Source of the DNA: Prochlorococcus sp. AG-409-P03
Lineage (GTDB): Bacteria > Cyanobacteriota > Cyanobacteriia > PCC-6307 > Cyanobiaceae
Reading direction: 5' to 3'
Assembly (NCBI GenBank): GCA_003215295.1
Contig: QCKN01000002.1
Location: 78,030-142,029, forward strand
Length of the DNA: 64,000 nucleotides
Shown in pieces: positions 1 through 64,000 of the stretch. The notes under the pieces were generated by a model. It worked only from the letters and a program-made list of their open reading frames with translations. It searched no databases and was not told the origin of the DNA. The position numbers and the translations under genes were made by a program. How positions within the stretch are numbered: position 1 is the stretch's first letter; every line of letters begins with the position of its first letter.

Positions 1-1
1 G

Positions 2-154
2 ATAGCTTACAAGCGAGCCACCAAAGTTCTTGTAGAGAACCGTTCTCTATTGGACGAACTTGCTTCAATGCTTATTGAAAAAGAGACTGTTAATTCCGAA
101 GACCTTCAAGATCTACTTATACGTCGCGACGCAAAGGTTGCAGAATACGCCTAA
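2..154 (+). CDS. ftsH: FtsH ATP-dependent zinc metalloprotease, C-terminal fragment (truncated by window start)
   Basis: Frame 2 reads IAYKRATKVLVENRSLLDELASMLIEKETVNSEDLQDLLIRRDAKVAEYA*, a typical FtsH C-terminus; 5' end outside window. Confidence 0.85.
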   Translation: MAYKRATKVLVENRSLLDELASMLIEKETVNSEDLQDLLIRRDAKVAEYA

Positions 155-824
155 TAAATACCTTCACTGGCAAAGACAACAGCAAGACTTCATTACTTGC
201 CTGAAGTCTCAACCACTTGTTGTAGTTCTTAGAGTAGATCCAAATTCTTGGGAGAACTCTTTATTTCTAAATCAAATATTCTCATTGTTCACTCAACTCA
301 ATACTGCAGGGGTTAAACATATAGAAATAGGATGGTCTCCTCATCCCGAGTGGATATATCTTATGCGGGAAGTTCAAAGAAACTTTAAAGGAATTTCTCT
401 AGGAGCAGCATCAATAACTTGTTCATTAGCTTTAAAATCAGTCGCTCAATTAGGGCTCAGCTATGCAATGAGTCCTTTCTGGAATCCCATACTGCAGAAA
501 GAAGCTATAGACCTTAACCAACTACTCGTTCCAGGAGTTTTCTCTCCCAAAGAAGTTCAAGAAGCTATTCGTCTTGGCTGTAAGTTAATAAAGCTATTCC
601 CAGCAAGCAAATTAGGGAAAGATTACTTGCATCAACTTAAATCAATGATGAACCCATTGCCATTTGTAATTGCAGCAGGAGGACTAGAGGTATCAGATCT
701 CGATTCATGGATCCAAGAAGGATATGGAGCAATTGTTTTAGGCAGAGGGATAATAAAAAATGGGCGAATAGATCTCACACTTCAGAACTGGCTGCAATCT
801 AAAAAAGATCAATCGCAAACCTAA
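138..824 (+). CDS. eda: 2-keto-3-deoxy-6-phosphogluconate aldolase family (Eda-like)
   Basis: ORF 60..824; LVVVLRVDP, AGVKHIEIGW, LVPGVFSPKEVQEAIRLGCKLIKLFPAS and FVIAAGGLE match the KDPG/KHG aldolase family. Start probably TTG at 138, since upstream residues overlap ftsH out of frame. Confidence 0.75.
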   Translation: MQNTPNKYLHWQRQQQDFITCLKSQPLVVVLRVDPNSWENSLFLNQIFSLFTQLNTAGVKHIEIGWSPHPEWIYLMREVQRNFKGISLGAASITCSLALKSVAQLGLSYAMSPFWNPILQKEAIDLNQLLVPGVFSPKEVQEAIRLGCKLIKLFPASKLGKDYLHQLKSMMNPLPFVIAAGGLEVSDLDSWIQEGYGAIVLGRGIIKNGRIDLTLQNWLQSKKDQSQT

Positions 825-992
825 CTATTTAGAATTATTTCGATTAGATACTTTGCTGAATTTTATCATCTCATAACAATCGAGCTAAATATAAAGCCAA
901 ATTATTAGTCAACTAATTTCAAGTCTCAATTACCAATAATAATGAAATTAAAACTACTAAAACCTAAAATATTTATTTAATAGATAAAAGTT

Positions 993-2084
993 CTACCAAA
1001 GACTGCACTGGCCACGTTGTCTTAACAAGTGATCAGCTAATACAAGAGAAACCATAGCTTCCACCATCGGAACTGCTCGAGGTAAGACACATGGGTCATG
1101 TCTCCCTTTTGCATTAAGCATCACTGGATTCCCCTCGGAATCAACTGTTTTTTGTGGCTTCCTAATAGTCGCTGTGGGCTTAAATGCGACCCGAAGAACT
1201 ATTTGCTCACCATTGCTAATTCCTCCTTGGATACCCCCAGAGTTATTTGAAGCTGTTCTAAAGCGTCCATTCTCACTTGCTATAAATGCATCGTTATGTT
1301 CACTCCCTCGCATTAGCGTTCCCTCAAATCCTGACCCAACTTCAAATCCTTTAGTCGCAGGTAGAGACATTAATGCCTTAGCAAGATCAGCCTCCAACTT
1401 GTCAAACACCGGCATCCCAAGTCCCATAGGCGCATTGCGAACAACACACTCAATCACACCTCCACAAGAATCTCCCTCTCGACTTATTGCTTCGATTCTT
1501 TCAACCATCAAATTCGCAACTTCTCTATTTGGACAGCGAACAATATTGGCCTCAACCTCATCGAATCTAACGGCGTCAGGATCAATCTCAGCCTCAATAT
1601 TGTGAATACGTTTGACCCAAGCCAAAATTTCTGTGGCATTCGCCTTTTCTAGAAGTTGCTTTGCAACTGCTCCAGCAGCAACCCGTGCAATAGTTTCCCG
1701 AGCAGACGCTCTACCCCCTCCACTGCGAGCCTGCACTCCATATTTAACTTGATAAGTAGCATCTGCGTGAGAAGGCCGAAAGGCTTTCTGAACCTCGCCA
1801 TAATCCCCAGGCCGATGATCTTTATTTCTAACCATCATTGCAATAGGAGTTCCTAGAGTGGTATTCCCAGTTAATCCACTCAAGATTTCTAGCTGATCAG
1901 CCTCATTGCGTGGAGTAGTGATTTTGCTTTGTCCTGGCTTTCTCCTATCCAAATCCCTTTGAATCTTTTCAATATCTAAATCCAACCTTGGAGGACAGCC
2001 CTCAAGGATTACACCAACACCTCCACCGTGAGATTCACCAAAGGTGCTAACACGGAATAACTTCCCGAAAGTACTTCCCATCAA
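993..2084 (-). CDS. aroC: Chorismate synthase
   Basis: [43 protein letters not shown]; full length 363 aa. Confidence 0.95.
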
Positions 2085-2184
2085 GTGCCCATTCTTATTA
2101 GAGACTAAAGAAGAAGATCAAAAAACCCCTGAAAATAAAAAATTCTATTGCGCTTAGTAAAGATGCTACATGAAAGCAATTACC

Positions 2185-2214
2185 AAAAAAAGCCCCCTCA
2201 CGAGAGGGGGCTTA
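2185..2214 (-). terminator. Rho-independent terminator downstream of psbA
   Basis: 9-bp perfect stem agccccctc/gagggggct (2191-2199 / 2204-2212) with 4-nt loop; the minus strand continues into a U-tract. Confidence 0.9.
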
Positions 2215-2268
2215 ACAAAAGAGTTATGCGTAGAAAACTCTAGAACTAAATTGATTGGTTAATTAAGC

Positions 2269-3351
2269 TCAACCAATCGCAGGAGCTACCAAAGCCACAG
2301 AAGTGGATTCAGCCGCAGCAAGGTCTAGAGGGAAGTTGTGAGCATTACGCTCGTGCATCACTTCCATACCAAGGTTGGCACGATTAAGAACATCACCCCA
2401 AGTTGGAACGACCTTGCCATTTGCATCAAGAATTGACTGGTTGAAGTTGAAACCATTCAAGTTGAAAGCCATGGTGCAAATGCCCATAGAAGTCAACCAA
2501 ACACAAACAACAGGGAAAATTGCCAGGAAGAAGTGAAGGCTACGACTGTTATTAAAGCTGGCGTATTGGAAGATCAAACGACCGAAATAACCGTGAGCAG
2601 CCACGATGTTGTAGGTCTCTTCCTCTTGACCAAACTTATAACCATAGTTCTGGGACTCAGTCTCAGTAGTTTCACGTACCAAAGATGAAGTAACCAATGA
2701 ACCATGCATTGCTGAGAAAAGGCTTCCTCCGAACATGCCTGCTACACCAGCCATATGGAATGGGTGCATAAGGATATTGTGCTCAGCCTGGAACACAAAC
2801 ATGAAGTTGAAAGTACCTGAAATTCCCAATGGCATGCCATCAGATAGCGAACCCTGTCCAAATGGGTAGATCAGAAACACAGCAAAAGCTGCAGAAACTG
2901 GTGCTGAATAAGCAACACAAATCCAAGGACGCATACCTAAACGGTATGAAAGCTCCCACTGACGACCCATCCATCCACAAATTCCGATTAGGAAGTGGAA
3001 AACGATAAGCTGATAAGGACCACCGTTGTAAAGCCACTCATCAAGGGATGCAGCTTCCCAGATTGGGTAGAAGTGCATTCCAATGGCGTTACTAGAAGGA
3101 ACAACAGCACCAGAGATGATGTTGTTTCCATACATGAGTGAACCCGCAACAGGCTCGCGGATACCATCGATATCAACCGGTGGCGCCGCAATAAAAGCAA
3201 TAATGAAACAGGTTGTGGCAGTAAGTAGACAGGGAACCATCAATACACCAAACCAACCGAGGTAAATACGGTTGTTAGTGGAAGTAACCCAATCACAGAA
3301 CTGTGGCCAACCCTTAAGCAGCGAAGAACGCTGCTGCTGAATGCTGGTCAT
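2269..3351 (-). CDS. psbA: Photosystem II D1 protein
   Basis: [35 protein letters not shown] ... [20 protein letters not shown]; start ATG at 3351, not the 3480 start in the ORF track. Confidence 0.97.
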
Positions 3352-3693
3352 GAGGACGGTATAGGAATCCCAAAAAACTTGGGACGATAAATAAGGACAG
3401 GATTGCCCTGTCCAAAAGAGTGTAAACGAAGAACAAGCAATCCGTGAACAGTATTCAAGAGAATCCGTGAAGAGCAACAAATCTCAAATACCAGAAAGAT
3501 TTAAGATTTGAGCGTCGAGAGATTTAGGAGAACTGTTTTGGTCCTCATCCGCTGGTTCCTGTCAGGACAACATCTTCAAGAAACTGTGCCTTTAACTAGT
3601 GCGAGGCATAGAAGAAACGAACTAGAGGCATTGGGGGCAGTGGTTTATTGGAGTGAAAGGCTGCTACCTTCCCAACTGCACTGACCACCCAGA

Positions 3694-4038
3694 TTGGAAC
3701 TAATCCCATTCAGAAACAGAAGAGGAAGCAACATATTGACTTTCCTAGTAGTGGGAATCGCAATTCTTTTGGGCGAAGGTTGTACTAACAAGCAACAATC
3801 ATTCAATGAGCAGTCTTCAAACTCTGAAAAAGCAATATTTGAATTAAAAAGCCGTATCAGCAAAATTGAAAGCCACCTCACAAAAGGCTCTGATCCTTCA
3901 CTCTTATTTAAAGCAAAAATTAAGTCAATTACATTCCGGATTGGCACAAAAGATGATCGTTTGAGAATCTATTGGAGTGATGGAAGTAGAACAGATCTTC
4001 CATGCACTAAAGAACAAAGTATATGGGCATGTGGATAA
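3694..4038 (+). CDS. Hypothetical membrane-anchored or lipoprotein-like small protein
   Basis: TTG-start ORF, 114 aa, hydrophobic N-terminus followed by a Cys (FLVVGIAILLGEGC), coiled-coil-like segment, C-terminal RIYWSDGSRTDLPCTKEQSIWACG. Confidence 0.55.
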   Translation: MELIPFRNRRGSNILTFLVVGIAILLGEGCTNKQQSFNEQSSNSEKAIFELKSRISKIESHLTKGSDPSLLFKAKIKSITFRIGTKDDRLRIYWSDGSRTDLPCTKEQSIWACG

Positions 4039-4054
4039 CTAAAATATAGTAAAG

Positions 4055-4969
4055 CTAGTCTTGAATTAGATCTTCTAAGGCCAAACTCCACTTATTGGAA
4101 AAAGGCCAAACCTCTCTTTTAGTAAGACTCATAGCTATATTTTTTTCCATATATGCCGCCTCATTAATAAATACTGGCACAACAGATTCATCTTCATAGA
4201 ACCTTTGCACATCTCCATCTGAACTTATAAATAAAGGTGCTCCAGAGCAAAGTGGGTGCCAATCTGCCCCGTCGAGAGAAGAATGTATGAATGATTCAAC
4301 CTTGCCTTCTGAATCCCTAGGAAAATCCAAACTTCCCAAATGACGATGAATAACTAATTGCTTGGGAAAATTACTCATTCGCGATCTAGCTTTTGCTATT
4401 TCCCCGAGACAAGCCTCTAAAGCAATATGAGTTTGTTCAACAATCTTTGCATTGAGAATCCCTTGAGGAACTGGGCCAATTTCAACTACGACTCCACATG
4501 GCCATGCCTCAACAAGAAAACCTGTTTGAGAATAATCACCTTCATGTAAATAAACAGGTAAACCTAGACGTGCCTGCATTAAAGATGCAAGCGCTAAATC
4601 TGCAGGCCGACGTCCATAAACAACTAAACAACTACCCATAGCAGCAGTAGTGCTATGAAAATCAATGCAAAGCTGACACGGTTGATCTGAACTCGAACCA
4701 AAAAGAGATAACAGTTCTCTAGCACGTTCAAACTCATAGGCTTTATTACTCTGCGCATCGCAGGAACCAAAGAGAAAACTACGATTTAAATCTCTTTCTA
4801 GATACCGCCTACAAGACTTATAGGCCAAAGGGTTACCTATGACCTTGCAAACACTTAAGCCATTTGTGTTGATCAGCCAAGGCTTCTTCGACCATTCCTC
4901 AAAGAGCCAAGGTGCATTAACTTCATTGCCATGGGTTCCTGCAACCAATAAAACCTGAAGCCCTGACAT
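4055..4969 (-). CDS. Aspartoacylase/succinylglutamate desuccinylase family zinc hydrolase
   Basis: LLVAGTHGNEVNAPWL (H..E zinc motif), LYIDFHSTT-like CIDFHSTTAAMG, VVEIGPVPQG. Confidence 0.85.
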   Translation of the reverse strand: MSGLQVLLVAGTHGNEVNAPWLFEEWSKKPWLINTNGLSVCKVIGNPLAYKSCRRYLERDLNRSFLFGSCDAQSNKAYEFERARELLSLFGSSSDQPCQLCIDFHSTTAAMGSCLVVYGRRPADLALASLMQARLGLPVYLHEGDYSQTGFLVEAWPCGVVVEIGPVPQGILNAKIVEQTHIALEACLGEIAKARSRMSNFPKQLVIHRHLGSLDFPRDSEGKVESFIHSSLDGADWHPLCSGAPLFISSDGDVQRFYEDESVVPVFINEAAYMEKNIAMSLTKREVWPFSNKWSLALEDLIQD

Positions 4970-5025
4970 CCAACTTTAAAAGCTATTTTCAGGGTGGCTA
5001 AAAATGTCAAGAAAGGGAACTCGCT

Positions 5026-6018
5026 ATGCCTATTCACCCAATTGTTGTTGCAAGTGCACGAATCGGATGGCAATGGCAATGGAGGCAATTAATGAATGGA
5101 TTAGCTCCTGCAGATTCCAGCGGGAATTACATCAGACCTAAAAGCCAACACCAAAATGCCATCTTGCCAAAAGAGAGCGACCTAATCGAGAGATCACTCC
5201 ATCAAAAACCACTCCTAATTATTGGGCGAAGCTGCCCATGGGCACATAGAACTTGGTTGATCTATGAAATACGAAATTTACAGACAAGTCTCCAATTATT
5301 AATAGCCCAATCAGACCACAAAGGTGGCCAATGGCGAATTGAGCCTTCTTGGAGAGGGTGTGATTCTCTCCTCTCGATTTACAAAAAGTGTGGCAGCCCA
5401 CCAAACCATCGAGCGACAGTACCAACCTTAATAGACCCAGGAATTAATACTGAAACCAACCCCAAAATTCTAGGCAATGAAAGTGCACAGTTGGTTGAAT
5501 TGCTCAATCAATGGCCCACCATTGGTCAAGAAATTGATCTATCACCAGCAGAGTGCAAAGAGGAAATTCATACATGGCAAAAACTACTCCAACCAAGTGT
5601 TAATGATGGGGTGTATCGGTGTGGGTTTGCACGTACACAATCGGCGTACAACAAAGCATGCAACGAGCTTTTCTCAGCTCTCAAAATCGTGGAAGAAAGT
5701 CTCTCCAAAAAGGGGCCTTGGCTCTGCGGAGAAAAATTAAGTCTTGCTGATCTACGACTATTCCCAACATTAATTCGTTGGGAAATGGTTTATATGCCAC
5801 TCTTTGGATGCAGTACAAAACCTCTTTGGGCCTTTCCTAAACTATGGAATTGGCGCCAAGCATTTTTTAACCTAACTAATGTAGAGAAAACCTGCGATTA
5901 CAATGCATGGCGCAATGACTACTTTGGTGCTTTATTCCCATTAAGGCCAAGCGGAATTATTCCAGATGGACCAGAACTAAGCACCATAATTAATTCTACA
6001 GCCCCTAAATTAAAATGA
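5026..6018 (+). CDS. Glutathione S-transferase family protein (glutathionyl-hydroquinone reductase-like)
   Basis: RSCPWAHRTWLIYEIRNL active-site region; C-terminal GST domain GPWLCGEKLSLADLRLFPTLIRWE. Confidence 0.8.
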   Translation: MPIHPIVVASARIGWQWQWRQLMNGLAPADSSGNYIRPKSQHQNAILPKESDLIERSLHQKPLLIIGRSCPWAHRTWLIYEIRNLQTSLQLLIAQSDHKGGQWRIEPSWRGCDSLLSIYKKCGSPPNHRATVPTLIDPGINTETNPKILGNESAQLVELLNQWPTIGQEIDLSPAECKEEIHTWQKLLQPSVNDGVYRCGFARTQSAYNKACNELFSALKIVEESLSKKGPWLCGEKLSLADLRLFPTLIRWEMVYMPLFGCSTKPLWAFPKLWNWRQAFFNLTNVEKTCDYNAWRNDYFGALFPLRPSGIIPDGPELSTIINSTAPKLK

Positions 6019-6689
6019 TCTTTCCCTTTCAAAGTCAAAAATCTAATAAGCCAAACTTTCAAGAAGTGGAGCTTGAAGGTATTTATGGGAAGTACACAAT
6101 CACTCAAAAGGACGCGATTGAAGTGCAGAACTATAGGGTTGCAGTTCTAATCTGCGGTCTTTCACTCTCCTTGGGACTAGGTCAATGGATTTTATTTGGT
6201 ACAAATTGGGCTTGGATTTGGCTATTTCCTTTGACGGCTGGTCTAGGTCTCGCACTCCAATATATTCACATTTACGTCAGAGTACTTCATAGAACTCTTA
6301 AGATGTTCTGGGTATTAGGTTGCTTAGGCATAATCCTACTTTTTTACAAGTTCGGCATAAGAGAAATGCTTCCCAATATCGCCTCAAATGCAGCACTAAC
6401 AATTCTCATTGGGCCATTCTTTGCTGCACTAACTGGCCTGGGATTCAAAGAGTTCTTTTGCTTTCGACGACCAGAAGCTATTGGTCTCACAGCTCTCCTC
6501 CCCATAGCTTTGATAGGACATTTAAGTGGAGTCTTCAATGGAGCAATCGTTATGTTTTTACTTATAATATCTGCCATTATGTTAGTCATACTTTCTCTTA
6601 GAAAGTTTGGAATGGAAGTAGCTGCAGATGTAGGAGACAAAAGCATATTTAATTACTTAGATAATCAGCGAGCTGCAGGTGCTTTGTGA
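6015..6689 (+). CDS. DUF2301 domain-containing integral membrane protein
   Basis: 224 aa with multiple hydrophobic helices and IHIYVRVLHRTLKMFWVLG; overlaps the upstream stop by 4 nt (ATGA). Confidence 0.7.
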   Translation: MIFPFQSQKSNKPNFQEVELEGIYGKYTITQKDAIEVQNYRVAVLICGLSLSLGLGQWILFGTNWAWIWLFPLTAGLGLALQYIHIYVRVLHRTLKMFWVLGCLGIILLFYKFGIREMLPNIASNAALTILIGPFFAALTGLGFKEFFCFRRPEAIGLTALLPIALIGHLSGVFNGAIVMFLLIISAIMLVILSLRKFGMEVAADVGDKSIFNYLDNQRAAGAL

Positions 6690-8608
6690 GCCTAGTAAGC
6701 CTCATTGGAGCTTCTAAAGACTTTGGTATTCGAACACTTTTCAAGGATCTAACTCTTCATATTGAGAAGAAAGAGCGGCTCGGATTGATTGGTGCTAATG
6801 GTTCAGGAAAATCAACCCTTCTAAAAATTATTGCTGGTATTGAACCGCTTGAAAAAGGAAAGCGGTCGTGCTCACCAAAGCTTCGAATAACAATTGTAAA
6901 TCAAGAAAGTGTTTTCGAACAAGGCCTTAGTGTGCTTGAACAGGTGCTTGAAGGTTGCGGAGAAAAGAAAAAGCTACTCCTAGAGTTCACACACATAACC
7001 AATGAAATAGCTCAAAAGCCTGAGGATCCAATTCTTCTTGAAAAACTAAGTCGATTGAGTGAACAAATGGATCACTCTGAAGTCTGGGATCTGGAACACC
7101 AATGTCAAGAAATATTGAGTCGTCTTGGAATTAAAGATCTAAGTCTTCCAGTGGAAAAACTTTCAGGTGGCTATCTCAAGCGAGTAGCAATAGCCTCTGC
7201 GCTAGTTGCAAAGCCAGATCTTCTTCTCCTTGACGAGCCTACCAACCATCTAGACGCTTCTGCAATTGAATGGCTACAAAATTGGCTTGCCAACTATCCA
7301 GGAGCATTAGTACTGGTCACCCATGACCGATACGTTTTGGATCGGATTACTAACAAAATGATTGAGGTAGATCGCGGAGAAGCAAAAACTTACATTGGCA
7401 ACTACACCAAGTTCCTTGAAGAAAAGTCCATACAAGAGCAATCCGAAACTACAAAAAACCTCAAATTCAAAGGAATCTTAAGGAGAGAATTGACTTGGTT
7501 AAGGAGAGGAGCTAAAGCTCGAAGTACTAAACAAAAAGCTCGAATTCAAAGAATACACCAATTACAAAATAAGCCTAATCGAAAAGTTAAGGAGACTATA
7601 GACATAACGACTTCCAATAGACGAATTGGCAAGTTAGTTATTGAGGTGAAAGAATTAAGTGTTACAGCAAATAGAGAAATTAATGGGCCCATCCTAATTA
7701 ACAATTTTAGCTACAGCTTCACCAATCAAGATCGAGTAGGAATTATTGGTTCAAATGGAACAGGTAAATCAACACTTCTTGACCTGCTAGCAGGTAAAAC
7801 AGATCCTGTTAAAGGTAGGATTCGCATAGGAACTACTGTTCACATTGGATACCTAAATCAGAATACAGTGATTCAACTCGAAAATAAAAATTCAAATCAG
7901 AAAGTTATCGACTTTATCGAAGAAGAAGCCTCTCAGATTAGGATTGGGAAGGAGATGATAACTGCTTCTCAATTACTAGAAAGATTTCTGTTCCCTCCAG
8001 CCCAACAACATAGCAAACTTAAAACTCTTTCAGGAGGAGAGATAAGGCGACTAAGTCTTTGCCGAATACTTATACAGTCGCCAAACGTTATTTTATTGGA
8101 CGAGCCAACTAATGATCTAGATATACAGACGCTAAGGGTACTTGAAGACTTTATAGAGAGTTTCCAAGGTTGCGTTATATTAGTGTCGCATGATAGATAT
8201 TTCCTAGATCGCACTGTAAAACGAATACTTTGTTTTGAAGATAAAGGCTTAAAACTTTATGAAGGCAACTACAGCGAGATTTTAGATAAAAAGAGACATC
8301 AATCGAAACAGTTAACTCAATCATCGTCACAAAGACCTAAGGCAAATCCAAAAGCCGAAAAAAGAGACATTAATCATCTTCCTAAAACGCCCATTAAAGC
8401 CCAACGTAGAAGTTTTAAAGAATCCAAAGAGCTTGAGGCTCTAAATAAAGAACTACCTCTTCTTGAAGCTAGAAAGTTAACCCTTGAAAATGAACTAGCC
8501 ACAGGGACTAATGATTTAGCTGCATCTAGCAATAAGCTCGCAGAATTGGTCAAAACAATTTCGGAAGCAGAAGATCGCTGGTTAGAACTGAGCGAATTGG
8601 AGCCCTGA
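6686..8608 (+). CDS. ABC-F family ATPase (Uup-like)
   Basis: Two Walker A motifs (GANGSGKST, GSNGTGKST), LSGGYLKR and LSGGEIRRL signatures, DEPTNHLD / DEPTNDLD, no TM domain. Confidence 0.92.
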   Translation: MSLVSLIGASKDFGIRTLFKDLTLHIEKKERLGLIGANGSGKSTLLKIIAGIEPLEKGKRSCSPKLRITIVNQESVFEQGLSVLEQVLEGCGEKKKLLLEFTHITNEIAQKPEDPILLEKLSRLSEQMDHSEVWDLEHQCQEILSRLGIKDLSLPVEKLSGGYLKRVAIASALVAKPDLLLLDEPTNHLDASAIEWLQNWLANYPGALVLVTHDRYVLDRITNKMIEVDRGEAKTYIGNYTKFLEEKSIQEQSETTKNLKFKGILRRELTWLRRGAKARSTKQKARIQRIHQLQNKPNRKVKETIDITTSNRRIGKLVIEVKELSVTANREINGPILINNFSYSFTNQDRVGIIGSNGTGKSTLLDLLAGKTDPVKGRIRIGTTVHIGYLNQNTVIQLENKNSNQKVIDFIEEEASQIRIGKEMITASQLLERFLFPPAQQHSKLKTLSGGEIRRLSLCRILIQSPNVILLDEPTNDLDIQTLRVLEDFIESFQGCVILVSHDRYFLDRTVKRILCFEDKGLKLYEGNYSEILDKKRHQSKQLTQSSSQRPKANPKAEKRDINHLPKTPIKAQRRSFKESKELEALNKELPLLEARKLTLENELATGTNDLAASSNKLAELVKTISEAEDRWLELSELEP

Positions 8609-8986
8609 ACATCCGCCTTCTTCGATGAAGAGGAAGAAGATCCCCGTTCAGCCCTTAAATAGTCGACTCACGAACGAAAACAAGACAAATTAACTCCTCT
8701 CAAGTGTCGCGCCAAAAACCGAGAAAGAACATCATGAGACTCTTGAGACCAAAAGCAAGGCTCTTCAGACCCATGAATCCCAAGCCTGACCCGACCATGA
8801 TTGCTGAAATAGACCTAGCTGTCTCGAAAAGATGGCATGAGATAAGCCTTAAGAGCTCTATAGAGGCGGTATGTACCGATACTTAATTTGGGTATTGGTG
8901 TTGTAACCGCAATGAAACCCGTGGCATAACCCTTCGAAGGCCGTATCGTGTGCTTGTCGACCAAGGCCGGCGTAGGCCAAGACTCC

Positions 8987-9205
8987 ATGAACACTATCGA
9001 CGAACACATTCAAAAGGATCAGTCTGAGATCCAGTCTGCCAAGACCCAAGGCGACCAAGCAAAGGTTCGCCATCTCACCGAAGAACTGAATTCCCTCCAG
9101 GAATACAAAGATCATCACCCAGATGACAAACATGACCCAAATGCCCTGGAGTTGTTCTGCGACGCCAATCCAGACGAACCAGAGTGTCTGGTATACGACG
9201 ATTAA
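8987..9205 (+). CDS. cp12: CP12 Calvin-cycle regulatory protein (short marine form)
   Basis: C-terminal ELFCDANPDEPECLVYDD is the canonical CP12 Cys-pair tail; start ATG at 8987. Confidence 0.88.
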   Translation: MNTIDEHIQKDQSEIQSAKTQGDQAKVRHLTEELNSLQEYKDHHPDDKHDPNALELFCDANPDEPECLVYDD

Positions 9206-9228
9206 TCAGCTTCACAAATAACTAAAAT

Positions 9229-9257
9229 AAAAAAGCGGGTTTTTAGCCCGCTTTTTT
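9229..9257 (+). terminator. Rho-independent terminator after cp12
   Basis: aaaaagcgggtttttagcccgctttttt: GC stem with flanking A- and T-tracts, possibly bidirectional. Confidence 0.88.
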
Positions 9258-9298
9258 CATCTTTGTTATTCTTGTAAGAACATCAAAGATGAAAAATT

Positions 9299-9481
9299 TC
9301 AATAATCCAAATTGAAGTCCGAGGGACTACTAGTTAAAGAGCAAACCACTGCCTCCTCATTTCTCATCTGACGCACTTCAGCAATTGGACGTCCCATTTG
9401 TTTGAGAACCTCAACTTCTGCATGGGTCTGACAACGCGCAATCACCTTGCCAAACTCATCAAAACAACTATAAAAAGTCAT
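9299..9481 (-). CDS. Small conserved hypothetical protein
   Basis: MTFYSCFDEFGKVIARCQTHAEVEVLKQMGRPIAEVRQMRN...; likely start is the internal Met at 9481. Confidence 0.6.
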   Translation of the reverse strand: MTFYSCFDEFGKVIARCQTHAEVEVLKQMGRPIAEVRQMRNEEAVVCSLTSSPSDFNLDY

Positions 9482-9555
9482 AATTAGCGAAAAGCTCTTA
9501 CTAGTTATGACCAATAACTAGAATATAGACAAGCAAGGATTAGAAGGTAAACACA

Positions 9556-10545
9556 TCAAACTCCGAGCTCATTCCAAACTATCTCGAGTAATTCATTTAA
9601 CCCACGTCCCATAGCAGCTGAGATAAGCAACAACTTACGAGTACTGGTTTGCTGCATTTCTTGTGCCAAATCCTTCTTCTTTTCCAAATCTAGAAGCTCC
9701 ATTTTATTTAAAACCACAAGACGGGGACGGTCTAACAATCCGTGGCCATAACTAGCCAATTCCTTTTCAACTATCTTGAAATCCTCAAGCGGGTCTTGGG
9801 CGGCAGCATCTACTAAATGAATTAAGAGCTTTGTCCGTTCAATATGTCTCAGAAAGTCATGCCCCAAACCTGCTCCCTGAGCAGCTCCAGCAATCAGGCC
9901 GGGAATATCTGCAAAAACGGTGCCATCCCCACTTGGACGACGTACTACACCTAGATTAGGAATCAAAGTTGTAAAAGGATAATTAGCAATCTTTGGACGT
10001 GCCGCAGAAAGAATAGAAATCAAAGTACTTTTCCCTGCATTAGGTAATCCAATAATTCCAACCTCAGCTAATAGCTTCAACTCCAACTGAAGTTGCCATT
10101 CCTCTCCCTCAACTCCTTCCGTACATTTTTCAGGGGCTCTATTCCGATTACTTAAATAATGAGCATTACCAAGGCCACCATGGCCGCCAAAGGCAACTGG
10201 AAGAATATCTCCATCAGTAATCAAATCACCCAAAATGATCCCAGTTGCCATATGTCTGACTTCGGTACCGCATGGCACTTTGACGATCAAAGCCTTTCCA
10301 GATGCGCCAGTACAACGATTAGGCCCGCCACGTCGCCCATTCTCAGCATGAAAAATTCTCTTAAATTTGAAATCCAAAAGCGTCTGAAGGTTGGAATCAG
10401 CCTGAAAAAGAACATTGCCACCATCTCCACCATTCCCTCCTGAAGGACCACCTGCAGGAACATATTTTTCCCTTCTAAACGCAACAATCCCATCTCCTCC
10501 ATTGCCCGCTCTGACCGTAATCCTTGCCTGGTCAATAAATTGCAC
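9556..10545 (-). CDS. obgE: Obg family GTPase CgtA
   Basis: [79 protein letters not shown]. Confidence 0.96.
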
Positions 10546-10694
10546 GGCAGGCTTCCTGCTTTGCCAAAACTAAACAATAAATCCACAACCAACAAAAATG
10601 TCATCCTAAAGAAAGTTCTTTGGATGTTTGATTGAAAACTTGAAAAAGCAGGTCTTAAGAAACAACAAAATTAATCTGTTCTTATTAATGAGAT

Positions 10695-13112
10695 TTATCT
10701 CAACCAAACCACTGAGCAACCTGCTCCCCCATCATGAAGATCAGCATCAACAACCCTTTCTACATAGGGTAAAAACTGAAGCCACTTACGCAAGCCATGC
10801 TTAAGCTTTCCAGTACCAATGCCATGTATCACCCACAGTGGGCCTGACGTGTTACGCATATGCTCCTCAACAACAGCTTCTGCCTCATGTACCCGAAGGC
10901 CTCTTACATCTACAGTATTTTCAGAGGTTCTTAGTCTTGCGCCAGAACCTTTGGTTGCATGTACTTGAACCTTAAAAGAGGATCTTGGTTCACTTGGCTT
11001 ACAACCATCAAGACTCTCAACCTCAGAGATTGCAACTGTGCTTCTAAATACCCCACACAAAATAGTTAATCGCAATTGGTCTTCAGAAATCCCAAGAACC
11101 TCTCCTGCTTTCCCTAAAGCAATTAATCTCACTCGGTCGCCAACTTTGGGGAACCAACCTTGTTGCGCGCTTCTACTGGGTTCTGAGCGATAGTCATTTT
11201 CCATACGACGTAATTTTTGCCCGGTGCGTCTAGCTGTCTCACCATTCGCACTCTCATCACGCAAACGACGAATCAATCTTCGAACTTCTTTTTGCCCATC
11301 TCGAATAGAAAGCTCCAGTTCTTGCCTTGCAAGTTCCTTGATCTCCTCAGACTGCCGACGTCCCTTCTCCCAACGACTTAACAACTCCTCATGAAGCAAT
11401 TCTGTGCGAGCCAACAGAGCGGCAGCATCCTCAGCCGCTGTTTGTTGACGTCGCCTCTGCTCCTCAAGTCCCTGAATAACATTATCGGCCTGATCCAAAC
11501 CGCTTGGTTGAATCAACTGTTGAGCACCTTGAATGACTAACGAGTCAAGTCCTAGGCGTCTGGCGATAGCAAGTGCATTACTCCGACCAGGTATACCCCA
11601 CTGTAAATGATATGTAGGTTTGATCGTCTCAGAATCAAAGCCAACAGAAGCATTTTCAAACCGTGAATCAGTATATTTAAGTGCCTTTAATTCACCAAAA
11701 TGTGTTGTTGCAATAGTCAACCTTGCCCTATCAGCTAAGACCTTCAATAAAGAAGTTGCCAACGCAGTGCCTTCAGTTGGATCGGTACCTGCCCCAACTT
11801 CATCCAAAAGTACTAATGCAGAGCCAGGATGCGAAGATATTGCCTCTAGAATACGACGTATGCGGGTGATATGACTACTGAATGTAGAGAGATTCTGCTG
11901 AAGAGACTGCTCATCACCTATATCAGCAAGTACTTGTTCGCACCAAGGCAAAGAAGGTGACCCAACACAAGGCAATAAAAGTCCAGCACGCGCCATAAGA
12001 GTTGCCAAACCAATAGTCTTCAAAGTGACTGTCTTCCCACCTGTATTAGGCCCAGTAATAGCAACCACTCTCAAGTGATTAGACACCTCTAAGGTAATTG
12101 GGACAACCTCATCTCCAGAATCACGACGCTGCTGCCAAACAAGTAAAGGGTGGCGAAGATTGTTAAAAATAAACGGAGCATCTGGCTCTTCTTGAAAAGT
12201 GGGAGGAACACCTCCAAGCCAATGGCCATAGCGTGCACGAGCTAATGCCAAATCCAATTGCAAAATGACATTTCCGAGGCATTCGAGTGGTAAGTGATAA
12301 CTAGCAACCTCCAAACTCCAAACAGTGAGCAATTTATTCTGTTCTTGCATAATTTGTGATTCTATTGCAGCAATTCGATTCCCTAATGGAATCACAATCT
12401 GAGGCTCCAAAAAAACTGTATTGCCCGAAGCAGAGCTGTCATGTACTAAGCCAGGAAGCTGATCAAACGAACCTGCCTTTAGTGGTAAAACTGGTCTTGC
12501 ATTCCGCTCTGCAATCACACTATCTTGAAGTATTGAAGAAAACCTCTGCAAAAGTTCCTGCAACCTTTCTCGACGATCTGCAACCATGCTTTTTCGTTTT
12601 CTTCGAAGTTCTGCGAGTGTCGAACTAGCACGATCTGCTATTCGCCCACCTTCTTCAAGCCCAAACTTGAGACTTTTTTCTAATTCAGGGAGTGTTGTAA
12701 ATTCTGAAAGCAGAGCTGAAGTGACTGGCCGAAGATCAGGGTCATGAACTTGACGTCGCAAACGACGTGCCGCTGCAAGAGTATCTGCCACTTGCAATAA
12801 CTGCTCACCAGTTGCCATTCCTCCCTTCGAGCAAAGCTTTAATATCGGACGTATATCATGTGCACCCTTAAAGCTAATGCCTCCTTCAAGGAGTTGATCT
12901 AAAGCTCTGAGTTCCAAAGTCTGAGCTAATTGTCTACGGCTTGACTCCAAATCAGAAGGCAACTGAAGATTGCAACATTCCTGTCTACCTTGAACAGTAC
13001 TAGCAAAAGTTGAAAGGTGTTGACAAACTATTGGCCAGTCCAATAGTTCAAGCGTTTCCTGAAACGCTCTTTGATCAGGTGAATCTGATAAATCGATATC
13101 TACAAAACTCAT
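10695..13112 (-). CDS. mutS2: Endonuclease MutS2
   Basis: TGPNTGGKTVTLKTIGL Walker A, LLDEVGAGTDPTEG, C-terminal Smr domain VDVRGLRVHEAEAVVEEHM...VIHGIGTGKLKHGLRKWL. Confidence 0.95.
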   Translation of the reverse strand: MSFVDIDLSDSPDQRAFQETLELLDWPIVCQHLSTFASTVQGRQECCNLQLPSDLESSRRQLAQTLELRALDQLLEGGISFKGAHDIRPILKLCSKGGMATGEQLLQVADTLAAARRLRRQVHDPDLRPVTSALLSEFTTLPELEKSLKFGLEEGGRIADRASSTLAELRRKRKSMVADRRERLQELLQRFSSILQDSVIAERNARPVLPLKAGSFDQLPGLVHDSSASGNTVFLEPQIVIPLGNRIAAIESQIMQEQNKLLTVWSLEVASYHLPLECLGNVILQLDLALARARYGHWLGGVPPTFQEEPDAPFIFNNLRHPLLVWQQRRDSGDEVVPITLEVSNHLRVVAITGPNTGGKTVTLKTIGLATLMARAGLLLPCVGSPSLPWCEQVLADIGDEQSLQQNLSTFSSHITRIRRILEAISSHPGSALVLLDEVGAGTDPTEGTALATSLLKVLADRARLTIATTHFGELKALKYTDSRFENASVGFDSETIKPTYHLQWGIPGRSNALAIARRLGLDSLVIQGAQQLIQPSGLDQADNVIQGLEEQRRRQQTAAEDAAALLARTELLHEELLSRWEKGRRQSEEIKELARQELELSIRDGQKEVRRLIRRLRDESANGETARRTGQKLRRMENDYRSEPSRSAQQGWFPKVGDRVRLIALGKAGEVLGISEDQLRLTILCGVFRSTVAISEVESLDGCKPSEPRSSFKVQVHATKGSGARLRTSENTVDVRGLRVHEAEAVVEEHMRNTSGPLWVIHGIGTGKLKHGLRKWLQFLPYVERVVDADLHDGGAGCSVVWLR

Positions 13113-13537
13113 TCCATCAAGATTTTGTCCATTTTCTGATTACTGGGTATTCCAGCTGGTGGTTGATAAAGCATCTCGAGCCAATTCCCTTCAGAGTCTT
13201 TTAAATAAAAAGAAGTTGTACCATCTCGGTGGTCATGCAGATCCCCAATATCAACACCAGCTTCTTGCATCTTTCGATGCGCTCTTGAAACTTCCTCCCT
13301 ATCAGTGAAGTGGAATGCAAAGTGTGGGCCAGCTGCTTTATATCCAGGCCCTAACAATGCAAGTCCATCATTACCTTCTCCTGTTTCTAAATAACACCAA
13401 TCTTTATCATCCCAGACCATTCTCATCCCGAGGCTTAAGTAAAAAGATTTAGCTCGATCAATATCTTGAACACGAATCGCTGTATGACCAAGCCTCTTAA
13501 CATTAGCAAGTTGCGAGTCAGGGCTTCTATTTGACAT
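13109..13537 (-). CDS. VOC/glyoxalase family protein
   Basis: LGHTAIRVQDIDRAKSFYLSLGMRMVW; LKDSEGNWLEMLYQPP; ATGA overlap with mutS2. Confidence 0.8.
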   Translation of the reverse strand: MSNRSPDSQLANVKRLGHTAIRVQDIDRAKSFYLSLGMRMVWDDKDWCYLETGEGNDGLALLGPGYKAAGPHFAFHFTDREEVSRAHRKMQEAGVDIGDLHDHRDGTTSFYLKDSEGNWLEMLYQPPAGIPSNQKMDKILME

Positions 13538-13639
13538 TCTCTTAAAGAATTAAACCTGCAATTACATAATTTAAACGATCTCTATTTCAACCAAAATATC
13601 TAACCAGAAATTTAGACATAACTTCTAGAAAATGCTGAT

Positions 13640-14638
13640 TCATTTACTGAGCCACCTCGCAGCATCACATGCGTGATATGTAAGTATTAAATCTGCTCCT
13701 GCCCTTTTAAAGCTCAACAAAGTCTCAAGAACAACTGATTCCTCGTCTATCCATCCCTGCTGAGCCGCTGCTTTAACCATGGCAAACTCACCGCTTACGT
13801 TATAGGCCGCAATCGGCAATTCCGACTCTTGTCTCAGGCGATAGATAATATCTAAATAGGCCAAACCGGGTTTTACCATCAATATATCTGCTCCTTCCTG
13901 CTCATCTAATTGAGCCTCGGTAATAGCTTCTCGAGCATTCGAAGGATCCATCTGATAAGTAGACTTATCTTTGGGGATAGGCTTAGTCGTAATGTCCCGA
14001 GGGGCTGAGTCAAGAGCCTCTCGAAAAGGGCCATAATACGCAGAGGCATATTTTGCCGTATAACTAATAATGCCAACGTGTTCATAACCCTCTTCGTCAA
14101 GAGATTCTCTAATAGCTCCAACTCTTCCGTCCATCATGTCACTTGGGCCAATTAAATCTGCGCCAGCATTAGCCTGAACCAAGGCCTGTCTACATAAGTT
14201 TTCAACTGTCTCATCATTTAATACCACTCCTGCAGAGTCAACTATTCCATCATGACCATCACAAGAATAAGGATCTAAAGCAACATCAGTCATAACGGTC
14301 ATCTCAGGCAATTCAGCTTTCAACCTCCTAATTGTCTGAGGAATCAAACCCTTTTCGTTAAAGCACTCTGCTCCATCTTCTGTCTTGAGTGATTCAGCAA
14401 TCTTTGGAAAAAGAACAACACATCTAATTCCTAAGTCCCATGCTCTTTCGACTTCACCAAGTAAGGCATCTACAGTCCAACGATAAGTTCCAGGCATAGC
14501 TGCGATTGGCTCAATCTCAGATCCTTCATGAACAAAAAGTGGATAAATAAAATCAGCTGGACTAAGGCTATTCTCTCTAACCATGCTCCTCAAAGCAGAA
14601 GAGCGGCGAAGGCGACGAGGACGGTAAGTAAGATCCAT
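13640..14638 (-). CDS. hemB: Delta-aminolevulinic acid dehydratase (porphobilinogen synthase)
   Basis: YRPRRLRRSSALRSMVRENSLSPADFIYPLFV; MTDVALDPYSCDGHDG; SYTAKYASAYYGPFREA; MVKPGLAYLD. Confidence 0.97.
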   Translation of the reverse strand: MDLTYRPRRLRRSSALRSMVRENSLSPADFIYPLFVHEGSEIEPIAAMPGTYRWTVDALLGEVERAWDLGIRCVVLFPKIAESLKTEDGAECFNEKGLIPQTIRRLKAELPEMTVMTDVALDPYSCDGHDGIVDSAGVVLNDETVENLCRQALVQANAGADLIGPSDMMDGRVGAIRESLDEEGYEHVGIISYTAKYASAYYGPFREALDSAPRDITTKPIPKDKSTYQMDPSNAREAITEAQLDEQEGADILMVKPGLAYLDIIYRLRQESELPIAAYNVSGEFAMVKAAAQQGWIDEESVVLETLLSFKRAGADLILTYHACDAARWLSK

Positions 14639-14678
14639 TAGAACAAATAATCGTTAATAGGGTTAATCGTAATTGGGT

Positions 14679-15617
14679 CTATAGGCTTGCAGACTCAAGC
14701 CAAGACTTCCGGGGCTCATTGCAACGAAGCTTCTTAAGATCTTTAAGTAACCTGAGCTCCTGATCAGTCCATTCTCTAGGCATATTAATAATCAGCGTAA
14801 AGATTAGATCTCCTCGATGCTTACCAAGATGCCATCCCTTGCCTCGCAATCGTAAGTTCTGGCCTGGCAAGGTTCCTGCAGGGATACTTAATTCTGCTGC
14901 ACCATCAGGAGTCATCACAGTAATGCTCCCACCAAGAACCAGTTCGTCAAAAGCAACAGGCAAATGAGCACGAAGCTGATCTCCATCGAAGTACCAAATT
15001 GAATGAGGCTGAACCTCAATTTGCAGAAAAAGATCTCCTCGCCTTCCCGTCCCAGGCTGCAAATTACCTTTACCTTTTAACCTCAAACGCGATCCAGATC
15101 TAACTCCTTGAGGAATCGTCACTTGAATTCTCTCCTCATTTACTGAAAGAGTTCGTTCTGTTCCATGAAATGCCTCCTTAAAAGAAATCTTGACTTTTAC
15201 GTTGGCATCCAAATTAATTGATGTTCCAGCAAATCCTTTGGAATAGCCAGAACCACTTGGAAAACCACTGGCACCTCTAACTCCCCCAAATCTTCCCAAC
15301 AGGTCATTAATAAATTCATCAAAATTTCCATAACGGCCAAAATCAACATCAAAACTACTGGCACCAGCGCCCATCCCCCCAGCTTGGTTCCAATACTTTC
15401 CAAACTGTTCATATTTCCTACGCTTTTCGGGATCCGAGAGAACTTCATAAGCCTCACTAATCTCCTTAAACTTCGCCTCTGCAGTTAAATCACCTGGATT
15501 TACATCAGGATGAAATTGGCGTGCAAGCTTGCGAAAAGCTTTCTTAATTGATTCTGAACTAGCACTGCGATCAACCCCAAGAATATTGAAGTAGTCTCGA
15601 TAACCACCTGCAGACAT
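14679..15617 (-). CDS. DnaJ-class chaperone (CbpA-like; J domain plus DnaJ C-terminal domain, no zinc finger)
   Basis: YFNILGVDRSASSESIKKAFRKLARQFHPDVNPG; GF-rich linker; IPQGVRSGSRLRLKGKG; no CxxCxGxG repeats. Confidence 0.88.
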   Translation of the reverse strand: MSAGGYRDYFNILGVDRSASSESIKKAFRKLARQFHPDVNPGDLTAEAKFKEISEAYEVLSDPEKRRKYEQFGKYWNQAGGMGAGASSFDVDFGRYGNFDEFINDLLGRFGGVRGASGFPSGSGYSKGFAGTSINLDANVKVKISFKEAFHGTERTLSVNEERIQVTIPQGVRSGSRLRLKGKGNLQPGTGRRGDLFLQIEVQPHSIWYFDGDQLRAHLPVAFDELVLGGSITVMTPDGAAELSIPAGTLPGQNLRLRGKGWHLGKHRGDLIFTLIINMPREWTDQELRLLKDLKKLRCNEPRKSWLESASL

Positions 15618-15896
15618 AAAGTCTCTTAGGATCTCAAACCCTTACTAATTAACGCCTCTAATTTAAATGAGTTGTGCTTCCGTGAATTAGAGGGGAAGCC
15701 GAACGCCTTTACTAGAGACCTCTCTGTGCAGCTATTTCAACAAGAACTCTTTCCTAGGAAGACTTGAGGTATAGAAGTTTTTCCCTTTACTTGCTTAGAC
15801 CGTAGATAAGCATGTATAGAGAATGTATTTCAAGCTCTTCAAGAAGCCCTATCAAGATGCGCCCTCTTCCAGATAGGCTTTATGGATTGGTAATTA

Positions 15897-17603
15897 ATGG
15901 AGTCGTCCACAGTGGCCCTGATAAATGGATTCCACTTACGAAATGTTCGTGGTGATGTTCTAGGAGGAGTGACAGCAGCCGTAGTTGCTCTCCCCTTAGC
16001 ACTCGCATTTGGGAATGCAGCGCTTGGCCCAGGCGGTGCAATTTATGGTTTATATGGTGCAGTTGTTGTCGGGTTTATTGCTGCATTATTTGGTGGAACA
16101 CCTGCTCAAGTGAGTGGTCCCACAGGGCCAATGAGTGTCACCGTTGCTGGAGTAATAGCAAGTCTTGCCGCAGTTGGAGTACCACGAGATTTAAGCGCAG
16201 GGGAAATTTTGCCGCTAGTCATGGCAGCGGTAGTAATAGGTGGACTGTTTCAAGTTCTCTTTGGAGTCTTAAGGCTTGGGAAATACATAACATTGGTTCC
16301 ATATTCAGTTGTCTCAGGCTTCATGTCAGGGATTGGTGTAATTATCCTGGCGCTGCAACTCGGGCCATTACTTGGAATCAGCACACGAGGAGGAGTAATT
16401 GAATCGTTAAACACGCTGCGTAATAACTTCCAGCCAAATGGAGCAGCTGTAGCAGTCGCAATCATGACCCTTGCGATCGTATTCCTCACACCTCGCCGCA
16501 TAAGCCAGTGGGTCCCTTCACCTCTACTTGCATTACTAATAGTTACCCCTCTCTCAATGGTCTTCTTTGGAGACGCAACTCTTCAAGCACGTGGTGTAGA
16601 AACTTTACCGCGAATAGGAGCCATACCAGAAGGTGGGCTTTCCTTTTCAATTCCTAATTGGAATGAACATTTCCCAGTGATACTTCAAGCTGGACTTGTA
16701 CTTGCAGTATTAGGAGCAATCGATTCTCTTTTGACTTCATTAGTCGCAGACAATATCTCACAAACACGACACAACTCAGACCGAGAACTTATTGGGCAGG
16801 GACTAGGAAACACCCTTGCGGGTCTATTCACAGGGCTACCCGGTGCAGGCGCAACTATGCGCACAGTCATAAACATCAAATCAGGTGGCAGCACCCCTCT
16901 ATCAGGGATGGTGCATTCAGTCGTCCTTTTATTGGTTCTTGTCGGAGCTGGACCACTAGCAGCAGAAATCCCAACCTCTCTACTTGCAGGCATTCTCATC
17001 AAAGTTGGTCTAGACATCATTGACTGGGGCTTCCTCCGCAGAGCACACCGTCTATCGATCAAAACTGCAGCAGTCATGTATGGAGTACTCCTCATGACAG
17101 TCTTTTGGGATCTCATTTGGGCTGTTTTAGTAGGAGTTTTTGTTGCAAACATGCTTACTATTGACTCAATTACACAAACACAACTAGAAGGAATGGATGC
17201 TGATAATCCATTCACTGAAGATGCAACCGCTGATAGTTTTAGCGATTTGCCTCTCCCTTCAGACGAACAAGAGCTTCTAGACAAATGTGCAGGTGACATA
17301 ATGCTTTTCAGGCTCCGTGGCCCTCTGAGCTTTGGCGCAGCGAAAGGAATTAGCGAAAGAATGATGTTAATCAGGAACTACAAGGTTCTCGTTCTAGATA
17401 TAACAGAAGTGCCCCGCCTAGGAGTTACTGCAACCCTTGCAATTGAAGAAATGGTTCAAGAAGCTCAAGCCAAGAATCGCAAAGCTTATGTTGCTGGAGC
17501 CTCTGGGAAAGTTAAAGATCGTCTATTAAAATTTGGAATAGAGGGAGTTGTGAGCAGCAGAAAAAAAGCGCTTGAAGCCGCTCTTAATGATATCAACTCC
17601 TAA
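15897..17603 (+). CDS. SulP family anion transporter with STAS domain (BicA-like bicarbonate transporter candidate)
   Basis: VRGDVLGGVTAAVVALPLALAFGNAALGPGGAIYGLYGA; C-terminal STAS domain FRLRGPLSFGAAKGISERM...VLDITEVPRLG; adjacent to sbtA/sbtB. Confidence 0.88.
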   Translation: MESSTVALINGFHLRNVRGDVLGGVTAAVVALPLALAFGNAALGPGGAIYGLYGAVVVGFIAALFGGTPAQVSGPTGPMSVTVAGVIASLAAVGVPRDLSAGEILPLVMAAVVIGGLFQVLFGVLRLGKYITLVPYSVVSGFMSGIGVIILALQLGPLLGISTRGGVIESLNTLRNNFQPNGAAVAVAIMTLAIVFLTPRRISQWVPSPLLALLIVTPLSMVFFGDATLQARGVETLPRIGAIPEGGLSFSIPNWNEHFPVILQAGLVLAVLGAIDSLLTSLVADNISQTRHNSDRELIGQGLGNTLAGLFTGLPGAGATMRTVINIKSGGSTPLSGMVHSVVLLLVLVGAGPLAAEIPTSLLAGILIKVGLDIIDWGFLRRAHRLSIKTAAVMYGVLLMTVFWDLIWAVLVGVFVANMLTIDSITQTQLEGMDADNPFTEDATADSFSDLPLPSDEQELLDKCAGDIMLFRLRGPLSFGAAKGISERMMLIRNYKVLVLDITEVPRLGVTATLAIEEMVQEAQAKNRKAYVAGASGKVKDRLLKFGIEGVVSSRKKALEAALNDINS

Positions 17604-17666
17604 GTATTTGACAGAAATAGGATTATAATGACCTTCTTCACAGTCCACATTTAAATGAATATCTAA

Positions 17667-18665
17667 ATGGATACTAGTCTGATTCTCAAAAATGTATTAA
17701 CTCCACCAGTTCTATTTTTCTTTCTTGGCATAATTTCTGTTTTTGCGAAATCTGATCTAGAAATACCCTCTCCACTTCCAAAGTTGTTTTCTTTGTACCT
17801 ACTACTTGCTATAGGTTTTAAAGGAGGTATTGAACTACAAAAAAGTGGTCTTGGTGGACAGGTAGTTCCTACTGTTACTGCAGCAATAATAATGTCTCTT
17901 CTAATTCCCATAATATGTTTTGTAGTACTAAGGCTCAAATTAGATGTTTTCAATTCTGCCGCTATTGCAGCAGCATATGGATCCATAAGCGCAGTTACAT
18001 TTATTACTGCTGAAAGCTTTTTAGAGAGCCAAAATATTCACTTTGATGGATTCATGATTGCTGCTCTTGCAATTATGGAGTCGCCAGCAATTATCGTTGG
18101 TCTTTTCCTTGTAAAAGTAGGAGCCCCTAAAGAAAGACCTATAAAACGACAAATGAGATGGAGGCAAATCCTCCACGAGTCAATGCTAAATGGCTCAGTT
18201 TATCTACTATTAGGGAGCTTAGTTATTGGTGCATTAACAGGCGCATTTAATCCTCCTGGAATAGATAAGATGCAACCTTTTACAGAAAAATTATTCTATG
18301 GTGTTGAGTGTTTTTTCTTGCTTGACATGGGGATAGTTGCAGCGCAACGACTCCCTAGTCTTAAAAAAGCAGGTTCATTTCTAATTGCCTTTGCAGTTTT
18401 AATGCCAATTTTTAATTCAGTTATTGGAGTATTTGTTGCTAGAGCTTTAGGATTATCGCCTGGAAATGCACTTCTTTTTGTTGTTCTATGTGCTAGCGCT
18501 TCCTACCTTGCAGTACCAACAGCAATGAGAATGACAGTGCCCGAAGCAAAAGCAAGTTACTACATTTCTACTACACTAGGACTTACCTTCCCTTTTAACA
18601 TTATTATAGGAATACCTGTATATATGGGGTTAGTCAACCAAATCATTCCTGCCGTTACAGGCTAA
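17667..18665 (+). CDS. sbtA: SbtA-like sodium-dependent bicarbonate permease
   Basis: LKNVLTPPVLFFFLGIISVFAKSDLEIPSPLPKLFSLYLLLAIGFKGGIEL; AAAYGSISAVTFITA; SYLAVPTAMRMTVPEA. Confidence 0.9.
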   Translation: MDTSLILKNVLTPPVLFFFLGIISVFAKSDLEIPSPLPKLFSLYLLLAIGFKGGIELQKSGLGGQVVPTVTAAIIMSLLIPIICFVVLRLKLDVFNSAAIAAAYGSISAVTFITAESFLESQNIHFDGFMIAALAIMESPAIIVGLFLVKVGAPKERPIKRQMRWRQILHESMLNGSVYLLLGSLVIGALTGAFNPPGIDKMQPFTEKLFYGVECFFLLDMGIVAAQRLPSLKKAGSFLIAFAVLMPIFNSVIGVFVARALGLSPGNALLFVVLCASASYLAVPTAMRMTVPEAKASYYISTTLGLTFPFNIIIGIPVYMGLVNQIIPAVTG

Positions 18666-18673
18666 ATTGAATA

Positions 18674-18955
18674 ATGAAGCGTTTAGATCTTATTTTCAGT
18701 GAGCGTGAATTAGATGCCATGCTGAAATGTCTTGAAAAAGCAGAAGTTCCTGGTTACACAGTCATGAAGCATGTAACAGGAAGGGGGCCAGAAAGAGTTG
18801 TCTCAGAAGATATGGAATTCACAGGTTTAGGCGCCAATGCACATGTAATAGTTTTTTGTGATGAAGAGGTACTAGAAAGAATCAAAGTCCAGATACAACC
18901 ACTTCTTAATTATTATGGAGGAGTAGCCTACATTTCAAATGCAGAAAAACTGTAA
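18674..18955 (+). CDS. sbtB: SbtB-like PII-family signalling protein
   Basis: 93 aa, KRLDLIFSERELDAMLKCLEKAEVPGYTVMKHVTGRGPE...; immediately follows sbtA. Confidence 0.8.
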   Translation: MKRLDLIFSERELDAMLKCLEKAEVPGYTVMKHVTGRGPERVVSEDMEFTGLGANAHVIVFCDEEVLERIKVQIQPLLNYYGGVAYISNAEKL

Positions 18956-19060
18956 ATTATTCCTTATGGAATTAATGAATTCCTAACTCATCAAATGTCT
19001 ACTATATTGAATTTTTAGAGTAAATGCATTGAAAGACAATGGCGAAGCATTAAATACAAC

Positions 19061-20017
19061 CTAAGCGTGAACCCAATCAACCCGAATTGCCTTACGGCTA
19101 TTGAGGAAGCGATCAATGGCCATTGCCGCAATACAACCATCAGAAGCTGCTACTACTGCTTGTTTAAAAGGAGTATTTCTAATGTCCCCAATAGCCCAAA
19201 CACCTTCTGAAGTTGTTGACATGAAATCATCCACGACAACACCTCCATCCTCTTTAAAAGCGACTTGATCTCCGATAAAGTCTGTAATAGGTTTTGAACC
19301 ACTCATATAAACAAAGACACCATCAACTTGCAACAACTCCTGTTTCTCTTGAGCACGAGGCTTAATCTGAATGCCAGTAACACCTCCATCATTGCCGTCA
19401 ATCTGAAGCAGCCTAGTCTTACTCCAATGACGAACATTAGGGTGCTTTATTAATTCTTTCGCTTCTAAATCATCATCCTTTGGGTCATTAGAAGTAATCC
19501 AATGAACTTTAGATGCAAACTTGGTCAAAACATGTGTCTCTTCAATAGCTTCTTTATTGACGCCCACAACAGCAACCTCACGACCTTTGTAGAACGCACC
19601 ATCACAAGTGGCGCAATAACTCACTCCTCTCCCAAGAAAGTCAGACTCTCCTTTATAGGAAGCTGGACGTCCCATTGCTCCAGTAGCAAGAACAAGAGCT
19701 CGACCTTTAAAAGTGCCTTCCGGGGTATAAACGGTTTTCCAATCACCATCCACATCAACGCCAAAAACCTGGGCTCGTCTGTAATCAGTTCCGTATTCAA
19801 TAGCCTGATCACGCATCAAGGACAACAAAGCATCCCCACTCATTTCAGTTGAAACACCTGGATAGTTGGCAATTTGGTGGGTGATAGCCAACGCTCCCAC
19901 AGAAGGGTTTTTATCAAGTATTACTGTTTTTAGGTTTGCCCTCGATGTGTAAAGCGCACAGGTGCAACCGGCTGGGCCGCCTCCAATAATTACAACATCA
20001 CATTCGATTGTTTCCAA
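19061..20017 (-). CDS. Thioredoxin-reductase-like flavoprotein with degenerate NADPH site (DDOR-like)
   Basis: FAD motif VVIIGGGPAGCTCALYTSRA; SYCATCDGAFYKG redox CxxC; second FAD motif GVWAIGDIRNTPFKQAVVAASDG; NADPH motifs altered (GVNKEA, WITSND). Confidence 0.85.
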   Translation of the reverse strand: METIECDVVIIGGGPAGCTCALYTSRANLKTVILDKNPSVGALAITHQIANYPGVSTEMSGDALLSLMRDQAIEYGTDYRRAQVFGVDVDGDWKTVYTPEGTFKGRALVLATGAMGRPASYKGESDFLGRGVSYCATCDGAFYKGREVAVVGVNKEAIEETHVLTKFASKVHWITSNDPKDDDLEAKELIKHPNVRHWSKTRLLQIDGNDGGVTGIQIKPRAQEKQELLQVDGVFVYMSGSKPITDFIGDQVAFKEDGGVVVDDFMSTTSEGVWAIGDIRNTPFKQAVVAASDGCIAAMAIDRFLNSRKAIRVDWVHA

Positions 20018-20291
20018 GTGCTCAGGATCTCCTTCTAGGGTTTAGCTGCTGGAATTAGAAGCTATGAAAAGGGAACTCATAGAGGATAATTCAATGATTG
20101 AGTACCCATCAGGCCAGCTCCTCTCAAGCTCAGTATGTATCTTCATAGACTTTAGAGAAAAAAGAGCCTTAACGAAGTGAATCATCCAAGCTGCTTACGG
20201 TCCTTCGCAAATAGCAAAAAGGTGCTGCAGACTAAACCAACCTCTAATACTGAAGGGGCATGAGTCTTCCAAGCACATATTCAAGTCTCCT

Positions 20292-20774
20292 ATGAAAATG
20301 GAGAAGCATTTAAAGAAGCCTTGGTGGTTTTGGGGAGGGCCTTTCTTGGCAGGTGTTGGTTTGGCAGTTGGCTATGGGCTAACCCAACGAATAAGTATTC
20401 TCCAAGGAGACCATAGGAACCAAAGTCATGAATTATTCAAGGCTCAAAAGCCTTTCCCAGGAGAAAGGCTCAAAAGTCTCAGAAAACTTCATGGGCAAGC
20501 AAAAGTTCCCATTCAAAGTAATTTGACTTTCTCAGGGCAAAGACCTTCTAAGAATGCAGAAATCACTCAAAGTGGCTTACAGCTATCAGAATCAAAGGAA
20601 CCAAAAAGTCTGGATCTTCAATCTGCACTGAACTCTCTAACAATCATTTCTGAAAATCCATTAATCATTGACCCTTCTTATGAGAAATCTACTAATTCAA
20701 ACCAAGAACTGGAAAAAACAAACTCGATTCCAAAATCTATAGATGAACTCTTCAAAACTCTTCCTAAACCATGA
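20292..20774 (+). CDS. Hypothetical protein with one N-terminal TM segment
   Basis: WWFWGGPFLAGVGLAVGYGLTQ hydrophobic segment then a low-complexity polar tail; 160 aa. Confidence 0.55.
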   Translation: MKMEKHLKKPWWFWGGPFLAGVGLAVGYGLTQRISILQGDHRNQSHELFKAQKPFPGERLKSLRKLHGQAKVPIQSNLTFSGQRPSKNAEITQSGLQLSESKEPKSLDLQSALNSLTIISENPLIIDPSYEKSTNSNQELEKTNSIPKSIDELFKTLPKP

Positions 20775-20822
20775 GTATACAAAGTTTCAAATCAAAAATG
20801 CCGTATTATAATTAGTTGAATT

Positions 20823-21128
20823 ATGAGTTCACCAGAATCCCTTCTTCAAGCAACACTTAACCGTTTAACTGCAAGATTAAGCAAACAAGTCATAAATACA
20901 GCTAATAAAGTTGCAATATTTTTGGAGGAGGCCCCTAATACAATCAAACAAGAGTGGGAAGTTTTTCAACAAGAGGTAATCGCTGAGGCTGATTTGATAG
21001 AAAATAGACCAAACGAACAGAACACTACAAACACTAAAACTTCCGTTCATGAAATCCCTCAAGAGAAAATTGATCGGCTTAGATCAAAAGTGAGAAATCT
21101 CAGTGGCAAAATAGAAACGATTTCTTAA
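20823..21128 (+). CDS. Hypothetical protein
   Basis: 101 aa ORF abutting the ubiB-like gene with overlapping stop/start (TAATG); C-terminal EKIDRLRSKVRNLSGKIE helix. Confidence 0.6.
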   Translation: MSSPESLLQATLNRLTARLSKQVINTANKVAIFLEEAPNTIKQEWEVFQQEVIAEADLIENRPNEQNTTNTKTSVHEIPQEKIDRLRSKVRNLSGKIETIS

Positions 21129-22825
21129 TGTCTCTTCGCAAAGTTCAAGATGCACTCAGCCAAAGTCTTAGAGCCTCAAAGATCTGGCGCATAGTAATTA
21201 CTCTCCTTGTCCTCATTTGGTGGGACTCACGCCATTGGAGTTACCCAGGTGGACAAACTAATCAAAAAATACAATCAAGGCAAAAACTTCGAGCCCAATG
21301 GTTAACCAAACAACTACTTGATCTTGGTTCTGCGTTCATAAAAATAGGTCAACTCTTGTCCGCACGACCAGATGTACTTCCAGCTAATTGGGTCGCTGAG
21401 CTTGCTCACTTACAAGACAAAGTTCCCCCATTTAGCTTTGCAAAGGCTCAAGCTGTTCTTGAACAAGAGTTAAATGTACGTTGTGCAGAGATAATTGATC
21501 TTGATGAGAAGCCACTAGCAGCCGCATCACTTGCTCAAGTTCATCGAGCAAGCCTACGCAGCGGGCGTCAAGTAGTTCTAAAAATTCAAAGACCAGGTCT
21601 AGAAAAATTCTTTTTTCTTGACTTGAAAATTCTGTATCAAATTGCTGTTGTACTCCAACGGGTTCCTTCCTGGAGCGATGGGCGCGATTGGGTGGGTATG
21701 GCTAAAGAGTGTAGAAGAGTATTAACAAGAGAACTTGACTTTCGAATTGAAGCTCAATATGCGGCCAGATTTCGGCAACAATTTCTTGAAGATCCTCGCA
21801 TCCTAGTTCCAGGCGTTATCTGGGAATTAAGTACAAGAAAAGTGTTGTGTCTTGACTATCTTCCAGGTATAAAAATAACTGACCAAAGTGCACTACAAGC
21901 AAACGGAATTGATCCATCTTCAATTGCAGAGATTGGAGCAGCAAGTTACTTGCAACAGCTTGTACGATTTGGTTTTTTCCATGCAGATCCCCATCCCGGC
22001 AATCTTGCTGTCTCAAGAAATGGAAGTTTGATTTATTACGACTTTGGAATGATGGGAGTGATCTCTGATCCTCTACGCAAGCGGATTGGATCAATGGTGC
22101 GTGCTGCAGCAGTAAAAGATGCCTCAGGGCTCGTAAGAGAGTTACAGGCTGCTGGTTTGATTTCTAAAGAAATAGAAGTTGGGCCTGTAAGGCGTCTCAT
22201 CAGAGTGATGTTTAAAGAAGCTCTAACTCCTCCCTTTAGCTCAAATATGATCGAAAAGCTTTCTGGCGACATATATGAGTTGGTCTACGGGAAACCTTTC
22301 CGACTACCAGTTGAACTCATTTTTATCATTAGAGCACTCTCTACCTTCGAAGGGGTAGGCCGCAGTCTTGATCCAAGCTTTAATTTAATGGCTATAGCCC
22401 AGCCATACCTTCTTCCACTCATGACTTCCAGTAATTCAAACCCAAACGATCTAATTAATGAGCTAGGGCGACAAGTTGGAGCATTTAGCAGCAAAGCAGC
22501 TGCACTCCCTAAACGATTGGATGAGAGTCTAGAGAGACTTGAACAAGGAGACTTACAACTACAAATTCGAATGGGAGAGTCTGATAGGCAACTACGAAGA
22601 ATGATTAGTGCTCAACAAGCTTTAAGTCAGTCAATTCTCCTAGGCTGTCTTGGAATTACAGCAGCACTTTTAGGTTCCAGCAATAAACCTATCCTTACAG
22701 TCTTACCACTTATTTTAGCTTTTCCAGTCAGCCTGGGGTGGCTAAAATTACAATTCAAAATGGCGCGAGAGCAAAGGATAGAAAATGTTTCTAGTCCTAA
22801 GAAAAGGATGAAGACTAAAGACTAA
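21128..22825 (+). CDS. ABC1/UbiB family atypical kinase
   Basis: LDLGSAFIKIGQLLSARPDVLP, KPLAAASLAQVHRASLRSGRQVVLKIQRPG, FFHADPHPGNLAV, LIYYDFGMMG. Confidence 0.93.
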   Translation: MSLRKVQDALSQSLRASKIWRIVITLLVLIWWDSRHWSYPGGQTNQKIQSRQKLRAQWLTKQLLDLGSAFIKIGQLLSARPDVLPANWVAELAHLQDKVPPFSFAKAQAVLEQELNVRCAEIIDLDEKPLAAASLAQVHRASLRSGRQVVLKIQRPGLEKFFFLDLKILYQIAVVLQRVPSWSDGRDWVGMAKECRRVLTRELDFRIEAQYAARFRQQFLEDPRILVPGVIWELSTRKVLCLDYLPGIKITDQSALQANGIDPSSIAEIGAASYLQQLVRFGFFHADPHPGNLAVSRNGSLIYYDFGMMGVISDPLRKRIGSMVRAAAVKDASGLVRELQAAGLISKEIEVGPVRRLIRVMFKEALTPPFSSNMIEKLSGDIYELVYGKPFRLPVELIFIIRALSTFEGVGRSLDPSFNLMAIAQPYLLPLMTSSNSNPNDLINELGRQVGAFSSKAAALPKRLDESLERLEQGDLQLQIRMGESDRQLRRMISAQQALSQSILLGCLGITAALLGSSNKPILTVLPLILAFPVSLGWLKLQFKMAREQRIENVSSPKKRMKTKD

Positions 22826-22845
22826 GTTATATATTTAACACCTTT

Positions 22846-24150
<1,305 letters not shown>

Positions 24151-24297
24151 TCAAATGATGATGATGATGAAATCCTATGAGGGTTCTAGCAACTTCGCTC
24201 TAAGTTGTTTTGCACTCCTACTATTTTTAAGCGAGTGACCAATGCCCATAAGAAACCACAATCAACCTACTTCTACAAGTTCTAACTAGAACCAATT

Positions 24298-24699
24298 ATG
24301 CGAATACTGCACACAATGCTGAGAGTTAGAGATCTGGAGAAATCCCTAGCGTTTTATACCGAGATCCTTGGGATGAACCTTTTGAGACGAAAAGATTACA
24401 GTTCTGGGCGCTTCACACTTGCTTTTGTTGGATATGGCAAAGAAAGCGAAAGCACAGTCCTTGAGCTCACTCACAATTGGGACATAGTGAACTACGAAAT
24501 TGGAGAGGGCTATGGGCATATTGCAATTGGAGTAGACAATATTTATTCAACCTGCAATTTCATCTCAGAAAGCGGTGGGCATGTTATTAGGGAACCTGGA
24601 CCAATGAAACATGGCAGCACAATCATTGCATTTGTAGAAGATCCAGATGGCTACAAAATAGAACTTATTCAAGTGAACTCACGCACTGATGACGTCTAA
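24298..24699 (+). CDS. gloA: Lactoylglutathione lyase (glyoxalase I)
   Basis: MRILHTMLRVRDLEKSLAFYTEILGMNLLRRKDY; EDPDGYKIELIQ. Confidence 0.92.
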   Translation: MRILHTMLRVRDLEKSLAFYTEILGMNLLRRKDYSSGRFTLAFVGYGKESESTVLELTHNWDIVNYEIGEGYGHIAIGVDNIYSTCNFISESGGHVIREPGPMKHGSTIIAFVEDPDGYKIELIQVNSRTDDV

Positions 24700-24704
24700 A
24701 ATCC

Positions 24705-27485
24705 ATGCCCTCTGAGACAGTCAGGTCGAATTCCACGCCAATAAGCCTCACCACTGAACCTGATCGATTTAGTGATGCAGCGTGGCAGCTTTTGCTAAGC
24801 AGCCAAGATGCTGCTCAAAGGTGGAGACATGGACATTTAGATGTAGAGCACCTACTTCAGATCCTTTTTAGCGACCGAGCTTTCAGACATTCTGTTAAAT
24901 CGCTGCCAATTAAGCATTCAGATCTTCTTGATCGTTTAGAAGATTTTCTGGCAGATCAACCAACAACACGCGGAGAAGATTTATTTATTGGCGAAGACCT
25001 TGAAGCCCTACTTGAAAATGCTGATCATTTTCGAAGTAGATGGGGTTCTCGACTCATAGAGGTATCACATCTCCTTATTGCTCTAGGCCGTGATCAGCGA
25101 ATCGGAGCAGCTCTTTTCGACGAATTAGGACTACCCAGTGAGCAATTGGAAGCTGAGCTAAGGCGATCACCCAGAGCATCCTCAAAGGCCTCCAAACAGC
25201 AAAAAGCAACTTCTCTTACATCTCCTCAACCAATTGAAAGTTCCAACCTCACAACTAGCAATTCCTCTGCCATAACCACCTCTGCTCCACAAAGCAATCC
25301 AATCTCAAGTAATGATGAATCACATACTCTTGCTCTGCAAAAAGAACCCAAAGCACTTGAATCCTATGGCCGTGATTTAACTGCTGCTGCTCAAGAAGGT
25401 CAACTAGACCCTGTAATAGGAAGAGAGGGAGAAATCAGAAATGTCATCAAAGTTTTGTCCAGAAAAGGGAAAAACAACCCAGTACTAATTGGAGCGCCTG
25501 GTGTTGGTAAAACCGCTATTGCAGAACTACTAGCACAAAAAATAGTTACTGGAGACGTCCCTGACTCACTAAGGGCATTAAGACTCATAGCCCTTGATCT
25601 AGGTGCATTAATAGCTGGGGCCAAGTTCCGTGGTCAATTCGAAGAGCGTTTTAGATCTGTACTAACAGAAGTAAGTGACCCTGACTCAAGAGTTGTTCTT
25701 TTCATTGATGACTTGCACACAGTAGTCAGCACTGATCGATCAAGTGCTGATGCTGGAAGCTTGCTGAAACCTTTTCTTGCGAGAGGGGATCTACGCTGCA
25801 TTGGAGCTACGACGCCTGAAAACTATCGGCGAACAGTGGAAAAAGACCCTGCACTCAACAGACGATTCCAACAAGTAACAATCAAAGAACCGAACCTTAA
25901 TTTAAGTATCGAGATTCTTCGCGGACTTAAGGAAAGGTATGAACTTCACCATGGAGTCAAAATTAGTGACCAAGCTATAACAACTGCAAACCGCTTAGCT
26001 GATCGATATATAAGCGACAGATGTCTTCCAGATAAAGCAATTGACTTAATAGACGAAGCTGCATCTCAACTCAAAATGGAAGCAACTTCCAAACCACAAA
26101 TAATTGAAGAAGAAGAAGTAAAACTTAATAGATTAGGGGTGAAATTAACAACTGCAGAGGAATCATCTAGCCCTGAGATTAACGCGCTTAGGGAAGAATT
26201 TGAAGAGGTAGATGCCAACCTCTCTGAACTGTATAAGCGTTGGCACGATGAGCGCTCTCAACTTAGTGAGTATCAAGAGTTGCTCCAACAAGATGAAGAG
26301 CTACGAAATGCTATTACTGATGCCGAACAAACCGGAGATTTAGAAGAAGCCGCCAGAATGCAATATGACCAGCTACCTCGCTTACATCAACGCACAACTG
26401 AACTTGAAGATGCTCTTTCAGCCGCGCACGATTCTGGGAAAGCTCTACTTAGAGATGAGGTCGAAGCTGAAGATGTAGCAGAAGTAGTAGCTAGCTGGAC
26501 GGGCATACCTGTACAAAAAGTATTAGCAGGAGAGCGACAAAAACTACTCAATTTAGAAAATGAAATTGGTGAACGTGTGATTGGGCAACTAGAAGCAGTA
26601 GAAGCCGCTGCAGTAGCAATTCGAAGAGCAAGAGCTGGCATGAAAGATCCACGTCGCCCTGTTGGTTCTTTCCTTTTCTTAGGGCCTACAGGCGTTGGCA
26701 AAACCGAGCTCGCAAAAGCACTAGCCGCATCACTATTTGACGAAGAAGAGGCTCTTGTTCGACTGGACATGAGTGAATTTATGGAAAGAAACGCCGTAGC
26801 TCGACTTATCGGAGCTCCGCCAGGATATGTTGGCTACGAAGAGGGGGGGCAGCTCACCGAAGCAGTCCGCAAAAGACCATATGCAGTTCTACTACTGGAT
26901 GAAATTGAGAAAGCTCACCCTGATGTATTCAACTTGTTGCTTCAAGTCCTAGACGACGGACGCCTTACTGACTCTCAAGGAAGAACAGTTGACTTCCGCC
27001 ATACCGTAATAGTAATGACTAGCAACCTTGCTAGCCGGGCAATCCTGGACTCAGCTAAATTATTGAAAGAAAATGCAGACAAACTAGAAAGTGTCAATCA
27101 AAACCTAATCAAAGAAATTGACAACGCCCTAAGTAAACAATTTCGTCCTGAATTCTTAAATCGTATTGATGAGGTAATTAGATTTCGTCCTCTGAAGGCA
27201 AATGACCTAGAACAAATTGTTCAACTTCATTTGGCAGATTTAAAAATTCTTTTAGCTGAGCAAGACCTAGAACTTCGTGTAGACAAAAAAACAGTGGAAT
27301 TATTAGCTCATGAAGGTTATGAACCTGAATATGGTGCAAGGCCCCTGCGACGTGTCCTTAGAAGACAACTAGAAAACCCACTTGCCACAAAATTACTCGA
27401 GGAACAATTCTCAGGTGTGAATGCAGTACGTGTCACACCTTCAAAAGAGGGCTCAACACCACTAGAATTCATTGCAGAAAACTAA
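24705..27485 (+). CDS. clpB2: ClpB-type AAA+ disaggregase (ClpB2-like)
   Basis: Divergent N-domain, GAPGVGKTAIAELLAQ, GPTGVGKTELAKALAASLFD, middle domain between the two AAA modules, RRVLRRQLENPLATKLLE. Confidence 0.88.
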   Translation: MPSETVRSNSTPISLTTEPDRFSDAAWQLLLSSQDAAQRWRHGHLDVEHLLQILFSDRAFRHSVKSLPIKHSDLLDRLEDFLADQPTTRGEDLFIGEDLEALLENADHFRSRWGSRLIEVSHLLIALGRDQRIGAALFDELGLPSEQLEAELRRSPRASSKASKQQKATSLTSPQPIESSNLTTSNSSAITTSAPQSNPISSNDESHTLALQKEPKALESYGRDLTAAAQEGQLDPVIGREGEIRNVIKVLSRKGKNNPVLIGAPGVGKTAIAELLAQKIVTGDVPDSLRALRLIALDLGALIAGAKFRGQFEERFRSVLTEVSDPDSRVVLFIDDLHTVVSTDRSSADAGSLLKPFLARGDLRCIGATTPENYRRTVEKDPALNRRFQQVTIKEPNLNLSIEILRGLKERYELHHGVKISDQAITTANRLADRYISDRCLPDKAIDLIDEAASQLKMEATSKPQIIEEEEVKLNRLGVKLTTAEESSSPEINALREEFEEVDANLSELYKRWHDERSQLSEYQELLQQDEELRNAITDAEQTGDLEEAARMQYDQLPRLHQRTTELEDALSAAHDSGKALLRDEVEAEDVAEVVASWTGIPVQKVLAGERQKLLNLENEIGERVIGQLEAVEAAAVAIRRARAGMKDPRRPVGSFLFLGPTGVGKTELAKALAASLFDEEEALVRLDMSEFMERNAVARLIGAPPGYVGYEEGGQLTEAVRKRPYAVLLLDEIEKAHPDVFNLLLQVLDDGRLTDSQGRTVDFRHTVIVMTSNLASRAILDSAKLLKENADKLESVNQNLIKEIDNALSKQFRPEFLNRIDEVIRFRPLKANDLEQIVQLHLADLKILLAEQDLELRVDKKTVELLAHEGYEPEYGARPLRRVLRRQLENPLATKLLEEQFSGVNAVRVTPSKEGSTPLEFIAEN

Positions 27486-27556
27486 CAACTGTCAGGTAAT
27501 GTGACATTCTTGGCTTGTGCTTTCGCACCGGCGTCAGCCTGTTGTTTTTTTATCCC

Positions 27557-27802
27557 TTGACAAGTCCCACATCCCAAGAGCCCCAAGATCAAACCGAAAA
27601 CACTGCCGAAGAGGAAGTCACAATTCAAAAAAGTGGATTCCTTAAAGCAACTGTAGATGAGTTGAAACTTGTTGTCTGGCCCAGTCGCCAACAACTCTTC
27701 AGCGAATCAATTGCGGTAATACTAATGGTCACCCTTTCTGCAGCATCCATTGCTGCTGTAAGTCGTTTTTATGGATGGGGCGCATCTCAAATTTTTCGTT
27801 GA
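27557..27802 (+). CDS. secE: Preprotein translocase subunit SecE
   Basis: FLKATVDELKLVVWPSRQQLFSESIAVILMVTLSAASIAAVSRFYGW; start uncertain (TTG at 27557 or further upstream); followed by nusG. Confidence 0.82.
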   Translation: MTSPTSQEPQDQTENTAEEEVTIQKSGFLKATVDELKLVVWPSRQQLFSESIAVILMVTLSAASIAAVSRFYGWGASQIFR

Positions 27803-27842
27803 ATAGAAAAAGTTCAACACCAATTCACATCGCTTTTTAACA

Positions 27843-28514
27843 GTGTCAGAGTTCGATCCCACACCACAAGACCAACAAGAGGTGATGGATCTACCTACTC
27901 CAAACCAAGGAGAGGAGAAAACCCTTCTAACAACGGCTCAAGCTAAAACAACAATTGCTCGATGGTATGCAATTCAAGTGGCATCAAGCTGTGAAAAGAA
28001 AGTAAAAGCAACTCTTGAGCAAAGAGCCGTGACTCTTGGGGTTAGCAACCGAATACTTGAGATAGAGATACCCCAAACTCCAGCTGTGAAGTTAAAAAAA
28101 GATGGCACGCGTCAATCTACTGAAGAAAAAGTTTTCCCTGGATATGTTCTAGTAAGAATGGTTCTTGATGAGGACACAATGATGGCTGTGAGAAGCACGC
28201 CAAATGTCATTAATTTTGTTGGAGCAGAAGATCGTCGTGCCACCGGTAAATCTAGAGGGCATATAAAACCAAGGCCTCTGAGCCGGCAAGAAGTTGACAG
28301 GATCTTCAAACGCGCAGCAGAAAAGAAAACGGTAGTAAAGCTCGATCTTGCCGAGGGTGATCAAATACTTGTAACTGCTGGCCCATTCAAAGACTTCCAA
28401 GGTGAAGTCATTGAAGTTTCTGGAGAAAGAAGCAAGTTGAAAGCTCTTCTGTCAATATTTGGCAGGGAGACACCTGTAGAACTTGAATTTTCTCAAATCA
28501 ACAAACAAAACTAA
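27843..28514 (+). CDS. nusG: Transcription termination/antitermination protein NusG
   Basis: RWYAIQVASSCEKKVKATLEQR; VFPGYVLVRM; KOW GDQILVTAGPFKDFQGEVIEV; GTG start. Confidence 0.95.
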   Translation: MSEFDPTPQDQQEVMDLPTPNQGEEKTLLTTAQAKTTIARWYAIQVASSCEKKVKATLEQRAVTLGVSNRILEIEIPQTPAVKLKKDGTRQSTEEKVFPGYVLVRMVLDEDTMMAVRSTPNVINFVGAEDRRATGKSRGHIKPRPLSRQEVDRIFKRAAEKKTVVKLDLAEGDQILVTAGPFKDFQGEVIEVSGERSKLKALLSIFGRETPVELEFSQINKQN

Positions 28515-28623
28515 ATCAAGGCTCCGTCTTCACATATAAGACGTATCAAGAGTTAGGTTTGCCTCTTAACTAGCCCTGTCTTCCAAAGCCAGGACAACCA
28601 CATTCGTCCAATTTCCTCTGCTG

Positions 28624-29049
28624 ATGGCTAAGAAAATCGTAGCTGTAATCAAGTTGGCTCTCCAAGCCGGCAAAGCAAATCCCGCGCCACCAGTTGGCCC
28701 TGCTCTTGGTCAGCATGGGGTCAACATCATGGCCTTCTGTAAGGAATACAACGCTCGAACTCAAGACAAAACAGGGTTTGTTATTCCTGTAGAAATTTCG
28801 GTCTTTGAAGATCGAAGTTTTACCTTCATCACAAAAACGCCCCCCGCGTCAGTTTTAATTACTAAAGCCGCAGGGATTGATAAAGGTTCTGGTGAATCAG
28901 CTAAAGGTCAAGCAGGTACGATTACACGTGCTCAGCTGGAAGAGATTGCTACGACAAAATTGCCAGATCTAAACTGCTCAAGCGTTGAATCTGCAATGCG
29001 TGTCATCGAAGGAACTGCTCGAAATATGGGTGTTTCCATTAGCGACTAA
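28624..29049 (+). CDS. rplK: 50S ribosomal protein L11
   Basis: [44 protein letters not shown]. Confidence 0.98.
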
Positions 29050-29142
29050 ATACTCATTTAGTCCTTCCTGCTAAGCAAACTACCAACTTCTAAACTCATT
29101 CCAGGGGGAGACAACTCTTGTCGCCCGCACCCCACAAATCAA

Positions 29143-29847
29143 ATGACAAAACTCTCCAAGCGTATGTCCTCCCTCTCAGCGAAGGTTGAGGATCGGATAT
29201 ATGACCCAAGTGATGCAATTAAGCTTGTCAAAGAAAACGCAAACGCAAAATTCGATGAAACAATCGAAGCTCACATTCGCCTAGGAATTGACCCCAAATA
29301 CACAGATCAGCAACTCAGAACCACGGTCGCACTACCTAAAGGTACAGGACAAACAATTCGCATTGCTGTCATTAGTAGAGGAGAAAAAGTTGCAGAGGCC
29401 AAAGCTGCTGGCGCTGACTTAGCAGGTGAGGATGATTTAGTTGAAAGCATCAATAAGGGAGATATGAATTTCGATCTACTTATTTCCACCCCAGACATGA
29501 TGCCTAAGGTCGCCAAACTGGGACGAGTTTTAGGTCCTCGAGGCCTCATGCCTAATCCAAAGGCAGGCACAGTTACAACTGATCTAGCTGGGGCAATTAA
29601 AGACTTTAAAGCAGGAAAACTGGAATTCAGAGCAGATCGTGCAGGAATAGTGCATGTTCGTTTTGGTAAAGCAAGTTTTTCTGTCGAAGCCCTTCTCGAA
29701 AATCTAAAGACATTACAAGAAACAATCGACCGTAATAAGCCCAGTGGCGCCAAAGGGAGATACTGGAAAAGTCTCTATATAACATCAACAATGGGACCAT
29801 CTGTCGAAGTTGATTTCACTGCCTTACAAGACACTCAACAAGACTGA
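29143..29847 (+). CDS. rplA: 50S ribosomal protein L1
   Basis: [41 protein letters not shown]. Confidence 0.98.
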
Positions 29848-29859
29848 GAACTCCTTGAT

Positions 29860-30082
29860 GTATTCTTAATGGCTGGCGAAAGCCATACGGGCATGCGCCC
29901 GGCCTAAGAACGCAGGCACATCACTGACTCCAATGTTTCTGCATTGAGCAGCTTTGTATAAGTCCTGCCGAGGCAATCGCAAAGGTTTTTCCAATTGGAT
30001 TGAATCTGACGCGGCCTCATCTCTATCCAAGAGCAATTTCGGCCGCCTGTCCCGCTTCTTCCCCCGATTCGATCCAATTCCT
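29860..30082 (+). promoter_or_regulatory. Probable L10 (rplJ) leader RNA
   Basis: About 220-nt structured gap upstream of rplJ: cttaatggctggcgaaagccat, cgggcatgcgcccg and other stems; position and cttaat-type element match ribosomal L10 leaders. Confidence 0.6.
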
Positions 30083-30610
30083 ATGGGCCGCACGCTGGAG
30101 AACAAAAAAGAAATCGTCGAAGAGCTCAAAGCACTTCTTGATGATGCTGAAATGGCTGTAGTCCTGGATTACCAGGGCTTGTCCATTAAGGAAATATCTG
30201 ATCTGCGCTCTCGTCTGCAATCAAGCAGCGGGGTGTGCAAGGTAACCAAAAATACCTTGATGCGCAGGGCCATCACTGGCAACAATGAATGGTCAAAGCT
30301 GGAATCCTTACTGACAGGTACTAACGCATTCGTTCTTGTAAAAGGCGATGTAGGTAGTGCTTTAAAAGCCATACAAACCTTTCAAAAAGACACCAAAAAA
30401 TCCAAAACCAAAGGAGGCCTTTTTGAAGGGGAGCTCCTCTCACAAGATGAGATCAAAGCCATAGCTAGCCTTCCAAGCAAGGAAGTCCTTATGGCACAGA
30501 TCGCAGGTGCAATCAATGCAGTCACCACAAAAATTGCCGTGGGAATCAAAGAAGTCCCTTCTGGGCTCGCAAGATCACTTCAGCAACATGCTGAAAGTGA
30601 CGAAAGCTGA
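30083..30610 (+). CDS. rplJ: 50S ribosomal protein L10
   Basis: [45 protein letters not shown]; start at internal ATG 30083. Confidence 0.96.
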
Positions 30611-30665
30611 AGCTATTTTCTTCGACTTGACTTTTTCTCCTTAACTTTGTCGCTAAATTCCAACC

Positions 30666-31058
30666 ATGTCTGCAAAAACCGACGAAATCCTCGAATCTCT
30701 GAAAGCTCTCTCCCTCCTAGAAGCATCTGAGCTTGTAAAGCAAATTGAAGACGCTTTTGGAGTCTCTGCAGCCGCATCTGCGGGTGTTGTAATGGCTGCT
30801 CCAGGTGCTCCTGCTGGTGGCGCTGGCGAGGCTGCAGAGGAGCAAAGTGAATTTGATGTTGTTCTAGAGAGTTTCGAAGCTTCTGCCAAAATTAAGGTGC
30901 TTAAAGCAGTTCGCGAAGCAACTGGCCTAGGACTTGGTGACGCAAAGGGAATGGTTGAAGCTGCACCTAAAACCATTAAAGAAGGCGTCAGCAAAGATGA
31001 GGCAGAAACTCTCAAGAAGGCCTTAGAAGAAGCAGGAGGCAAAGTTACTCTGAAGTAA
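30666..31058 (+). CDS. rplL: 50S ribosomal protein L7/L12
   Basis: [17 protein letters not shown] ... [56 protein letters not shown]. Confidence 0.98.
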
Positions 31059-31130
31059 AGCCTTCTGAGCTGGCTTCTCAGTGCATTAAATAATTGATGC
31101 AGCCGATCTCATTGATCAAGATCGACTTTC

Positions 31131-31249
31131 ATAAAAAAGCCCCGCCAAAGGCAGGGCTTGTGAGGTGGAATCTTTCAGGAGTCTCTCCATTGTTTCGACC
31201 CTGAGAAAAGGTTCCGCACCCCTCACACATGAAAAATCTATCTAAAAAA
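31131..31249 (-). ncRNA. Small RNA, Yfr2/Cyano-2-like, with its own terminator
   Basis: Minus strand: gtgaggggtgcggaaccttttctcagggtcgaaacaatggagagactcctgaaagattccacctcac, a long self-complementary hairpin, then agccctgcctttggcggggcttttttat terminator; candidate -10 TAGAAT at 31256-31261 complement. Confidence 0.6.
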
Positions 31250-31514
31250 ACGACGATTCTAGGAATGAGAAGGGGCGCTATTACAACTGTCCAATCAACC
31301 CGTAATCAACAAAAGCTCGTCCTTAATAACTCTCTGATTAGCCATGAATACAGTTTGCAGCCTGAACTGGAAATTCTATAGTTAGTTCATCTGCAGCAAC
31401 TTTCCAAGTTTCATGTAGCTCCAAGAAATAAAAAGAAGTGATTGTGAGCTTTAAGAAAGCGCAGACCCGGAGTTAAGTTCGCGCAATAGTTAAATACTTA
31501 GAAAAACCCAAGCC

Positions 31515-32324
31515 TTGATTCACCCAAAGAAAAAAGCTACGGCACAAACAGCTCGTGTGACTTCCGCAGCGACCGACGGTGCTTGTAGTGGCAACCCTGG
31601 TCCGGGAGGCTGGGGCGTCCTTATACATTTTGAAGACGGCCGCACTGAAGAATTTGGTGGTTATGAAGCCAAAACTACTAACAATCGAATGGAGCTCCAA
31701 GCTGCATTAGAGCTTTTAAAACGATTAAGAAATTTACCTCGACATCCCAGTCTCTTGATAAAAACAGATAGTAAATATCTAATTCAAGGTTTTAATGAAT
31801 GGATAAATACATGGAAAAAAAAGGGATGGCGAACGGCCGCAGGGAAACCAGTTCTGAATAAAGACCTATGGCAAGAATTAGACAAGGCGAGGCTTACTGA
31901 TATACGACTGGAGTATGTAAAAGGACATAGTGGCGACCCTGATAATGATCGCGTCGACGAAATCGCCGTTAGCTTCTCCAAAGAGAACTTTATAAAACTG
32001 CACTCTGCTGAAGAGTTAACCTCGTCACCTCTTAGCAAAAGCAATTTTATAGAAGATAACTACAATGATCTCAAAGAACCATGCTCGCCAGAGTTAAATG
32101 CATTACTAACAAAGTTAGACGTTGCAAACCATCTAGCCAAAAAAGGTTATGGATTAACTTTGAATGAACTGTCAGAGCTAGTGAACGAACCAATTGCCAA
32201 GCTTGTAAGAAAAAGGAAATCTTGGCGTTGGCGCAATTGGACAGTTGAACCCATTGCAAACTCCCTATGGAAGTTAACTATTGCTGATGCAACTGAGGTG
32301 AAAGAAGAGGAAAATGAAGAATGA
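31515..32324 (+). CDS. rnhA: Ribonuclease HI with C-terminal extension
   Basis: [72 protein letters not shown] start. Confidence 0.93.
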
Positions 32325-33520
32325 ATCAATCATCCAGAAATAAGCGAATCTCAACAGAATCGTTTTATAAAAACCTCTTTGGCCCATTACTTCAAAACGA
32401 TGAAGGGATAGATCCCGAACTCTTAACCCAGGCCGCAATAAATGCATTAGGCCATGCATCCAAACACAGGAATTGGCCTGGTATCTCTACACTACTAGCA
32501 ACTGTAAATCAAGATTTAAATCGTTCTGATAAGAGACTTGAGCAAAAGATCTTTGGATGTGACTTCAAAAATCCCGTCGGTTTAGCCGCCGGCTTTGACA
32601 AAAATGGCGTTGCAGCGGGTATATGGGATCACTTTGGATTTGGTTTCGCCGAAATAGGCACTGTGACTTGGCACGCACAACCAGGCAATCCTCGCCCAAG
32701 ACTATTCCGTCTCGCGGCTGAGAAGGCCGCACTAAATCGAATGGGCTTCAATAACAACGGTGCAGTAGTCATGCGGAAAACTCTTAAACAACAAAAGTTG
32801 CTTCAACCAGGACAACGACCTGTAGTTCTTGGAATAAATCTTGGGAAATCAAAAATCACTCCAATAGAACAAGCTCCTGATGACTACGCCTCATCAATCG
32901 AGATACTGGCTCCATTCGCCGACTATGCAGTCATAAACGTAAGCTCACCAAATACCCCTGGCTTAAGAGATCTTCAGTCATCCAAACAATTAAGACGACT
33001 TATCCAACGGCTCAGGCGTTTGCCGAGTTGCCCACCATTACTCGTCAAAATCGCACCGGATCTTGAGAATATTGAGCTTGACAAGTTAGCCAAGGTTGCC
33101 TACGAGGAAGGCTTAGCAGGCTTAATAGCGGTCAATACCAGCATCAATCGTCTTGGCTTAGAGCAACGAATTCTTTCTTCCAGCGGTCTTAACCTTTCAG
33201 AAGAAGCGGGAGGATTAAGTGGCGCACCTCTACGTCCACGTGCTGTAGAGGTGATACGTAGACTTCACCAAGCCACAGGTTCTAAGTTACCTATCATAGG
33301 AGTCGGTGGAATTGACTCACCAGAAGCTGCCTGGGAAAGAATTACTGCAGGTGCTTCTCTAATTCAAGTTTATACAGGCTGGATTTTCGAAGGGCCAATG
33401 TTGGTTCCACGTATCCTTGAAGCATTATTAACTCAACTAGAGAACCATGGTTTTAGTGATATATCTGAGGCAATTGGTAGTGAAGCTCCATGGACTACCA
33501 TCCACTCCTCCGATCACTAA
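32321..33520 (+). CDS. pyrD: Dihydroorotate dehydrogenase (quinone)
   Basis: [57 protein letters not shown] overlap with rnhA. Confidence 0.96.
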
Positions 33521-33646
33521 AATCCAGACTAGTTATTAGGTTGAGTCATTTGTGATAAAGACAGTTATTGATTATGTCGTCATGATAGTAGACAATATTT
33601 ACATTCATCGCACAACACCTATAGCGAAGGTTCCTTATTATGTGTT

Positions 33647-34741
33647 GTGATTGCTAAAATGGGCTTAGATCTTCACAAGCATGGCGGGAATCTCACTGAA
33701 GAAGCTCGGCGGCTAGGTGTCAGTGAACATGCATTACTTGATGCCAGTGCATCCCTAGTTCCATTCCCTCCTCCTGCAGCACTGGAAGAGTGTCTAAAGG
33801 CGGCTCTTCAGGGAAGTGCTCTAAGAAGTTATCCAGACTGCAGCCATCAATCTCTTCGCGAAGCAATCAGTTCATTTCATGGAATACCTCCCTCCATGAT
33901 TCTTCCTGGCAACGGAGCCGCCGAACTATTCACATGGGCTGCTAGAGATGCAGCAACAGAAGGAGTCAGTGGCTTACCCAATCCAGGTTTTTCTGACTAT
34001 GCCCGCGCATTACGTTGCTGGGATGCTCCTTATATTGACCTCAATCTGCCATTGTCATGGAGTGCTACAACACCTCAACCATTTCCTCTATTACCCAAAA
34101 CTGATGTGCTCTGGATTACCAATCCTCACAACCCAACTGGTCAATTATGGAGTCATGACTCAATACACAAACTAATTAAAAAACATAGCCTTCTTATATG
34201 TGATGAAGCCTTCTTACCTTTAGCACCCAACGGCGAACAGCAATCTCTTCTACCCTTGATTACAAAGTACCCAAATCTTGTAGTAATAAGAAGTCTCACT
34301 AAACTTTTTGGTATCGCAGGCTTGAGGTTGGGTTATGCCGTCGGCAACGAACATCGTCTCAAAAAATGGCAAGAGTGGAGGGATCCTTGGCCACTCAATG
34401 GGCTTGCCATCATGGCAGGGGTAAGGCTAATGACAGATAAAAAACTACTGAGCAATTGGATCAATAGAGTCCATCAATGGGTCTCTGTTGAAGGTTCCTG
34501 GCTCTACAACAAATTAAATAGCATTCCAGGAATTACAGCTCACCCGTCAGCAGTGAATTTTATTTTATTTAAAAATACATCCTCAGTTTCAAGGTTACGT
34601 GAACGGCTTAGTGAGAAACATATCCTAATTAGAGACTGTGAATCCTTTAAGGCATTAGGTAAGCAATGGTTTCGAGTTAGCCTACAAGACAGAGTAGGGA
34701 ATCAACTTATTACGTCGGCTATTCAGGAAATAGTTAACTAA
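33647..34741 (+). CDS. cobC: CobC-like PLP-dependent aminotransferase/threonine-phosphate decarboxylase
   Basis: [58 protein letters not shown]. Confidence 0.82.
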
Positions 34742-35822
34742 AAGACTCCAACAGTTTGACTACTTTAAGGTGTGAATCTTTGACTGAAATCTTTTCCATT
34801 CCATTCCTCATTTCAATCAAAGGATCAACACCTCCTAACTCATTTTTTGACAAGCGAGTCTTTAACAATCTAGCTAATACGTCTCTCAATATTGTGTGGT
34901 CAGAGTGATGTTGGTGCACAATCACTGCCCCTCCAAACTCAGCAGCAAAAGCAGCATTAAATTCTTGATGTTGATCTGTAGCTGATGGGTAGGGCACCAA
35001 GATCGCCGGGGTTCTACAAAGAGCCAACTCCGCCAAAGTGCCTGCACCAGCTCTGCTAATCGCAAGATCAGCATGCTGCAGTAAGCCTGGCATCTCATGC
35101 GAAAAAGATTTCTCTATAAAATTGTCATGTGTAAACTTCCCATTCTCATTGTCATTTGAGCCAGTCAAATGAATCACTCGACAACCATTCTTAACCAGAC
35201 TAGGAATGACTCCACGCACCATATGATTTAGGCCTACGGCTCCCTGACTACCGCCAAGAATCACTATCAGAGGGCCGTCTCCTGGTGGGATCCAATCTGG
35301 GGCTGGCTGCAAAGAAAGAAATGACTTTCGTAGAGGAGTTCCTGTGAGAAAAGTGGTTGCTCTTGGTAGACGTTTTTTGGCCACAGGCAAGCCTACTGCC
35401 ACCAAATCACACAGCCCCCCTAAAAGCCGGCTAACACGTCCTGGAATCGCATTTGATTCATGCAAAATAACTGGTACTCGACACAAAAAAGCACCGAGGA
35501 TCGCTGGCGCAGCTATATATCCCCCGGTAGTAAAGACAATTTGTACTCGCCTTTTCCGCATCACATTGCAAACTCTTCTGGTTGCATTCAACAATTGCAA
35601 AACCTGAAAAATTTTTCGAATTCCGCTCCCCTGTAAACCCTTTGCTTTAACACTTTCTAAAGGAAATTTTTCAGGTACAAGCTTGATCTCCAAACGATCT
35701 GAAACCCCTAACCAACAAACATCCCATGAAGCAGGCAAAGCCTCAGCAACAGCCAATGCAGGAAAAATATGACCACCAGTGCCACTAGCCGCAACCAAGA
35801 CTCGAGTCATCTGCACAAGCAA
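34734..35822 (-). CDS. murG: UDP-N-acetylglucosamine transferase MurG
   Basis: [70 protein letters not shown]. Confidence 0.95.
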
Positions 35823-35868
35823 AATGATGTATGGCGCCTAAGTTAGAGGAAGAACCGGTAAGTCCAAG

Positions 35869-36624
35869 GTGTCCTTGTCATTAAGTTTCGCTCTAGCTTC
35901 AGCCCTTTTGTTTCTAATCTCATTCCCAAAAGCTGGGAAAGCAGACACTCCTAATTCTTTATTGCTAAGCCAGCGCCTCCAAGAAGTCTTAAATAGTCAA
36001 AAGATTTCAGACCTAGATGAATTCTTCTCGAAGCAAGACGCGAAAACAATAAAAATACGTTATCGGAGGCTATTACAACGCTTCCCAAATGCAAATTGGC
36101 TTATCCAACCCTCAGAAACACTTGAAAATGGTCGTCAATCTATCAAAGTTACAGTCCAAGGAAATCAAGCAGAAGGGGTACTTCTTCACTCTTTAGAAGC
36201 TAAGCAACATTTCACTTTTAATATTATAGATAAGAAGATATCCTCTCCAAAACTAGTTAGTGAATACGCAATCATTCAAACTAGCGAAAACCCACTTCAA
36301 ATAACCTTAGGCATCCCAGAGGTTGTACTTACAGGAACAAAATACGACTTTGACGTAATTTTAGAAAATCCACTTGGCGATTCAATAATTGCAGGAGGCT
36401 TAATTCCTATTACTCCAGAAGAAGCTTTGAAAAACGAATCGCCTGGGATGGAACTTATTCCAATGGGTGGAGGAGGTTTGTTCAAATCTGTCCAGGCTCC
36501 TTTATCCCCAGGGGTTCAAAATTGGGCAGCATTTCTCGCACATCCAAAAGGTCTAATCTCAATTAGCAAAATGGTTAGGGTCGTTTCGGAGAAGAAAGAA
36601 TTATCTCCGGGAAAGGCAAAATAA
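35869..36624 (+). CDS. Hypothetical secreted protein
   Basis: 251 aa, N-terminal signal-peptide-like LSLSFALASALLFLISFPKAGKA; non-ATG start. Confidence 0.65.
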   Translation: MSLSLSFALASALLFLISFPKAGKADTPNSLLLSQRLQEVLNSQKISDLDEFFSKQDAKTIKIRYRRLLQRFPNANWLIQPSETLENGRQSIKVTVQGNQAEGVLLHSLEAKQHFTFNIIDKKISSPKLVSEYAIIQTSENPLQITLGIPEVVLTGTKYDFDVILENPLGDSIIAGGLIPITPEEALKNESPGMELIPMGGGGLFKSVQAPLSPGVQNWAAFLAHPKGLISISKMVRVVSEKKELSPGKAK

Positions 36625-36725
36625 CAAGAATTGATTATTTTACATATAGAATAGTTTGTGGAAACTAGAGAGAAATAGACCTAACTTACCTACAATTAAA
36701 TATATCTTTTTCAGTCTCTAGATCC

Positions 36726-37943
36726 TCAATCCTGATCTACATCCTCATCTAATGCTGCAACACCTGGTAAAATCTTCCCCTCTAATAATTCGAGACTGGC
36801 TCCGCCGCCTGTAGAGATGTGAGACATCTTTTCAGCAAGTCCAGCCTGCTCAACAGCTGCAACGGAGTCCCCACCACCAATAATTGTGCAACAACCATTG
36901 CTACTTAACTGAGCAAGAGTAGTTGCTATCGAATTTGTCCCAGTAGCAAACTTTTCAAATTCGAAAACCCCCATCGGGCCATTCCAAATAACTGTTTTAC
37001 AATCAGCCAAATTCTCTTGAAAAAGCTTTACTGAATCAGGGCCAATGTCTAAACCCATCCACCCTTCCGGAATTGCATCAATCGCAGCGACCTGACTGCT
37101 TGCATCAGGAGAGAAACTATCAGCGAGCACAATATCAGTAGGCAAAAGCAACTGAACACCTTTGGAGTTCGCTTTAGCCTCAAGTTCCTTAGCAAGTTCT
37201 AACTTATCTTCTTCAACCATGCTGTTACCTACAGACAAGCCACGCGCTTTATAGAAAGTAAAGATCATGCCGCCACCAATAAATACTTTGTCGCACTTAT
37301 CTATCAATGCCTCAAGAACTCCTATTTTGCTACTGACCTTAGAACCTCCAACAATTGCAGCCAGCGGACGCTTAGGAGCATCAATCGCACCTTGAAGATA
37401 TTTAAGTTCTTTCTCCATCAAATACCCTGCCACGTTTGGAGTCAAAAACTTCGTGACACCTTCAGTAGATGCGTGTGCTCGATGAGCAGCTCCAAATGCA
37501 TCGTTCACGTATACCTCTGCAAGAGAAGCAAGCTTTTCTGCAAAGTCATCCTTATTACTCTCTTCTTCTGCAAAGAACCGAACATTTTCTAGTAAAACCA
37601 CTTCACCATTACGCATTGCGCTCACCTTGGTCTGAGCATCTTCACCAACACAACTCTCGGTCTTAACAACCCTTCTTCCTAGTAACTCACTTAACCGTTG
37701 TGCAACAGGAGTTAGACGCATGCCCTGGTTGACCTGACCTTTAGGCCTTCCAAAATGAGCTGAGAGAATTACACGTGCACCCTTTTCAATGAGGTCATTA
37801 ATAGTTGGAAGAGCAGCTCGTATGCGAGTGTCATCAGTTATGGATCCTTGATCATTGAGTGGGACGTTGAAATCAACACGCACTAAAACACGCTTACCGC
37901 ATAGGTTCTCTGCGCTGAGGCTAGACAGGGAGCGCTTCGCCAT
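36726..37943 (-). CDS. pgk: Phosphoglycerate kinase
   Basis: [57 protein letters not shown]. Confidence 0.98.
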
Positions 37944-38078
37944 GGTGGTGTGCCGTGCAATGTAAAAACGCTGAGAGACTAACCCTTAATTGGCAGTATT
38001 GGAATACTTTGATAGCAGACAGACAGAGCTTGCAAAGCTAGGGATCAGTCAGACCAAGCTCTAGAAAAGGGGTTCCAA

Positions 38079-38462
38079 ATGTTTGAGAAAGTTCTTTTCC
38101 CGCTTGAGCCACGGAAAGAAGCCGTCAAAACAGCAAGAGAAGCAATAGATCTTGCCAAAAACCACCACAGTCACTTGATCATTCTCTCGATTGTGCAATC
38201 TGAAAACCCAGAAATGGATAACATCGAATTACTATCCTCTCTAATTCAGAACACTCAAGAAACTTTGATTCAAGAAGGAGTTAGTTATGATGTATTAGAA
38301 AGAAAAGGGAACACTGCTTTTGTAATCTGTGATGTTGCAGATGAATTAAATGTAGATGTAATTGTGCTTGGTACAGAAGACTTAAATCTAGAAAAAGACT
38401 CTCAAAGCACAGCCGGGATTGTGATTCAACTTTCACCTTGTCCAGTACTGGTAGTGCCGTGA
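38079..38462 (+). CDS. Universal stress protein (UspA) family
   Basis: MFEKVLFPLEPRKEAVKTAREAIDLAKNHHSHLIILSIV ... VDVIVLGTED ... SPCPVLVVP. Confidence 0.75.
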   Translation: MFEKVLFPLEPRKEAVKTAREAIDLAKNHHSHLIILSIVQSENPEMDNIELLSSLIQNTQETLIQEGVSYDVLERKGNTAFVICDVADELNVDVIVLGTEDLNLEKDSQSTAGIVIQLSPCPVLVVP

Positions 38463-39334
38463 ATACTCCAACTATTCAATGGTATCCAGGCCACATAGCG
38501 AAAGCTTTAAAGCAATTGCAATCCAATCTGGACAAAGTGGATTTGATAATCGAAGTACGGGATGCACGGATACCTATGGCAACATCCCACCCCCACCTAG
38601 AACGGTGGATTCAAGGCAAGCAACATTTACTAGTAATCAACCGTAGAGACATGATTTCGTCCCAAGCCTTAAAGGCTTGGGACGATTATTTCCGGAAGAA
38701 AGGACATGTCCCATGGTGGTGTGATGCAAAAGCTGGCACTGGAGTCAAACAACTAAAAGCAGCTGCAATCAAGACAGGAACTGTTCTCAACCAACGCAGA
38801 CTTTCTAGGGGCATGAAAAAGCGACCAGTAAGGGCACTAACACTAGGGTTTCCCAACGTTGGAAAATCCGCATTAATCAACAGGTTAGTGCGTAAAAAAG
38901 TTGTTGATAGCTCTCGAAAAGCTGGAGTTACGCGTTCATTGAGATGGGTTCGTCTAGGGCACGAATTAGATCTCCTCGATGCCCCAGGCGTGCTACCTCC
39001 TCGTCTAGATGATCAACAAGCCGCTTTATGTCTTGCAATATGCGATGACATTGGCCAAGCAGCTTATGACCACGAATCAGTTGCAATTGCCTTTCTGAAA
39101 ATGCTCGATCAATTAAAAAACACTTCCGCAGCTGGAGTTTGTTCGAACTTATTAGAAAAACGTTATGGTCTACCGATTAAAAAGGGAAAAGCTGATATCC
39201 CTCCCTACCAAAAATGGTTAGGGGATATTTCACTTATGCACACTTCAGGAGACACAAAGCGAATGTCCCAAAGACTCCTGGATGACTTCAGACGAGCTTT
39301 ATTGGGGTTCATAGCCCTAGAGCTCCCGACATGA
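38459..39334 (+). CDS. rbgA: Ribosome biogenesis GTPase RbgA/YlqF
   Basis: IQWYPGHIAKALKQLQSNLDKVDLIIEVRDARIP; circularly permuted G motifs NRRD, GFPNVGKSALINRL, DAPGVLPP; probable GTG start at 38459. Confidence 0.93.
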   Translation: MNTPTIQWYPGHIAKALKQLQSNLDKVDLIIEVRDARIPMATSHPHLERWIQGKQHLLVINRRDMISSQALKAWDDYFRKKGHVPWWCDAKAGTGVKQLKAAAIKTGTVLNQRRLSRGMKKRPVRALTLGFPNVGKSALINRLVRKKVVDSSRKAGVTRSLRWVRLGHELDLLDAPGVLPPRLDDQQAALCLAICDDIGQAAYDHESVAIAFLKMLDQLKNTSAAGVCSNLLEKRYGLPIKKGKADIPPYQKWLGDISLMHTSGDTKRMSQRLLDDFRRALLGFIALELPT

Positions 39335-40293
39335 CAGAGCAACACACACAAACCTTTGGAGAAGGTAAAGGTGAATTACTCAAATTGCATTACTCAAAGC
39401 CATTACCAATGCGATTAGATCGTTGGCTGGTCACTCAAAGGAAGGAACAAAGTCGTGCGCGCATACAAAAATTGATCGATGCTGGTTTTGTTCGCGTTAA
39501 TGGAGTAAATGCAAGAGCAAAAACACCTCTTCGCAATGGAGATGGGATAGAAGTTTGGCTACCACCACCAGAACCGCTTGAATATTTACAGCCTGAAAAA
39601 ATGACATTAGATGTGCTCTTCGAAGACGAGCACATCATTGTGATCAATAAACCAGCTGGTTTAACAGTACACCCAGCTCCTGGGAATAAAAACGGAACCT
39701 TAGTAAATGGCTTATTACATCATTGCCCTAATTTACCCGGCATAAGCGGCAAACTGCGCCCTGGAATCGTACATCGACTAGACAAGGACACAACAGGATG
39801 CATTGTTATTGCAAAAAGCCAAGAGTCTCTAGTAAACCTTCAGGTACAAATCCAAAAGAGAATTGCTTCACGCAATTATCTTGGGGTAGTTCATGGTGTT
39901 CCAAACGGAGATCACGGAATAATTTCAGGGGCCATTGGACGTCATCCTGTAGATAGGAAAAAATATGCAGTAATTGCTGAAGGAGAAGGAAAGTATGCCC
40001 GTACTCATTGGAAACTCTTAGAGAGATTAGGCGATTATTCTCTACTGAGTTTCAAACTAGATACAGGTCGAACCCATCAGATTAGAGTCCATTGTGCACA
40101 CATTGGTCACCCAATCCTAGGAGATCAAATTTACAGTCGCTGTAGAAAACTTCCCATAGAGCTCTCAGGTCAAATCCTTCATGCGATTTCCTTGGGATTG
40201 AACCACCCAGTTACAAACGAAAAGATGATCTTTGAGGCACCCTTGCCAGTAATTTTCCAAAAACTTCTTATTAATTTAGGGAGTAAAGTTTAA
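39331..40293 (+). CDS. rluD: RluD/RluA family 23S rRNA pseudouridine synthase
   Basis: S4-like domain RLDRWLVTQRKEQSRARIQKLIDAGFVRVNG; RPGIVHRLDKDTTGCIVIAK. Confidence 0.93.
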   Translation: MTEQHTQTFGEGKGELLKLHYSKPLPMRLDRWLVTQRKEQSRARIQKLIDAGFVRVNGVNARAKTPLRNGDGIEVWLPPPEPLEYLQPEKMTLDVLFEDEHIIVINKPAGLTVHPAPGNKNGTLVNGLLHHCPNLPGISGKLRPGIVHRLDKDTTGCIVIAKSQESLVNLQVQIQKRIASRNYLGVVHGVPNGDHGIISGAIGRHPVDRKKYAVIAEGEGKYARTHWKLLERLGDYSLLSFKLDTGRTHQIRVHCAHIGHPILGDQIYSRCRKLPIELSGQILHAISLGLNHPVTNEKMIFEAPLPVIFQKLLINLGSKV

Positions 40294-40305
40294 AGATAAT
40301 TTAAA

Positions 40306-41919
40306 TCAAGGCAACTTAGGGCAAGTTTCAATCAATCTCCGAGCCAATGTAGTTTTTGGATTAGTCATTATTTGTTCCCCAGATCCAGCTTCAACTATAC
40401 GTCCTTTATCTAAGACAATAACTCTATGGCAAAAGCCACTTGCAAGGTAAAGATCATGAGTAATAAATAACATTGCCAGCCCAAAACGCTGTTGCAGAGA
40501 TCTTAATAGTGATAAAACATCTGATTGAATCTCTGCATCAAGCATGCTGACACTTTCATCACAAATAAGTACTTTGGGATCCAAAGCTAGGGCTCTGGCA
40601 ATTGCCACACGTTGTTGCTGACCTCCTGATAGCTGATTTGGAAAACGGTTTTTAAACACTTCAGGTGGAGTTAAGCCAACCTGTTCAAGTAAGCAACGCA
40701 CCTTTTCTTTCGCAGAAGATCGACCACACTTCCTATGAATTAGAAATGGATCCAATATTGCTTGTCCAACAGTCATTTTTGGGTTCAAGCAAGCATAGGG
40801 ATCCTGAAAAACCATTTGCAAACCTTGTCGCGCTCGTCTGAGAGAAGTGCCTTTTAAAGTAAGCATGTTCTTACCTTCCAAAATCACCTCACCTCCTCTA
40901 GTAGGAGTTAAGCCCAAAAGAGCCTTACACAAAGTTGTTTTTCCACAGCCAGAGGCGCCAACCACTCCTAAAGTTTCTCCCTTATTAATAGAAAAACTCA
41001 CTTCATCAACAATATTCAGAGTATTCATCTGCCACGGAAAGCCACTTTTAACATACGAACATCGCAAACGATTGACCTCCAAAACTAAATTTTGATCAGC
41101 CTCTCGTTGACCAAAACCCCCTTCTCTTGAACGAGCGGAACTAACAAGTCTATTTCCTATAAGAGATTGAGGATTAGTAAGGACTTCTCTACTAACTCCT
41201 TCCTCAACGATTTTTCCTTTATCAAGAATAGCTATACGTTCACACCACTTTGATGCTAGTGCCAGATCATGACTAATAAGTAATAACGTACTTCCAAGTT
41301 CATTACATAAATTGCTTAGTTGAGTCATTACTTGGTCAGCAACAGCTACATCAAGACTGGTGCTTGGTTCATCTGCAATCACTAAAGGAGGGTTTAAAGC
41401 TATAGCAAGCGCAATTGCCAATCTTTGGCGCATCCCCCCGCTGAATTCATGAGGGTAAGCTTGAAAACGCAAAGGACTAATCTCAACCATTTCAAGCAAT
41501 TCCTTAGCCCTCTTCCTTCGAAACAAAGAGCTTGTTTCGGGCCGATGAGCCTTGAGAGTATCTAACAAGTGCTCACCAACCGTCATTAATGGGTTTAGTC
41601 TTGTCATCGGATCCTGAAAAACAAGCCCAACAGCTTCTCCTCTGAACCTTCGCAACATCTTTTGATTCAGTCCTCTTGGATCTTTTCCGGTCAAAAGCAG
41701 ACCTCCTTCACAAAGACTGCCTATAGGTAGTAATTGCAAGATAACTCTTGCGACAGTACTCTTCCCACACCCAGAAGAGCCAATCAGCGCAAGTCGTTCT
41801 CCAGCTTCTAATCTTAAATTCAAGCCATCCAGAAGCCACGTGGAACTACTGGGATACCGCATCCGCAAGTCTTGAATATTCAGAACGGGATCGAAAGAAC
41901 TAACCATAGGAAGTAGCAC
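40306..41919 (-). CDS. Tandem-ATPase ABC transporter protein (DppD-DppF/YejF-like peptide importer)
   Basis: Two complete NBDs: GSSGCGKST, FSGGMRQRLAIALA, GASGCGKTT, LSGGQQQRVAIARALALDPKVLICDE. Confidence 0.9.
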   Translation of the reverse strand: MLLPMVSSFDPVLNIQDLRMRYPSSSTWLLDGLNLRLEAGERLALIGSSGCGKSTVARVILQLLPIGSLCEGGLLLTGKDPRGLNQKMLRRFRGEAVGLVFQDPMTRLNPLMTVGEHLLDTLKAHRPETSSLFRRKRAKELLEMVEISPLRFQAYPHEFSGGMRQRLAIALAIALNPPLVIADEPSTSLDVAVADQVMTQLSNLCNELGSTLLLISHDLALASKWCERIAILDKGKIVEEGVSREVLTNPQSLIGNRLVSSARSREGGFGQREADQNLVLEVNRLRCSYVKSGFPWQMNTLNIVDEVSFSINKGETLGVVGASGCGKTTLCKALLGLTPTRGGEVILEGKNMLTLKGTSLRRARQGLQMVFQDPYACLNPKMTVGQAILDPFLIHRKCGRSSAKEKVRCLLEQVGLTPPEVFKNRFPNQLSGGQQQRVAIARALALDPKVLICDESVSMLDAEIQSDVLSLLRSLQQRFGLAMLFITHDLYLASGFCHRVIVLDKGRIVEAGSGEQIMTNPKTTLARRLIETCPKLP

Positions 41920-41962
41920 GTGGTCTTGAGGCTGAATAACATGTGTAAATCGGCTGAGTGGA

Positions 41963-44299
41963 ATGCTTCACGCCACCTCCACGCCAAACTCCAACCAGGC
42001 CGAGAAGGCCTGTGCTTCTTCGCTGCCTTCTGAACCTCAACTCAGAGCGCATCCAATTCGCAATAGTGACGACTACGGCATCCCCCTACCAGATTGGTTA
42101 AAAAGTTGCATTGAACATATTCCACCAGGAATTGGGCAAAGTTGCCCAACAGACTCAGAAGCTTTACTTGCGGCAGCCTTTGACCTGGCCTATCAACTGC
42201 ATGAAGGACAATTTCGAGTCAGTGGTGAACCATATATCGTTCATCCAGTTGCAGTAGCTGATTTATTAAGAGAAATAGGAGCTAGTGCAAGTGTTATCGC
42301 AGCAGGGTTCCTTCATGATGTAGTTGAAGATACAGATGTGACTCCCGAACAATTAGAGGGTTATTTCGGTAGTGAAATCAAAGGCTTAGTTGAAGGAGTA
42401 ACAAAGTTAGGAGGAATCCACTTCACAAATCGAACAGAAGCACAAGCAGAAAATCTACGAAAAATGTTTTTAGCTATGGCCAGTGACATCAGAGTTGTTC
42501 TCGTCAAGCTGGCGGATAGACTCCATAACATGCGAACTCTGGGCTCTCTTCAGCCAGACAAGCAACAACGAATTGCAAGAGAAACGCGTGAAATATATGC
42601 ACCCTTAGCCAATCGTCTTGGAATAGGACGTTTCAAATGGGAATTGGAAGACCTAGCTTTCAAATTATTAGAACCAGATGCCTTCCGAGAAATACAGCAA
42701 GAAGTCTCTACTAAACGCAGTGAGCGTGAAAAACGATTAAGCGTAACAGTGGAGTTACTGAAAGACCGATTGAAATCTGTCGGGCTTGAAAACTGTGATG
42801 TAAGCGGCAGGCCCAAACATCTCTATGGGATTTGGCACAAAATGCAGCGACAGCAAAAAGAATTCCACGAAATCTTTGATGTAGCTGCGCTTAGGATCAT
42901 TGTCCCAAGCGTTGAAACCTGCTATCGAGCCCTAGCAGTTGTTCACGACACTTTCAGACCTATACCAGGTCGCTTCAAAGACTACATAGGGCTACCAAAG
43001 CCAAACGGTTACCAATCTCTCCATACAGCCGTTATAGGGCGACATCGTCCTATCGAAGTTCAAATTCGAACTCCAGAGATGCATCGTGTAGCGGAATTTG
43101 GAATCGCAGCACATTGGAAATACAAAGAGGGTGGCTCACCAGCGGCGGCTGGAGACACAGAAAGATTTAACTGGTTGCGTCAATTAGTTGAATGGCAACA
43201 AGAAGGAGGGAATTCTGACCACAACGACTATTTAGCATCAATAAAGGAAGATCTGTTTGATGAAGAGGTTTTTGTTTTCACCCCGAAAGGAGATGTAGTA
43301 GGTCTACGCAAAGGTTCTACAGCAGTAGATTTCGCATATCGAATTCACTCAGAGGTAGGTAATCATTGCCATGGCACACGAATAAACGACCGTCTCTGTG
43401 CGCTATCTACTCTGCTAAGCAATGGAGACTTTGTAGAAGTTCTAACCAGTAAAACATCTCATCCAAGCCTAGATTGGCTCAATTTCGTTGCGACCCCTAC
43501 AGCCCGTAATCGCATTCGACAATGGTATAAAAAAAGTCATAGGGATGACACCATTGAACGTGGGAAAGATATGCTCGAGCGTGATCTTGGGAGACATGGC
43601 TTCGATGCACTACTAAATAGTGACGCAATGACGAAAATCGCAGAACGCTGCAACCTCAAAAGCACAGATGATCTTCTGGCAGCATTAGGTTTTGGCGCAA
43701 TAACCCTACAACAAGTTCTCAATCGTCTACGAGAGGAAGTGCGCCTTCAAAACATAACGTCAACAGAGCAAGTCCTAACTAACTCTGATGTAGCCAAACA
43801 ACTCTCAGAACATGCCGAATCCATTCCTTCTCAAACTTCAGCACTAGAATCCACTCCAATCCTAGGAGTTGAAGGTCTCGACTACCGTCTTGGGAAATGT
43901 TGTACGCCTCTTCCCGGAGAGGCAATCTTAGGCACTGTAGCTTTAGGTAATCACGGAATTACAATTCATCGGCAAGACTGCGCGAATCTCAGTGCAATTC
44001 CTAACGAACGAAGACTACCCGTTCAATGGAACAGGAGTTCCTTAATAAAAGACGAGAAGTTCCCCGTTCAAATAAGAATTGAAGTCATCGATAGGGTGGG
44101 TATTCTTAAAGACATACTGATGAGATTATCTGACAAAGGTATCAACGTCAGTGATGCTCGAGTTCAAACAGCACAGGGACGACCAGCTTGCATTGATTTA
44201 AGAGTAGAGCTCAATAATTGCTCTCAGTTAAGTGTGACTATGGATCAAATTCGCTCGATGGCTGACGTACTTGATATTGCTCGTACCGGACTAAGGTAG
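41963..44299 (+). CDS. spoT: Bifunctional (p)ppGpp synthetase/hydrolase RelA/SpoT
   Basis: HD motif GFLHDVVEDTD, RLHNMRTL, synthetase GRFKDYIGLPKPNGYQSLHT, TGS and ACT domains. Confidence 0.96.
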   Translation: MLHATSTPNSNQAEKACASSLPSEPQLRAHPIRNSDDYGIPLPDWLKSCIEHIPPGIGQSCPTDSEALLAAAFDLAYQLHEGQFRVSGEPYIVHPVAVADLLREIGASASVIAAGFLHDVVEDTDVTPEQLEGYFGSEIKGLVEGVTKLGGIHFTNRTEAQAENLRKMFLAMASDIRVVLVKLADRLHNMRTLGSLQPDKQQRIARETREIYAPLANRLGIGRFKWELEDLAFKLLEPDAFREIQQEVSTKRSEREKRLSVTVELLKDRLKSVGLENCDVSGRPKHLYGIWHKMQRQQKEFHEIFDVAALRIIVPSVETCYRALAVVHDTFRPIPGRFKDYIGLPKPNGYQSLHTAVIGRHRPIEVQIRTPEMHRVAEFGIAAHWKYKEGGSPAAAGDTERFNWLRQLVEWQQEGGNSDHNDYLASIKEDLFDEEVFVFTPKGDVVGLRKGSTAVDFAYRIHSEVGNHCHGTRINDRLCALSTLLSNGDFVEVLTSKTSHPSLDWLNFVATPTARNRIRQWYKKSHRDDTIERGKDMLERDLGRHGFDALLNSDAMTKIAERCNLKSTDDLLAALGFGAITLQQVLNRLREEVRLQNITSTEQVLTNSDVAKQLSEHAESIPSQTSALESTPILGVEGLDYRLGKCCTPLPGEAILGTVALGNHGITIHRQDCANLSAIPNERRLPVQWNRSSLIKDEKFPVQIRIEVIDRVGILKDILMRLSDKGINVSDARVQTAQGRPACIDLRVELNNCSQLSVTMDQIRSMADVLDIARTGLR

Positions 44300-44735
44300 T
44301 CATTTCCCCAGCGCTTAGTACTTGAAACCTCAAGAGCGTCAAAGACTAAAAACCTAAAGGAATCCTTTCTTATAAATTCATTTTGATCTGTCTGCAAAGT
44401 ATCTGAATCACTTCTAGTAAAAGACAGATCAAGCATGGCTAACCTCTAGTATAGGGTTACACGTTCTCAATAGCAATTTACTCAATCATCTAACGATATC
44501 AATCCTAAGAACTGGGGCACTCATTTCTGAGAGCATATGGTTAATTTAAAGAGTGATTAGCATTCTTAGCACCTGTAATAACGAAGGTGCAATTCGGCAT
44601 ATATAATCATGACAAGAGAAGATATCGTTATGATTTATTTAAGAAAATAGTCCCGAATCAACAGAGTCATCTAAATTCTTATTTAGACTGAATTTCATTA
44701 GCATAAGCCTACAATAAAAGAAATCATACCCAAAC

Positions 44736-45185
44736 CTATTTCGAGTGTTTTTTCAACCAGTAATATGCAACTGAGCCTATAAAAAATGCAAGAGTCAACC
44801 CTGTTATAGCAGAACCCAAGAGGATTCTTCCACTAAAAATTAAACCCTGAGTCAAACCATTACTCAGGCTAATTTGTTCAAGGTCATTACTCCCCGGCCC
44901 ATAACCTAAAAAGAAGGAGCCAACATGATAGTTAAACCAATACAGGGGTAAATAAGTGACTGGATTACTAATCCAAGTACCTCCAACTGCTAATAAGTGA
45001 TTAGCCTTAAGCAACCTTGCAAGAAAGAGACCTAGGATGATCTGAAAACCAAAAAGAGGGAAGCACCCACTAAATACTCCTACGGCTAAGCCGCGAGCCC
45101 TTTCTGAAGGAGTCCCTTCATGCCGCCAAAGCCAAAAAAGAAGTCGTCGAGCTCTCCTAATCAAAATTGGCAGGATTCTCAGCAT
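44736..45185 (-). CDS. DUF2062 domain-containing membrane protein
   Basis: GTPSERARGLAVGVFSGCFPLFGFQIILGLFLARLLKANHLLAVGGTWISNPVT. Confidence 0.8.
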   Translation of the reverse strand: MLRILPILIRRARRLLFWLWRHEGTPSERARGLAVGVFSGCFPLFGFQIILGLFLARLLKANHLLAVGGTWISNPVTYLPLYWFNYHVGSFFLGYGPGSNDLEQISLSNGLTQGLIFSGRILLGSAITGLTLAFFIGSVAYYWLKKHSK

Positions 45186-45256
45186 TTAACACCCTATTTC
45201 ACCAAAAAGCTTCAGACTGGGAAAAGAGTAGGCAATCTTGAAAGGATCCTCTGTTA

Positions 45257-46648
45257 ATGAATATGCCCTTTCAATTCGACGAGACAATTGCTGCTATTGC
45301 TACTGCAGTCGCACCAGGACAAGGTGGAATTGCAGTGATACGAATCTCCGGCTCTGCAGCCAAAGATATAGGGAGAAGGATCCTACATATCAGTGGCCAG
45401 CAAAATTGGGAAAGCCACAGAATTCTTTATGGATATATCTTAGATGCAGAGAAAAAAGAACGCATAGATGAAGTACTTGTATTAAACATGGAAGCACCGA
45501 GAAGTTATACAGGAGAAGATGTAGTAGAGATTCACTGTCATGGTGGATTAATACCCGTACAGCGTGTATTAGAGCGAGTGCTTTCACACCCAAATGTTAG
45601 AAGAGCTCTTCCTGGCGAGTTTAGTCAACGAGCAGTTCTTAATAACCGACTCGACTTAACACAGGCCGAAGCAATTAATGACTTAATCCAAGCACGAAGT
45701 CGTAAGGCGGCCCAACTAGCAATGGCCGGAGTAAGTGGAGAGCTTAACAACCAGATCAATGCATTAAGAGGGCAACTCTTAGACCAACTCACCGAGCTCG
45801 AAGCCCGTGTTGACTTTGAAGACGACTTACCTCCTCTGAATCCAACTGAGTTATTACAAGAAATAAACAACATCAAGATGGCTCTTTTCAAGCTTGTCGA
45901 TGATGCGAAGAAAGGTGCTTATCTGCGACATGGACTAAAAGTAGCCTTACTAGGTCGGCCCAATGTCGGTAAAAGTTCCTTGTTAAACCGTCTCAGTAGA
46001 CGAGAACGTGCAATTGTCACTGAACTCCCTGGAACCACAAGAGATTTATTAGAAAGTGAGGTCATTCTGAAAGGTGTACCAATCACTCTTCTAGATACTG
46101 CAGGAATACACCAAACCGATGACCAAATTGAAAAATTAGGAATAATTAGAAGTAAGCAAGCACTAGCCATGGCAGATGTGGTCATGGTGATATTTGATCT
46201 ATCGATTGGTTGGACTACTGAAGACCACAGTATCCTCGATCAACTTCCTAGTGACATCCCAAGACTTCTTGTAGGCAACAAGTCTGATCTCTTATCCAGC
46301 CCAAGTGATATTCCTACCAATGAGTTTCTCAGATCGATTAGTTATGTAAAGATCAGTGCAATAACGGGAAAGGGAGAGGAGGTCTTGATTAATGAGCTCT
46401 TACAAAGTTGTGGTGCTAGTGAAGGCCAAAGCTTAGAAATAGCACTAAATGAAAGACAGTGTGATCTCGCGCAGCTGGCAGCACAGTCCTTAGATAAAAT
46501 TAGTCATGTTGCAAACCAAAAATTACCCTGGGATTTTTGGACCATAGACCTTCGAGAAGCTATTCATAAACTAGGTGAACTAACAGGAGAAGAAATTACA
46601 GAAGTCTTACTGGACAGAATCTTTTCTCGCTTCTGTATTGGCAAATAA
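45257..46648 (+). CDS. mnmE: tRNA modification GTPase MnmE
   Basis: ETIAAIATAVAPGQGGIAVIRISGSAA; GRPNVGKSSLLNRLSRRERAIVTELPGTTRD; C-terminal FCIGK. Confidence 0.97.
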   Translation: MNMPFQFDETIAAIATAVAPGQGGIAVIRISGSAAKDIGRRILHISGQQNWESHRILYGYILDAEKKERIDEVLVLNMEAPRSYTGEDVVEIHCHGGLIPVQRVLERVLSHPNVRRALPGEFSQRAVLNNRLDLTQAEAINDLIQARSRKAAQLAMAGVSGELNNQINALRGQLLDQLTELEARVDFEDDLPPLNPTELLQEINNIKMALFKLVDDAKKGAYLRHGLKVALLGRPNVGKSSLLNRLSRRERAIVTELPGTTRDLLESEVILKGVPITLLDTAGIHQTDDQIEKLGIIRSKQALAMADVVMVIFDLSIGWTTEDHSILDQLPSDIPRLLVGNKSDLLSSPSDIPTNEFLRSISYVKISAITGKGEEVLINELLQSCGASEGQSLEIALNERQCDLAQLAAQSLDKISHVANQKLPWDFWTIDLREAIHKLGELTGEEITEVLLDRIFSRFCIGK

Positions 46649-46718
46649 ATAAATTTATCCAATAAAGAGTTACATTCCTGAAGAGTCAAATCTGCAAAGC
46701 TCTTCAAAATTACTAAGG

Positions 46719-47594
46719 ATGGTGGATCTACATAGTCCTATGCTCAATCGTCTAATAGATGCGTGGTTGGATGAGGACTTAGGGCGCGGCGACCTAAGTC
46801 AGCCAGCACTAAATAAAGGCATTGGTTCGGCCTACTGGATGGCTAAGCAACGTGGCCTCTTCTGTGGCGGCGAGTTAATTAAACGAATTTTCAAAAGACT
46901 TGACCCCTCTGTCGAAATTCATTTGCTAATTCATGATGGCGATGCATTTAATGCTGGGGAAAAACTATTAAATCTTCAGGGGCCCAAAGGGGCACTAATT
47001 GCAGGTGAGCGGACAGCTCTGAATTTGGCAATGCATCTTTCTGGCATTACAACGACAACAGCCACTCTAGTAAAAGAGTTGCAGGGCACTGGAGTGCGTC
47101 TAGCCGATACTCGTAAAACCACACCAGGTCTTCGAATCCTAGAGAAATACGCTGTGAGGTGTGGAGGAGGAGTCAATCATCGTCTAGGACTAGATGATGC
47201 CGCCATGCTTAAAGAAAATCATCTCGCATGGACAAGTGGAATAACAGCAGCAATCCAAGAAGTGCGTAAAAATGCCCCATGGCCATCACGAATTATTGTT
47301 GAAGCAGAAACCCCACAACAAGCAGAAGAAGCTGTTCATGCAGGTGCTGATGGAATCCTTCTAGATGAAATGCGACCTGACATTCTTCATTCTCTTGTCC
47401 CAAAATTGCGAGCTTTAGCCGCCAATGGCTCCGCTAATGGCCTACCCAGACAAGTTGTCCTTGAGGCCTCAGGTGTCAATCCTAAAGATTTAAAAGAATA
47501 TGCAGCTTGTGGAGTTGATTTAATCTCTAGTAGTAAACCAATAACAAATAGTTCTTGGATCGACTTCAGCATGCGTTTCAAAGAAGTCATTTAA
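46719..47594 (+). CDS. nadC: Nicotinate-nucleotide pyrophosphorylase (carboxylating)
   Basis: DEDLGRGDLSQ; LADTRKTTPGLRILEKYAVRCGGGVNHRLGLDDAAMLKENH. Confidence 0.96.
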   Translation: MVDLHSPMLNRLIDAWLDEDLGRGDLSQPALNKGIGSAYWMAKQRGLFCGGELIKRIFKRLDPSVEIHLLIHDGDAFNAGEKLLNLQGPKGALIAGERTALNLAMHLSGITTTTATLVKELQGTGVRLADTRKTTPGLRILEKYAVRCGGGVNHRLGLDDAAMLKENHLAWTSGITAAIQEVRKNAPWPSRIIVEAETPQQAEEAVHAGADGILLDEMRPDILHSLVPKLRALAANGSANGLPRQVVLEASGVNPKDLKEYAACGVDLISSSKPITNSSWIDFSMRFKEVI

Positions 47595-47661
47595 TGCAAA
47601 CTACTACCATGCGGCAATCGGTTGAAAACTGTCCTGAGCGTTTACTCACCGATAAGCCACC

Positions 47662-49461
47662 ATGCTGAACCTCTCAAATTCATTAAAAAAGCATCTGGAA
47701 AAAGCGCTAATAAAAGCTTTTCCTGAGATAGCTAAAGCAGCACAAATGGCCGGGTTAAGCATCGACCCTGAACTAGTTCCTACCAGTAGGCCTGAGTTTG
47801 GTGATTTTCAAGCCAATATTGCCTTAAAACTCGCAAAATCACTAAAAACTGCACCTCGAAGCGTTGCACAGGCAATAGTTGAAGAGCTACAAAATGATGA
47901 TGACTTCATAAGACTCTGCGAACCCCCTGAGATCGCAGGCCCTGGGTTTATAAACCTAACCATTAAGACGATCAACCTAGTAGAAGAAATCAAATCACGA
48001 CTCCATGATCCACGTCTTGGTGTTCCATCCGTAAACAAGGCAAAGTCTGCTCCTATTGTGGTTGATTTCTCAAGTCCGAATATTGCAAAAGAAATGCATG
48101 TTGGGCACCTACGCTCCACGATTATCGGTGACTCAATAGCTCGAATACTCGAATTTCGAGGCCACCCAGTTCTTCGCATAAACCACGTTGGGGACTGGGG
48201 AACACAATTTGGGATGCTGATCACACAACTCAAATCAGTCGCTCCAAAAGCCCTTACAACACCTGAGGTCATTGATCTAGGAGATTTGGTGACCTTTTAT
48301 CGTCAGGCCAAAGAACGTTTTGACCAAGAACCAGCATTTCAGGCAACTTCTCGTGAAGAAGTAGTCAAACTACAAAGAGGTGATCCCTTATCGATAAAAG
48401 CCTGGGAATTACTTTGTGAACAATCCCGAAAGGAATTTCAAAAAATCTATAGTCGTCTGGATGTTCATATTACTGAGAGAGGTGAGTCATTCTATAATTC
48501 TTATCTAGAGCAAGTAGTTATTGATCTTGAAAATTCTGGACTATTAGTCATTGATGAAGGAGCAAAGTGCGTCTTTCTTGAAGGGATTACAGGCAAAAAT
48601 GGACGCCTACTCCCAGTAATCGTACAAAAAAGTGATGGGGGATTTAATTATGCAACAACTGATCTTGCTGCAATACGGTATCGATTCAATGCTGCTCCAA
48701 AGGGTGATGGAGCATGTCGCCTCATCTACGTCACGGATGCAGGTCAAGCAAATCATTTCACTGGCATTTTTCAAGTCGCCAAGCGTGCAAAATGGGTTCC
48801 ACACAATGCTCGTGTTGAGCACGTACCCTTTGGACTCGTCCAAGGTGAAGACGGCAAGAAGCTAAAGACGCGATCTGGTGAAACCGTTAGGCTTCGCGAC
48901 CTACTAGATGAAGCTATTAAGAGAGCAGAGTCAGATCTTCGTAGACGTTTAAATGAAGAAGGCCGAACAGAAGAAGAAAGATTTATAAAAAACGTGTCAA
49001 CCACAGTAGGTATAGCTGCTGTTAAATATGCTGATTTAAGTCAAAACCGTGTCACAAACTACCAGTTTAGTTTTGATCGAATGCTTGCACTACAAGGTAA
49101 TACTGCACCATATCTCTTGTATGCCTTCGTACGTATAGCAGGTATTGTCCGTAAAGGAGGCACCCCTGATATTCATACTGACACTTTTTCCTTCGAAACA
49201 TCTCAAGAATGGAGCTTAGTTAGACAACTACTCAAACTTGATGAAGTCATTACGGAGGTCGAAGAGGAATTATTACCTAATCGTCTATGTACGTATTTAT
49301 TTGAACTCAGTCAAATATTTAATCGTTTTTACGACCAAGTTCCTATATTAAAAGCCAATAATCAAGCAAAAAACAGTCGACTAGCACTATGCCTACTGAC
49401 ATCAAATACACTCAAACTGGGCCTAAGACTTCTTGGGATCTCCACACTTGAGAGAATGTAA
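47662..49461 (+). CDS. argS: Arginyl-tRNA synthetase
   Basis: [58 protein letters not shown]-terminal LGISTLERM. Confidence 0.97.
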
Positions 49462-49487
49462 TTCATGCTCCAATCAACAATAATGTC

Positions 49488-50597
49488 ATGACAGAACCAA
49501 AGCCGCGTAGCGAAGTTGAGAACATGACTGGTTATCAAGCACCTTTGGAAGGAAGGCGAAATTTCTTACGACTTGACTTCAATGAAAACACCCTTGGGCC
49601 CAGTCCCAAAGTCGTTGATGCGCTCCGTAAGATTCCGGTCAATCACATCGCAATATATCCTGAATACGATGGTTTAAGAGAAGCTGTTGTTGCCAATCTT
49701 CAGAAGATTAACCCAGGTCTTCAAATAAATTCTGAGCAGATTGGTCTGTTCAATGGAGTTGATGCCGCAATCCATGCCATTTTCCATACCTACGGTGACA
49801 AAGGTAGTCAACTCCTTACCACAACGCCTACCTTCGGTTACTACACTCCTTGTGCCCATATGCAAGGGATGGAAGTCTGTGCAATTCCTTATGAAGGAGA
49901 AAATCTTTCCTTCCCTTGGGAAAAAATACAAGCAACCCTAACAAGAGAGCACCCCAAGCTACTCTTCATTTGCAATCCAAACAATCCAACTGGAACACGA
50001 GTAGCAGCAAACAAACTTCAGACTCTCGCTAAGGCTGCACCTAAGACTTTAGTTGTCGTAGATGAACTATATGAAGCCTTTACAGGCGATAGTGTTTTAC
50101 CAACAGCAAATTTCAACACAACTCCAAACCTAGTTATACTGAGATCCCTTGCTAAAACAGCAGGGTTGGCTGGTTTGCGAATAGGCTTTGCTATAGGCAA
50201 CTCAAAAATTATCGAATTTATTAACCGCGTAACTGGTCCATACGATATAAACAGCTTTGCAGTTACCGCAGCCATTGCTGCGCTAGAAGATCAAGACTAT
50301 GTCGATAGCTATATCTCCGAGGTCTTAAATGCCAAAGAATGGATAACAAAGCAACTCGTTGCTAATGGCACTCGGCACCATATTGATGGTGGAAACTACT
50401 TCTTGATCTGGCCTGAAAAAGAGCCGTCAAGTATTGAATCCTCTCTTAGAAAGAACGGCATCCTAGTAAGAGGAATGACTGGGAAACCACTTATTGAGAG
50501 ATCTATCAGAGTAAGTATTGGTACGACAAGTCAGATGAAGACGTTTTGGCAGGTTTTTAGCACAATTGAAAATACATCTAACCACGCTGTGCCTTAG
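49488..50597 (+). CDS. Class I/II aminotransferase, histidinol-phosphate aminotransferase-like
   Basis: FLRLDFNENTLGPSPKVVDAL; CNPNNPTGTRV; RSLAKTAGLAGLRIGFAIG. Confidence 0.85.
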   Translation: MTEPKPRSEVENMTGYQAPLEGRRNFLRLDFNENTLGPSPKVVDALRKIPVNHIAIYPEYDGLREAVVANLQKINPGLQINSEQIGLFNGVDAAIHAIFHTYGDKGSQLLTTTPTFGYYTPCAHMQGMEVCAIPYEGENLSFPWEKIQATLTREHPKLLFICNPNNPTGTRVAANKLQTLAKAAPKTLVVVDELYEAFTGDSVLPTANFNTTPNLVILRSLAKTAGLAGLRIGFAIGNSKIIEFINRVTGPYDINSFAVTAAIAALEDQDYVDSYISEVLNAKEWITKQLVANGTRHHIDGGNYFLIWPEKEPSSIESSLRKNGILVRGMTGKPLIERSIRVSIGTTSQMKTFWQVFSTIENTSNHAVP

Positions 50598-51349
50598 CGC
50601 ATCAAATTTATAATAGTCTCCGCAGGGAGCGAGGTAGAAAGCGTAAAACTCTTTCCTAATTTTTTCACTTGAGTGCCTGCCATAGCATCTAAGAAAGGCT
50701 GTATTCCTGTCTGATCACAATCAGGCACGGGGAGACCACGCAAGTATTGAACAGGTATAACTCTCCTCGGTTTCAGCTCCTTTACAACTGCTGCAGCCTC
50801 AAGGCCGTTGTATACCTTGGCTCCTCCTCCAACACCAATAATTAAAACATCAGGACGCCCAATCAAGACTTTTTGCACTGGAGTTAATGGTGCCGCAACT
50901 CCACCAAGATGTACAAAACGTAAACCACCCTGATTCCACTGCCAAAGTGTTGCCAAACCGAATCTACGACCGCCAAATCGATCATGAGGTGCAGAAATTC
51001 CTTCAAAAGTCAACCCTCGCAACCGATATGAACCGGGGTTGACGAGAAATGTACCTTTCGCAATCCTTGCACCCTCATCTGCCAGTTCGGAACTGGCAAG
51101 AATAACGTTTGCTCTTAATCGCGGTTCTGGTAATCCCGCTGCACATCCAACGGCCTTAAAAGGGTTCAAAAGAACCGCGTGACCACCACCTTTAATCAAC
51201 AAGGAACTATGGCCATAACTAGTAATGCGCACTCCACCAGCCATGACCTCAGAAGTGGCAGCAAGAGTGACAGCACATAAAAGCAATACTGTCCTATATA
51301 AAAAACTCAAAGTTCGGAAGTGGGATAGCATAAAAATAACTCTGTACAC
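50594..51349 (-). CDS. Metallo-beta-lactamase-fold (UPF0173-like) protein with signal peptide and degenerate metal site
   Basis: VRITSYGHSSLLIKGGGHAVLLNPFKAVGC, VLIIGVGGGAKVYNGLEAAAVVKELKPRRVIPVQYLRG; hydrophobic N-terminus; no HxHxDH. Confidence 0.7.
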   Translation of the reverse strand: MYRVIFMLSHFRTLSFLYRTVLLLCAVTLAATSEVMAGGVRITSYGHSSLLIKGGGHAVLLNPFKAVGCAAGLPEPRLRANVILASSELADEGARIAKGTFLVNPGSYRLRGLTFEGISAPHDRFGGRRFGLATLWQWNQGGLRFVHLGGVAAPLTPVQKVLIGRPDVLIIGVGGGAKVYNGLEAAAVVKELKPRRVIPVQYLRGLPVPDCDQTGIQPFLDAMAGTQVKKLGKSFTLSTSLPAETIINLMR

Positions 51350-51967
51350 TCAGGAAGTTAAGAATGTTTTTTTACTTTGTTTAGACAGACTCAAGAAGTT
51401 GCTAAGCAATAAGTGACCTGCTTCAGTGAGAACGCTTTCAGGATGAAACTGTACTCCTTGAACATGTGGGTATTTTGAATGTCTAAGTCCCATAACTGTG
51501 CCATCTTCTAGCCAGGCAGTCACTTCAAGACAACTAGGCAAGGTAGTTCTATCGACTATGAGACTGTGATATCGAGTAGCAAGAAGTGGTTGAGGCAAAC
51601 CCGCAAAAATTCCTTCTCCTTGATGCAAAACATATGATGTCTTCCCATGCATTAACTCTTTCGCAGGAATAATTTTGGCACCATATACTTGAGCTAAAGA
51701 CTGATGACCTAAACATACTCCTAGTGTTGGGATGGTGGGAGATAAACTTTCAAGAATATCTAGACAAACACCTGACTGATTAGGGTCTCCAGGACCTGGA
51801 GAAAGTAAAATCGCTTCTGGATGTAAGTCTTTGATCTCACTAACTGTAAGAGCATCATTACGTTCAACTCTTACATGCTTAGCAACAGAATGATCAGGAG
51901 CTAACTCACCCAAATATTGGACAAGGTTGAAAGTAAAGCTGTCGTAGTTGTCAATGACCAGAAGCAT
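51350..51967 (-). CDS. trpG: Anthranilate/aminodeoxychorismate synthase glutamine amidotransferase component II
   Basis: MLLVIDNYDSFTFNLVQYLGEL; LLSPGPGDPNQSG; LGVCLGHQSL; GVQFHPESVLTEAG. Confidence 0.94.
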   Translation of the reverse strand: MLLVIDNYDSFTFNLVQYLGELAPDHSVAKHVRVERNDALTVSEIKDLHPEAILLSPGPGDPNQSGVCLDILESLSPTIPTLGVCLGHQSLAQVYGAKIIPAKELMHGKTSYVLHQGEGIFAGLPQPLLATRYHSLIVDRTTLPSCLEVTAWLEDGTVMGLRHSKYPHVQGVQFHPESVLTEAGHLLLSNFLSLSKQSKKTFLTS

Positions 51968-51981
51968 TAGGTACTAAGGCT

Positions 51982-52443
51982 TTACAGGCCTAAACGGATG
52001 AGCAAGGGAGGCAGCAATAAAAGGAGTGCAATAAGCAATGAGCTAATTGAAGCAACAAGCACCGCTCCTGCAGAACAATCTTTCGCGATTCGCGCCAATG
52101 GATGAAACCGTCTCCCAATAGCCAGATCCACTACAGCTTCTATAGAAGTATTTATTAATTCCAGTACTAACACAGCAGCAACAGTTAGAACCAATACAGA
52201 TAGATTTTCAAAACTAAGTTTCAGCCACAATCCCATGGCAAAAACCACTGCACCAATAAATAAATGGATGCGAAAATTTCGTTGGCTAGAGAAACCATAA
52301 ACAAGGCCTTGAGTCGCATATCGAAAACTCGCAGGCAAATCACTTGCAATTCTCCAAGACCCTCTTCTAGAGGCTCTTGGAGAATGACTTGCAAGCCTGG
52401 TGATCTTCTTTGCTTGGCTCACGTTGACTGTCTCAGGACACAT
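51982..52443 (-). CDS. dgkA: Diacylglycerol kinase (DgkA family)
   Basis: FRYATQGLVYGFSSQRNFRIHLFIGAVVFAMGLWL; LVLELINTSIEAVVDL; KDCSAGAVLVASI. Confidence 0.92.
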   Translation of the reverse strand: MCPETVNVSQAKKITRLASHSPRASRRGSWRIASDLPASFRYATQGLVYGFSSQRNFRIHLFIGAVVFAMGLWLKLSFENLSVLVLTVAAVLVLELINTSIEAVVDLAIGRRFHPLARIAKDCSAGAVLVASISSLLIALLLLLPPLLIRLGL

Positions 52444-53015
52444 CAGAGTTGTTTGGATAGAGAGTCACCACCACTTTGAAGATTACCTCCAACGCGAAGA
52501 AGTTGCTCCTGACAGTTCATCATTTCATCCAGAGTTGCCTGAGAAGGGTGATCCCAACCAAGTAAATGCAATAAACCATGACTCACTAACCATCTAATCT
52601 CTTGAACTAGGCCATGGTTCTGCTCTAGAGCTTGACGCTGTGCTGTAGTTACTGACACAACAATATCCCCTAGCTCAACACATTGATTTGTCGGAACAAC
52701 CACTGCTTCATCAAGAACTGGAAAGGACAAAACATCTGTTTTTTCTGATTTATTCCGCCATCTTGTATTGAGCTCACGAATTGTCAAATCATCTGTCAAC
52801 TGGAGTCCAAGACTAATTGATGAGGCCTCTCGAACAATTGTCGGACACGTCCAAGTCTTTTCAGAACGAATCATTTGAATCCACCTAATAAGGTCTTCCC
52901 TCCAGATATCCGCCTTAGTGAGTAACAGCTTTGATCCGTTATCAAGCGCCTCGTTGCAAGCAAAGTGATCAGTATGTGTAAAAGCCAAATCAAGGTCAAA
53001 CAATTTCTGATTCAT
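52443..53015 (-). CDS. ybeY: Endoribonuclease YbeY
   Basis: LNTRWRNKSEKTDVLSFP; GDIVVS; WLVSHGLLHLLGWDHP zinc motif. Confidence 0.94.
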   Translation of the reverse strand: MNQKLFDLDLAFTHTDHFACNEALDNGSKLLLTKADIWREDLIRWIQMIRSEKTWTCPTIVREASSISLGLQLTDDLTIRELNTRWRNKSEKTDVLSFPVLDEAVVVPTNQCVELGDIVVSVTTAQRQALEQNHGLVQEIRWLVSHGLLHLLGWDHPSQATLDEMMNCQEQLLRVGGNLQSGGDSLSKQL

Positions 53016-53022
53016 ATCCTCA

Positions 53023-53223
53023 TCATTGAGGGAGTGTCGGACGACCTAACCAAGCAACAATAAGGATGAACCCCACGAAACCAAAAGCAGTTAAACCAAA
53101 ATGAAAAAGACTCTGACTACCTTTTCGAACCATATTCTTCATTGCCAATTTGACAAAACTGGGAGGTGGAAGCTTCTTGGGAGTTTTACTTTGCATGCTG
53201 TGATCGTTATCTGAACTAGTCAT
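53023..53223 (-). CDS. DUF3285 family small membrane protein
   Basis: LPPPSFVKLAMKNMVRKGSQSLFHFGLTAFGFVGFILIVAWLGRPTLPQ. Confidence 0.75.
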   Translation of the reverse strand: MTSSDNDHSMQSKTPKKLPPPSFVKLAMKNMVRKGSQSLFHFGLTAFGFVGFILIVAWLGRPTLPQ

Positions 53224-53228
53224 CGTTG

Positions 53229-54381
53229 TTACTCCTTATCTAATTCCATCGCAGGATCACGAACTCCTTGGCGTAAGAGAGACTGGATGAATAAATCTAG
53301 ATCCCCATTCATCACAGCTTGCACATCAGTGGTTTCATCAGCAGTACGTAAATCCTTAACCATTTGGTATGGATGAAAGACATAATTACGAATTTGATTG
53401 CCCCATGCTGCCTCCACTATGTCTCCTCGAATATCTGCTATTTCAGCAGCCCTCTGTTCCTGAGCAATAATCATCAACTTAGCTTTGAGTAAAGCCATAG
53501 CCTTCTCCTTATTCTGGAGTTGAGAGCGCTCTTGAGTACAACGAACAGCTAATCCTGTCGGGACATGAAGTATACGCACTGCAGTCTCAACCTTATTAAC
53601 ATTTTGGCCGCCAGCTCCTCCTGATCGGCTGGTAGTAACTTCAAGATCCTTATCAGGAATCTCAAGGTCAACCTCTTCATCCAACATTGGCATTACCTCA
53701 ACACCCGCAAAACTAGTTTGCCGCTTGGCATTGGCATTAAAGGGTGAAATCCTAACTAGGCGATGCGTACCTTTTTCATTCTGTAAGTAACCATAAGCAA
53801 AACGACCCTCAACTTCGATGGTGGCACTTTTAATCCCAGCTTCTTCACCTTCAGATAACTCATCAATAGTGACCTTCATGCCATGATTCTCTGCCCAGCG
53901 GGTATACATACGAAGAAGCATTTGGGCCCAATCCTGAGCATCTGTACCCCCAGCTCCAGCGTTAATAGACAATACGGCCCCCTCTTGATCGTATGGACCA
54001 CTCAAAAGCCTTTCAAGCTCCCAAAGATCTAAATCCATTCTCAACTGATTCAATCCTGCTTGAGCCTCACTAAGCATTTCCTCGTCTGGATCCAAGTCAT
54101 AAAGGTCAACTATTGCTGTGGCATCCTCCACGGCTGTCAACCACTTAGCGAGCTTGGCTAATAATGCCTTGATCTCATCAAGCTGACGCATGTATTTCTG
54201 AGCATTTTTCTGATCACTCCAGAAATCTGGCTGCGCGGCCAATTGTTCAAGATCCTTCTTACGTGCTTCTAAAGAAGCAACGTCAAAGACAGTCCTGAGC
54301 ACTGCTCAGGCGCTCTTTGAGCAATGTCAATTCTTTTTTGAAATCAATGAGATCTAGCAAAATAAGTTCTTGCGTGCGCAT
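53229..54381 (-). CDS. prfB: Peptide chain release factor 2, expressed via programmed +1 frameshift: join(53229..54284, 54286..54381) complement
   Basis: GGQ motif region [22 protein letters not shown]. Upstream zero-frame ATG at 54381 encodes [32 protein letters not shown] then CTT TGA C (54288-54282 on minus); the +1 frame continues [22 protein letters not shown]. Confidence 0.93.
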
Positions 54382-54441
54382 ATTCGAAACTATCAGTCGA
54401 GCAGACCTTTATAAAATCCTAGTAAATTCAAAGCTCAATCA

Positions 54442-54699
54442 ATGGCAAATATTGAGATCTATACCTGGCAGTCCTGCCCGTTCTGTCTTCGGGCCAAAGC
54501 GCTCCTGGAGAAAAAAGGTCTAGCCTATGTAGAGCACCGCATCGATGGAGACCAGACAGCTCGCGCAGCCATGTCTAAAAGAGCAGAAGGGCGTACGACA
54601 GTACCCCAAATCTTCATCAATGGGCAAAGCATCGGTGGATGCGATGAGCTTTATGCCCTTGATCAGTCCCATAAGCTCGATAATCTTCTTTCTGCATGA
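54442..54699 (+). CDS. grxC: Glutaredoxin
   Basis: [59 protein letters not shown]. Confidence 0.95.
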
Positions 54700-55634
54700 G
54701 CAGAGCCATGAAACAACTTTTTGTGCTCGACCCTCTTGAGAATATAAATCCTGCTAAAGATTCCTCCGCAGCTTTAATGCAAGCTGCTCAACGAGCTTCA
54801 GTAGAAGTGTGGGCATGTACACCATCTGACCTTCAAGCTAGAGGGGATAAAGCTTGGGTTGTTGCAAGGCCTGTTTCGCCAAACCCATGGATCACAATCC
54901 ACTCACCTAAGAGTCTTCCTGTCGATGACTTTAATTGCATATGGATGCGCAAAGATCCCCCTGTTGATGAAGCCTTCCTTTATGCAACTCATCTTCTAGA
55001 AGTAGCAGAGCGAGATGGAGTTGTCGTACTCAATAAACCAGCATCTTTAAGAGCTTGGAATGAAAAATTAGGAGCCCTTCGCTTCAGTGAGCTCATGGCT
55101 CCTACTCTGGTAGCAAGTCGAGTTAAAGAATTAAAGGAGTTTGCAAAAGAACAAGGAGAAGTCGTCTTAAAGCCATTAGGTGGCAAAGGTGGGCAAGGTG
55201 TTATTCGAGTAGCAAAAGCTGCTGATGGCTTAGAAGCCTTACTGGAGTTAGTGACTCATCAGGAAGCAATGCCTGTAATGATGCAACGTTTTTTACCTGC
55301 AGTTAAAGAAGGAGATAAACGCATTCTGCTTGTAGATGGTCAAGCAATGGGAGCTGTTAATCGACGTCCTAAGTCAGGAGACTTCCGAAGTAATCTTGCT
55401 CTGGGAGGTCAAGCCGAGGCCACGAAACTTTCTACTCGTGAGCAAGAAATCTGTGATGCACTTGCTCCTGCATTAAAAAGTGAAGGCCTTTTCTTTGTAG
55501 GGATAGATGTAATTGGAGGAATGTTGAGCGAAATAAACGTGACTAGTCCCACAGGCATTCGAGAAGTGGAGCGGCTGATGGGAATTCCTCTTGCAGATCA
55601 AGTTCTAGAAAACTTACTAAGTGAGTTGGATTGA
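54696..55634 (+). CDS. gshB: Glutathione synthetase
   Basis: [57 protein letters not shown]. Confidence 0.95.
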
Positions 55635-57019
55635 ATATCATGCTGCAATTCAAGCTGTTGAGCTAAGACTCCTAACTTGAGGCCAACTTCTTGCAATTCC
55701 TTCTCGGCAACTGATCCCCTGACCAGTCCCGCCCCGGCTGTCAGCTCCAATTTCTTGCCACTTGAATTTCCAGAGCGTATAGCAACTCTTAACTCTGCAC
55801 GACCAGAATTATCGATCCAACCAATAGGAGCTGCGTAATTACCTCTTTCAAATGGCTCAAGAGTTCGTAACCAACTCATAGCATCCCTTCGAGGGAAGCC
55901 TGCAACCGCAGGTGTGGGATGCAATGCATCAGCCAAATGCAATGGCATTAAACCTTTAGAAGCAGCAGTAATTGGTGTATGAAGGTGGACTAAATGTCCA
56001 TGACTAAAAAGCTCAGGACTAAGTGGCATCTGAGGTTCCAAGCCCTGACGAACCAATTGCCCCACAATAGAATCAACAACTAGTTGATGTTCCCTCCGAT
56101 CTTTATCCGAATTTAAAAGGTTCTCCCCTCCCTTTTCTATCGATGCCGTCCCTGCGAGAGCATCTATTCTTAGCTGACCCCGACTAAGGCTTAGGAGTCG
56201 TTCAGGAGAAGCTCCAAAGAATGACTGATCGCTACTCCTCTGCCATAAGAAACGACAACTGCCAGCCTGTTGATGGCGCAAACGAGACAGTATCACCAAG
56301 GGATCTAAAGGTTTCTCCAACAAAATCGATTGACGAGCAGCAAGAACTATCTTTTCTATTGAGCCACTATTCACAAGCTCAATTCCACGAATCAAAGCTT
56401 TGTAATAACTTCCTTGCCATTGAGAAGAGAGTGCAACCCCAGAAAAGTCATTAGGTATTAATACCTCTTCGTTTTTACGCGCCGAACCTAGAGAGGAGCG
56501 CATAAGCCATAACCGTTCAGCAAGCTCTCTTGCCTCGGCTTCATGAGTCACGACACCATTAAGACGTAACCAACCAAACCCCCCTTGAGTAGACAATTGC
56601 CATCTTGGTAGAACCGCCTGAGTACCAGGAGGGAACTCCAAAGACCTTTGTCTTTCTGCTGTTTGATCAAAAAAAGAAAATGCTAAAAGGATCCTTGGAC
56701 GAGCTTGCGAAGGAACTGCCGGAGTGACGTCAATTAAGCGACCAAACGTTGCATCGCTAAAGCGTTGTGCCAGTTCAAATCTCCTAGCTCCACCTAAGTC
56801 AAAATACTGACAATGGCCTGTAGCAGAGAAACACAGACCAGGTGTACCATCCCAGAGGAAACGAAATTGCTGCCCATCAGCCAAAAAAGGTAATTCTCTA
56901 AGTGGGTCAATGCCCTTAATAGGCAAGGCCAAACTCAAGACACATTCATCACTAGTCCTTTCGCGCCAGCTTTGTGCTGAAGCGATCAAAACATCTCTAA
57001 AAGTTGGCCCATCCTTCAT
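55598..57019 (-). CDS. menF: Isochorismate synthase
   Basis: Chorismate-binding domain [75 protein letters not shown]. Confidence 0.92.
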
Positions 57020-57052
57020 GCGAATTGCTTACTTGTCTGAGGGACTGCTGAA

Positions 57053-58042
57053 ATGTATAAACGGTCACTCTTAATTAAGGGCCCTAATCTCATGCAAGAC
57101 CAACAGGATGTAGCAACCCTTTACGACTCAAAGGAGGATCGGAGGCGTCTGTGGTCAGCAGCTATCAAATGGCCTTTGTACTCAGTTGCAGTAATGCCAG
57201 TACTTTTGGCAACTGGATGGAGACTGAGTGAAAGGCTAACTGTTCGACTTGATCAATTAATTGGATTTCTTGTCGCATCAATCCTGCTTTTGCTTTGGGA
57301 AAACCTTACAAATGATCTTTTTGATGCAGATACAGGCGTAGACGAATTAAACAAGCCCCATTCAATAGTTGCACTGCTTGGAAGGAAGCAGCCTGTGAGG
57401 CGAATGGCTTATCTAGTTCTACTGATTGGCCTAGGGATAATCATCGTCTTAGCCTTACAAAGTGACCCAGCTGTCCTGTTTTTAGTTTTAGGAAGTTGCA
57501 CTCTAGGTTATCTATATCAGGGGCCACCCTTTCGCCTTGGCTACCAAGGCCTGGGAGAACCACTTTGCTGGCTAGCATTTGGTCCCTTTGCGACTGCTGC
57601 TGCACTTATTGTGCTCGCCCCCGTTGGTAGCTATGCATCTGGAATCCCTTGGGGAACAGCCATTAGGCTTGGTTCCGGTCCTGCTCTAGCAACAACTTTA
57701 GTGCTCTTCTGCTCACATTTTCATCAAGTCACAGAAGATGCAGCCCATGGCAAACGATCGCCTTTAGTTCGCCTAGGAACCAAACGAGCCGCAAAACTCA
57801 TCCCCTGGCTAGTTACCCTATCGTTGATATTGGAATGTCTGCCAATCATGCAAGGTTATTGGCCAATGTCAGCTCTACTAGGAGGCATTGCCATCCCCTA
57901 TGGTTTAGCACTAATAAACCTGCTTAAAGAACATCATAATCACCCTGAAAGAATTGGTGGAAGTAAATTTCTAGCTCTACGTTTTCAAGCTTTAAATGGT
58001 CTTGGTCTAACACTAGGTTTTCTAATTAATTCTTTTATTTAA
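57053..58042 (+). CDS. menA: 1,4-dihydroxy-2-naphthoate polyprenyl/phytyltransferase
   Basis: ENLTNDLFDADTGVDELNKPHSIVALLG; LGYLYQGPPFRLGYQGLGEPLCWLAFGPFA. Confidence 0.93.
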   Translation: MYKRSLLIKGPNLMQDQQDVATLYDSKEDRRRLWSAAIKWPLYSVAVMPVLLATGWRLSERLTVRLDQLIGFLVASILLLLWENLTNDLFDADTGVDELNKPHSIVALLGRKQPVRRMAYLVLLIGLGIIIVLALQSDPAVLFLVLGSCTLGYLYQGPPFRLGYQGLGEPLCWLAFGPFATAAALIVLAPVGSYASGIPWGTAIRLGSGPALATTLVLFCSHFHQVTEDAAHGKRSPLVRLGTKRAAKLIPWLVTLSLILECLPIMQGYWPMSALLGGIAIPYGLALINLLKEHHNHPERIGGSKFLALRFQALNGLGLTLGFLINSFI

Positions 58043-58068
58043 GCCAATTCAAGGAATCAGGCGAAAAC

Positions 58069-59052
58069 ATGAGCCTCCGTCTTCAGATTAAACCCTTCTC
58101 GTTTAACCTCAAACAGGTATTAAGAACATCTAAGGGTGTAATTAAAAGCAAACAAGGCTGGTTACTGAACCTTGAAAACTCAACTGGCAAATGTGGCTGG
58201 GGAGAGGTATCTCCAATTGATCCATTAGAGCTTGCAAAATGCGAAAGAGCCTTGCATACCCTTCACTCTCAAGCCTCTATAGAAGATCTAGAGACTGATC
58301 TCACTAATTTGCCTAACTCATTAGCCTTTGGTTTAGGAGCTGCCTTAGGAGAACTAGAAGGAGTCATTTACGCAGCCAAGCAAAATAATTGGCTAAACCC
58401 TCCTGAGTCCGCGATATTGCTCCCGTCTAATGGCTCTCTACTCATCAAATCTCTCAGTTCAATAACAACTAAATACAAAAGCACAACGTGTCCTCTTACT
58501 ATTAAATGGAAAGTGGCCATTCGAGAGAACTCCTCCGAAGAAAAACTCTTAGATCAGATTCTGGAACTCCTTCCACCCTCCAGTCGTCTGCGAGTAGATG
58601 CGAATGCTGGCTGGGACAGAGAGACAGCAGACACTTGGGCAAAACGCCTATCAGGCCAACCACAGCTGGAATGGCTGGAACAACCTCTCCCATCCAATGA
58701 TATTGAGGGTCTAATCGCACTCTCGAAAAAAATCCCTATAGCACTAGATGAATCCCTGATAGCCAATCCTGTGTTGCGTAAGACTTGGCATGGCTGGCAA
58801 GTACGTCGACCATTATTAGAAGGTGACCCACGACCTCTACTCTTCGAACTCACAGAAGGCATAGGTTACCGAGTTATATGTAGTGCATTTGAAACTGGTA
58901 TAGGTCGTCGTTGGATTGATCATCTAGCAGCTCTTCAACAAACAGGAACAACACCTACCGCTCCTGGTCTTGCACCCGGCTGGTGTCCTGAAAGTCAACT
59001 CTTTAGTAAAGATCCACTGGAAGTATGGGAGGCAGCTGAATGCAAAAGCTAA
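58069..59052 (+). CDS. menC: o-Succinylbenzoate synthase
   Basis: Enolase-superfamily: LRVDANAGWDRETADTWAKRL, LEWLEQPLPSNDIEGL, IALDESLIANP; position between menA and menE. Confidence 0.9.
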   Translation: MSLRLQIKPFSFNLKQVLRTSKGVIKSKQGWLLNLENSTGKCGWGEVSPIDPLELAKCERALHTLHSQASIEDLETDLTNLPNSLAFGLGAALGELEGVIYAAKQNNWLNPPESAILLPSNGSLLIKSLSSITTKYKSTTCPLTIKWKVAIRENSSEEKLLDQILELLPPSSRLRVDANAGWDRETADTWAKRLSGQPQLEWLEQPLPSNDIEGLIALSKKIPIALDESLIANPVLRKTWHGWQVRRPLLEGDPRPLLFELTEGIGYRVICSAFETGIGRRWIDHLAALQQTGTTPTAPGLAPGWCPESQLFSKDPLEVWEAAECKS

Positions 59053-60269
59053 TAACTCTTAATTACGATCCAGTTAATGCTGAAGCGTACTATCAAAAAC
59101 TTCTTACAGAAATTGCAAGTGGGTCTTGGGTGGAGTTATTGCCGAAAGGAGGAATACCAACTTTATTACCAATCGATCAATTACCGAAAGGGCCAGGTTT
59201 TGTCATACGTAGTGGTGGGAGCTCAGGAGGGGCAAGCCATTGTCTCTTGCCTTGCACACATTTAGATCAATCGGCTTTCGCTACAAGTGAATGGCTCAAA
59301 AATCAAGGGCTAAACCCCAAAGAATGCCGAATCATGAATGCATTACCAATGCATCATGTAAGTGGTTTGTTGCCGTGGTGGCGTAGTCGTATTTGGAAAG
59401 TGAGCCATACGCGAGTAGTGCCCTCTTTAATGCATAATCCAACTGCATTAGAAGAGTGCTATAAGGATTTACTTAATAGAGATTTGGGACCAATGGTAAT
59501 TTCACTCGTCCCAACACAAGTTCAACGCTTGGTGAGACATCCTGCGGGTGTCCGCTGGTTGCAATCCTTTGAAGTGATCTGGGTAGGTGGTTCTGAGCTA
59601 ACAAAAAACTTGGCACACAAAGCCAGGCAAGAAGGTATCCGTTTAGCACCTTGTTATGGAGCTACTGAAACTACTGCGATGGTAACCGCTCTCCCTCCTG
59701 AGAAATTCCTTACAGGTACAAATAATTGTGGAAGTCCACTAATAGATGTCCAGTTAAGTCTTAGTAAAAAAGGTACTTTAAAAGTGAAGACACCAAGGCT
59801 TGCTCTTAGTTTCTGGAGAAATTGTAGACTCCAAAAGTTGCAAGACAAAGACGGATGGTGGATATCAGGAGATGCGGCCGAATTTTATTTACAAGACAAT
59901 CTACCCCAACTCAAAATTGTTGGTCGTATAGATACTGCAATTCACTCGGGTGGAGAAACCGTTTTCCCCGAACATATCGAAGCTCGCTTTCTTGAAAATT
60001 CAGAAAAGAACAGTTGGCCTATGAGACATATCCTCTTAGTCCCAATTCAAGACGAAGAATGGGGAGAGAGGTTAGTCGCGCTCATACGCTGGGATAATGA
60101 GAACTTGCCTAGCGAAAATGTTAAGCATTTAAAAGCTCTGCAAAGTCTCGCTAAAGAATGGCCAGCAGCTGACAGACCTATAAAATGGTACCAATGCCCA
60201 ATACTGCAACCTAATGAAGCTGGCAAATGGGAAAGGGCTCGATGGAAAGCTTGGGTAGAGGATCAATAA
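59040..60269 (+). CDS. menE: o-Succinylbenzoate-CoA ligase (AMP-dependent synthetase)
   Basis: RSGGSSGGASH, MNALPMHHVSGLLPWW, LAPCYGATETTAMVTALPP, KIVGRIDTAIHSGGETVFPEHIE. Confidence 0.9.
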   Translation: MQKLITLNYDPVNAEAYYQKLLTEIASGSWVELLPKGGIPTLLPIDQLPKGPGFVIRSGGSSGGASHCLLPCTHLDQSAFATSEWLKNQGLNPKECRIMNALPMHHVSGLLPWWRSRIWKVSHTRVVPSLMHNPTALEECYKDLLNRDLGPMVISLVPTQVQRLVRHPAGVRWLQSFEVIWVGGSELTKNLAHKARQEGIRLAPCYGATETTAMVTALPPEKFLTGTNNCGSPLIDVQLSLSKKGTLKVKTPRLALSFWRNCRLQKLQDKDGWWISGDAAEFYLQDNLPQLKIVGRIDTAIHSGGETVFPEHIEARFLENSEKNSWPMRHILLVPIQDEEWGERLVALIRWDNENLPSENVKHLKALQSLAKEWPAADRPIKWYQCPILQPNEAGKWERARWKAWVEDQ

Positions 60270-60351
60270 ACTATAATTTTCAGGATTCCTAACCAATCCT
60301 TCAGTGAATCTAATTAGCTAATGAAATAACCAAGCCTCACTAGCAGAGACA

Positions 60352-60813
60352 TTAAGCTCTCTTTATCGCAGAGTCTTCTAGCCAAAGGCTAATAGCATTA
60401 GGTAAAGGGCAACGTTTTCTAGATCGGAAGTTAATAGCAACATGCCTAATTAAGGCTAAGGCTGTTTCCTGACCTAAACATTTAAACCTTACTTGCATTT
60501 CAAAACTACTTACATCTAATTTTAGAGGGAGGAGTTCTATCTCAAGATGATCCCCGGTCGTCATTGGCAAGAAAAAATCAGCTTCACAATGTACTATTGG
60601 CAAACCAACCATCAGACTCTCTTGCATGTTTGTAATGTCAGGAAAAACCTGATTTAACGACAACCCATAAGTTTCAAGACTCTCTTCCCAAGCCTCGTGA
60701 CACCACCTAAAAAGATGGTGAAAGTGCATAACACCAGCAGCATCTGTATCTCCAAAACGAACAACTCGCTTGAGATACAGCCAAGGTACAGAGCTTGTTG
60801 ATTGCAACTCCAA
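60352..60813 (-). CDS. Hotdog-fold thioesterase, probable 1,4-dihydroxy-2-naphthoyl-CoA hydrolase
   Basis: RVVRFGDTDAAGVMHFHHLFRWCHEAWEESLETYGL 4HBT signature; next to men genes. Confidence 0.85.
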   Translation of the reverse strand: MELQSTSSVPWLYLKRVVRFGDTDAAGVMHFHHLFRWCHEAWEESLETYGLSLNQVFPDITNMQESLMVGLPIVHCEADFFLPMTTGDHLEIELLPLKLDVSSFEMQVRFKCLGQETALALIRHVAINFRSRKRCPLPNAISLWLEDSAIKRA

Positions 60814-60815
60814 CC

Positions 60816-62000
60816 TTAGCGATCCACAGAGCCCATAATTACATCGATTGAGCCCAAAATAGCCATTATGTCTGCAACTTTTGCACCTTTAAGAATATGT
60901 GGAAGAACTTGCAAGTTATTTAAATCAGCTGCACGAATTTTGAATCTCCATGGTGTCACATCGTTGTTACCTTGAAGAAAGACGCCAATCTCTCCCTTCC
61001 CTGACTCAAGACGCGTATAAAGCTCGCCATTTGGAATCTTAAAGGTAGGTGCAACTTTCTTAGCTACATATTGATAGTCAAAACCTGAGAAAGAACTTGT
61101 TTTCCCTTCAGATAGACGATGCGCCTCAAGATTCTCAGTAGAACCCCCAGGAATCATCTGGCAAGCTTGTCGAAGAATCTTTAAGGATTGGCGCATTTCC
61201 TCTATTCTCACACGATAACGTGCATAACAATCACCTTCTTTTTCTGAGGCCACTTCCCAATCAAAATCGTCGTAACACTCGTAATGGTCAACCTTGCGCA
61301 AATCCCATGGGACACCAGATGCACGAAGCATTGGTCCAGAAAGACTCCAGTTAATTGCATCCTCTCTTAAGATCGTTCCGAGTCCCTCAATACGTCTACG
61401 AAAAATAGGATTATTAGTGATTAATTTCTCGTATTCATCAATCTTAGGGCCAAACCAATTACAAAAATCCAAACATTTTTCTAACCAACCCCATGGTAAG
61501 TCACAAGCAACTCCACCTATACGAAAATAATTGTTGTTGATCAAGCGTTGACCAGTTGCAGCTTCCCATAGGTCATAAATCATTTCCCGTTCACGGAAAA
61601 TATAAAAGAAAGGTGTTTGCGCACCAACATCTGCCAAAAATGGTCCCAGCCAAAGCAAATGATTTGCAATTCGATTCAGCTCAAGCATTAGCACCCTTAT
61701 ATAGCTTGCACGGCGAGGAACAGTAATATTCGCTAATTTCTCAGGAGCATTAACCACTATCGCTTCGTAAAACATCCCAGCCGCATAATCCATACGACTT
61801 ACATAAGGAACAAACATTACATTTGTTCTGTTCTCAGCGATTTTTTCCATCCCCCGATGGAGATAGCCAATGACCGGCTCACAATCCAAAACATCTTCAC
61901 CATCAAGTGTGACTACCAAACGCAGTACACCATGCATCGAAGGATGATGGGGGCCGAAATTGACCACCATTGGCTCCGTGCGCGTTTCTAGCTGCGTCAT
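60816..62000 (-). CDS. ndhH: NAD(P)H-quinone oxidoreductase (NDH-1) subunit H
   Basis: [67 protein letters not shown]. Confidence 0.98.
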
Positions 62001-62046
62001 GAGGCCAGAGCTAAGAGTGTCATTGCAAGAATTTTAAGAAACAATC

Positions 62047-62952
62047 ATGCCAAACGAATCAAACCTTAAGGCGAATGATTTCAAACACTTGCCAGTGCTA
62101 GCGAATAGTGTGGTGGAATCAATCAATAATTTACCTGCAGAGTTATTGAATGGGGGCTTAATAATAGATGCAACCATTGGAAGAGGAGGGCATACGGCTC
62201 TTGTTCTCGCAGAACATCCAGCCTTGAATGTCATAGGAGTTGATCAAGACCCCAATGCAAGGGCTGCAGCAACTCAGTACCTCAGTCATTTTGGGAACAG
62301 AGTCAAAATAGAGAGCCTAAATTTTGCTGATTTCACACCACCAAAAAAAGCAGCTGCGGTCATCGCAGATCTAGGAGTCAGCAGTCCCCAACTCGACGTC
62401 GCTTCGAGAGGATTCAGCTTTCGACTAGATGGACCATTAGACATGAGAATGAATCCTGAACAAGGTGTCACAGCTGCTGAGCTCATTGAAAAACTAAGTG
62501 AAGAAGAACTTGCAAATACTATTTATAAATTTGGAGAAGAAAAATTATCTAGAAAAATAGCACGAAAAATCAAAAAAGACTTATCCCTACTTGGTCCTTA
62601 TAACGGCACTTGTGCGCTTGCATATACCATCGCAGGATGCTATCCACCAAAAGCAAGATATGGCCGTATTCACCCGGCGACAAGAACTTTTCAAGCATTA
62701 AGAATTGCAGTTAACAAAGAACTTGACGTCCTAGACAAACTATTGAGCAGAGCTCCTGAGTGGCTTCATCCAGGAGGGGTGCTTGGAATTATTACTTTCC
62801 ACTCACTTGAAGACAGGCGTGTCAAAATAGCCTTTAAGAATGACGAGCGTTTAGAAAGAATTAATCGTAAGCCAGTGATAGCAAATTTAGAAGAGATCTC
62901 AGCAAATCCAAGAAGTCGCAGTGCAAAGTTCCGTTCTGCAGCTAGGAAATAA
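62047..62952 (+). CDS. rsmH: 16S rRNA (cytosine1402-N4)-methyltransferase RsmH
   Basis: [77 protein letters not shown]. Confidence 0.96.
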
Positions 62953-63027
62953 GAAAAGTATGTGATCAAAGATCAAATTTCCAATTATAAAAACATAGTT
63001 GTATGACCACACGTAAAATAATTCCCA

Positions 63028-64000
63028 TTATCTATGTCTTAGTTGTCTGACAACCTGAGAGATATACATCACTGCTTGATCAACCTCTTCAAGCGTAGTT
63101 TTCCTACCAAGGCTAAGGCGAATAGAAGCCTCGGCCTCTTGCGTGTTTCGTCCAATAGCGCGTAAAACGTGAGAAGGCTCTCCACTAGCACATGCAGAGC
63201 CACTAGTACAAGTGACAAATGGACGCAAGGATCTATGCAAGTCTCTCCCGTTAACTAACGGTATTGTTATGTTGAGATTGTGCGCAAGACGACACTCTAA
63301 GGAACCATTGATTATCAAGTCAGCAACTTCTGCACGCAACCCTTGCAGTAATTTATTCCGAAGAACCAAGAAATCTTCCTGACGCCCATTATTGATACCT
63401 TGAAAAGCTAATTCAGCTGCTTTGACAAAACCAACAACTAATGGAACTGGAATAGTGCCAGGTCTAAGACCATTTTCTTGACCACCACCCCATTGCAAAG
63501 GAACCATATGTAAACCTTGCTTCATTACTAGTGCTCCAACCCCCTTTGGGCCATAAATCTTATGCCCACTAAGTGTCATTAAATCTATGCCTAATTCATC
63601 AATTGAAAATGGAAACTGACCAAATGCCTGAGCAGCATCACTATGCAAGCTCACATCATGCTCATGGCAAACTTCAGCTAGCGCAGCTAATGGTTGTACA
63701 ACACCAATCTCATTATTAGCCAACATCAAGCTGGCCAAAATGGTGTCCTTCTGTATCGCATCTGATAATTGCCGAACAGAAAGCAATCCATCACAATCTG
63801 GCTTTAATTCCGTAATTCGAAATCCCTCTCTTTGCAGTTGCCGAATAGGGTCTAAAACTGCATGATGCTCAGTGGCAAGCGTAATCACATGACCTGGCCT
63901 ACCAACTGCCAGAGCTCTAGCACGAGCATGGCCAAGCAAAGCTAGATTATTTGCCTCTGTAGCCCCACTTGTGAAAACGACTCTGTTTGGATCAATTTCT
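63028..64000 (-). CDS. Cysteine desulfurase (NifS/IscS family), N-terminus truncated by window end
   Basis: EIDPNRVVFTSGATEANNLALLGHARARA (continuing past 63939), SLHSDAAQAFGQFP, LSGHKIYGPKGVGALV, TSGSACASGEPSHVLRAIG. Confidence 0.95.
   Translation of the reverse strand, partial: EIDPNRVVFTSGATEANNLALLGHARARALAVGRPGHVITLATEHHAVLDPIRQLQREGFRITELKPDCDGLLSVRQLSDAIQKDTILASLMLANNEIGVVQPLAALAEVCHEHDVSLHSDAAQAFGQFPFSIDELGIDLMTLSGHKIYGPKGVGALVMKQGLHMVPLQWGGGQENGLRPGTIPVPLVVGFVKAAELAFQGINNGRQEDFLVLRNKLLQGLRAEVADLIINGSLECRLAHNLNITIPLVNGRDLHRSLRPFVTCTSGSACASGEPSHVLRAIGRNTQEAEASIRLSLGRKTTLEEVDQAVMYISQVVRQLRHR

Follow-up and report, generated by a model that had tools for sequence, protein, structure and literature searches.

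A conserved mRNA hairpin upstream of the prfB +1 frameshift site of oxygenic cyanobacteria as a probable stimulator of the shift

The +1 frameshift in prfB, the gene of RF2, is the textbook case of frameshifting stimulated by SD pairing between ribosome and mRNA. This frameshift is in itself already known: when RF2 is short, the ribosome waits at the UGA and a helix near the P codon promotes the slip, and in E. coli this helix is formed by the SD and the anti-SD with a spacer of 3 nt (PMC5009743; PMC8710568). A survey of 12,753 genomes called the SD hyper-conserved, and its main text covers neither cyanobacteria nor a hairpin (PMC12421855). Synthetic hairpins placed upstream of CUUUGA reached about 60% of the stimulation by the SD in E. 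coli 70S extracts, and their +1 effect scales with stability and requires the absence of RF2 (PMC6321510). A refolding hairpin may pull the mRNA 5'-ward (PMC3639245). No mention of a prfB hairpin was found in the openly searchable literature, and within the literature searched it is the hairpin at the cyanobacterial slip site, not the frameshift, that is the new part; an earlier mention is possible in subscription papers or in Baranov et al. 2002.

The prfB cassette of E. coli (AGGGGG UAU CUU UGA C) and that of the cyanobacteria share the gene, a leader of about 25 codons, the slip site, the stop, the C at +4 and the type of E-site codon. However, E. coli possesses a strong SD at -9..-4, whereas in this place the cyanobacteria have a conserved 7-bp hairpin together with a weak AGGA. 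With the synthetic upstream hairpins (Cho 2013, PMC3639245; Huang 2018, PMC6321510) the cyanobacterial element would have in common the co-translational refolding just 5' of the slip site, as well as CUUUGA and 70S ribosomes, but those hairpins were engineered while the cyanobacterial one is natural, shorter (6-7 bp), located 5 nt from CUU and class-wide. The 5' stem-loop of T4 gene 60 (PMC5009743) is also similar, in that a hairpin closing behind the ribosome is proposed to pull the mRNA and the take-off codon precedes a stop; it differs in promoting a long bypass instead of a +1 shift, and sequence and gene are unrelated.

The window, i.e. the whole stretch of DNA analysed here, comprises 64,000 nucleotides of Prochlorococcus sp. 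AG-409-P03. Its minus strand reads ATG CGC ACG ... AGC AGT GCT CAG GAC TGT CTT TGA C GTT GCT TCT from 54381 to 53229, so that an in-frame stop near codon 26 divides the RF2 gene, with the body in the +1 frame (Table 1). Only one TIGR00020 match above the cut-off is present in the genome assembly (70% complete); it lies at this locus and has a single TGA inside. A first-pass annotation had read a 32-codon frame from the ATG at 54381 to the slip site, followed by RF2 in the +1 frame, and both were confirmed by re-reading the sequence and by the TIGR00020 match. Because of the zero-frame stop, the RF2 frame at +1 and the single match with its inner TGA, the frameshift reading is correct and the GTG start at 54302, already called an artefact, is indeed one; this GTG is not conserved as a start. 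It is practically certain that a short leader and the RF2 frame are connected by a genuine +1 frameshift at CUU UGA C. The comparison of homologues had been set beforehand as a possible refutation of the autoregulatory RF2 frameshift, and since leader frame and slip site turned out to be conserved, the sequences strongly support it. The cassette, including CTTTGA, is present in all 242 parsed oxygenic-cyanobacterial prfB genes with an intact 5' end, and no prfB without the frameshift was seen among them; the heptamer is CTTTGAC in 212 of 213 class rows and CTTTGAG in one. Downstream of prfB the order on the minus strand is a 66-aa membrane protein, a YbeY-like and a DgkA-like gene (51982-53223), and the first two of these seem to follow prfB also in L300, L316 and L318.

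Table 1. Features of the prfB frameshift cassette in the window.
Feature	Coordinates	Strand	Evidence or remark
Zero-frame leader ORF from TTG 54360	54283..54360	-	25 codons + UGA; ATG 54381 would add 7 codons
RNA hairpin CCUGAGC (54310-54304), AGU loop (54303-54301), GCUCAGG (54300-54294)	54294..54310	-	Covariation, synonymous null, 375/390 genomes; MFE -11.3 kcal/mol
False GTG start called in the ORF track	54300..54302	-	Spans hairpin loop and first base of 3' arm
Weak SD-like AGGA, inside or abutting hairpin 3' arm	54293..54296	-	Predicted anti-SD duplex -4.0 kcal/mol
E-site codon UGU	54289..54291	-	In relatives UAU, UGU or UGC nearly always; UAC in few
Slip site CUU UGA C	54282..54288	-	P-site CUU would shift +1 to UUU; zero frame ends at UGA 54285-54283
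RF2 body, +1 frame, GAC 54284 to stop	53229..54284	-	TIGR00020 473 bits; translation gives full RF2

The 32-codon length proposed earlier for the leader found no support. Counted back from the slip site, a start at codon 24-26 is present in 236 of the 242 genes; in Cyanobiaceae this is usually codon 25 (TTG, GTG or ATG), in the others codon 24 (ATG). An ATG at codon 32 occurs in the window alone among the cyanobacterial prfB genes compared. Since the start at codon 24-26 is conserved and close relatives such as L258, L064 and L067 have TTG as their sole leader start, translation probably begins at TTG 54360, and ATG 54381 is probably wrong. The leader would then have 25 codons, a length similar to that in E. 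coli. The frameshift cassette explains why gene callers assign wrong starts to prfB.

Directly 5' of the slip site, the DNA of the window contains the perfect inverted repeat CCTGAGC-AGT-GCTCAGG (54310-54294), corresponding to a stable hairpin near the E site. With the C of CUU numbered 0, the arms lie at -22..-16 and -12..-6 around a 3-nt loop, and the 3' end of the stem is exactly 5 nt upstream of the P-site codon CUU; indels between stem and slip site are absent from the 242 parsed genes. Other versions of the stem are CCTGGGC-CAT-GCCCAGG in many Synechococcus and CCTGGGT-AAA-ACCCAGG in many other families. Stem and slip site together, allowing at most one mismatch to the pattern, were identified in 375 of 390 cyanobacterial genomes (327 of 335 good genomes; 157 of 160 genera). 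Twelve of the 15 misses have no assembled RF2 5' end, L295 and L299 form the stem via wobble pairs, and L267 is degenerate with a weak, shifted stem. An Rfam search of the hairpin region gave nothing over threshold. As no U-tract follows the stem, a terminator was rejected. In the window (54283-54320), the flanks UCAAAG and CUUUGA could moreover pair around the hairpin and hide the slip site in free mRNA; the UCAAAG flank is unconserved in relatives.

Several lines of evidence point to pairing in the mRNA. Under a synonymous-codon null drawn from the codon usage of each gene, all six outer pairs are expected in 11% of the sequences but form in 184 of 195 distinct ones; in AT-rich genomes they form in 42 of 47 (2.6% expected), and the hairpin MFE is -11.4 against -3.8 under this null. 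Third codon positions lying 5' of the stem changed 38-58 times on the RF2 tree, while within the 5' arm there were 6 changes at -22 and none at -19; this arm belongs to no SD, yet its synonymous sites are frozen. A G-test of all column pairs against a tree null mainly picked up a single deep split, that of Cyanobiaceae from the others, and event-level and pairing tests were therefore used. For the pair -18/-10, 10 of 11 independent G to A changes face a T (background 18%; binomial 3e-7), and three leaves are unpaired, while random placement of the changes would give 37 (p = 0.0005). Codons for Ala or Thr co-occur with GGC or GGT in a second codon at -16/-12, but taken singly this pair does not reach significance under a tree null that randomises both columns; its apparent G-A mismatches are all GAAAA or GCAAA loops, which would be compatible with GNRNA-type folds. 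Strong covariation is confined to these two pairs because the remaining ones barely vary. RNAalifold, unaided, returned the same seven pairs with a covariation score above all 500 shuffles, and sliding the partners against each other collapses both helix and score. It is highly probable, as judged from the sequences compared, that a conserved mRNA hairpin precedes the prfB slip site even in the AT-rich Prochlorococcus.

The same stretch contains only a weak SD. In place of a strong AGGGGG-like internal SD 3 nt before CUU there is only AGGA, at -8..-5 from CUU (E. coli AGGGGG, -9..-4), and hence the cassette is a variant of the SD-driven form and not the standard one. The first-pass annotation had placed AGGA further from CUU than the SD of E. 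coli, which holds for its 3' end (1 nt further) but not in the anti-SD register, where it is 1 nt closer. Its suggestion that the stimulator may differ from that of E. coli gains support for another reason than the one given, namely that a conserved hairpin embeds the weak SD. Predicted SD:anti-SD energies have a mean of -4.2 and a median of -4.0 kcal/mol in the oxygenic class, in contrast to a mean of -9.7 kcal/mol in the non-oxygenic lineages of the phylum, where the SD is strong and a comparable hairpin is absent, and to -7 to -13 kcal/mol in E. coli (-10.7) and other phyla; the predicted pairing of the class is thus about 5 kcal/mol weaker than that of its non-oxygenic relatives. A search of 20 relatives gave the anti-SD sequence GGATCACCTCCTT in 8, and the assembly to which the window belongs is incomplete and lacks the 16S 3' end with the anti-SD. 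Among the non-oxygenic members, prfB of L047, L048, L050, L055 and L056 appears to lack both the frameshift cassette and the SD, while relatives of these keep AAGGAG-UGU-CUUUGAC. Two divergent members of the phylum, L197 and L198 (G296, G277), have AGGGGG-TTG-CTTTGAT, with a full SD, a Leu E-site codon and U after the stop.

Lying where such an element would be expected by analogy with the systems described above, the hairpin is probably the natural stimulator of the prfB +1 shift, replacing the SD duplex. When RF2 is scarce, the ribosome would wait at the UGA and the peptidyl-tRNA-Leu would slip from CUU to UUU, giving full-length RF2. The main stimulator in oxygenic cyanobacteria would be the mRNA hairpin of 6-7 bp, and probably not a strong SD duplex. 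The hairpin would be melted by the advancing ribosome and the stem would refold just behind it; its base, 5 nt 5' of the P codon, would then occupy the place that the SD:anti-SD helix takes in E. coli. Refolding may then pull or wedge the mRNA and move the ribosome one base forward, perhaps via a loosened E-site tRNA, and the residual AGGA may help the shift. Counting against this model, the stem is almost absent in L119, which retains AGGA, and is weak and shifted in L267; moreover, in synthetic -1 attenuation the effect was halved when the stem was shifted from 2 to 5 nt off the slip site (PMC3639245).

Because nearly all species of the class retain AGGA, SD pairing may still matter. One possibility is that AGGA itself is the stimulator and the hairpin a damper, which hides it from free 30S subunits, thereby preventing internal initiation, and melts during translation. 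The retention of AGGA within the 3' arm and the occurrence of the anti-SD in several genomes of the family would fit such a role, but we regard it as rather unlikely: the predicted AGGA duplex is far weaker than the hairpin (-4.0 against about -11 kcal/mol) and AGGA would thus lose the competition, the GAC that blocks a longer SD is favoured over GAG (85 vs 9 of 111 distinct upstream sequences), the stem is kept in L239 (CAGCAG) and L295 (CGGGCC) where the AGGA core is lost, and mere sequestration needs no invariant 5-nt spacing. The two elements could also act in sequence, the hairpin pausing or positioning the ribosome and then opening for pairing of AGGA with the 16S rRNA. Both are retained, and in some other phyla a hairpin seems to end immediately 5' of a full SD; in cyanobacteria, however, hairpin and SD duplex are mutually exclusive and the former is by far the more stable, which makes this order of events quite unlikely.

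It is very improbable that the repeat is a DNA operator, or merely reflects the leader peptide or codon usage, and has no part in frameshifting as mRNA. The repeat is palindromic and RLGxxQDYL, the leader peptide, shows a fair degree of conservation of its own, as would be expected in these cases. However, -18/-10 is G-T in 30 sequences and A-C in none, and tolerance of G-U but not A-C favours sense-strand RNA pairing over the symmetry of a DNA palindrome. The frozen CTG of the 5' arm is invariant except for one TTG, although CTG makes up 24% of the Leu codons in the same genes, and the hairpin motif occurs only once in the genome assembly.

Related elements may exist beyond the cyanobacteria. 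In a small control set of prfB genes from other phyla, taken from plasmid records (viral contigs yielded almost none), stems ending exactly at -11 and adjoining a full SD were found in E. coli, Enterobacter, Sinorhizobium, Methylobacterium, Mitsuaria, Bacteroides and Parabacteroides, and were absent in the Bacillota of this set. As the single-sequence p values range from 0 to 0.27, these stems are only a lead. L319, L327, L328, L329, L330, L335, L340 and L341 (-29..-11) are prfB genes from several Pseudomonadota and Bacteroidota whose best local stem has its end at -11; each stem is weak on its own, and the common end point is odd. Such stems before the SD may belong to the cassette as a related and so far overlooked part, and might correspond to the additional cis element proposed for Flavobacterium johnsoniae (PMC8710568). 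Very large Prevotella phages (Prevotella phage Lak, MK250015-MK250029) carry an RF2 homolog about 55% identical to the RF2 of Bacteroides.

Returning to the hairpin as stimulator, we tentatively suggest, with somewhat less than even confidence, that an mRNA:16S rRNA helix was exchanged for an mRNA hairpin at the same place on the branch to the oxygenic cyanobacteria, making the shift independent of the anti-SD. If so, a helix next to the E site would matter for +1 shifting whatever its second strand, and the class-wide swap would be a natural test that tells apart two causes of the slip, a helix near the E site and anti-SD pairing. Such a swap also suggests how translational control can persist under weak SD pairing.
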